From: Bacilli bacterium
GTDB lineage: Bacteria; Bacillota_I; Bacilli_A; RF39; UBA660
Direction of reading: 5' to 3'
Length of the DNA: 33,216 bases
Assembly (NCBI GenBank): GCA_017964405.1
Contig: JAGCSA010000057.1
Location: 1 to 33,216 of the forward strand
Shown piece by piece: positions 1 to 33,216 of this stretch. The notes under the pieces were generated by a model. The model was given only the letters and a program-made list of their open reading frames with translations, was not told the origin of the DNA and ran no database searches. A program made the position numbers and the translations under genes. Each line of letters opens with the position of its first letter. Position 1 is the first letter of the stretch.

Positions 1-37
1 ATAATTCATTTTAGTTAAAGCGAAGGGAGGGAAAAAA

Positions 38-244
38 GTGGCTACTAAAGTAACTGTTAGAGGCAATAATCTTGATCAAGCGTTAAGAAAATTTAAACAA
101 AAAGTGGCAAGAGACGGGGTCCCTTCTGAATGGAAAAAAAGAGAAGCTTACGATAAACCAGGGGTTAAGAGAAGAGCAGCAAAAAAAGAAGGAATTAAAA
201 ATTCTAGAAAAAGAGATCGTGCAAATAGAAGTAAAGATTATTAA
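38..244 (+). CDS. rpsU: 30S ribosomal protein S21
   Basis: Small basic protein of the 30S subunit platform, where the S21 family takes part in initiation near the anti-Shine-Dalgarno end of 16S rRNA. The 68-residue product has the usual S21 size and order: a short N-terminal strand (TKVTVRGNN), a middle region with RDGVPSEWKKREAY, and a Lys/Arg-rich C-terminal tail (RRAAKKEG..RKRDRANR). The start is GTG at 38, preceded by GGGAGGGA about 8 bases upstream; no better ATG exists. It is followed directly by a terminator that begins inside the stop codon and then by yqeY, the usual neighbour in Bacilli. Identification is secure. Confidence 0.97.
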   Translation: MATKVTVRGNNLDQALRKFKQKVARDGVPSEWKKREAYDKPGVKRRAAKKEGIKNSRKRDRANRSKDY

Positions 245-274
245 AATAGTATTCGCAAAGAATACTATTTTTTG
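243..274 (+). terminator. rpsU intrinsic terminator
   Basis: Perfect 12-base stem: AAAATAGTATTC (243-254), loop GCAAA (255-259), GAATACTATTTT (260-271), running into a T tract ending at 273. It starts inside the rpsU stop codon. Confidence 0.9.
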
Positions 275-281
275 TTATAAT
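252..281 (+). promoter_or_regulatory. Probable yqeY promoter overlapping the rpsU terminator
   Basis: An extended -10, TGTTATAAT (TG at 273-274, TATAAT at 276-281), lies just after the rpsU terminator T tract. The nearest -35-like hexamer, TTCGCA at 252-257 (18-base spacer), falls at the tip of the terminator hairpin. Transcription would start near 288, only about ten bases before the proposed start codon. The -10 is convincing; the -35 is weak. Confidence 0.55.
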
Positions 282-297
282 AAGAACAGGAGATGAG

Positions 298-738
298 ATT
301 ATCGTAGAAAAATTAGAAAAAGACATGATAGAAGCAATGAAAAGTCAAGATAAAGATCGCTTGATGGTAATTCGTATGGTAAAAGCTGCTTTAAAGCAAG
401 AAGAGATTGATCATAAAAAAGAAATTAATGATGATTTATTAACAGATGTTGTTAGTAAACAAATCAAAATGCGTAAAGAATCTATCGTAGAATTTGAAAA
501 AGGAAACAGAAAAGATTTAATTGATAAAACAGAAGCTGAAATTCAAGTGTTGCTTGCTTATTTACCAGAACAATTATCACAAGAAGAAGTTGTAAAAATC
601 ATTGATGAAATCTTTGCTGAAGTACAACCAACAGGACCAAATGATATGGGTAAAGTAATGGGTGAAGCACAAGCAAGATTAAAAGGAAAAGCTGATATGA
701 AAGAAGTCTCTTCTATGATCAGAGAAAAATTACAATAA
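298..738 (+). CDS. yqeY: YqeY/GatB-YqeY domain protein
   Basis: YqeY-family protein, a small helical protein homologous to the tail domain of the GatB amidotransferase subunit; it is often next to rpsU and its role is not settled. The body (DRLMVIRMVKAALKQ..YLPEQLSQEEV..NDMGKVMGEAQARLKGKAD) matches the family throughout. The first in-frame ATG is at 325, but that start would cut off the first helix and lacks a good ribosome site. The frame is open upstream, reading I-I-V-E-K-L-E-K-D before that Met, which fits the family N-terminus (LLERLNQDM in Bacillus). AGGAGA at 288-293 is correctly placed for ATT at 298 or ATC at 301. I therefore place the start at 298 as a probable non-AUG codon; the conservative alternative is 325. 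It is monocistronic, with a terminator on each side. Confidence 0.9.
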   Translation: MIVEKLEKDMIEAMKSQDKDRLMVIRMVKAALKQEEIDHKKEINDDLLTDVVSKQIKMRKESIVEFEKGNRKDLIDKTEAEIQVLLAYLPEQLSQEEVVKIIDEIFAEVQPTGPNDMGKVMGEAQARLKGKADMKEVSSMIREKLQ

Positions 739-740
739 GA

Positions 741-766
741 AAAAGGATGAAAAAGCATCCTTTTTT
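741..766 (+). terminator. yqeY intrinsic terminator
   Basis: Stem AAAAGGATG (741-749), loop AAAAAG (750-755), CATCCTTTT (756-764), followed by more T. It begins two bases after the yqeY stop. Confidence 0.9.
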
Positions 767-785
767 GTTTTACAAGAAGAAACCT

Positions 786-814
786 TTGAAAAAGATATAA
801 AAAAATAGTAAAAT
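786..814 (+). promoter_or_regulatory. Promoter of the vanZ-ybeY-dgkA-cdd-era-recO operon
   Basis: TTGAAA (786-791), exact 17-base spacer, TAAAAT (809-814); close to the vegetative sigma consensus. The first gene of the operon starts at 855 with AGAGGAGGG (about 841-849) upstream. Confidence 0.75.
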
Positions 815-854
815 AATAATAGAGGTCTTCTATAAGAAGAAGAGGAGGGATACT

Positions 855-1457
855 ATGTTAGGACCATTAACAGATACCATTCAAGGTGTTGTGAATTTCA
901 CATGGCCTATGTTAATTATTTCCGTAGTGATCATGGTATCTACTCGTTTAACTTATTTATTAAAAGAAGGACAAAAAGTTGTTATTTATAAAGAATTATT
1001 AATGTTATGTTTCGCCATTTATATTTTATGTCTCTTCCAAGTAGTAACATTTCAAGACGATGTAACATGGTCAAGTAATAATTTTATTCCTTTTCGAGAA
1101 ATATTAAGATATAATATTACAAGTCGTCTTTTCTGGAAGAATGTAGTAGGAAATATGATTATGTTCTTACCATTTGGATTCTTTATCAGTTATTATTTAA
1201 AAGCAGAAAAACCACTTCTTCCATTACTTCTTACCTTTATTGCATCGATTGCAGTAGAAGTAGTACAAATGTTAATTGGAAGAGTATTTGATGTAGACGA
1301 TATATTATTAAATTTATTGGGAGGACTGATTGGATTCTTTATTTTCCATATCTTAAATAGAATTGGAAACAAATATCCAAAAGTATTCCACAATGAATGG
1401 GTATTAAATAGTGGAGCTATTTTAGCTCTAATTGGATTATTCATGTTATTAATTTAG
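855..1457 (+). CDS. VanZ-like family membrane protein
   Basis: Polytopic membrane protein of the VanZ-like family, named after the teicoplanin-resistance accessory protein; most members have no defined role. The 200-residue product has about five hydrophobic segments (roughly residues 15-32, 47-65, 96-115, 121-139 and 182-199). It carries the family core: an extracellular NNFIPFREI stretch, then KNVVGNMIMFLPFGF, and a helix with SIAVEVVQM..GRVFDVDDILLNLLGG, where the Asp/Glu positions typical of VanZ are present. It opens a head-to-tail operon with ybeY, 8 bases downstream. Its link to the RNA-maturation genes behind it is probably only co-transcription. Resistance function cannot be inferred from sequence alone. 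Confidence 0.85.
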   Translation: MLGPLTDTIQGVVNFTWPMLIISVVIMVSTRLTYLLKEGQKVVIYKELLMLCFAIYILCLFQVVTFQDDVTWSSNNFIPFREILRYNITSRLFWKNVVGNMIMFLPFGFFISYYLKAEKPLLPLLLTFIASIAVEVVQMLIGRVFDVDDILLNLLGGLIGFFIFHILNRIGNKYPKVFHNEWVLNSGAILALIGLFMLLI

Positions 1458-1465
1458 GAGGAATA

Positions 1466-1924
1466 ATGGATAATAAAATTGAAATATTTGTACAAGTAAA
1501 AGAAGAGATTCAAGAATTGGAAACAGTAGAGAAAGTATTATATAGTGCGATGGAGAAAGAACAGTTAAAAAATACTTCCTTCAATGTCATCATTGTAGAT
1601 AATGATTATATTCATGAATTAAATAAAACGTATCGAAATATCGATCGAGAAACAGATGTCATTACTTTTGCTTTAGAAGATGAAGATACCATTGTAGTAC
1701 CAGGAGATGAAAGAATTCTAGGAGACATTTATATCTCCATTGACAAAGCAAAAGAACAAGCAAAAGAATATGGACATTCTCTATTAAGAGAATTATCCTT
1801 TTTAGCCGTTCATGGTTTTTATCACTTGTTAGGGTATGATCACGCAACTGAAGAAGAAGAAAAAGTGATGTTTACAAAACAAGAGGAGGTATTAGAAGCC
1901 TATGGAATCAGAAGAGAAAGTTAG
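1466..1924 (+). CDS. ybeY: Endoribonuclease YbeY (rRNA maturation factor)
   Basis: Metal-dependent endoribonuclease acting in 16S rRNA 3'-end maturation and 70S quality control. The 152-residue protein has the family's usual length. Its signature H-G-x-x-H-L-x-G-Y-D-H is present as HGFYHLLGYDH near residues 115-125, giving all three zinc-binding histidines. Upstream motifs NKTYRNIDRETDVITFA and LGDIYISID are also typical. The start at 1466 follows TTAGGAGGAATA. The 3' end overlaps the start of dgkA by 23 bases, a strong sign of translational coupling. The phoH gene that often precedes ybeY is absent here and a VanZ-like gene takes its place. Confidence 0.96.
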   Translation: MDNKIEIFVQVKEEIQELETVEKVLYSAMEKEQLKNTSFNVIIVDNDYIHELNKTYRNIDRETDVITFALEDEDTIVVPGDERILGDIYISIDKAKEQAKEYGHSLLRELSFLAVHGFYHLLGYDHATEEEEKVMFTKQEEVLEAYGIRRES

Positions 1925-2324
1925 AGTAAAAGTAAAAAAGAAATTAGGAATCGATCAAAAAAGATTAGCGAATAGTTTCAAATATGCATGGCAAGGTATT
2001 ATTCAATCCTATAAGGGAGAACAAAACTTAAAGATACATACCTTTATTGCTATCTTAGTTATCGTATTTGGATTCTTTTTAAGAATTAGCTATATGGAAT
2101 GGTTGGTATGTTTAGTATTAATTGGTTTAGTCTTAATGGCAGAATTTATTAATACAGCAATTGAATATACAGTAGATTTAGCATCTCCAGAAATACGTCC
2201 CCTAGCAAAAGCTGCAAAAGATACAGCTTCTGCTGGAGTATTAATGATGGCTATTATTTCTGCTTTAATTGGTCTCATTATTTTTATACCAAAAATCATT
2301 GATTTTATTGGAGGATATCTATGA
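1902..2324 (+). CDS. dgkA: Diacylglycerol/undecaprenol kinase family protein
   Basis: Small integral-membrane lipid kinase; Gram-positive DgkA-family members mostly phosphorylate undecaprenol to supply the carrier lipid for peptidoglycan and wall polymers. The 140-residue chain has a cytoplasmic N-terminal stretch (RLANSFKYAWQGI, the family start), then three transmembrane segments (about 47-62, 66-84 and 107-130). The active-site motif is visible as MAEFINTAIEYTVDL followed by PLAKAAKDTASAGVL, with the conserved Glu, Asn and Lys. The start at 1902 lies inside ybeY, with AGAGGAGG at 1882-1889. The stop shares ATGA with the cdd start, so translation is likely coupled on both sides. Confidence 0.93.
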   Translation: MESEEKVRVKVKKKLGIDQKRLANSFKYAWQGIIQSYKGEQNLKIHTFIAILVIVFGFFLRISYMEWLVCLVLIGLVLMAEFINTAIEYTVDLASPEIRPLAKAAKDTASAGVLMMAIISALIGLIIFIPKIIDFIGGYL

Positions 2325-2704
2325 TAGAAAAATTAAAAGAATTACAAAAAAACAGCTATACCCCTATAACACATTTCCCTGTTGCTGCATGTGTAATCAC
2401 CAAAGATGGAAAAGAATATTTCGGTGTGAATGTAGAAGATGCAACAACAAGAGCTGGTTCTTGTGCAGAAAGAGTAGCAATATTTAATGCCATTACAGCA
2501 GGAGTTAAAGAGGGAGAGTTTAAAGAAATTGATATTATTACGAACGGTGAAGTAAGTACTCCTTGTTTTGTCTGCCGTCAAATGATTTCAGAATTGTTTG
2601 ATAAAGATGGAGTAGTAAAATGTTATAACACTGACGGAGAAGTAGAAGAATACACAGTGGAAGAATTATGTCCCCATCCATTCGGAGAGGATGATTTAAA
2701 ATGA
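2321..2704 (+). CDS. cdd: Cytidine deaminase
   Basis: Zinc-dependent deaminase converting cytidine and deoxycytidine to uridine and deoxyuridine in pyrimidine salvage. The 127-residue size matches the small homotetrameric class. Both zinc motifs are intact: SCAERVAIFNA (C-A-E, with Cys ligand and catalytic Glu, about residues 48-50) and PCFVCRQ (the P-C-x-x-C ligands, about 81-85). The substrate region FPVAACVITKDG..FGVNVEDAT is also typical. The start overlaps the dgkA stop (ATGA) and the TGA stop overlaps the era ATG in the same way, so it sits mid-operon in the normal Bacilli order. Confidence 0.97.
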   Translation: MIEKLKELQKNSYTPITHFPVAACVITKDGKEYFGVNVEDATTRAGSCAERVAIFNAITAGVKEGEFKEIDIITNGEVSTPCFVCRQMISELFDKDGVVKCYNTDGEVEEYTVEELCPHPFGEDDLK

Positions 2705-3591
2705 AATGCGGATTTGTCAGTATTGTAGGAAGACCGAATGTTGGAAAAAGCACTTTATTAAATACCATTTTGGGAATGAAACTAGCGATTACCTCCAATG
2801 TTTCTGGAACAACAAGAAATGTTATTGAAGGAATTTATAATGACGATGATTCTCAAATTATCTTTGTAGATACTCCTGGTATTCATAAACCAAATGATAA
2901 GTTAGGAACTCTATTAAATAAAAAAGCCTACAATCATACAGAAGGAGTAGACATCATTTTATTTTTAGTAGATATTTCCAAAGGATTTGGAAAAGGAGAT
3001 AGATTTATCTTAGAAAGATTAAAAGAAAGAGATATTCCTGTTTATCTATTACTAAATAAAATTGATTTAGTAAAGAATAAAGAGTCTCTTCTAAAAGAAA
3101 TAGATGATTTACAAAAAGAGTATCACTTCCAAGAAATAATTCCTATTTCTGCTAAGAAAAAAGATAATGTAGAGGACTTAATCAAATGTATTAAAAAAGA
3201 TCTACCAGAAATGGATCGAATCTATTCAGAAGAAGAATTAACGAATGTAACAACAAGATTTATCATGGCAGAATTTGTAAGAGAAAAAGTATTAGAATTA
3301 ACGCATGATGAAATCCCTCATACAGTAACTTGTTATACAGAAAACTATGAAGAAGATGAAAAAATAGTACATGTACAAGTATTAATTGTAGTGGATCGAG
3401 ATAATATCAAAAAGATTATTATTGGAAAACAAGGATCCATGTTAAAAGAAATTGGTACAAGAGCAAGACAAGATATGGAAGAATTCTTAGGAAAAAAAGT
3501 ATTCTTAGAGACCTATGTTAAAACATTAAAAAATTGGAGAGACCAAGAAAAATACTTTGTAGAATTAGGATTAAAAGACGAAGATGAATAA
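2701..3591 (+). CDS. era: GTPase Era
   Basis: Essential Ras-like GTPase that binds the 3' end of 16S rRNA and checks 30S assembly. The 296-residue protein has both expected parts. In the GTPase domain: G1 GRPNVGKST (10-18), G3 DTPG with IHKPNDKLG, G4 NKID (about 120-123) and G5 ISAKK. In the C-terminal KH domain: IIIGKQGSMLKEIGTRAR and LGKKVFLETYVKTLKNWR. Length and motif order are those of full-length Era. Its ATG overlaps the cdd stop, and recO follows after 11 bases. Nothing unusual was seen. Confidence 0.98.
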   Translation: MKCGFVSIVGRPNVGKSTLLNTILGMKLAITSNVSGTTRNVIEGIYNDDDSQIIFVDTPGIHKPNDKLGTLLNKKAYNHTEGVDIILFLVDISKGFGKGDRFILERLKERDIPVYLLLNKIDLVKNKESLLKEIDDLQKEYHFQEIIPISAKKKDNVEDLIKCIKKDLPEMDRIYSEEELTNVTTRFIMAEFVREKVLELTHDEIPHTVTCYTENYEEDEKIVHVQVLIVVDRDNIKKIIIGKQGSMLKEIGTRARQDMEEFLGKKVFLETYVKTLKNWRDQEKYFVELGLKDEDE

Positions 3592-3602
3592 GAAGTGATG
3601 AT

Positions 3603-4343
3603 TTGAAAATAGAAAGCTTTGAAGGAATTATTCTAAGTGAGACCAATTATAGTGAATCTAGTAAAATATTAAATGTTTTAACAGAGAAACATGGTCTCAT
3701 AGGAGTCATGTCCAAAGGATGTAGAAACATGAAAAGTAAATTAAGAGGAGTGAGTAGAAAGCTAATCTATGGAACTCTTCATGTTTACTATAAAGAAAAT
3801 GGACTATCTACCCTAATAGGAGTCGATATAAAAAACTCTTTTTCCAAGACAATGATGGACTTAGAAAAAATATCATATGCTTCTTTTTTATTAGATTTAG
3901 CTTATCAAGTATCCAAACAAACAGCGAGTGAAGAAATCTTTAATTTATTAAAAAATGTATTAATCAAATTAGAAGAAGGAATTCCTCCTTTACCATTAAC
4001 CAACATTTTTGAATTAAAACTATTAGATTATTTAGGAGTAGCTCCTAATGTAGATTCTTGCTGTGAATGTGGATCTACGAAACAGATTGTAACATTATCT
4101 TCGGAACAAGGAGGATATATTTGTAAAGACTGTTATCAGAATGAACCATTGGTAAGTGAAAAAACCATTAAGATGATTCGAATGTATTATTATGTAGATA
4201 TTGCTAGTGTTACAAAACTAGATGTAAGCTTAGAAGTAACAAAAGAGATTAATGCATTCTTAGATGATTACTATGATAGATTCACAGGTTTATATGTAAA
4301 AAGCAAAGACTTTATTAAGAAAGTGAATCAATTAACCAGTTAG
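3603..4343 (+). CDS. recO: DNA repair protein RecO
   Basis: RecFOR-pathway mediator that anneals DNA and helps load RecA onto SSB-coated single strands. The 246-residue protein starts with the OB-fold (IESFEGIILSETNYSESSKIL..TEKHGLI) and continues into the helical domain. It keeps a four-Cys zinc site: CCECG (about residues 154-158) and CKDC (about 174-177). The start is TTG at 3603. The nearest upstream ATG (3598) runs straight into a stop, and the family N-terminus begins exactly at the TTG. The ribosome site is modest (AGAAGTGATG). It is the last gene of the operon and is followed by a short hairpin. Confidence 0.95.
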   Translation: MKIESFEGIILSETNYSESSKILNVLTEKHGLIGVMSKGCRNMKSKLRGVSRKLIYGTLHVYYKENGLSTLIGVDIKNSFSKTMMDLEKISYASFLLDLAYQVSKQTASEEIFNLLKNVLIKLEEGIPPLPLTNIFELKLLDYLGVAPNVDSCCECGSTKQIVTLSSEQGGYICKDCYQNEPLVSEKTIKMIRMYYYVDIASVTKLDVSLEVTKEINAFLDDYYDRFTGLYVKSKDFIKKVNQLTS

Positions 4344-4362
4344 AAAGAAAAACTTTCTTTTT
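4342..4362 (+). terminator. Weak terminator after recO
   Basis: Six-base stem AGAAAG (4342-4347), loop AAAAA, CTTTCT (4353-4358), then T to 4362. It overlaps the recO stop. The stem is short and AT-rich, so readthrough is likely. Confidence 0.55.
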
Positions 4363-4376
4363 AAGAGAAAGTAAGG

Positions 4377-4382
4377 TATAAT
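4377..4382 (+). promoter_or_regulatory. -10 element before the IIB-like gene
   Basis: Perfect TATAAT at 4377-4382, 15 bases before the ATG at 4398. No good -35 is visible; a 17-base spacer would put it in the recO terminator arm. Same terminator-then-TATAAT layout as at 276, 9087, 18066 and 19195. Confidence 0.45.
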
Positions 4383-4397
4383 GATTTTGGTGATACT

Positions 4398-4712
4398 ATG
4401 AATTATGTAGAGTATATTGTAATTGCAGTTGTATTAATTATCATTTTATTCGCAGTCATTAAAGCTACTAGGAAAGATGCAGGATTAGACTTCAATAAAT
4501 TAGTAGAACTATTGGGTGGAAAAGAAAATATTATTTCTACTGAAACCAATATGAGTCGTTTTAAAGTAACCTTAAAAGATGTAACAAAAGCGAATAAAGA
4601 GGGTATTCAGAAATTAGGAGCTAAAGGAATTGTAGAAATTGATAATCAATTAAAGATCATTTTAGGTTCTGAATCGAAGCAATTAAAAAAATATATTGAT
4701 GAAATTAAATAA
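4398..4712 (+). CDS. Membrane-anchored PTS EIIB-like protein lacking the phosphorylated Cys
   Basis: Short protein of 104 residues with one N-terminal transmembrane helix (about residues 5-23, VEYIVIAVVLIIILFAVIK) and a cytoplasmic domain resembling the IIB domain of the glucose/sucrose-type phosphotransferase system. The domain reads FNKLVELLGGKENI, then S-T-E-T-N-M-S-R-F-K-V-T-L-K-D, GIQKLGAKGIVEI and KIILGSESKQLKKYI. In working IIB domains the loop is D-A-C-x-T-R-L-R-V and the Cys carries the phosphate; here that position is Asn (T-N-M-S-R), so it cannot accept phosphate the normal way. No IIA or IIC partner lies nearby. It has its own -10 and terminator. A structural or sensing role is inference; the family link rests on motif pattern only. 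Confidence 0.75.
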   Translation: MNYVEYIVIAVVLIIILFAVIKATRKDAGLDFNKLVELLGGKENIISTETNMSRFKVTLKDVTKANKEGIQKLGAKGIVEIDNQLKIILGSESKQLKKYIDEIK

Positions 4713-4732
4713 GACTGAAATCAGTCTTTTTT
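4711..4732 (+). terminator. Terminator after the IIB-like gene
   Basis: Stem AAGACTG (4711-4717), loop AAAT, CAGTCTT (4722-4728), then T to 4732. It overlaps the TAA stop. Confidence 0.85.
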
Positions 4733-4744
4733 ATTATTGGTAAA

Positions 4745-4809
4745 GCAATCCGATTGCAAAACTGTCAAAATAGTGTATTCGATTGAATAATTTCCCAAAA
4801 TACAGTTTT
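4745..4809 (+). repeat. Nested inverted repeats upstream of the exported-protein gene
   Basis: The 130-base gap before 4847 holds three inverted repeats: GCAAT-CCG-ATTGC (4745-4757), TATTC-GATT-GAATA (4776-4789), and perfect 8-base arms AAAACTGT (4758-4765) and ACAGTTTT (4802-4809) enclosing the second. They lie just upstream of the promoter -10. They could be an operator or a folded region; no regulator is recognisable here. Confidence 0.5.
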
Positions 4810-4814
4810 CTCTA

Positions 4815-4823
4815 TGATATAAT
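4815..4823 (+). promoter_or_regulatory. Extended -10 promoter for the 4847 gene
   Basis: TGATATAAT (TG at 4815-4816, TATAAT at 4818-4823), a full extended -10. No clear -35 at 17 bases. The same motif precedes the gene at 21032. Confidence 0.6.
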
Positions 4824-4846
4824 AAAAATAAGATTGGTGATTAGAT

Positions 4847-5866
4847 ATGAAAAAGAATAAATCCATGATATTAGGTTTTCTTTTACTAGTACTAAGTTTA
4901 GGTTTAGGATATGCTTTTTTAACGACAACCCTAAATATCGAAGGAACAACGGATGTAGATGCGAATACTTGGCATGTATATTGGGATAATGTACAAGTAT
5001 TAGATGGATCTGTAGAAGCAACAACTCCAACGATTGATGCCAATCAAACAACTGTTACTTATAGTGCACATTTATCAAAGCCAGGAGATTATTTTGCATT
5101 TACAGTAGATGCCATCAATGACGGATCAATCGATGCCATGATCGATACAATTCATTATATGACGAATGGAGTGGAGTCAAATTACAGTACTGAGTTACTT
5201 CCTCCTTATATTTATTATGCAATATCCTATAGTGATTCTGGAAGAATTGGAGAATACCATTTATTAGAAAGTGGACAAACCGAAACATACTTAGTGTGGA
5301 TAGAATATGACAGTAGCGTGAATGCATCGGATCTTCCAAGTGAAGCATCTTCTATTACTCTTTCTTTTGGAGTAGATTACGTCCAGTCAGATGAAACATC
5401 AACAGAAGAGTATACTGCTTATACGATTACAAGTCTAGAAAGTTTCTATAAAAGAGATAAAGTATTTGTCTCTGGCCCTGTAAGATTTAATAATTATAAT
5501 GATGCTTTAAATGCATTTGAGAATATGCAATCTTTTATAAGATATCATGTAAAAAAGAATAGAATTCAAGGAGCAGAATTAGGATTTGTAAAGAATGGGA
5601 ATGTATATTATTTATATCCAGACCCAGATAAGTTTGAGGAACAAAAAGAATTATTAGAAAGTATCTTTGGAGAGAGTAATTGTAATCACTATGGAGAAGG
5701 TACAACAGATGAGCAATACAACTGTTATATGTATCAAGAAAAATATCGTGTTGAATTGAATAAATACCGTGGAGCATCATCAAGCGTTATGATTAACGGA
5801 TATACTCCATATTCTTGCTCAGTGGGTAGAATATCTTTCTCATGCAATCCTGGATTAATGTCATAA
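4847..5866 (+). CDS. Exported protein with SipW-type signal peptide (TasA/camelysin-like N-terminus)
   Basis: Secreted or surface protein of 339 residues, first of a tandem pair. The N-terminus has a Lys-rich start, a hydrophobic core (about 7-25, ILGFLLLVLSLGLGYAFL), then T-T-T-L-N-I-E-G-T-T-D and a W-x-V-x-W segment. This resembles SipW-dependent matrix proteins such as TasA/CalY. A beta-rich region follows (about 45-180) with P-G-D-Y-F-x-F-T-V-D-A-x-N-D-G-S-I-D-A-M. The C-terminal part (about 185-339) has L-G-F-V-x-x-G-N-V-Y-Y-L, then ESIFGESNC and several Cys. It has no sorting signal and no recognised catalytic motif. It has its own extended -10 and terminator. The fold and exact family are unknown to me; export is well supported and a matrix-fibre role is only analogy. 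Confidence 0.85.
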   Translation: MKKNKSMILGFLLLVLSLGLGYAFLTTTLNIEGTTDVDANTWHVYWDNVQVLDGSVEATTPTIDANQTTVTYSAHLSKPGDYFAFTVDAINDGSIDAMIDTIHYMTNGVESNYSTELLPPYIYYAISYSDSGRIGEYHLLESGQTETYLVWIEYDSSVNASDLPSEASSITLSFGVDYVQSDETSTEEYTAYTITSLESFYKRDKVFVSGPVRFNNYNDALNAFENMQSFIRYHVKKNRIQGAELGFVKNGNVYYLYPDPDKFEEQKELLESIFGESNCNHYGEGTTDEQYNCYMYQEKYRVELNKYRGASSSVMINGYTPYSCSVGRISFSCNPGLMS

Positions 5867-5867
5867 C

Positions 5868-5895
5868 AAAAAAGAAGAGAAAACTCTTCTTTTTT
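5868..5895 (+). terminator. Terminator after the 4847 gene
   Basis: Stem AAAAAAGAAGAG (5868-5879), loop AAAA, CTCTTCTTTTTT (5884-5895). Nearly identical in sequence to the hairpin at 18025-18050. Confidence 0.9.
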
Positions 5896-5902
5896 ATTTT
5901 CG

Positions 5903-5931
5903 TAGACAATTAATTGAAAACTAGATATAAT
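5903..5931 (+). promoter_or_regulatory. Promoter of the second (broken) exported-protein gene
   Basis: TAGACA (5903-5908), exact 17-base spacer, TATAAT (5926-5931). Five of six -35 bases match consensus. The promoter is intact although the gene behind it has an in-frame stop. Confidence 0.75.
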
Positions 5932-5953
5932 TTTATTATAGGATTGTGAGTAT

Positions 5954-6994
5954 ATGAGAAGAGCTAGGAAAAAAACTTTATTCATGGGATTTCTTTTATT
6001 AGTATTAACTCTTGGTTTAGGATATGCCCTTATCACAACTACTCTTAATATTGAGGGAACAACGGATATCGATAGTAATACATGGAATGTCTAATGGAAT
6101 AATCTTCAATTCTATGGAAACGAAGAAATTGTCATTCAAGAACCAACAATCAATCCTAGTAAACCATCTCAAATTACCTACCAGATTACGTTAAATGAAC
6201 CAGGAGATCGTTTCTGGTTCAAAGTGGATGCTGTAAATGATGGATCCATCGATGCCATGATTAGTAGTATTACCCAAACAATAAATGGATTAGATATTTC
6301 CAATTTACCAGTTTATTTAAAATATACGATTAAGTATATGAATGGATTACCTGTTCACGAAAATCAATTATTAAGATCCCATGAAAGAATAACCTATATG
6401 GTTGAAATCAAATACAGAAATGATATTGATCCATCTTATTTACCAAGTTCTCCAACTCCATTATCTTTGTCTATGGATATTCCTTATGAACAAGCAGATG
6501 GAACAGGAGAAGAAATTAATGGATATGAATTTTTATACAATGTCTTGCCATTTAAAGTTGGAGACTCCTTGCCAGATTATGACATAGAAGGACACCTTAC
6601 CTATCAGGAAGTAATGGTGAAAAGTAAAAGACCTTTCTTTATTAGGACGTTTATTAATGATAATAAATTTGAAGAAGCTAAATTGGGATTCGTATATCAA
6701 AATAATCTGTACTATTTAACACCAATGGGGGCAACGTATAATGAATCCTATAATGGATACAATTATGATAGTATTTATTATGAACCAAACAAAGAATTAT
6801 TACTAAGTATCTTTGGAGCAGAAAATTGCAATGAAGATGGATATGATAATTTCAAGACCTTTATTTGTGGTAAAGATAATTTAACGGTAGACATAACTAA
6901 TTTGGGAATGGTTGGTGCTGTTGGATATGGTGATACAGTAGGAGGTTGCTCGATTGCAACAGATGGAGAATTCAATTGCTATTTTGATTTCTAG
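5954..6994 (+). pseudogene. Second SipW-type exported protein, interrupted by one TAA codon
   Basis: Paralogue of the gene at 4847, with the same signal peptide pattern (about residues 10-28) and T-T-L-N-I-E-G-T-T-D after it. The frame from ATG 5954 is open for 46 codons, stops at TAA 6092-6094, and then stays open to 6994. Where the intact copy reads H-V-Y-W-D-N, this one reads N-V-stop-W-N-N, so a Tyr codon (TAT or TAC) became TAA by a single change. Downstream, P-G-D-R-F-W-F-K-V-D-A-V-N-D-G-S-I-D-A-M, L-G-F-V-Y-Q-N-N-L-Y-Y-L and four late Cys are all kept, with no other lesion. The promoter and ribosome site (GGATTGTGAG) look functional. Restart at ATG 6224 would give a 256-residue piece without signal peptide. 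Causes could be recent inactivation, strain variation or a sequencing error. Confidence 0.85.
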
Positions 6995-7027
6995 AAAAAA
7001 TAAAATTATTTTTAAAAGAGGGATAAT

Positions 7028-7741
7028 ATGGAAAGACTACAAAAAGTAATAGCAGAATCAGGTTATACTTCTAGAAGAAAAGCAGAAGCATTAATCGTAG
7101 AGGGAAAAGTAAAAGTAAATGGAAAAGTAATAACAGAATTAGGAACAAAAGTATCTGAAAAAGATATCATTGAAGTAGAAAATACAGTTTTAACAAAAGA
7201 AGAGAAAGAGTACTATCTAATCAATAAACCAAGAGGAGTTATTACAACAACCGATGATGATAAAAATAGAAAGATTGTAACAGAGTTAATTCCAACGAAT
7301 GCTAGAATCTATCCAGTAGGAAGATTAGATTATGATACAACAGGAGTTTTATTACTAACGAATGATGGAGAATTTGCTAATATCTTAACACAACCAAAGA
7401 GTAAAGTAGATAAAGTGTATTTGGCAAAATTAGAAGGAATTATCAAAGGAGATCAAATCAATAAATTAAAAGCAGGAGTTCTATTAGACCATGTTAAAGT
7501 AGTACCTTCTCGCGTAAAACTAAAAAAAGTAAATGCAGAAGCAAATACTTGTTATGTAGAAATTATTATTCATGAAGGAAAGAATCATCAAGTAAAAAGA
7601 ATGTTTGAATCAGTTGGGATGAAAGTAGAAAAACTAACAAGACAAAGATTTGGCATTTTTAATGCGGAAGGATTAAAATCAGGAGAATATCGAAAATTAA
7701 CACCTAAGGAAGTAGCATCTGTTTATAGTTTAAAAAAATAA
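7028..7741 (+). CDS. rluB: 23S rRNA pseudouridine synthase, RluB/RsuA family
   Basis: Makes pseudouridine in 23S rRNA (helix 89-90 region for RluB). The 237-residue protein has an N-terminal S4 RNA-binding domain (about 2-48, RLQKVIAESGYTSRRKAEALI..GKVKVNGK) and the catalytic domain. The catalytic motif is GRLDYDTTG with Asp101, followed by LLLTNDGEFAN and EIIIHEGKNHQVKRMFE, all RsuA/RluB hallmarks. The start at 7028 follows AAGAGGGATAAT. Choice between rluB and rsuA rests on general resemblance and on Bacilli normally having RluB. It ends in a hairpin shared with the convergent ferredoxin gene. Confidence 0.93.
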   Translation: MERLQKVIAESGYTSRRKAEALIVEGKVKVNGKVITELGTKVSEKDIIEVENTVLTKEEKEYYLINKPRGVITTTDDDKNRKIVTELIPTNARIYPVGRLDYDTTGVLLLTNDGEFANILTQPKSKVDKVYLAKLEGIIKGDQINKLKAGVLLDHVKVVPSRVKLKKVNAEANTCYVEIIIHEGKNHQVKRMFESVGMKVEKLTRQRFGIFNAEGLKSGEYRKLTPKEVASVYSLKK

Positions 7742-7765
7742 AAAAAGGAATATAATTCCTTTTTT
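7741..7765. terminator. Bidirectional terminator between rluB and ferredoxin
   Basis: Stem AAAAAAGGAAT (7741-7751), loop ATA, ATTCCTTTTTT (7755-7765): A-rich on one side and T-rich on the other, so it can serve both convergent genes. The same 28-base sequence recurs after truB at about 20067-20093. Confidence 0.85.
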
Positions 7766-7961
7766 ATTTTTCTTCTACCTCAACAATTGCTCCAGTAGGA
7801 CATACATCTAAAGCATCTTGTGCTTGTTGCATTTTATCTTCTGGGATTTCTTCTACTTTGCATACAGATACTTGTTCATCTGTAACTTCGAATAAATCTT
7901 CAGCAACACCAGTACAAGCTCCACATCCTACGCAAGCTTCTTTATTTACTGTTAATTTCAT
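7764..7961 (-). CDS. fer: Ferredoxin, single [4Fe-4S]
   Basis: Small soluble electron carrier of 65 residues with one [4Fe-4S] cluster. The ligands are visible as C-V-G-C-G-A-C near the N-terminus (C-x2-C-x2-C) and C-P-T-G-A-I-V-E-V near the C-terminus. The acidic middle (EVTDEQVSV..VEEIPEDKMQQA) is typical of Bacillus-type ferredoxins. I start it at ATG 7961, because AAAGGAAGG lies a few bases upstream on the minus strand. A longer frame from 7979 would overlap that site and add six residues foreign to the family. It is monocistronic and convergent with rluB. No partner oxidoreductase is nearby. Confidence 0.95.
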   Translation of the reverse strand: MKLTVNKEACVGCGACTGVAEDLFEVTDEQVSVCKVEEIPEDKMQQAQDALDVCPTGAIVEVEEK

Positions 7962-7984
7962 ATAGTACCTTCCTTTCATGATTA

Positions 7985-8013
7985 ATTATACAGAAAAAGA
8001 AAAAGAACGTAAA
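7985..8013 (-). promoter_or_regulatory. Ferredoxin promoter
   Basis: On the minus strand: TTTACG (8013-8008), 17-base spacer, TATAAT (7990-7985). The -10 is perfect and the -35 matches four of six bases. It stands back to back with the promoter at 8060. Confidence 0.6.
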
Positions 8014-8059
8014 GACCTTTTTCAAAGGAACTGTAAAGGAAAAACAATTCATCTTTTGT

Positions 8060-8088
8060 TTTACTAGTAATTGTGATAAACTGATAAT
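8060..8088 (+). promoter_or_regulatory. Possible promoter for the 8104 gene
   Basis: TTTACT (8060-8065), 17-base spacer, GATAAT (8083-8088). Moderate match on both boxes; the transcript would start right before the ribosome site AGAGGGTGAG. Confidence 0.45.
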
Positions 8089-8103
8089 AAGAGGGTGAGT
8101 CTT

Positions 8104-9051
8104 ATGAGACGAATGGACCGATATAAAGAGGATTCTCAAAGAGTCAATCGTATGGAGAAGAATCGAGATTTATACCAAGAATTAATCAATAATACCAAGT
8201 ACACTAATATCACAGATGTTGCGAATGCGAATGCCTTTGAATTAGGGGGAAAAGAAGATGATACATCCAGAGAGCATTACCAACAATTAAAGAAGTATAA
8301 CGGAGTAGAAGATGTACCAAAAGTAAAAAAAGAACTAGATGATTTTAATTATTTATATCCCAAAAAAGAAAAAAGAATTTATGATATCAACAGTGTATTA
8401 GAAGAAGCTAGAAAAAATAGAGATGAAAAAGACGATTTAGAAGAAAAGAGAAAATTAAAATATACGAGTTATAACATCTTAGCAGGAGTTAATTTAGAAG
8501 AACTTGCAAAATATAGAGAAGAAAAGAAAAATAGAAAGAAAACTCCACAAGAAGAAGAGATTCATGATTTAATGGATACCATTGCCTCTAAGACATTAGC
8601 AGGAGAATTATCCAAAGAAGAAACAGTAGATTTATTGAGTGACTTAATGGCAACCAATATGATGGATAAAGTAGATCCAGCTGATGAAATTGGTGATCAA
8701 GAAGAACAAGCAAAAGAAGAATCCAAAGAGCCAGAAATCATTGAGACACAGACGATTATTGAAGATACGGCACAATTAGAAGTACCAGAAGAGGAAGAAG
8801 AAGTAGAAGAAGGAAATACACAACTACAAGAAGAAATCAATCTAGATGAGGTTGAGGATGAACCAACAGAAGAAAAGACACTGGATAAAGATTTCTATAC
8901 AAAGAGTATGGACTTATCGACAAAAGACTTGGATTTAGCAGATGATTTTAAAGAAGCAGGTCTTCCAGTAGCAGTAAAATTACTAATAACATTCCTCATT
9001 TTAACGATTATTGCGATTGCTGTTTATTTTATTTATTTAAAGATAAAATAA
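8104..9051 (+). CDS. Unrecognised tail-anchored membrane protein with acidic linker
   Basis: Family not recognised. The 315-residue protein has no signal peptide. Residues 1-150 are highly charged and probably helical or coiled (RRMDRYKEDSQRVNRMEKN, YPKKEKRIYDINSVLEEARK). A helical block follows (DLMDTIASKTLAGELSKEE), then a long Glu/Asp-rich stretch (about 195-265). The chain ends in a single transmembrane helix (about 292-312, PVAVKLLITFLILTIIAIAV) with only a few Lys after it. The topology is that of a tail-anchored protein with its bulk in the cytoplasm. I use ATG 8104 rather than the GTG at 8095, because AGAGGGTGAG overlaps that GTG and is well spaced for the ATG. A scaffold or division role would be speculation. 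Confidence 0.85.
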   Translation: MRRMDRYKEDSQRVNRMEKNRDLYQELINNTKYTNITDVANANAFELGGKEDDTSREHYQQLKKYNGVEDVPKVKKELDDFNYLYPKKEKRIYDINSVLEEARKNRDEKDDLEEKRKLKYTSYNILAGVNLEELAKYREEKKNRKKTPQEEEIHDLMDTIASKTLAGELSKEETVDLLSDLMATNMMDKVDPADEIGDQEEQAKEESKEPEIIETQTIIEDTAQLEVPEEEEEVEEGNTQLQEEINLDEVEDEPTEEKTLDKDFYTKSMDLSTKDLDLADDFKEAGLPVAVKLLITFLILTIIAIAVYFIYLKIK

Positions 9052-9084
9052 AAGAGAAAGTTGTTCAACTTTTTCTTTTTTTTT
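9051..9084 (+). terminator. Terminator after the 8104 gene
   Basis: Long imperfect stem from 9051 to 9078, core AAAGTT (9057-9062), loop GTTC, AACTTT (9067-9072), followed by T to 9084. It overlaps the stop codon. Confidence 0.85.
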
Positions 9085-9092
9085 GGTATGAT
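9064..9092 (+). promoter_or_regulatory. Promoter for the 9117 gene, nested in a terminator
   Basis: TATGAT at 9087-9092 follows the T tract. The hexamer 17 bases upstream is TTCAAC (9064-9069), in the loop and 3' arm of the terminator. The -10 is fair and the -35 weak. Confidence 0.4.
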
Positions 9093-9116
9093 ATTACTAA
9101 GAGTGGTGAACCAAAA

Positions 9117-9932
9117 ATGAACACAAAATTTATTGTGAATGATTATGCTTTAATATGGAATCTTTTATTTCAAGCATCTCCTGTAGAGAGCTTATCCAAA
9201 GTAAAAGAAAAACTATGGGAGACCTATAAAAATGAGTATAATCAAACTTATAAAGATAAAATGGCCATTATGAAGGACTATAAGAATTTTATACCCAATG
9301 ATGATACAATCTATAACGTAGTTTTAGAAAATAAATATTATGATAAAGTTAAAAAACAAGCAGAAAAGTATCGACTAGAAGTTATGAAATTATGGGATAA
9401 AAACAAAAAAGAAACGAATTATTTATTAGATAAAGTCGTAAGAATGAATATTCCAGAATATACTTTTTTTGTAGTGAATAAAGAATTAGGAGTCATTGAT
9501 CATCCTGTAAAAGGAAGTATGGTACTAGGAAAACCAATTGATAGTAGAAATCCACTATTAATGCTTTATGAAATTGCTATGAATATTGTTATGAATAATA
9601 TTAAAGTCTATGAAGAAAAAGACAAAGACTTTAAAAAAGCAATTGTAGAATTAGCTGTTTTAAATGAATATGCAACGAAATTAAATAATAGAAGTTGTTA
9701 TTTAAGTGGAGGACCTAATTTATTATCATTAAAGAGATGGATTTATCCCTATTGGTTAATGTATTTAGGAATTCCAAAAGAAGAATTCCAGAATTATATG
9801 ATGAGAGATAAAATCTCATTTGATATTGAAAAATATGCTTATGAAAAAGAATTAAAGAAAATGAATCTAGAGGAGTTTATTGACTTCTGTATTCGTAATA
9901 AAAGATATATTATCAGAGAAAATAAATCATAA
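9117..9932 (+). CDS. Unrecognised cytoplasmic protein upstream of polC
   Basis: Family not recognised. The 271-residue protein has no signal peptide or transmembrane helix and is rich in Lys, Tyr and Asn. Residues 1-110 are mostly helical and charged. The middle (about 115-205) reads V-V-N-K-E-L-G-V-I-D-H, then L-L-M-L-Y-E-I-A-M-N-I-V, then I-V-E-L-A-V-L-N-E-Y-A. This layout resembles a zinc-peptidase core (H-E-x-x-H on one helix, Glu on a later one) with both His replaced by Tyr and Met, so any relation to a peptidase would be to an inactive form. This is inference. The start at 9117 has GTGGTGAA upstream. polC follows 23 bases later without a terminator and may be co-transcribed. Confidence 0.8.
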   Translation: MNTKFIVNDYALIWNLLFQASPVESLSKVKEKLWETYKNEYNQTYKDKMAIMKDYKNFIPNDDTIYNVVLENKYYDKVKKQAEKYRLEVMKLWDKNKKETNYLLDKVVRMNIPEYTFFVVNKELGVIDHPVKGSMVLGKPIDSRNPLLMLYEIAMNIVMNNIKVYEEKDKDFKKAIVELAVLNEYATKLNNRSCYLSGGPNLLSLKRWIYPYWLMYLGIPKEEFQNYMMRDKISFDIEKYAYEKELKKMNLEEFIDFCIRNKRYIIRENKS

Positions 9933-9955
9933 AACACGAGAAAGCAGGGGGATTT

Positions 9956-12900
9956 ATGGACGAGAAAATCAAAATATTATTAGACAAAATAAATATTGGA
10001 GAAGATTCTTTCCAATATTTTAATGATGCCAAAATTTTGAAAATTAAAGTAAATCCCAAAACACAAAGTTGGAATATTATCATCGAAAAAGAGGAATTAT
10101 TACCAATAGAAATCTATGAAGAATTAGAGTCCAAAAAGATGGATTTAGATGCCAATGCAAAGAGTATTGAATTTGTATTTGAAATCAAGAATCCTGATTT
10201 AGAATCTTATAAAAACTATTATGATTCTTACTTATTAAATCAATGTAAGAAAGAATTAAAAGTACTAGAATTATATCAAGATTGTATGAGAGTAGAAGAG
10301 GATTCTCTAGTACTAGTCGTATCCAATAAAAGTGAAAAAGAAAGTCTTTCGAAAGTTCTTTCTAAAATCAATCAGTTTTATAAGAAGATGGGTTATGCAA
10401 AAGAAATTGAAATTGAGATTAGAGAAGAAGAAAATGTATTAGAAGAAGTACAAAAGGCTTTAGAAGAAGAAGTCAATCATATTGATACCAAGAAAGAAGC
10501 AAAAAAAGAAAAGAAAGAAACAACTTCTCCACAAAAGTCTTATAAAAAAGAAGCAGTAGAAGAAAACAATATTATTGGAAGAGGAATTAAAGAAGATCCA
10601 ATTTCCATTAAAACGATTATTGGAGAAGATAATAATGTAGTCATAGAAGCCAAATGTTTTGGAACAGATTTCTTTGAATCTCCTAAGACAGATTTTAAGA
10701 TTATTACGTTAAAACTAACAGATTATACGGATAGTATTTATTCCAAAATATTTGTAAGAGATGCAGACGAATATAAGAAATTAACCAAAGAGTTTAAAGA
10801 AGGAAATTGGTATAAGATTAGAGGAGCATCTGTTAATGACAAGTATTCCAAAGAATTAGTCATTAATGCAAGAGATGTTTTAAAAATAGATTCCAAAGAT
10901 TCTAGTAGAAAAGATACATCAGAAGAAAAGAGAGTAGAACTTCATTGTCATACCAAAATGAGTCAAATGGATGGCGTAGCAGATGAAGTAGATATTGTAA
11001 AAACTGCGATGAAGTTTGGAATGAATGCTGTTGCGATTACGGATCATAATGGAGTACAAGGATTCCCTCATGTCTTTAGTTTTGTAACGGATCATAATAA
11101 GAACTTAAACGAGGAAGAAGCACCTTTTAAAGCTATTTATGGAGCAGAATTAACCATGATAGATGACTCTGTAGATATTGTGACAAGACCAAGCGATCAA
11201 GTCATGCTAGAGGAAACGTTTGTCGTATTTGACTTTGAAACGACTGGTTTTAATGCTGGTGGAACAGATTCCATTATTGAAATTGGTGCTGTTAAAATTA
11301 AAAATGGAGAGATCTTAGAACGATATGATGAATTGATTAATCCAGGAAGACCTCTTCCTCCTAAAATTACAGAATTAACAAATATTACAGATGAAATGTT
11401 AAAAGGAAAAGAAAACGAAGAAGAAGCTGTTAAGAAGTTTATCGAGTGGTTTGGAGATTGTCCTATGGTTGCTCATAATGCTAAGTTTGATGTTTCTTTC
11501 TTAGAGATGGCTTATAAAAAATACAATCTAGGGACCTTTACAAACCCCGTTATTGATACCTTAGAATTATCAAGAACCTTAGACAATACTTATGCAAGAC
11601 ATTCTCTATCAGCTTTAGTGAAAAGATATGAAGTTCCATGGGATGAAACTGCTCACCATAGAGGAGATTATGATGCAGAAGGAACAGCTTTAGTCTTCCA
11701 TAAGATGTTAAAGAAGTTATCGAATCGTAATATAGAAAAAATGTCTGATTTAGACAAATTAGTAGATAAATCAGAAATCCATAAATATGGACGTTCTCAT
11801 CATATTAATTTATTAGTACAAAATAAAAAGGGATTAAAGAATTTATTCCAACTAATCTCTTTAGCGAATACTACCTATTTATATAAAACCCCTAGAATCC
11901 TAAGAAGTGTCATTGAAGAACATAGAGAAGGATTACTAGTAGGTAGTGGTTGTTATGAATCAGAAGTCTTCCAACAAGCAAAATCAAAAAGTGATGATGA
12001 ATTATCGAATATTATTCGTTTCTATGATTATGTAGAAGTACAACCAGTAGAGTGTTACAATCATTTGATTCAGACAAGTGATTTCACATCTCCTGCCGAA
12101 GTAATGGCAAATATTGAAAAGATTGTCAGAGTAACCAAAGAAGCAGGAAAGATCATTGTCGCAACAGGAGATGTTCATCATATCAATCCAGAAGACAAGA
12201 TCTATAGAGAGATTATTGTCAATCAAAAAGTACCGGGAGGCGGAAGACATCCTCTAGCAAAGAGTGATATTAAAGAAATTCCATCGAATCATTTTAGAAC
12301 AACCAATGAGATGCTAGAAGATTTCCAATTCTTAGGAGAAGAATTAGCTCATGAGATTGTGATTGATAATACAAACAAAATAGCAGACTTATGTGAGATA
12401 GTAGAAGTCATCATTGATACAGGAGGAATCCCATTCTCTCCAAGAGTAAAATCGGATGATGGGGAAAGTTACTTGGATTGTCCTGTTGTGGTAACAGAAT
12501 TAGTCTATACCAAAGCAAAAGAATGGTATGGAGAACCTCTTCCTCATATGATTGAAGAGAGAATTGCTACGGAATTATATGGAGATATTGTCTATAAGAT
12601 TATTACAGAAAGACATCAAAATGATGGATTAAAAGCAGATGAATTTGAAGAAATAGTTCATAAAGAATTACATGAAGAAATCCTACAGGGATTTGATCAT
12701 ATTAAGTCTTTAGTAACAGACTATGTAAAAAGAACTTCTGAGGAAGAACTAGATGAAAAAGGATTAGAAAAGGCAGTGAAAAAAGCACTAGGAGGAGTCA
12801 TTGGAGGAGGATTTGATCCAATCTATTTGATTGCTCAAAGACTGGTAAAACACTCGAATGATGAAGGATACTTAGTAGGATCTCGTGGTTCTGTAGGATC

Positions 12901-14581
12901 AAGCTTTGTCGCAACTTTAATGGGTATTACAGAAGTAAATCCACTTGCTCCTCACTATCGTTGTGACAAGTGTAAGTTATCGATCTTTGATGATGACGAC
13001 GGAAAAGCATTAGGAGCAACCTATTCTTCAGGGTTTGACCTACCAGATCATGAATGTCCGAATTGCCATATTCCAATGATGAAAGATGGACAAGATATGC
13101 CATTCGCAACCTTCCTAGGATTTAATGCCGATAAAGTACCAGATATTGATTTAAACTTTTCGGATTTAAATCAAGCATCTGCTCATGCCTATACCAAAGT
13201 ATTATTTGGAGAAGATAATGTTTATCGTGCAGGAACGATTGGTACCGTAGCCGATAAAACAGCTTTTGGATTTGTAAAAGGATATTTTGAAGATAAAGAA
13301 ATTACCGATGTTAGAACAGCAGAAATTGAAAGATTGGCAATTGGATGTACAGGTTGTAAAAGAACAACCGGTCAACATCCAGGAGGAATTGTCGTTATTC
13401 CAGATTACATGGATGTATCGGACTTTACCCCTTATCAGTATCCTGCAGAAGATGATACGGCAGAGTGGAGAACAACCCACTTTGATTACCATTCAATCGA
13501 TCAATGTTTATTAAAACTAGATATTTTGGGTCACTCGGATCCAACTCAATTACGTCTCATTCAAAATCAATCAGGAACCGATATCTTAAAAGTTCCATTA
13601 GATGATAAAGATACGATGTCTATCTTTACTTCTACGAAAGTATTAGGAGTCACCAATGAACAGATTATGTGTCCAACGGGAACACTAGGAATACCAGAGT
13701 TTGGAACACCATTTACGATTTCCTTAGTAGAAGACACCAAACCAACAACTTTTGCTGAATTAGTAAAGATTTCAGGTCTATCACACGGAACCGATGTATG
13801 GTTAGGAAATGCTCAAGAATTAATTAAGAATAATATTGTTCCTTTTAAAGAAACCATTGGCTGTCGTGATGATATTATGGTATATCTCATGTATCATGGA
13901 GTAAAACCAATCAAAGCATTTAAGATTATGGAGTTTGTCCGTAAAGGAAAAGCAAGTAAAGATCCAGAAACCTGGGCAGAACATGTGAAAACGATGCAAG
14001 AAGCAGAGATTCCAGATTGGTTTATCAATTCTTGTCAAAAGATCAAATACATGTTCCCAAAAGCCCATGCAGCAGCCTACGTCATTTCCGCTTTTAGAAT
14101 TGCTTGGTATAAAGTTCATATGCCAGTTTACTTCTATGCTTCTTGGTTATCTTCGAAAGCAACCGATGTAGATGTAGAGGCGATGATCAAAGGATACAAT
14201 GCTATTAAAGCAAGAGTAGAAGATATAGAAGCCAAAGGATACGAAGCAACCAATAAAGAAAATGGTCAATCAGAATCCCTAAAAGTAGCATTAGAAGCAA
14301 CTGCAAGAGGAATGAAATTCTTACCAATTGATTTATATAAGAGTGATGCTACCGTATGGATGGTGAATAGTGATAATGAGATTTATCCACCATTTAATGC
14401 TATTGATGGATTAGGAGATACCGTTGCAAAAAACATTGTCAGTGAAAGAGAAAAAGGAAAGTTCTTAAGTGTAGAAGACGTACAAAGAAGAGCCAAAATC
14501 TCTCAAACATTAATTGATAAAATGAAAGAAATGGGTATCTTACAAGATCTACCAGATTCCAATCAATTGACATTATTTTAA
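9956..14581 (+). CDS. polC: DNA polymerase III alpha subunit, PolC type
   Basis: Main replicative DNA polymerase of low-GC Gram-positives, with built-in 3'-5' proofreading. The 1541-residue protein has the PolC domain order: N-terminal region (1-210), OB fold (about 215-310), PHP domain starting at ELHCHTKMSQMDG (about 328) and split by the exonuclease. The DEDDh exonuclease carries DFETTGFNAGGTD (Asp426) and a later HHRGDYDAEGT. After the second PHP half come the four-Cys zinc site (CDKC..CPNC, about 1002-1046), the polymerase palm D-I-D-L-N-F-S (Asp1063, Asp1065) and the C-terminal LPDSNQLTLF. It is somewhat longer than the roughly 1440 residues of Bacillus PolC, mainly through a Lys/Glu-rich N-terminal linker (about 160-205). 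The start at 9956 follows AGGGGG. It is followed by its own terminator, whereas in many Bacilli rimP-nusA comes next. Confidence 0.98.
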   Translation: MDEKIKILLDKINIGEDSFQYFNDAKILKIKVNPKTQSWNIIIEKEELLPIEIYEELESKKMDLDANAKSIEFVFEIKNPDLESYKNYYDSYLLNQCKKELKVLELYQDCMRVEEDSLVLVVSNKSEKESLSKVLSKINQFYKKMGYAKEIEIEIREEENVLEEVQKALEEEVNHIDTKKEAKKEKKETTSPQKSYKKEAVEENNIIGRGIKEDPISIKTIIGEDNNVVIEAKCFGTDFFESPKTDFKIITLKLTDYTDSIYSKIFVRDADEYKKLTKEFKEGNWYKIRGASVNDKYSKELVINARDVLKIDSKDSSRKDTSEEKRVELHCHTKMSQMDGVADEVDIVKTAMKFGMNAVAITDHNGVQGFPHVFSFVTDHNKNLNEEEAPFKAIYGAELTMIDDSVDIVTRPSDQVMLEETFVVFDFETTGFNAGGTDSIIEIGAVKIKNGEILERYDELINPGRPLPPKITELTNITDEMLKGKENEEEAVKKFIEWFGDCPMVAHNAKFDVSFLEMAYKKYNLGTFTNPVIDTLELSRTLDNTYARHSLSALVKRYEVPWDETAHHRGDYDAEGTALVFHKMLKKLSNRNIEKMSDLDKLVDKSEIHKYGRSHHINLLVQNKKGLKNLFQLISLANTTYLYKTPRILRSVIEEHREGLLVGSGCYESEVFQQAKSKSDDELSNIIRFYDYVEVQPVECYNHLIQTSDFTSPAEVMANIEKIVRVTKEAGKIIVATGDVHHINPEDKIYREIIVNQKVPGGGRHPLAKSDIKEIPSNHFRTTNEMLEDFQFLGEELAHEIVIDNTNKIADLCEIVEVIIDTGGIPFSPRVKSDDGESYLDCPVVVTELVYTKAKEWYGEPLPHMIEERIATELYGDIVYKIITERHQNDGLKADEFEEIVHKELHEEILQGFDHIKSLVTDYVKRTSEEELDEKGLEKAVKKALGGVIGGGFDPIYLIAQRLVKHSNDEGYLVGSRGSVGSSFVATLMGITEVNPLAPHYRCDKCKLSIFDDDDGKALGATYSSGFDLPDHECPNCHIPMMKDGQDMPFATFLGFNADKVPDIDLNFSDLNQASAHAYTKVLFGEDNVYRAGTIGTVADKTAFGFVKGYFEDKEITDVRTAEIERLAIGCTGCKRTTGQHPGGIVVIPDYMDVSDFTPYQYPAEDDTAEWRTTHFDYHSIDQCLLKLDILGHSDPTQLRLIQNQSGTDILKVPLDDKDTMSIFTSTKVLGVTNEQIMCPTGTLGIPEFGTPFTISLVEDTKPTTFAELVKISGLSHGTDVWLGNAQELIKNNIVPFKETIGCRDDIMVYLMYHGVKPIKAFKIMEFVRKGKASKDPETWAEHVKTMQEAEIPDWFINSCQKIKYMFPKAHAAAYVISAFRIAWYKVHMPVYFYASWLSSKATDVDVEAMIKGYNAIKARVEDIEAKGYEATNKENGQSESLKVALEATARGMKFLPIDLYKSDATVWMVNSDNEIYPPFNAIDGLGDTVAKNIVSEREKGKFLSVEDVQRRAKISQTLIDKMKEMGILQDLPDSNQLTLF

Positions 14582-14583
14582 AT

Positions 14584-14609
14584 AAAAAGACAATTATTTG
14601 TCTTTTTTT
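14584..14609 (+). terminator. polC terminator
   Basis: Stem AAAAAGACAA (14584-14593), loop TTAT, TTGTCTTTTT (14598-14607), T to 14609. Confidence 0.88.
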
Positions 14610-14668
14610 CTTTACACAAAATGACACTAAAACAAAAGGAATTCCCCGTATTTTCCATTTTTATTTAG

Positions 14669-14674
14669 TATAAT
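14669..14674 (+). promoter_or_regulatory. -10 element before the first polyprotein-like gene
   Basis: TATAAT at 14669-14674, about 27 bases before the ATG, with GAGGAGTG between. No convincing -35 at the usual distance. Confidence 0.5.
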
Positions 14675-14700
14675 AGTATTAAGAGTAGAGGAGTGTTTCT

Positions 14701-16344
14701 ATGAAAAAAATAAAAATCTTATTATTCGTATTAGCTATATTTATGATAGCACCAGTAGTAAAGGCAGCAGAATTGCCTCAAAGTGGAGTAACTTATTTCT
14801 TACAATATCCAAATAGAAGAGAAGATGCTACAACAAGTTATCAAGAAGCAACGAATCCAAAAGAACAATTGATCTATACAGCAACTACTGATAAAAATGG
14901 ACAAGTTTTATTGTGTGACTGGAATAAAGAAGGAACGATCCGTGTTGTTCAACATGTACCAGATGGATATACAACAAACGAAAGAGAAATTTCACTAGAT
15001 TTATCCAACACCAATAACATTAGTTTTATTGATTACCGAGGACTAAGCAATCCGAATACAGGAAGAACTCTTTTATTTATAGTAGTAATCATGAGTGTGA
15101 TTGCCATCACATTAGTTGCGAGAAAGAATAAAAAAGTATTATTCATCATTCCAATAGTAGCAATCACAGTCTTTGTAAATAAAGCAAATGCAACAAATGA
15201 TTGTTTTACAATTCAAATTAACGATGGTTCAGGGAACCCTTTAAGAAGTGTTCAAGTAGATGTCTATGCAAAACCAACGAATGTAGAAGCAAACCCAGCT
15301 GTTAAATTTGTAGCAGCAGGAGGAAGATTCTTTGATGGAACAACCATAGCTTATATGAGATTGCCATATAATTCTATAACAGCAGATGAGTTCTGGAACA
15401 CGATGCCAGTAGAAGATGCAGATTATTTTGATGATAATATGATGCATGCAACAAGAGAAGGATATTACTTAGATGGATATATCTTCCCAGATGTATTAGT
15501 AAACGGAACAGAAATACCAGCAGATTGGATGGAAGATAATTCAGCAAGAGTATTTGAAATTAGAGGAAATGGGGGAACCTATGACTTCTATGGAAAACAA
15601 TTAACGAGTGTCTATTCCTATGAAGAAAGCGATATTCTAAAATATGCACCTAGATTTATCAAAGGAGATAGTTATTATATTGGATTTGATGATAATGCAG
15701 CATGTTCTGCCTACAATAACTATGGAATCCATGATACTTATGTAGAACTACCAGATATTATGACTTTTGCAGGTACTACGATTTTGAGCAGTACACTAGG
15801 AGATGAAATGTCAGAAACCGTTTCTAGTAGCCCATCTATCCAAACCTATGTTTATTATGATTGTTGGAATAATAGACCAGATGGTATCTACATCAATGAT
15901 ACAGTCTTCTTAGGAAAACCAGAAACCTGTTTCTTTGAATCTTTCTTGCATAAAGATTCTGGAGACTATTACTTTATTAACAATACATACAATAAAAGTA
16001 TCTATGCAGGATATTATCAAGATTTACCATTCAGCTTTAGTGCTATTTATAATTCTTATACTGATAAAGATGGAAATAATAGTCCAAAGAAACGAATGAT
16101 AATGCCAGAAGGAATTGAATCTGAAATTCCCGACAATTCACGAGAAGCTGTCAATAAGATTGAAGTCGTTCGAAATGGAGTAACCATTTTAACTATTAAT
16201 TCATCAGAAATAACAAATTATCAAGACGCAGAAGCATCCTTTGTCATTACTAATGATGAGAAAAGACAAATACTAGAATCTTATTTAGAAGAAATGAATC
16301 AATATGAATGTATAACAAGAGCATCAGCAATTCAAGGGTTATAA
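14701..16344 (+). CDS. Surface protein made of two exported modules joined by an internal sorting signal, copy 1
   Basis: Exported protein of 547 residues, first of two tandem paralogues. It starts with a classical signal peptide (1-22, ending V-K-A-A). Module 1 (about 23-116) looks like a prealbumin-like SpaA/Cna-B pilin domain: TTDKNGQVLLCDW..GTIRVVQHVPDGYTT. It ends with N-P-N-T-G (117-121), a hydrophobic stretch (124-140) and R-K-N-K-K (141-145), which together form a complete sortase-type sorting signal. The chain does not end there. A second hydrophobic stretch (146-159) leads to K-A-N-A-T-N-D (161-167), a likely signal-peptidase site. Module 2 (about 165-547) is Cys-containing and starts C-F-T-I-Q-I-N-D-G-S-G-N-P-L-R-S-V-Q-V-D-V-Y-A, again Cna-B-like. 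Cys also occur in DDNAACSAY, YYDCWNN, PETCFFE and YECIT. The function is unknown; no sortase gene is in the window. Confidence 0.88.
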   Translation: MKKIKILLFVLAIFMIAPVVKAAELPQSGVTYFLQYPNRREDATTSYQEATNPKEQLIYTATTDKNGQVLLCDWNKEGTIRVVQHVPDGYTTNEREISLDLSNTNNISFIDYRGLSNPNTGRTLLFIVVIMSVIAITLVARKNKKVLFIIPIVAITVFVNKANATNDCFTIQINDGSGNPLRSVQVDVYAKPTNVEANPAVKFVAAGGRFFDGTTIAYMRLPYNSITADEFWNTMPVEDADYFDDNMMHATREGYYLDGYIFPDVLVNGTEIPADWMEDNSARVFEIRGNGGTYDFYGKQLTSVYSYEESDILKYAPRFIKGDSYYIGFDDNAACSAYNNYGIHDTYVELPDIMTFAGTTILSSTLGDEMSETVSSSPSIQTYVYYDCWNNRPDGIYINDTVFLGKPETCFFESFLHKDSGDYYFINNTYNKSIYAGYYQDLPFSFSAIYNSYTDKDGNNSPKKRMIMPEGIESEIPDNSREAVNKIEVVRNGVTILTINSSEITNYQDAEASFVITNDEKRQILESYLEEMNQYECITRASAIQGL

Positions 16345-16348
16345 AATC

Positions 16349-16375
16349 AAAAAGAAGGGAATACCCCTTCTTTTT
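16349..16375 (+). terminator. Terminator after copy 1
   Basis: Stem AAAAAGAAGGG (16349-16359), loop AATAC, CCCTTCTTTTT (16365-16375). Confidence 0.9.
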
Positions 16376-16421
16376 CTTTACTTAAAATTTACATATATAA
16401 TACAGGAACTTGATATTACAA

Positions 16422-16450
16422 TTGACACCGTATTGGACAGATAATATAAT
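16422..16450 (+). promoter_or_regulatory. Consensus promoter of copy 2
   Basis: TTGACA (16422-16427), exact 17-base spacer, TATAAT (16445-16450): a perfect match to the vegetative consensus. A second TATAAT lies upstream at 16396-16401. The transcript would begin about 18 bases before the ATG at 16475. Confidence 0.85.
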
Positions 16451-16474
16451 GATAATGGGAAGGTGGAAAGGTAT

Positions 16475-18022
16475 ATGAAGAAAACTTTCAAATTATTATT
16501 AGTCGTATTATTAGGATTTGCCTGGATACAAGTAGCAAATGCCAAAGTGCCATTAACGTTACCAAAAACAGGAGTAACTTACTTTATGATGTATCCAGAT
16601 GGAGAGGAGATTGCAACAGAAAACTATAATGAAGCAATCAATCCCCAAGAAAGATTATTGTATACAGAAGTTACCGATGAGAATGGATTTATCTATTTAT
16701 GTGATTTAACATACGTTGGACAATTAAGATTAGTACAACATGTACCAGATGGATATACAACCAATGAAAGAGAGTTAAGAATTGATTTAACAGATCCAAA
16801 TGTTACTTCTGCAAGCTTTATAGATTACAGAGGTCTTAATAATCCAAGTACTAATAGAACATTAATTGTACTATTAGGAGTAATAGGAGTTGCCGGAGTT
16901 TCTTTCCTAGTATCAAGAAAAAATAAAAAGTCTTTATTGTTAATACCAATTGTAATTGTAGGAGTATTAACGATCTATCATGTTCATGCAACAAATGATA
17001 AGACTAAAGTTTGTTTCCCTATTCAAGTAAAAGATGGAGCGGGAAATGCTTTAAGAGGAGTAACCGTAGATGTATATGGAACACCAGATGTAACAGCAAA
17101 TCCAGCCATAAAAGTAGATGCCAATGGTGGATACTTTGCAGATGGAACAACCATTATGTATATTAGAATTCCTTATGAAGGCTGCGATGTAGAAGAAATG
17201 ATAGATGCATTATCTCAAGAACAAAGAGATGCTATTGATTACAATATAGCATATAGTTACAGATTGGGATATAGACGAACTTCTATGGATGCACCTTCAG
17301 TGTTACATAATGGAGATGTTATCTACCTACATTGGACAGAAGATGGAGGTATTAAACTAGCAACCATTCATGGAAATGGGGGAACCATTGAAGTAAATGG
17401 TAAGAAATACGATCAAATTCAAAATTATCAAGAACAAATTCTAAGTATTGCAAGCACTGCCTTAATGACTAAACTAAATGAAAGATATATTGGAATTGAC
17501 GATAATCAAAATTGTAGTCACTATGGATCAAATGGTATGCTAAAACAAAATGCTTATATTAACTATGATGCAACAGATTTATATGCATGTTGGAATGCAT
17601 TACCAGATGGAATCTATGTTAATGATGAATTATACTTTAAAGGAAACGATGATTCTTGTTTTAATGAATCAGAATTTGAATATGACAGCAATGGATATAC
17701 ATTATACAAGAATTACGGAAGAGGATATTACGAATTAGATGTATATATTGAGAATAATAATATCCCTCACTTCTACTTATCATATGAAGAAACAATTGGT
17801 CGTTCTCAACAATATAGAGAAGAATTAGATGGAGTAATTAATAATAGTCAAGAAATTACTTCTATCAAATATGTTAAAAATGGACAAGTAATTGTATTCT
17901 ATGAAGCGGGAGATCTTGTACTAGAAAATGGTTCTTATAAAGCAACCAACCAAACTAAGATAGAAGAACAAAGAAATTATGAACGCTTGATTGGATCTAA
18001 ATGTGTCACTCATAATGAATAA
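16475..18022 (+). CDS. Surface protein made of two exported modules joined by an internal sorting signal, copy 2
   Basis: Tandem paralogue of the gene at 14701, 515 residues, same architecture. Signal peptide 1-23 (ending V-A-N-A). Module 1 (about 24-122) has VTDENGFIYLCDL..GQLRLVQHVPDGYTTNERE and S-F-I-D-Y-R-G-L, nearly the same as copy 1. Then N-P-S-T-N (123-127, the sortase B type N-P-x-T-N), a hydrophobic stretch (130-147), R-K-N-K-K (148-152), a second hydrophobic stretch (153-168) and H-V-H-A-T-N-D (169-175). Module 2 (about 173-515) starts V-C-F-P-I-Q-V-K-D-G-A-G-N-A-L-R-G-V-T-V-D-V-Y-G. It keeps the Cys positions of copy 1 (DDNQNCSHY, LYACWNA, DDSCFNE, GSKCVT). I use ATG 16475; a GTG four codons upstream overlaps the GGGAAGG ribosome site. 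Its promoter is far stronger than that of copy 1. Confidence 0.88.
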   Translation: MKKTFKLLLVVLLGFAWIQVANAKVPLTLPKTGVTYFMMYPDGEEIATENYNEAINPQERLLYTEVTDENGFIYLCDLTYVGQLRLVQHVPDGYTTNERELRIDLTDPNVTSASFIDYRGLNNPSTNRTLIVLLGVIGVAGVSFLVSRKNKKSLLLIPIVIVGVLTIYHVHATNDKTKVCFPIQVKDGAGNALRGVTVDVYGTPDVTANPAIKVDANGGYFADGTTIMYIRIPYEGCDVEEMIDALSQEQRDAIDYNIAYSYRLGYRRTSMDAPSVLHNGDVIYLHWTEDGGIKLATIHGNGGTIEVNGKKYDQIQNYQEQILSIASTALMTKLNERYIGIDDNQNCSHYGSNGMLKQNAYINYDATDLYACWNALPDGIYVNDELYFKGNDDSCFNESEFEYDSNGYTLYKNYGRGYYELDVYIENNNIPHFYLSYEETIGRSQQYREELDGVINNSQEITSIKYVKNGQVIVFYEAGDLVLENGSYKATNQTKIEEQRNYERLIGSKCVTHNE

Positions 18023-18024
18023 AT

Positions 18025-18052
18025 AAAAAGAAGAGAAGACTCTTCTTTTTTT
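18025..18052 (+). terminator. Terminator after copy 2
   Basis: Stem AAAAAGAAGAG (18025-18035), loop AAGA, CTCTTCTTTTT (18040-18050), T to 18052. Confidence 0.9.
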
Positions 18053-18065
18053 ATGGATAAAGGTT

Positions 18066-18071
18066 TATAAT
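18066..18071 (+). promoter_or_regulatory. -10 element before the bactofilin-like gene
   Basis: TATAAT at 18066-18071, 26 bases before the ATG, with AGGAGGAG between. The -35 position falls in the 3' arm of the preceding terminator. Confidence 0.45.
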
Positions 18072-18091
18072 GAAATTAATAGGAGGAGTAT

Positions 18092-19165
18092 ATGAAAAAG
18101 AAAATAGGATTGGGAATCATTTTATTATTAATTTGTATGATTCCCATGGTAAATGCAAAAGGAGAAGAAGAGGAAGAATTAGAGAATTTTGTAGCAGGAG
18201 AAAGTGTTGTATTAAATGAAAGAATCGGATCAACTGCTTTTATTGCAGGAAATATGGTCGATGTACAAGCAGGAGTTGATGGAGCATCTTTCATTGCAGG
18301 AAATGCAGTCAATGTTTCCAATACACAAGATTATTTATTTGTAGCAGGTAATAATATTACGATCTCAGGAATGGGTACAAAGGATGCTTTTGTAGCAGGA
18401 AATTCCATTCAGATTAAAGAATCAGCTGTAAGAGATTTTTATGCATCCGGATCTACGATTCGAGTAGAATCTCCCATTACTAGAAATGCATATTTAGCAG
18501 GAGATGTAGTCATCATTAATTCTGAAATTAAAGGAGATGTCTATGTTGCCAGTGATTCTCTTCAAATTGGAGAAAAAGCGGTCATTGGAGGAACATTAAA
18601 ATATCCAAAAGAAGCAAAAGTAGATATTTCAAAAAAAGCAAATATTGCGAATACCAAAACTTATAAGGGAAGCGATTATGGTAAAAAATTAAATATATTA
18701 GATTCTGTAATCATTCCAACGATTATTTCTTATGTATCTTTATTATTAATTGCATTCATCTTATTATGGGTTCGTAAGAAAGACTTCGATAAAGTAGGAA
18801 AAGCAGAAAAAACACCAATTCATTGTTTAAAAATGTTTGGAATTGGATTTGTAGGATTAATTGTCATTCCAGTAGCAGCTTTCATTATGATGTTAACATT
18901 AATTGGAATTCCATTAGGGTTCATTGTAATCGCAATCTATTCAATATTCGCTTATTTATCTTTTATTCCAACATCATTCTATCTAGGAAAATGGTTCTTA
19001 AAAGATAAAATCAAGAATAATTTCTTATTATTAACCGTATCTTTATTCATCCTTTATATTATCAAAATGATTCCTTATTTAGGAGGATTCATTAGTTTTA
19101 TTGCCATCTGTATTGGATTCGGTTTCTATGTATTACAAATGAAAGAATGGATTAAGATCAAATAA
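18092..19165 (+). CDS. Bactofilin-like polymer-forming protein with C-terminal membrane domain
   Basis: The 357-residue protein joins an exported repeat domain to a polytopic membrane domain. Residues 1-22 are a signal peptide (ending V-N-A-K). Residues about 28-185 form short repeats of F-x-A-G-N/E-x-V-x-V type (FVAGESVVL, FIAGNMVDV, FIAGNAVNV, FVAGNNITI, FVAGNSIQI, YLAGDVVII), the right-handed beta-helix pattern of bactofilins. Residues about 205-355 hold four or five transmembrane helices (starting VIIPTIISYVSLLLIAFIL). Cytosolic bactofilins lack the signal peptide and membrane part; this arrangement matches a common Firmicutes protein of unknown role. The repeat domain should be outside the cell if the signal peptide is used. 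The start at 18092 follows AGGAGGAG. Confidence 0.88.
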   Translation: MKKKIGLGIILLLICMIPMVNAKGEEEEELENFVAGESVVLNERIGSTAFIAGNMVDVQAGVDGASFIAGNAVNVSNTQDYLFVAGNNITISGMGTKDAFVAGNSIQIKESAVRDFYASGSTIRVESPITRNAYLAGDVVIINSEIKGDVYVASDSLQIGEKAVIGGTLKYPKEAKVDISKKANIANTKTYKGSDYGKKLNILDSVIIPTIISYVSLLLIAFILLWVRKKDFDKVGKAEKTPIHCLKMFGIGFVGLIVIPVAAFIMMLTLIGIPLGFIVIAIYSIFAYLSFIPTSFYLGKWFLKDKIKNNFLLLTVSLFILYIIKMIPYLGGFISFIAICIGFGFYVLQMKEWIKIK

Positions 19166-19190
19166 CACGTATCTTCATACGTGTTTTTTT
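19164..19190 (+). terminator. Terminator after the bactofilin-like gene
   Basis: Stem AACACGTAT (19164-19172), loop CTTC, ATACGTGTT (19177-19185), T to 19190. The stem begins inside the stop codon. Confidence 0.92.
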
Positions 19191-19194
19191 ATGG

Positions 19195-19200
19195 TATAAT
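19195..19200 (+). promoter_or_regulatory. -10 element of truB directly behind a terminator
   Basis: TATAAT at 19195-19200, 15 bases before the ATG. The only -35-like bases (TTCATA, 19174-19179, 15-base spacer) lie at the terminator loop. The leader would be about ten bases. Confidence 0.45.
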
Positions 19201-19215
19201 GAAGACGGTGATACG

Positions 19216-20070
19216 ATGAATCAAGAAAGTTTAAATGGAGTAATCGTTATAAAGAAAGAAACAGGAATGACTTCTCATGATGTAGTAGAAAAAGTGAGTA
19301 GAATTCTTGGGATAAAGAAAGTAGGACATACAGGGACATTAGATCCAATGGCAGAAGGAGTATTAGTAGTCTGCTTGGGACAAGCAACCAAAATAGCAGA
19401 ATTATTAACAGCTTATGATAAAGAATATATTGCAGATATTAAACTAGGAATCACAACAGATACTTATGACCAAGAAGGGAAAGTACTAGAAGAAAAAGAA
19501 GTACCAGAAGGCTTACCAATAGAAGAAGTATTATCTTCTTTTCAAAAGACCTATCTACAAGAAGTACCCATCTATTCTGCTGTTAAAGTAAATGGAAAAA
19601 AACTCTATGAATATGCAAGAGAAAAAAAGGAAGTAGAACTTCCGAAAAAAGAAGTAACAATTTATAAAATTGAATTATTAGAGAAAACAAAAGATACTTT
19701 GAGAATCCAAGTAAAGGTATCGAAAGGTTGCTATATCAGAAGTTTAATCCATGAAATAGGAGAAGCACTAGGAGTAGGAGCGATTATGACTTCACTAACC
19801 CGAACCAAACAAGGAAATATTTCAATAGAAGATGCCTATACACTAGAAGAGATAGAACAAGGAAATTGCAAAATCAAATCGATAGAAGACTCTATTTCTT
19901 TCCCAATCGTAGAAGTAGAAGAAGATCTTGCTTTTAAGATTCATAATGGTCAAAAGATTAAGAATCAATGGAACATAGAAGACAAAGTATTATTCAAAAC
20001 AAAAGAAAAAATACTAGGAATCTATGAAAAAGGAAATGACTTCTTAAAAGTATGGAAAAATTTCCAATAA
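19216..20070 (+). CDS. truB: tRNA pseudouridine-55 synthase TruB
   Basis: Converts U55 to pseudouridine in the T-loop of elongator tRNAs. The 284-residue protein has the family order: NGVIVIKKETGMTSHDVV, then the catalytic GHTGTLDPMAEGVL with Asp43, then QEVPIYSAVKVNGKKLYEYAR, GCYIRSLIHEIGEALG and a short C-terminal PUA-like part. The length is normal. In Bacilli truB usually follows rbfA with ribF after it; here it stands alone some 6.6 kb upstream of rbfA, with its own -10 and terminator, and no ribF is present. The ribosome site before 19216 is weak (GACGGTGAT). Confidence 0.97.
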   Translation: MNQESLNGVIVIKKETGMTSHDVVEKVSRILGIKKVGHTGTLDPMAEGVLVVCLGQATKIAELLTAYDKEYIADIKLGITTDTYDQEGKVLEEKEVPEGLPIEEVLSSFQKTYLQEVPIYSAVKVNGKKLYEYAREKKEVELPKKEVTIYKIELLEKTKDTLRIQVKVSKGCYIRSLIHEIGEALGVGAIMTSLTRTKQGNISIEDAYTLEEIEQGNCKIKSIEDSISFPIVEVEEDLAFKIHNGQKIKNQWNIEDKVLFKTKEKILGIYEKGNDFLKVWKNFQ

Positions 20071-20093
20071 AAAAAGGAATATAATTCCTTTTT
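20070..20093. terminator. Bidirectional terminator between truB and the transglutaminase-like gene
   Basis: Stem AAAAAGGAAT (20071-20080), loop ATA, ATTCCTTTTT (20084-20093), between convergent genes and overlapping the minus-strand stop. Sequence identical over 28 bases to the terminator after rluB. Confidence 0.85.
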
Positions 20094-20910
20094 ATTTTGG
20101 CATTCCTTCATAAATCTCTTTTTTTAATGTTTTTGTTTTCTCATAAAAAGCATGATGTTGATCCCATTGATCCATCATCTGAGAGATTATCTTTTTCTTT
20201 AACTCCGTATAAAAAGTTGGATCAATTGTCTCTTTATTAGCATATTCTTGATATTCATGTATATTTGATAGAATATCATGAAAAGAAGAATCTCCTGTAA
20301 TCACTTCATAGTAAGGTTTATAACGTACTCGAAAGGTTGGTTTTTTAGATACTTCTTCCAACCATAAAGGACTTCTAAAATGATAGAGACGATTTCGATT
20401 ATAAAGATCTATTCCATAGATAATATCCTCATAAGGAATTAAATTGATAACATGATTCGCAGCATGATTTACTCCTTCTACCGCAAAACAAACTCCTTCA
20501 TAGCAATATAATTGTTTCGAAAAACGTTTTAATTCTTGAAAGACATCTTGATGCATTTTCGCATAGTTTCGACAACAACCATATCCTTTTACAATACTAG
20601 CTCCTAGACAACAAGATATCTCTTCTTTAGAAGGAAGACTATCATCATGAAAGATCTCATCAAAAGAAAGATATCCATTAGAAATTAAATAAGAAAGCTT
20701 TAGGGAAAGATCGAGAGAAGAATCATAACCCAATTCAGATAGATAATTCGCAATCTCTTGTACAAACAAATGATATTTTTGAATCGTATCTTCATAAGTA
20801 ATGGAATCTATTTGTTGTTTTTTCTTCATTTTTCTTCCAAAGAATTCAATCGATCTTTGATAAGAAGGATTCGTTAAATAAGCTGTTTCTTGAAAAATAA
20901 CACCTATCAT
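20092..20910 (-). CDS. Transglutaminase-like domain protein
   Basis: The 272-residue protein seems to be cytoplasmic (no signal peptide or transmembrane helix). A transglutaminase-like Cys-His-Asp triad can be read in order and spacing: G-Y-G-C-C-R-N-Y-A (Cys113, in the family G-x-C-R-x-Y-A), N-H-A-A-N-H-V-I-N-L-I (His153) and Y-G-I-D-L-Y-N-R (Asp168). The rest is helical with no other motif. Members of this superfamily are mostly cysteine proteases or amidases; the substrate is unknown. I start at ATG 20910, with GGAGGTGGG just upstream on the minus strand; a longer frame to 20961 would run through the ribosome site and promoter. It is convergent with truB and divergent from the J-domain/LysM gene. 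The assignment depends on the triad alone. Confidence 0.8.
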   Translation of the reverse strand: MIGVIFQETAYLTNPSYQRSIEFFGRKMKKKQQIDSITYEDTIQKYHLFVQEIANYLSELGYDSSLDLSLKLSYLISNGYLSFDEIFHDDSLPSKEEISCCLGASIVKGYGCCRNYAKMHQDVFQELKRFSKQLYCYEGVCFAVEGVNHAANHVINLIPYEDIIYGIDLYNRNRLYHFRSPLWLEEVSKKPTFRVRYKPYYEVITGDSSFHDILSNIHEYQEYANKETIDPTFYTELKKKIISQMMDQWDQHHAFYEKTKTLKKEIYEGMPK

Positions 20911-20932
20911 CTCTCCCACCTCCGTGTTCGCT

Positions 20933-20961
20933 ATTATAACACAAAATGCTTGAAAAACCAA
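20933..20961 (-). promoter_or_regulatory. Promoter of the transglutaminase-like gene
   Basis: Minus strand TTGGTT (20961-20956), 17-base spacer, TATAAT (20938-20933). Perfect -10, half-matching -35. It ends only 7 bases from the forward promoter at 20969. Confidence 0.55.
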
Positions 20962-20968
20962 TGAAAAA

Positions 20969-20997
20969 TTGACTTGAAGAGAATTGTATGATATAAT
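20969..20997 (+). promoter_or_regulatory. Strong promoter of the J-domain/LysM gene
   Basis: TTGACT (20969-20974), exact 17-base spacer, extended -10 TGATATAAT (20989-20997). Close to full consensus in all three elements. Confidence 0.8.
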
Positions 20998-21031
20998 TTA
21001 TGAGTTATTTGAGGGGTAGTAGGTGAAAAGT

Positions 21032-22252
21032 ATGAATAAAAAGACAGTGAATTATTATGAATTATTAGGATTAAAACCAGGTTTTACAGAAGAAGATTTG
21101 GATGTTCATTATCGTGAAATCATCAATTTTTTAAAACCAGAATCTCATCCAGAAAAAACCTATTCAAAAGAAGAAATACGAGAAGTATATGCTCAATTAT
21201 CCAGTGTCAATGAAGCATATGATATCTTAAAAGATCCAAAACTAAGAAAAGAATATGAGGAAAGTCTCAAACATCCAAAAAAGGAAGAAATAACGATCCC
21301 TATCCAAAGAGAACAACCAAGAAAGAGAAGAATGGATAGAAGAGTTGAAAATAAAACACAAAATACAAGACCTGTTTATGTGAATCCACCCAAAAGAGTA
21401 GTAGAAAATGAACCAGTATCTAGAAGAAAAGTAACAGCCAAACGATCTTTTTGGGAAAATGTAAAAGAAGCTTATCGAGAAGTAAAAATAGAGGAAAGAA
21501 AAATGTCTTTTCAAAAAAGACATCAAGGAATTAGTCAAGCATTTGATGAAGAATTTGCTGATAAAGTAACATCTGTTCCAAAAGAAATCTTATTTTATAC
21601 AGGAAAAGGAACTGTTCATGTTTTCTTAGAAGCTTTATATCAATTATCAAGATTAACGTATATTAACAAAGATAATGTAACAAAATATGTTATTCGAAAT
21701 AGAAGATTACTAGCAGCTGCTGTAGCAGCAGGAGTTTTATTCTCTGTAGGATCTTGTTCTAAAAAAGAAGAAGCTCCTATTGTTAGACCAATTACCCATA
21801 TAGTAGTAGAAGAACCTACACAAGAAGTACCAGAAGAAATTCCTTCAGAAGATCCAAGACTGGTTTTAACAAGAAATTATACAATCGAAAAAGGAGACAC
21901 TTTAGCACTTCTTGCTTATAACTCTAATTCTTCAATTGAAGAGTTAAAACGAATCAATGGGTATGATAGTGATAAAATCTATTATGGTCGTAAGATGACA
22001 ATTCCTTATACCATTAATCGTGAAGATCTAGAATACTATACAGAAAGTGTGAAGATGAATGATTTCTCTTTAAAAGAAATTGCAAGAGCATATGAGACAG
22101 ATTTAGAGACACTATATCAATTAAATCCAATTGCAATTTTCTATCAAGATGGGCAGTATTATCCAATCTCAAATACTATACTAGTACCTAGATTTCATAC
22201 AAAACAAGAAGTTGAGGAATTAAAAACAGAACAAAGTAGAATAATTCCTTAA
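21032..22252 (+). CDS. Membrane protein with degenerate J domain and extracellular LysM
   Basis: The 406-residue protein has three parts. Residues about 5-75 follow the J-domain pattern (NYYELLGLKPGFTEEDLDVHYREI..VNEAYDILKDPKLRKEYEE). The invariant H-P-D loop, which activates DnaK, reads K-P-E here (FLKPES). A basic, probably disordered linker (about 80-150) and further helices follow. One transmembrane helix (about 224-241, LLAAAVAAGVLFSVG) is followed by a Cys. The outside part has a LysM domain at about 284-334 (NYTIEKGDTLALLAYNSNSSIEELKRINGYDSDKIYYGRKMTIPY) and a weaker second LysM-like unit (SLKEIARAYETDLETLYQLNP). The start could be GTG 21023; I prefer ATG 21032 after AGGTGA. It is divergent from the transglutaminase-like gene, and no terminator separates it from rimP. 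Confidence 0.87.
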   Translation: MNKKTVNYYELLGLKPGFTEEDLDVHYREIINFLKPESHPEKTYSKEEIREVYAQLSSVNEAYDILKDPKLRKEYEESLKHPKKEEITIPIQREQPRKRRMDRRVENKTQNTRPVYVNPPKRVVENEPVSRRKVTAKRSFWENVKEAYREVKIEERKMSFQKRHQGISQAFDEEFADKVTSVPKEILFYTGKGTVHVFLEALYQLSRLTYINKDNVTKYVIRNRRLLAAAVAAGVLFSVGSCSKKEEAPIVRPITHIVVEEPTQEVPEEIPSEDPRLVLTRNYTIEKGDTLALLAYNSNSSIEELKRINGYDSDKIYYGRKMTIPYTINREDLEYYTESVKMNDFSLKEIARAYETDLETLYQLNPIAIFYQDGQYYPISNTILVPRFHTKQEVEELKTEQSRIIP

Positions 22253-22259
22253 AAAACAT

Positions 22260-22287
22260 TTGTAAAATCATAAAATTGTGTTATAAT
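22260..22287 (+). promoter_or_regulatory. Promoter of the rimP-nusA-infB-rbfA operon
   Basis: TTGTAA (22260-22265), 16-base spacer, extended -10 TGTTATAAT (22279-22287). The transcript would begin near 22294, just before the leader hairpin. Confidence 0.7.
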
Positions 22288-22299
22288 ACAAACAGAAAG

Positions 22300-22323
22300 G
22301 AGTGGGAAAGAAATTACCCACTC
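22300..22323 (+). ncRNA. rimP-nusA operon leader hairpin (rimP leader type)
   Basis: Perfect 7-base stem GAGTGGG (22300-22306) and CCCACTC (22317-22323) around a 10-base A/T loop, in the untranslated leader just after the promoter. This G-rich hairpin upstream of rimP is the form of the conserved rimP leader described in Bacilli as a candidate attenuator. The following bases (TTATTG) are a poor T tract, so it may act as a structure rather than a strong terminator. NusA feedback on its own operon is a reasonable inference. Confidence 0.7.
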
Positions 22324-22347
22324 TTATTGTTTACTAGGAGGTGACTC

Positions 22348-22599
22348 ATGAAGAAGAAAATAGCAGAGTTATTAAATGAATCAATTCAAGATTTAAATGT
22401 ATTTGTAGAGGATGCATTTACATCGACAGAGGAAGGAAAGAAAATCTTTAATATCGTACTAGATAGTGAAGAAGTAATTGATTTAAACAAGATAACAGAA
22501 GCCTCTAGAATTATAAACAAGATTATGGATGAAAATGATAGTTTATTAAAAGATATTGATGAATTAGACATTTATTCCAAAGAGAAGGGAGATAAGTAG
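22348..22599 (+). CDS. rimP: RimP-like protein reduced to the N-terminal domain
   Basis: Position and sequence suggest the 30S maturation factor RimP, which helps form the 30S head. The 83-residue chain lines up only with the RimP N-terminal alpha/beta domain: a first helix (KKIAELLNESI), strand and turn (VFVEDAF..GKKIFNIVLDSEEVIDLNKITEASRIINKIMDEND), then D-E-L-D-I-Y-S-K-E-K. In full RimP (about 150 residues) this last strand is followed by S-S-P-G-x-x-R-P-L and an SH3-like C-terminal domain. Both are missing: the frame stops at 22599, six bases before nusA, and no remnant follows. The ribosome site TAGGAGGTGA (22335-22344) is strong, so it is probably expressed. Divergence is high; the name rests largely on its place before nusA behind a rimP-type leader. 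Confidence 0.75.
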   Translation: MKKKIAELLNESIQDLNVFVEDAFTSTEEGKKIFNIVLDSEEVIDLNKITEASRIINKIMDENDSLLKDIDELDIYSKEKGDK

Positions 22600-22605
22600 G
22601 AAAAA

Positions 22606-23826
22606 ATGAACGGAAAAGAATTTAAAGCAGCATTAGACAATATCGTAAAAGAAAAAGATATTGATCCAGAAATCGTATATAGTGCCATGGAGTTAGCATT
22701 AACTTCTGCCTATAAAAAGAATTTTAATTCAAAAACAAATGTAAAAGTATTATTTGATCGTGAAACAGGAGAAATCAAAGTATATTCATTCTTAACAGTT
22801 GTACCAGATGATAAGATGACAAAAGAAGAATATGAAGATGATTTATTTGAAAAATATGCAGAAGATGAAGATCTAGATACAAAACCAGATGTAGTAGAAG
22901 AAGAACCTGTTGAAGGAGAAGAGACAGAAGAAAAAGAAGAAGAGGAAGAACAAGAACAAATCTCATTCATCAATCCAGAAACAGAAATTAAATTGAAAGA
23001 TGCTAAGAAGATTGATAAGACATTAGAGATTGGAGATACGATTGATACAGAAGTTACTCCAAAAGACTTTGGACGTGTTGCAACTTCTACAGCAAAACAA
23101 GTAGTAACACAAAAGATCAGAGAAGCAGAAAGAAACAGTATCATGGAAGAGTATGGAGATAAACAAGATGAATTGTTAGTCGGAACGGTTGCTCTAGAAG
23201 ATACAGACAATTACTTTATTGATTTAGGAAGAACGAATGGAATTCTTCCAAAGAAAGATTGTATCCCAGGAGAAAAAATTGAAATGGGATCTCAAATTAA
23301 AGTATATGTATCAAAAGTGGATAATAATGGAAAGAGTCTATTAATTCTATTAAGTAGATCTCACTATGGATTTGTAAAAAGATTATTTGAGCTTGAGATT
23401 CCAGAAATTAATGATGGAACCGTTATGATCTATAGTGTTGCAAGAGATCCAGGAAATAGAAGTAAAGTAGCTGTTTACTCAGAAAATCCAAATGTAGATC
23501 CAATTGGAGCTTGTATTGGAGAAAAAGGTTCTAGAATTGCTAGAATTATTAATGAATTACATGGAGAAAAATTAGATGTTGTTAAATATGATGCAGATCC
23601 TGCTGTATTCATTGAAAATGCATTATCTCCAGCAAAGAACTTAACAGTAGCCATTACCGATCCAAAGAAATTAGAAGCAATGGTGATTGCAGATGGAGAT
23701 AATTTCTCATTAGCCATTGGTAAAAAAGGACAAAATGCTCGTTTAGCAACTCGTCTTACGAAATTTAAGAAAATTGATATTAAAACAACAGAACAAGCAA
23801 GAGAAGCAGGCATTAACTTTAGATAG
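22606..23826 (+). CDS. nusA: Transcription termination/antitermination factor NusA
   Basis: Binds RNA polymerase and controls pausing, termination and antitermination. The 406-residue protein has the N-terminal polymerase-binding domain (EFKAALDNIVKEKDIDPEIVYSAMELAL), S1 domain (about 195-265, LLVGTVALEDTDNYFIDLGRTNGILPKKD), KH1 (RDPGNRSKVAVYS..DPIGACIGEKGSRIARI) and KH2 (NFSLAIGKKGQNARLATRLT). It is longer than the roughly 370 residues of Bacillus NusA because of an acidic insert in the N-terminal domain (about residues 70-122), with long runs of Glu. No C-terminal acidic repeats are present, as usual in Firmicutes. It follows rimP by six bases and precedes ylxR by nine. Confidence 0.97.
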   Translation: MNGKEFKAALDNIVKEKDIDPEIVYSAMELALTSAYKKNFNSKTNVKVLFDRETGEIKVYSFLTVVPDDKMTKEEYEDDLFEKYAEDEDLDTKPDVVEEEPVEGEETEEKEEEEEQEQISFINPETEIKLKDAKKIDKTLEIGDTIDTEVTPKDFGRVATSTAKQVVTQKIREAERNSIMEEYGDKQDELLVGTVALEDTDNYFIDLGRTNGILPKKDCIPGEKIEMGSQIKVYVSKVDNNGKSLLILLSRSHYGFVKRLFELEIPEINDGTVMIYSVARDPGNRSKVAVYSENPNVDPIGACIGEKGSRIARIINELHGEKLDVVKYDADPAVFIENALSPAKNLTVAITDPKKLEAMVIADGDNFSLAIGKKGQNARLATRLTKFKKIDIKTTEQAREAGINFR

Positions 23827-23835
23827 GAGGCTCCT

Positions 23836-24099
23836 ATGAAAGTAAAAAAAATACCCTTAAGAACTTGTGTTGTTACAAAAGAATCTCTACCAAAACAAGA
23901 ATTATTAAGAATTGTAAGAACTCCAGAAGGAGATATCAAAGTAGATGAAACAGGAAAACTAAATGGTAGAGGAGCTTATATTAAAAAAGACTTGTCGGTT
24001 TTAGAACAAGCTCGTAAGACAAAAGCATTAGAAAAAAGATTAGAATGCGAAATAGAGGAAAGTGTCTATGAAGATATAAAAAATAGTATAGAAAAGTGA
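23836..24099 (+). CDS. ylxR: YlxR/RnpM family RNA-binding protein
   Basis: Small basic protein of 87 residues from the DUF448/YlxR family, always near nusA and infB; the Bacillus member has been renamed RnpM, an RNase P modulator. Diagnostic motifs are I-P-L-R-T-C-V-V-T-K near the start and G-R-G-A-Y in the middle (NGRGAYIKKD), with ELLRIVRTPEGDIKVDETGKL between. The start at 23836 follows TAGGAGGCTCCT. The L7Ae-like ylxQ gene that normally comes next is absent and infB begins almost at the ylxR stop. Confidence 0.95.
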   Translation: MKVKKIPLRTCVVTKESLPKQELLRIVRTPEGDIKVDETGKLNGRGAYIKKDLSVLEQARKTKALEKRLECEIEESVYEDIKNSIEK

Positions 24100-24110
24100 G
24101 GTGGAATTAT

Positions 24111-26246
24111 ATGATGACTTTAGAAGATTATGCATTAGATGTCGGAAAGACAGTAGAAGAGATTAAAGCATTATGTGATAAAGTAGGAATTGCCTATCAA
24201 GATGAAAATTCACTATTAGATGATATTAGTATCACCTTATTAGATAATGAACTACAAGATGCAGAAGACTATGTCGAAGGAGACATAGAAGATATAGAAG
24301 AAAAACGATTAGAAGAAGAAGTAGAAGATAAAGCAGAAGAATTAGCATATGATACCAAGATTGATTTAGAGACGACTTCTTTTACGAAAGTAAAACCAAA
24401 AAATGCAGGAAAACAAGAAAATACCAAAAAGGATTTCTTAAAAGAAAGAAAGAAAATCTATAAACATAGAGAAAAATTACAAAGCAATGAAGCTCCGAAA
24501 GATGAAAATGTAATTCTTTATAAAAATGGAATGACGGTAACAGAATTAGCAGAAGTATTAGAAGCAAAGCCCGTGGATATCGTCAAAAAATTAATGGGAT
24601 TAGGAGTTATGGCAGGAATTAATCAATCCGTTGATTATGATTCTGCTGAAGTCATTGCATCCGAATATGACAAAGTATTAAAGAAAGAAGAAACAGCTGA
24701 TATTTCGAATTTTGAAAATTATGAAATCGAAGATAAAGCAGAAGATTTAGAGGAAAGACCTCCAGTAGTAACGATTATGGGTCATGTTGACCATGGAAAA
24801 ACGACGTTACTAGATGCGATTCGTAATACAGATGTAGTTGCAGGAGAAGCAGGAGGAATTACCCAAGCGATTGGAGCATATTCTGTTAGATGTAATGGGA
24901 AATTAATTACCTTTATTGATACACCAGGACATGCAGCTTTTACAGAAATGAGAGCACGTGGTGCTCAAATCACTGATATTGTTATTATCATTGTGGCAGC
25001 AGATGATGGAATCATGCCACAAACAGTGGAAGCAATTGATCACGCGAAAGCAGCTGGAGTACCAATCATTGTTGCCATTAATAAAATTGATAAACCAGAA
25101 GCAAATCCTGAAAGAATTATGACAGCTTTAGTAGAAAATGGTCTAACACCAGAAGAATGGGGTGGAGATATTATTGTCAATAAGATCTCTGCTAAGACAG
25201 GTCAAGGAATTGATGAATTACTAGAAAACATCTTATTAGTAGCAGAAATGCAAGAATATAAAGCAAATCCAAATCGTTATGCATCTGGAACCGTTATTGA
25301 ATCGAAAAAAGATTCTAAAGTAGGATCTGTTGCAACTTTATTAATTCAAAATGGAACACTTCGTTTAGGAGACCCAATTGTTATTGGAAATTACTATGGA
25401 AAAGTAAGAACTTTAAAAGATGATAAAGGAAACAATATTGTAGAAGCAAAACCATCTATTCCAGTAGAAGTAACGGGTATCTCAGAAATTCCAAGTGCCG
25501 GTGATAAATTCATGGCATTTGAGTCAGAAAAGCAAGCAAAAGACATTGCTCATGCAAGAAGCTTAAGAAGTAAAGAAGCAGATACCAACTTTAGTGGAAT
25601 GACATTAGAAGACTTATTTGGAAGAATCAAAGAAGGTCAAAAAGAAATTAATGTTGTCTTAAAAGCAGATGTAAATGGTTCTCTAGAAGCTGTTAAAAAT
25701 GCTCTAGAAAAGATTGATGTCGAAGGAGTTAAAGTATCTGTGATTCGTGGAGGAGTAGGAGCGATTACCGAAAGTGATGTTGTTCTTGCCAGTGCTTCTC
25801 ATGCTATTATCATTGGATTCAATGTAAGAGGGAATGCCTCTACCATGGATACAGCAAAACAATACGGAATTGATATTAAGACATACGATATTATTTACAA
25901 AGTAGTAGAAGACATGGAAAATGCCATGAAAGGAATGCTAGAACCAGAGTTTGAAGAAAAAGTAATTGGTACAGCAGAAATTAGACAAATCTTTAAATTC
26001 TCAAAGATTGGTTTAATTGCAGGATGTCATGTAACGAGTGGTGTTGTTAAAAACAATCTAAAAGCTCGTATCATTCGTGATGATATCATTGTATACAATG
26101 GTTCTGTTAATTCTCTACAACATGAGAAAGAACAAGTAAAAGAAATTAAAAAGGATATGGATTGTGGTATGACACTAGAAAATTGTCAAGACTATAAAGA
26201 AGGAGATATCATTGAGGTTTACGAATTAGTAGAAATCAAGAGATAG
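24111..26246 (+). CDS. infB: Translation initiation factor IF-2
   Basis: GTPase that places initiator tRNA on the 30S subunit and promotes subunit joining. The 711-residue protein has an N-terminal helical part and an acidic linker (about 40-90), a second IF2-N-like segment ([28 protein letters not shown]), then the GTPase domain: GHVDHGKTT (from about 224), [17 protein letters not shown] and [13 protein letters not shown]. Domains II, III and C2 follow, ending [30 protein letters not shown] at 24096 shares bases with the ylxR stop, but AGGTGG (24099-24104) fits ATG 24111 better. The length is near that of Bacillus IF-2. Confidence 0.97.
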
Positions 26247-26255
26247 ACAACCCAT

Positions 26256-26678
26256 ATGAAAGAAACTATCAAACAAGATCAAAAAAGATTAGTATTAGAA
26301 AGTGAATTATTAAATGATAATTCTCTTCTAGAATATGTAGCAGAAGATGGATATATGAACGTAACAGTACGATTTGTATCTCCTGCTAAAACAAGTATTC
26401 AAGAACACAATCTTCTTCATATGAATATTGTAGAATATATGAGACATCAAGGAGAAGTGATTCAAATCAGTAAAGGAAAAGAATCCATTGCAATCTTTTC
26501 TCCGACCGAAGAAGGTTATCATTTAGAGAGAGTATATGATACCAATACTCATCAATTTGGAAGTATTCAACATGTAGATATTGAATACAAAAGAAGATTT
26601 CCAAAGGCACCTCTAGAACAACAATATATTAAAAGGAAGCCAAAGGGAGGGAATCCAAATGGCCAATATCAAGATTGA
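26256..26678 (+). CDS. Unrecognised protein between infB and rbfA
   Basis: Not recognised. The 140-residue soluble protein starts with charged residues, has a beta-rich middle (MNVTVRFVSPAKTSIQEHNLLHMNIVEYMRH, VIQISKGKESIAIFSP) and ends in a basic Pro/Gly/Asn-rich tail (KRKPKGGNPNGQYQD). It sits where ylxP (DUF503) lies in Bacillus, but I see no YlxP motif. No clear ribosome site precedes ATG 26256, nine bases after the infB stop, so it probably depends on coupling. Its last 20 bases overlap rbfA and contain the rbfA ribosome site AAGGGAGGG. The overlap and full-length open frame argue that it is real. A later ATG at 26355 is possible. Confidence 0.75.
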   Translation: MKETIKQDQKRLVLESELLNDNSLLEYVAEDGYMNVTVRFVSPAKTSIQEHNLLHMNIVEYMRHQGEVIQISKGKESIAIFSPTEEGYHLERVYDTNTHQFGSIQHVDIEYKRRFPKAPLEQQYIKRKPKGGNPNGQYQD

Positions 26679-27003
26679 AAGATTAAATCATACGTATCAA
26701 GAAGTCATTAGTTCCATCTTAATGAAAGAGATTAAAGACAAAGATATTAAATTTGTTACGATTACAGGAGTAGAAGTAACCAAAGACTATAGTTATGCAA
26801 AAATCTATTACACCGTATTAGATGAAGAAAAAAAAGAGTCTACGAAAAAAGCATTGGAAAAAGCTTCTCCTTTTATCAGAACCAAATTAGCAGAAAAAGT
26901 AGAAGTAAGACATACTCCAGAATTAAGATTTATCTATGACAATTCCATTTCTTATGGAGAACATATTGATCAATTAATTAGAGAAATCAAAGAAAAAGAA
27001 TAA
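26659..27003 (+). CDS. rbfA: 30S ribosome-binding factor A
   Basis: KH-fold protein that binds immature 30S subunits and helps process the 5' end of 16S rRNA. The 114-residue size is typical. Family features are the N-terminal I-E-R-L-N-H-T-Y-Q-E-V-I-S-S-I-L, then V-T-I-T-G-V-E-V-T-K-D-Y-S-Y-A-K-I-Y-Y-T, and the C-terminal RTKLAEKVEVRHTPELRFIYDNSI. The start at 26659 is fixed by AAGGGAGGG inside the upstream gene. truB, its usual follower, is elsewhere; a membrane-protein gene follows instead. Confidence 0.96.
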   Translation: MANIKIERLNHTYQEVISSILMKEIKDKDIKFVTITGVEVTKDYSYAKIYYTVLDEEKKESTKKALEKASPFIRTKLAEKVEVRHTPELRFIYDNSISYGEHIDQLIREIKEKE

Positions 27004-27019
27004 AAAGAAGGTGTTTTAC

Positions 27020-27586
27020 ATGCCCAAAAAACAACTAGTAGAAGAATATGATGATTGTTGGATTTACATCTTATTATTAACAACCTTAGCAATCCTAATC
27101 CAATCGGTAAAGAATTATACATTCTCTTTTCAAGGATGTAATATTGGATATAATGTATTCTTAATTCCAGGAATCTATTTCTTATCCAATTATATTTGTA
27201 AAAAATATGATTATAAGAAAGCAATTGCAGGAATTGCGATATCCGGAGTCATCTTTGTAGGATTCATCGTAACCATGTATTTTGCGATGGGAAGGGGATT
27301 AGTACTCTCTTCCTTAGTAGGAGACTTCTGTGGATATGTAGCCAGTCAATTTGTCAATTTAACGATCTATACATTCTTGTTGAATAATACAAGAAGTCCT
27401 TATAGTTTAATCTTTTTAACGTATTTATTCTCCATTGTAATCTTCTATATGATTTATACGTTATTATATTTAAATCTAGTCATATTAGATGGTTATTGGA
27501 CAAAATACTTTATTACGATTGGAATCGAAGCTTGTCTTTGCCTTCCAATTGCCTATATTGATAAACAAATTAAAAGAGGTAGATAA
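27020..27586 (+). CDS. Probable VUT-family (YhhQ/QueT-like) membrane transporter
   Basis: Integral membrane protein of 188 residues with about six hydrophobic segments (roughly 15-32, 37-58, 68-90, 95-118, 128-148, 155-178). Spacing and the segment L-V-G-D-F-C-G-Y-V-A-S-Q-F-V-N-L-T-I-Y-T-F resemble the VUT family, whose characterised members import queuosine precursors; the polar pocket residues there are usually Asp/Asn. The match is by pattern only and another small permease or ECF substrate unit remains possible. The ATG at 27020 is chosen over GTG 27011 because AGAAGGTG is well placed. It is the last gene of the rimP operon; the terminator starts inside it. Confidence 0.7.
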   Translation: MPKKQLVEEYDDCWIYILLLTTLAILIQSVKNYTFSFQGCNIGYNVFLIPGIYFLSNYICKKYDYKKAIAGIAISGVIFVGFIVTMYFAMGRGLVLSSLVGDFCGYVASQFVNLTIYTFLLNNTRSPYSLIFLTYLFSIVIFYMIYTLLYLNLVILDGYWTKYFITIGIEACLCLPIAYIDKQIKRGR

Positions 27587-27599
27587 CTACCTCTTTTTT
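27572..27599. terminator. Bidirectional terminator between the VUT-like gene and the lipoprotein gene
   Basis: Stem AAAAGAGGTAG (27572-27582), loop ATAA, CTACCTCTTTT (27587-27597), T to 27599. It overlaps the 3' ends of both convergent genes. Confidence 0.9.
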
Positions 27600-28348
27600 A
27601 TTTTTCTTCTTCTTTTTCTTCTTGGACGTTCTTGTCTTTGATATAAAGATTTATAAAAGACAAATCCAAGAACCAATATAACAACAATAATTAAAAATTC
27701 ATAAATCGCTAACGTATCTGAATCAATAGTCTTAGTAGATAATGTTCCATAAGCAGTAGCCATCGCACTCTTGGGACGATACACTTTATAGTAAATATTG
27801 ACATCCTCTTGATTCATAGAATCAATGACCCATTCAAAGGATCCATCGATAGACTCTCCATTCGTTTCTTCTGCTGCATAATCAGAAGTAACATGAATCG
27901 TAATACTTTTATCTTGTAGACAATAGAATTGACCACTTAAAGAAATCTCTAAGTAATCTTCTTCATCTCGTATCTCATGATTTTCAAAACAAGTATTCAT
28001 ATAATTGGAATGAACAAAGTCTTTTTCCAAATAATCAAATTTTAAATCAACTTCAATCGCATCATCTAATTGGAATACTCTTTTTCCATACAACGTATAT
28101 AAGTTATTTTGAATGGGTCTAGAGAAATTATCCAATAGTAAGATATACTCCATAGAATCATATTCTTCTTCCATGTTTTGAGTTGCGATTTCATAAGCAT
28201 TACTAGGAAGAGTAAAAACAATATTTTCTTGGTAATAATTAGTGATATTTAAATCATAGTAAATTGTATTGACATTATAGGTTTGTTCTTTTGTAGTACA
28301 ACCCGTTATAAAGATGATTCCCAACAGTAAGAAAAGTATTTTTTTCAT
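27587..28348 (-). CDS. Lipoprotein with C-terminal transmembrane helix
   Basis: Predicted lipoprotein of 253 residues; family not recognised. The N-terminus is a type II signal peptide with lipobox I-T-G-C (Cys17) after M-K-K-I-L-F-L-L-L-G-I-I-F. The exported part (about 18-215) is beta-rich and acidic (YNVNTIYYDLNITNYYQENIVFTLPSNAYEI cannot be linked to a family; only parts cited: NIVFTLPSNAY, DAIEVDLKFDYLEKDF). Two Cys (MNTCFENHE, GQFYCLQD) could pair. It ends in a transmembrane helix (about 216-236) and a very basic tail (RRKRRRKIKKR) that should be cytoplasmic, so the protein would be held at both ends. The start at 28348 follows AAAGGAGG. It is the last gene of a three-gene minus-strand operon, 17 bases after the cysteine peptidase. 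Confidence 0.87.
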   Translation of the reverse strand: MKKILFLLLGIIFITGCTTKEQTYNVNTIYYDLNITNYYQENIVFTLPSNAYEIATQNMEEEYDSMEYILLLDNFSRPIQNNLYTLYGKRVFQLDDAIEVDLKFDYLEKDFVHSNYMNTCFENHEIRDEEDYLEISLSGQFYCLQDKSITIHVTSDYAAEETNGESIDGSFEWVIDSMNQEDVNIYYKVYRPKSAMATAYGTLSTKTIDSDTLAIYEFLIIVVILVLGFVFYKSLYQRQERPRRKRRRKIKKR

Positions 28349-28365
28349 AGAGAGCCTCCTTTCGA

Positions 28366-29328
28366 TTAAGTATATAGGGCAATCGCAACATCCCAGCCAC
28401 ACCAACCAGTATTATAGCAGCGATTTCCATAATTGTAAGTATAACTAAATAATTCTTCCGGTGTATAACATCCATTCGAAGTAGGTCGTGCCGGATTATA
28501 AAGATAAACTTGTGTATTATTACAACTTTCATGTGGACCTGCAACACCCCAGTGACCAGGCATTCCAAACATAACAGATTTTCCAGCGTTGACTGATTGT
28601 AGAATCGCATTTCCTTCTTTAGAATTATAAGAGGTACCATAGTTTAATCCCGATTGATCGGTTTTATCATATAATACTTCTCCTTTTAATCCAAAATAAG
28701 CAAGCGTATCCATAGCCGATACGGCATCTTCATTTAAACCACCATCGGTTAGACGTCGTTTAAATTGACAGAACCATCCAGCAACCATTCTAGGTTCATA
28801 AGCAGGATTGACATACGTACTAGCAATCATCGCAAAAGAAGCAATTCCACATCCAGCATTCGAAACATTATTACTTCCTCCACATAAAGCAACATCTGCA
28901 TAAGAATGTTGATTATAATAAACCAATTCTTTAATTCCCTTCTTTTGATTACTACCAGATGCATAACTACCAGGATCATCCAAGAAAGAAGTTCTTTCAC
29001 GATCATCCACAGGTACATAAGTTCCAGCAGAGTAGGTATAATTTGCTAACTGCCAGCAAGAACTAATGGGAGTAGAATCATCTAAAATCGAGAATGTTGC
29101 ATTGACAATCGTCGGTATAAAGAAAACAACAAATAACGAAATAATCGAATTTCGTATCTTTTTCAGTAATTTCTTATTATCAGGATCTCGCATCAAATGA
29201 ATAAAAGTAATTGCTAAACTAATGATACATAAAATAGGAGCAATGATTTGGAATAGACTGAGAATCCGTCTGACAACGGATAAGACCCCAACCATTGCAT
29301 AGTCTGTACAACTACTGACAATGTTCAT
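28366..29328 (-). CDS. Two-TM (TrbC/VirB2-like) domain fused to a C39-like cysteine peptidase
   Basis: Membrane-bound putative cysteine peptidase, 320 residues. Residues about 10-80 form two hydrophobic segments around a basic loop (LFQIIAPILCIISLAITF, R-D-P-D-N-K-K-L-L-K-K-I-R-N, then LFVVFFIPTIVNATFSIL), a layout like small TrbC/VirB2-type pilin or holin-like proteins. Residues about 130-320 fit a peptidase C39-like domain: Y-Y-N-Q (Gln140, oxyanion), A-G-C-G-I-A-S-F-A-M (Cys160, nucleophile), P-G-H-W-G-V-A-G (His259) and V-Y-L-Y-N-P-A (Asn278, third position). At least eight further Cys suggest disulfides and an outside location. No ABC transporter part is present. The start at 29328 follows AAAGGAGA. 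It lies between the CPBP protease and the lipoprotein. The peptidase call is by motif; the substrate is unknown. Confidence 0.82.
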   Translation of the reverse strand: MNIVSSCTDYAMVGVLSVVRRILSLFQIIAPILCIISLAITFIHLMRDPDNKKLLKKIRNSIISLFVVFFIPTIVNATFSILDDSTPISSCWQLANYTYSAGTYVPVDDRERTSFLDDPGSYASGSNQKKGIKELVYYNQHSYADVALCGGSNNVSNAGCGIASFAMIASTYVNPAYEPRMVAGWFCQFKRRLTDGGLNEDAVSAMDTLAYFGLKGEVLYDKTDQSGLNYGTSYNSKEGNAILQSVNAGKSVMFGMPGHWGVAGPHESCNNTQVYLYNPARPTSNGCYTPEELFSYTYNYGNRCYNTGWCGWDVAIALYT

Positions 29329-29341
29329 AAAGATCTCCTTT

Positions 29342-30037
29342 CTACAAAATTAATAATAAACAGAATACAAGTGTATTATGAATCATATGAAATAAAATGG
29401 ATGTAAAGATAGTATCGGTCTTATGATCGGCATAAGCAAATACTCCTCCTAAAGCTCCATAAGGAATAATATAAAGCCAATCGACAAGAGAAGTAGCCAT
29501 CGATGCTACATGAGCAAGTCCAAATGCTAGGAAAGAAGCCATTACATAGAAAGAACGATGATGAAAGATATCTTTCAAAGTTTTTCGAAAGACAATCTCT
29601 TCAATAAAAGGAGCTAGTAAACATACATTAAGACCCATCATAAGAGGATAAGCAGCTACCATCTCTCTTACTAATACTTCATTATTTGCTCCTTCTGAAT
29701 GAAAGATAGAAACAAGAATTCCATTTGAAGCAAACATAATAAATAATCCAATTCCCCAACAAATAAAACCAGTATTAATATTTTCTAAAATAGGTTTGAT
29801 AAATGTTTTAAATTCTTTGACTAAATCTTTCCAATAAATCAAAAGTAACAGAAGTAAAATAAATAAATCAGAGAAAGTCGATAATAAAACAGCCATTCTC
29901 AGATTATTGGAAAGCATACTTTTCGTTAAGTGAAATAATAATACAGGAATATACTGAAAAATATAAGAATAGTAAAATAAGAAGAATACAAGCATTCCTC
30001 TACAAACCATTTGGATACGATTCATGATATCTTTCAT
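29342..30037 (-). CDS. CPBP family intramembrane metalloprotease
   Basis: Polytopic membrane protein of 231 residues from the CPBP (CAAX protease and bacteriocin-processing, formerly Abi) family, related to eukaryotic Rce1. The motifs are intact: E-E-I-V-F-R-K-T-L (glutamate pair and Arg), F-G-L-A-H-V-A-S-M (His) and a final H-M-I-H-N-T (His/Asn). About seven or eight hydrophobic segments surround them. Bacterial members act in bacteriocin self-immunity, peptide maturation or surface protein processing, so function cannot be fixed here. I start at ATG 30037, with GGTGAGG upstream; a TTG at 30049 would also be in frame. It is first in the minus-strand operon, and the C39-like gene begins 13 bases after its stop. 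Confidence 0.9.
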   Translation of the reverse strand: MKDIMNRIQMVCRGMLVFFLFYYSYIFQYIPVLLFHLTKSMLSNNLRMAVLLSTFSDLFILLLLLLIYWKDLVKEFKTFIKPILENINTGFICWGIGLFIMFASNGILVSIFHSEGANNEVLVREMVAAYPLMMGLNVCLLAPFIEEIVFRKTLKDIFHHRSFYVMASFLAFGLAHVASMATSLVDWLYIIPYGALGGVFAYADHKTDTIFTSILFHMIHNTLVFCLLLIL

Positions 30038-30155
30038 AATCCTCACCAATTCTAAAATACCATAAAAATGCTTTGAAAGAAAGTCTTATCCCCAAAAGAA
30101 GATGGTAACTTTACAATAGAAACAAAGAAAGTAGTAGAAAAACAATCTTCTTTTA

Positions 30156-30164
30156 TGTTAAAAT
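30156..30164 (+). promoter_or_regulatory. Extended -10 before the repeat-protein gene
   Basis: TGTTAAAAT (30156-30164), extended -10 form without a clear -35, about 32 bases before the ATG at 30196. The rest of the 30038-30195 gap holds only a possible minus-strand TGGTATTTT extended -10 for the CPBP gene near 30056-30064. Confidence 0.5.
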
Positions 30165-30195
30165 ATTTTATAGAAGGTAGGAGGAGATGATTCCT

Positions 30196-31203
30196 ATGGA
30201 AGAAAAGAAAAATTTAGAATCATTTGAAATTGTAGAAGAAGAAACAGAAAAAGAACCTCAAGAAATCATTACGATTTATAGAGATATTGATGATTTAGGA
30301 AGAACCTTTGTAACAAAAGAAGTATTAGAAAAATTCCATATCACAATTCCAGCATATAAAATAGAATTAGATGATGGAACAGAAATCTATGAAATTTCTC
30401 CAACAGTTGCGATTTACATTATTGATCATTCTAATAATACCTTTGCTCCTTATACCATTCAATATCAAGGATTTGACTTTGAAAATGAATTAGAAGATGA
30501 AAAAGAAGGTACAGAAAATAATGAATTAGAAGAAATTCAAATCTTTAGAGATATAGATGATTCAGGAAGAGCCTTTGTAACAGAAGATGTATTAAAACGT
30601 TTTCATATTACAAATCCAAGATTAAAAGTATTTTTATCTAGTATGGTAGTATATGAAATTGATACAGCACAAGCTATTAATATTATTAATAATTGTGATA
30701 ATGCATATGCTCCTTATAAAATAAGATATGTAAGTATTCAATTTGGAAAAGAGCCAGAGAAAAAAGAAGTTCCAGAAGAACCAATCAAAAAAGAAGTACA
30801 GGAAGAAAGAGAGTATATTCCAGGAACCGATTATAGAAAACCACGTGTAAGAAAACCACATGAGTCAGATGATCATTATGTAGCTTACCTAGAAGGTTAT
30901 TATGATAGTATTTTCCATCATGAAGAAATTGCAACAGACTATTATGATGTAAAATTAGCATCTGAAAGAAAGAGACCAAGAGAAAGAGGAGTCTATGAAA
31001 CAGATGAAGACTATGTTCGTTATTTAAGAGATTTTTATAATCGAATCATTAAACCAGAAGTGCAAGAAAGATTGAATTCTAAAAAAATATTAAAACAAAG
31101 AGATAGAAGACCAGATGAAACAGATGAAGACTATATTCGTTATCTATCTATGTTCTATGGAACTCCTGAGGTTCCAAAAGAAGAAGTTCATCACACAAAA
31201 TAA
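30196..31203 (+). CDS. Unrecognised cytoplasmic protein with two kinds of internal repeats
   Basis: Family not recognised. The 335-residue protein has no signal peptide or membrane helix. Two copies of a roughly 73-residue unit lie at about 23-95 and 113-185, each with I-x-R-D-I-D-D-x-G-R-x-F-V-T-x-x-V-L-x-x-F-H-I-T and ending A-P-Y-x-I-x-Y. After an acidic/basic linker (about 190-210) come three copies of a roughly 20-residue motif, R/K-x-P-x-E-S/T-D-D/E-x-Y-x-x-Y-L-x-x-x-Y (HESDDHYVAYLEGYY, YETDEDYVRYLRDFY, DETDEDYIRYLSMFY). The last two are also similar in DNA (gaaacagatgaagactat in both), so that duplication is recent. The start is ATG 30196 with GGAGGAG upstream; ATG 30187 overlaps the ribosome site. 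Repeats suggest binding to an ordered partner; that is inference. Confidence 0.85.
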   Translation: MEEKKNLESFEIVEEETEKEPQEIITIYRDIDDLGRTFVTKEVLEKFHITIPAYKIELDDGTEIYEISPTVAIYIIDHSNNTFAPYTIQYQGFDFENELEDEKEGTENNELEEIQIFRDIDDSGRAFVTEDVLKRFHITNPRLKVFLSSMVVYEIDTAQAINIINNCDNAYAPYKIRYVSIQFGKEPEKKEVPEEPIKKEVQEEREYIPGTDYRKPRVRKPHESDDHYVAYLEGYYDSIFHHEEIATDYYDVKLASERKRPRERGVYETDEDYVRYLRDFYNRIIKPEVQERLNSKKILKQRDRRPDETDEDYIRYLSMFYGTPEVPKEEVHHTK

Positions 31204-31227
31204 CCTGCTTTTTCCAAAAACAAATAG

Positions 31228-31233
31228 TATAAT
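31228..31233 (+). promoter_or_regulatory. -10 element of rpsO
   Basis: TATAAT at 31228-31233. No good -35 at 16-18 bases. The transcript would start near 31240 and carry a leader of about 75 bases, long for this window. Confidence 0.55.
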
Positions 31234-31239
31234 ACAAGT

Positions 31240-31314
31240 ACTTACCGATTCTTGGTTTAAAGAATTTCCGACTTTATACTAAGTTTTGGTGAATGAAAAA
31301 GAAAGGAAGTGTGA
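31240..31314 (+). promoter_or_regulatory. rpsO leader, possible S15 autoregulatory site
   Basis: The leader has two short hairpins: ATTCTT (31248-31253) with AAGAAT (31260-31265), and ACTT-TATACT-AAGT (about 31271-31284), followed by GTTTTGGTGAATG. S15 is known to repress its own mRNA through folded leaders in several Bacilli. The unusual length compared with other leaders here supports a control role, but I cannot match it to a specific published fold. Confidence 0.4.
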
Positions 31315-31317
31315 ATG

Positions 31318-31587
31318 ATGGCTTTAACAAAAGAAGAAAAAGCAAAGATCATTAAAGAATTCGCAAAGAATGAAAATGATACAGGTTCTGCAGAAGTACA
31401 AATCGCAATTCTATCAAAAGAAATCGATGACTTAACAGAACACTTAAAGACACATACTCACGATTATCATTCTCGTAGAGGATTATTAAAGAAAGTAGGA
31501 CAACGTAGAAATATGTTACAATACTTAGCAAAGAGAGATCTTCCAAGTTATCGTGAAGTAATTAAAAAATTAGGTATAAGAAAGTAG
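31318..31587 (+). CDS. rpsO: 30S ribosomal protein S15
   Basis: Binds 16S rRNA at the central three-way junction and starts platform assembly. The 89-residue protein has the standard S15 sequence: [46 protein letters not shown], and LVKK-like [27 protein letters not shown]. Two ATG codons are adjacent (31315 and 31318); the second gives the usual M-A-L-T start and is better spaced from AAGGAAG. It is followed by a strong hairpin and then pnp, the normal order. Confidence 0.98.
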
Positions 31588-31614
31588 ACACATTTTTTAG
31601 TGTCTATTTTTTTT
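31585..31614 (+). terminator. rpsO-pnp intergenic terminator/attenuator
   Basis: Stem TAGACAC (31585-31591), loop ATTTTTTA, GTGTCTA (31600-31606), then eight T. It overlaps the rpsO stop. No new promoter is visible before pnp, so pnp expression probably depends on readthrough. Confidence 0.85.
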
Positions 31615-31632
31615 CAAAGAAAAGAGGTATGT

Positions 31633-33216
31633 ATGAAGAAAAAAGTATATGAATTAAATTTCCATGGAAGAAAAATTGTAGTAGAACACGGAGAATTAGC
31701 AAAACAAGCAGATGGAGCAGTATTAGTTCGTTATAATGATACCGTTATTTTAACAGCAGCTGTTGTATCAAAAACCGTAAATCTATTATCAGATTTCTTC
31801 CCACTAACAGTTAATTATCAAGAAAAATTATATTCTGTTGGTAAAATCCCAGGTGGATTTATTAAAAGAGAAGGTAGACCAAGTGAAGCAGCAACACTAG
31901 CTGCCAGAATGATTGATAGACCAATGCGTCCATTATTCCCAGAAGGATTTAAAAATGAAGTACAAATCATTTCAACTGTTTTATCAGTAGATCAAGATTG
32001 TTCCCCTGAATTAACAGCCATGTTAGCTTCTTCCTTAGCAGTATCAATTTCTAAGATACCATTTAATGGGCCAATTGCTGGTGTAAAAGTAGGGAGAGTA
32101 AACGGAGAGTTTATTATTAACCCAACCCCAGATGAATGTGAAGTATCTGAATTAGAGTTAACAGTAGCAGGAACAAAAGAAGCAATCAACATGGTAGAGT
32201 CAAGTGCAAAACAAGTATCAGAAGATGTTATGTTAGAAGCTCTAATGTTTGGACATGAAGCCATTAAAGAATTAATCGCTTTCCAAGAAGAAATTATTGA
32301 GGATATTGGAGAAGAGAAGATGGAATATGAAACTCTAACTCCAGAACCTGAATTAGTTGAAAGAATTTCTGAATTAGTAACAAAGAAGATGGATAAAGCT
32401 TTAAGAATTAAAGATAAATTAGAGAAGTATGCAGCAATCGATGCCATTAAAGAAGAAATGAATGAACTATTTACACAAGAAAATGAAGACTCTATGAAAG
32501 AAGAAGAGTTAAAAGAATTATTAGTAAAAGTGCAAATGGTTGTATCTGATATTGAATATGAACTATTCAGAAGTATCGTTGTAAAAGAAGGAAAAAGAGC
32601 AGATGGTAGAAAGATGGATGAAATTAGACCATTATCTACCGATATTGATCTATTACCAAGAACGCATGGATCTGCTTTATTCACTCGTGGAGAAACACAA
32701 GCTCTATCTGTAACAACCCTAGGAGCTTTAAATGAACATCAAATTATTGATGGTTTAGGATTAGAAGATCAAAAGAGATTTATGTTACACTATAACTTCC
32801 CTCAATTCTCTGTAGGAGAAACAGGAAGATATGGATCTCCTGGTAGACGTGAAATTGGACATGGAGCTTTAGGAGAAAAAGCACTAGCACAAGTAATTCC
32901 ATCTGAAGAAGAATTCCCATATACCATCAGAGTTGTATCAGAAATTCTAGAGTCAAATGGATCAAGTTCTCAAGCAAGTATTTGTGCAGGATGTATGTCT
33001 TTAATGGCTGCCGGTGTTCCAATTAAAGCACCAGTTGCTGGAATCGCAATGGGATTAATTACGCATGAAGATGATTATACAATTTTAACAGACATTCAAG
33101 GTATGGAAGATCACTTGGGTGACATGGACTTTAAAGTAGCTGGAACAAAGAATGGTATATGTGCACTTCAAATGGATATAAAAATTAAAGGTATAACTAA
33201 AGAAATTTTAAAAGAA
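31633..33216 (+). CDS. pnp: Polynucleotide phosphorylase, 3' end cut off by the window
   Basis: Phosphorolytic 3'-5' exoribonuclease, a main RNA decay enzyme. The frame is open from ATG 31633 (AAAGAGG upstream) to the last base, giving 528 of the roughly 700 residues. Visible are the first RNase PH domain ([55 protein letters not shown]), the helical linker (about 225-300) and the second RNase PH core ([74 protein letters not shown]). The Asp pair D-H-L-G-D-M-D-F at the phosphate/metal site is intact. The KH and S1 domains should lie beyond the window. It is separated from rpsO by an attenuator-like hairpin. Confidence 0.97.

Follow-up and report, generated by a model that had tools for sequence, protein, structure and literature searches.

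Sorting signals are normally defined at the C-terminus of a protein, which is also, to our knowledge, where they are searched for; internal sorting signals are therefore probably missed. In the stretch of DNA analysed here (referred to as the window; 33,216 nucleotides of contig JAGCSA010000057.1 from a Bacilli bacterium), a gene located at positions 14701-16344 raises the question of why a class-B-type sorting signal would be present in the middle of a surface protein, directly followed by what resembles a second signal peptide. The answer that we favour, with a probability of roughly 0.7, is that the window protein and its relatives are co-translational polyproteins giving rise to two surface proteins, and that the block at 15049-15192 would represent a two-in-one junction, in which one basic patch serves both a complete class-B-type sorting signal and a cleavable Sec signal peptide located internally.

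Organization of the window protein and its paralogues

An earlier note had described N-P-N-T-G, 17 hydrophobic residues and R-K-N-K-K in mid-protein, with R-K-N-K-K doubling as the n-region of a signal peptide at residues 146-164 that ends in K-A-N-A. Translation of the gene confirmed this layout to the residue, and the features of the window protein and of its tandem paralogue are as follows.

14701-16344, plus strand: two-module surface protein gene, 547 aa (open frame; 9 full-length homologues)
14701-14766, plus strand: N-terminal signal peptide, residues 1-22, cut between VKA and A (sequence; clade consensus)
14767-15048, plus strand: module 1, residues 23-116, beta-rich domain with no Pfam match over cut-off
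15049-15063, plus strand: NPNTG sorting motif, residues 117-121 (sequence; N, P and T invariant in 10/10 homologues)
15064-15120, plus strand: first hydrophobic stretch, residues 122-140, stop-transfer part of the sorting signal
15121-15135, plus strand: R-K-N-K-K, residues 141-145, shared between the sorting signal (as its basic tail) and the second signal peptide (as its n-region)
15136-15192, plus strand: internal second signal peptide, residues 146-164, for which a signal peptidase I site is predicted between A164 and T165
15193-16341, plus strand: module 2, residues 165-547, from T165 (15193), C-terminal anchor absent
16475-18022, plus strand: tandem paralogue of the same layout, 515 aa when counted from the ATG at 16475
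16841-16855, plus strand: NPSTN motif of the tandem paralogue
16916-16930, plus strand: R-K-N-K-K of the tandem paralogue
16931-16990, plus strand: internal signal peptide of the tandem paralogue, ending H-V-H-A
16991-18019, plus strand: module 2 of the tandem paralogue

Residues 124-140 of the window protein constitute the 17 apolar residues (LLFIVVIMSVIAITLVA), while residues 146-164 read VLFIIPIVAITVFVNKANA, the last four being K-A-N-A. The sorting signal is not C-terminal, as its basic patch is followed by 402 more residues, and the protein carries the N-terminal Sec signal peptide that is expected of a class B sortase substrate. No Pfam or NCBIfam profile scored over its cut-off against the window protein, CnaB/SpaA-type and other Pfam surface domains included, and a PDB sequence search with this protein returned no match. 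Its predicted structure was of low confidence (mean pLDDT 50); this poor model displayed two separate beta-rich regions connected by a low-confidence link at residues 113-166, and a fold search performed with it gave no significant match.

The tandem paralogue, for which the list of open reading frames gives a GTG start at 16463, was shown to exhibit ~38-40% identity to the window protein, with the block at the matching position. The block was also identified in four further genes of the same genome; a second tandem pair is located on contig C32 (NPKTA...VKA and NPVTS...VVA), and C3 (NPKTG...KKNKK...VWA) and C12 (NPITS...VNA) carry the same block on two proteins with unrelated modules. The tandem pair in the window is immediately followed by a gene for a 357-aa membrane protein (18092-19165, plus strand), the repeat region of which is weakly bactofilin-like, under the Pfam cut-off. 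The window furthermore contains two neighbouring TasA/camelysin-like genes (4847-5866 and 5953-6994). The 5953-6994 gene has an in-frame stop ~45 codons in, and is annotated from a late GTG start at 6224; its immediate upstream neighbour is an intact paralogue, and the gene itself seems to be either a copy in decay or the product of a sequence error.

Distribution of the block and diversity of its modules

Across the genomes searched, 121 internal NPxT-TM-basic-TM-AxA blocks were retrieved, of which 119 were retained after two false ones had been dropped by eye. Based on reading of the loci, the block is present in ~119 distinct proteins from about a dozen genera, all within one uncultured Bacilli family. 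Matches to the block profile were obtained in 27/39 genomes of the genus, and a broader profile matched in 140/291 genomes of the family, C-terminal signals counted too. Outside the family, where one profile each was run over 395 genomes of the class and 392 of the phylum, only C-terminal or doubtful matches were observed. A genome contig scan with an alignment of four paralogues gave no match.

All genomes included in the analysis are MAGs. Judged by polC, the nearest named relatives are MAGs that carry the labels Bacilli, Bacillales or Erysipelotrichaceae, and many of the polC-nearest relatives were derived from the gut of sheep, goat, deer or rabbit. In a sheep rumen MAG (L135), a homologue is located behind polC, matching the position in the window. 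An artefact of assembly or of MAG construction was considered and rejected, since the layout recurs behind polC in this independent MAG and in many genomes.

The common type of module 1 is a ~130-residue domain that is not represented in Pfam; it gave only weak Ig-like matches and distantly resembles TasA/camelysin-like proteins encoded in the same genomes. It is combined with at least two dozen unrelated module-2 groups, which range from ~110 to 1,800 residues and include DUF285 repeats, Listeria-Bacteroides repeats and DUF6273. With a duplicated protein described below (L115) as the clear exception, module 2 is devoid of a sorting signal of its own in nearly all complete cases. No stand-alone wall protein formed by the common-type module 1 was seen among the module-1 profile matches in the genus. 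Comparable modules occur fused in the absence of the block in some sister proteins, suggesting that module 1 and module 2 act together.

Conservation of the sorting motif and presence of sortases

In the ten full-length homologues, which had been found by whole-protein similarity and not by motif, the N, P and T of the sorting motif and the Ala at position -1 of the internal site are invariant (10/10), and position -3 is always A or V, with freely varying surrounding membrane residues. A profile of the common-type module 1 (alignment A3, block excluded) was searched against the genus, so that homology was assigned independently of the motif. NPx[TS] was found directly after module 1 in 92/95 members of this profile, and 43/46 previously unseen matches carry it. 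As the tandem paralogue and the motif-independent homologues keep the motif, the internal block is more than chance, and a chance motif was rejected accordingly.

In both spacing and composition, internal signals were shown to correspond to the family's C-terminal NPxT signals. The distance from the N of the motif to the first K/R has a median of 26, compared with 27 in 51 C-terminal signals, and the fifth residue is Gly in 54% of internal and 55% of C-terminal signals, followed by S/N/K/A/F/Y. The motif, hydrophobic stretch, basic patch and spacing of a class B substrate are all present in the internal signals. Two members, L265:892-1971 (minus strand) and L312:761-3664 (plus strand), lack the Pro of NPxT (NEKT and NAFT, respectively) and retain the second signal-peptide-like stretch; they represent naturally occurring variants in which the two presumed cleavages could be told apart. 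A protein of 1505 aa (L301:1058-5572, plus strand) contains two copies of module 1, with an NPxT block after the second copy only.

Seven sortases are encoded by the window's genome, two of which (L019 and L021) score above the class B (TIGR03064) cut-off, while two more represent weaker class B matches. Class-B-like sortases were identified in 39/39 genomes of the genus, in 35 of them above the cut-off, and in five genus genomes class B sortases adjoin genes with a C-terminal NPxT (L021/L217, L216, L220, L221 and L229). The absence of sortases from the genome and loss of NPxT among homologues had been named in the earlier note as observations that would overturn its proposal, and neither was encountered. 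L019 (contig C49, 4415-5398, plus strand), a class B sortase extended at its N-terminus by a long segment, is an orphan to which no substrate gene adjoins; similar forms of 310-340 aa occur in much of the genus. L019 is a candidate for the general NPxT enzyme.

Signal peptide features of the second hydrophobic stretch

To characterize the second hydrophobic stretch, it was compared with N-terminal signal peptides and with control membrane segments, which were picked from the same genomes by a simple rule; the cleavage site was chosen by a best-match rule, applied likewise to the controls. Pro plus AxA was observed in 77% of the 121 blocks, compared with 67% of N-terminal signal peptides and 5% (14/268) of control segments (Fisher p ~2e-48 for enrichment relative to control membrane segments after basic patches). 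The clade ending P-x-x-V-x-A is common to the N-terminal signal peptides and the second stretch of the same proteins, and the median distance from the last charge to position -1 is 18 in both. A weight matrix trained on N-terminal signal peptides only distinguished the second stretch from 271 control membrane segments with an AUC of 0.94, the scores of the second stretch being well under those of the training set. By these statistics, the second hydrophobic stretch belongs with the signal peptides of this clade and not with ordinary membrane segments.

Position -1 is Ala in ~116/119 blocks, the exceptions being G, S or C; 118/121 blocks were AxA-type by rule, which missed one true -1 Cys. The internal site thus combines an n-region, a core of 10-15 residues and small residues at -3 and -1, as is typical of signal peptidase I substrates, and a signal peptidase I is encoded by the window's genome (C21, 150.8 bits). 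The residues following the cut differ between the two kinds of site, being often L/I-C at internal sites vs E/K at N-terminal sites. Approximately half of the common-type internal sites read A, then L or I, then C, with the cut after the A and a conserved Cys at +2. Because this Cys is mostly found at +2, behind L/I, the internal site does not conform to a lipobox ([LVI][ASTVI][GAS]C), and an internal lipoprotein site was rejected.

A natural in-frame duplication was found in L115 (2041-5283, plus strand; 1081 aa), in which a complete wall protein is repeated head to tail. Its two mature parts have the same start right after AxA, as the first signal peptide ends in VNA and continues with KSMTAVEYIESIASNNNADK, and the internal stretch ends in FPFFVSA and continues with KSMTAVEYIESIASNNNADK. 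Both copies end in TKDLLTNPKT, where the first NPKT leads into the internal block and the second into an ordinary C-terminal sorting tail. The copies share 55% identity overall and are near-identical at both ends. The internal stretch of L115 sits exactly at the position required of a signal peptide, with a sorting signal of its own for each copy. In the DNA, the ends are ~87-97% identical and the middle has diverged, as if the ends had been homogenized by gene conversion.

Proposed processing and alternative explanations

Under the polyprotein reading, module 1 would cross the membrane behind the first signal peptide and stop at the first hydrophobic stretch, after which the basic patch would remain inside and the second hydrophobic stretch would restart export. 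Signal peptidase I would then cut after A164, leaving module 2 free outside the cell, and a class B sortase would cut the NPxT motif after Thr120, attaching module 1 to the cell wall. Each gene would consequently yield two surface proteins in a 1:1 ratio, one anchored to the wall and the other released, a ratio that is fixed only if both cleavages are efficient. Sequence and statistics document both signals, how well they are conserved, and that the two enzymes are encoded. We infer the cleavages at T120 and A164 from the enzymes present and from viral, Clostridioides difficile and Staphylococcus aureus precedents; how efficiently they occur, which sortase acts and what becomes of module 2 are likewise predictions.

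Several observations count against the polyprotein reading. An anchorless module 2 would be lost to the medium unless bound to something, the absence of stand-alone common-type module 1 is odd if the two halves are independent, post-cut residues differ between sites, and L265 and L312 are without the Pro of NPxT. Docking of module 2 on module 1 was considered mainly because of the blockless joining in sister proteins. It is conceivable, albeit tentative, that the family as a whole possesses a display system resembling viral polyproteins, in which a wall-anchored module 1 would be paired 1:1 with a swappable secreted module 2 that may dock non-covalently; module 1 would then be a holder secreted together with the variable adhesin-like domains it carries.

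The earlier note regarded an uncleaved hairpin anchor, with both stretches in the membrane and two outside domains on a single chain, as the simpler alternative. Such a hairpin is topologically sufficient, module 2 is without any other anchor, and related TasA/camelysin-like proteins of the clade carry similar modules on one chain without the block. However, a hairpin leaves the conserved cleavage sites unexplained, i.e. the near-invariant Ala at -1, V/I/A/T at -3 and Pro near -6, which are rare in controls and shared with N-terminal signal peptides, as well as the invariant NPxT and the restart of the L115 duplicate at the mature N-terminus. It has therefore lost ground and is considered unlikely.

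If, alternatively, signal peptidase were to cut and NPxT were to go unused by sortase, module 1 would be held in the membrane by the first stretch. The evidence is indeed stronger for the signal peptide than for the sortase, and L265 and L312 keep the second signal peptide without the Pro of NPxT; yet NPxT is otherwise near-invariant, with a fifth-residue range and spacing as in C-terminal signals, and class B sortases occur throughout the genus, which makes this arrangement decidedly improbable. The converse, in which sortase cuts and the second stretch persists as an uncleaved anchor, would link module 1 to the wall and module 2 to the membrane, thereby supplying an anchor for module 2. The released C-terminal piece of a C. 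difficile construct was membrane-associated, but this construct was without a second signal peptide (PMC5569036). The conserved AxA and short core are features of a signal peptide and not of an anchor, so that this converse arrangement is very unlikely.

The polyprotein reading, as advanced in the earlier note, is thus supported, and it survives the computable challenges in that sortases are present, NPxT is conserved and the second stretch is signal-peptide-like. If confirmed, it would mean that bacterial wall proteins include a class synthesized as polyproteins, the junction of which is processed by two different enzymes in turn, amounting to natural fixed-ratio co-secretion. It would also explain many 'membrane-hairpin' surface proteins in gut Bacilli, and the junction would provide a compact genetic element with which the display of one protein could be combined with the secretion of another.

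Comparison with known systems

No case of natural internal sorting signals, internal LPXTG, second signal peptides or sortase polyproteins was found in the open-access literature, which is weak evidence as subscription papers are mostly outside it. As far as found, the layout is known from viral polyproteins and apparently undescribed for bacterial wall proteins. Viral polyproteins show that the Sec pathway can handle an internal signal peptide preceded by a stop-transfer sequence, and in those of the flavivirus type the junctions between structural proteins are cut by host signal peptidase. The likeness lies in two membrane stretches between exported domains, the second being the signal peptide of the next protein; here, in contrast, the system is bacterial, and the first product bears a sortase signal and is expected to become wall-bound. 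The cytochrome b/c1 precursor of Bradyrhizobium (fbcH) is a bacterial precursor that is likewise cut at an internal signal peptide, but it comprises membrane respiratory proteins of a Gram-negative organism with no sortase. TasA/camelysin-like proteins of the same genomes have a weakly similar module 1 and a related module 2, whereas the NPxT/signal-peptide block is absent and their signal peptide is of a different type.

Class B sortase substrates (NPxTN/NPxTG; (S/P)PxTG for C. difficile SrtB) have the same signal peptide, NP-x-T, hydrophobic stretch, basic patch and sortases, whereas here the signal lies in mid-protein and a second exported module follows. For each of the two presumed cleavages there is a bacterial precedent: SpsB, the signal peptidase of S. 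aureus, removes the extracellular domain of LtaS, a membrane protein (PMC12445088), and C. difficile SrtB cleaves CD3392 with CwpV repeats appended behind the sorting signal, the cleaved C-terminal piece staying membrane-associated (PMC5569036). The engineered CD3392-CwpV protein resembles the window protein in that its sorting signal is internal, with a further domain following, and that a class B sortase is present, but it is an artificial construct, the appended part of which is without a signal peptide (PMC5569036).
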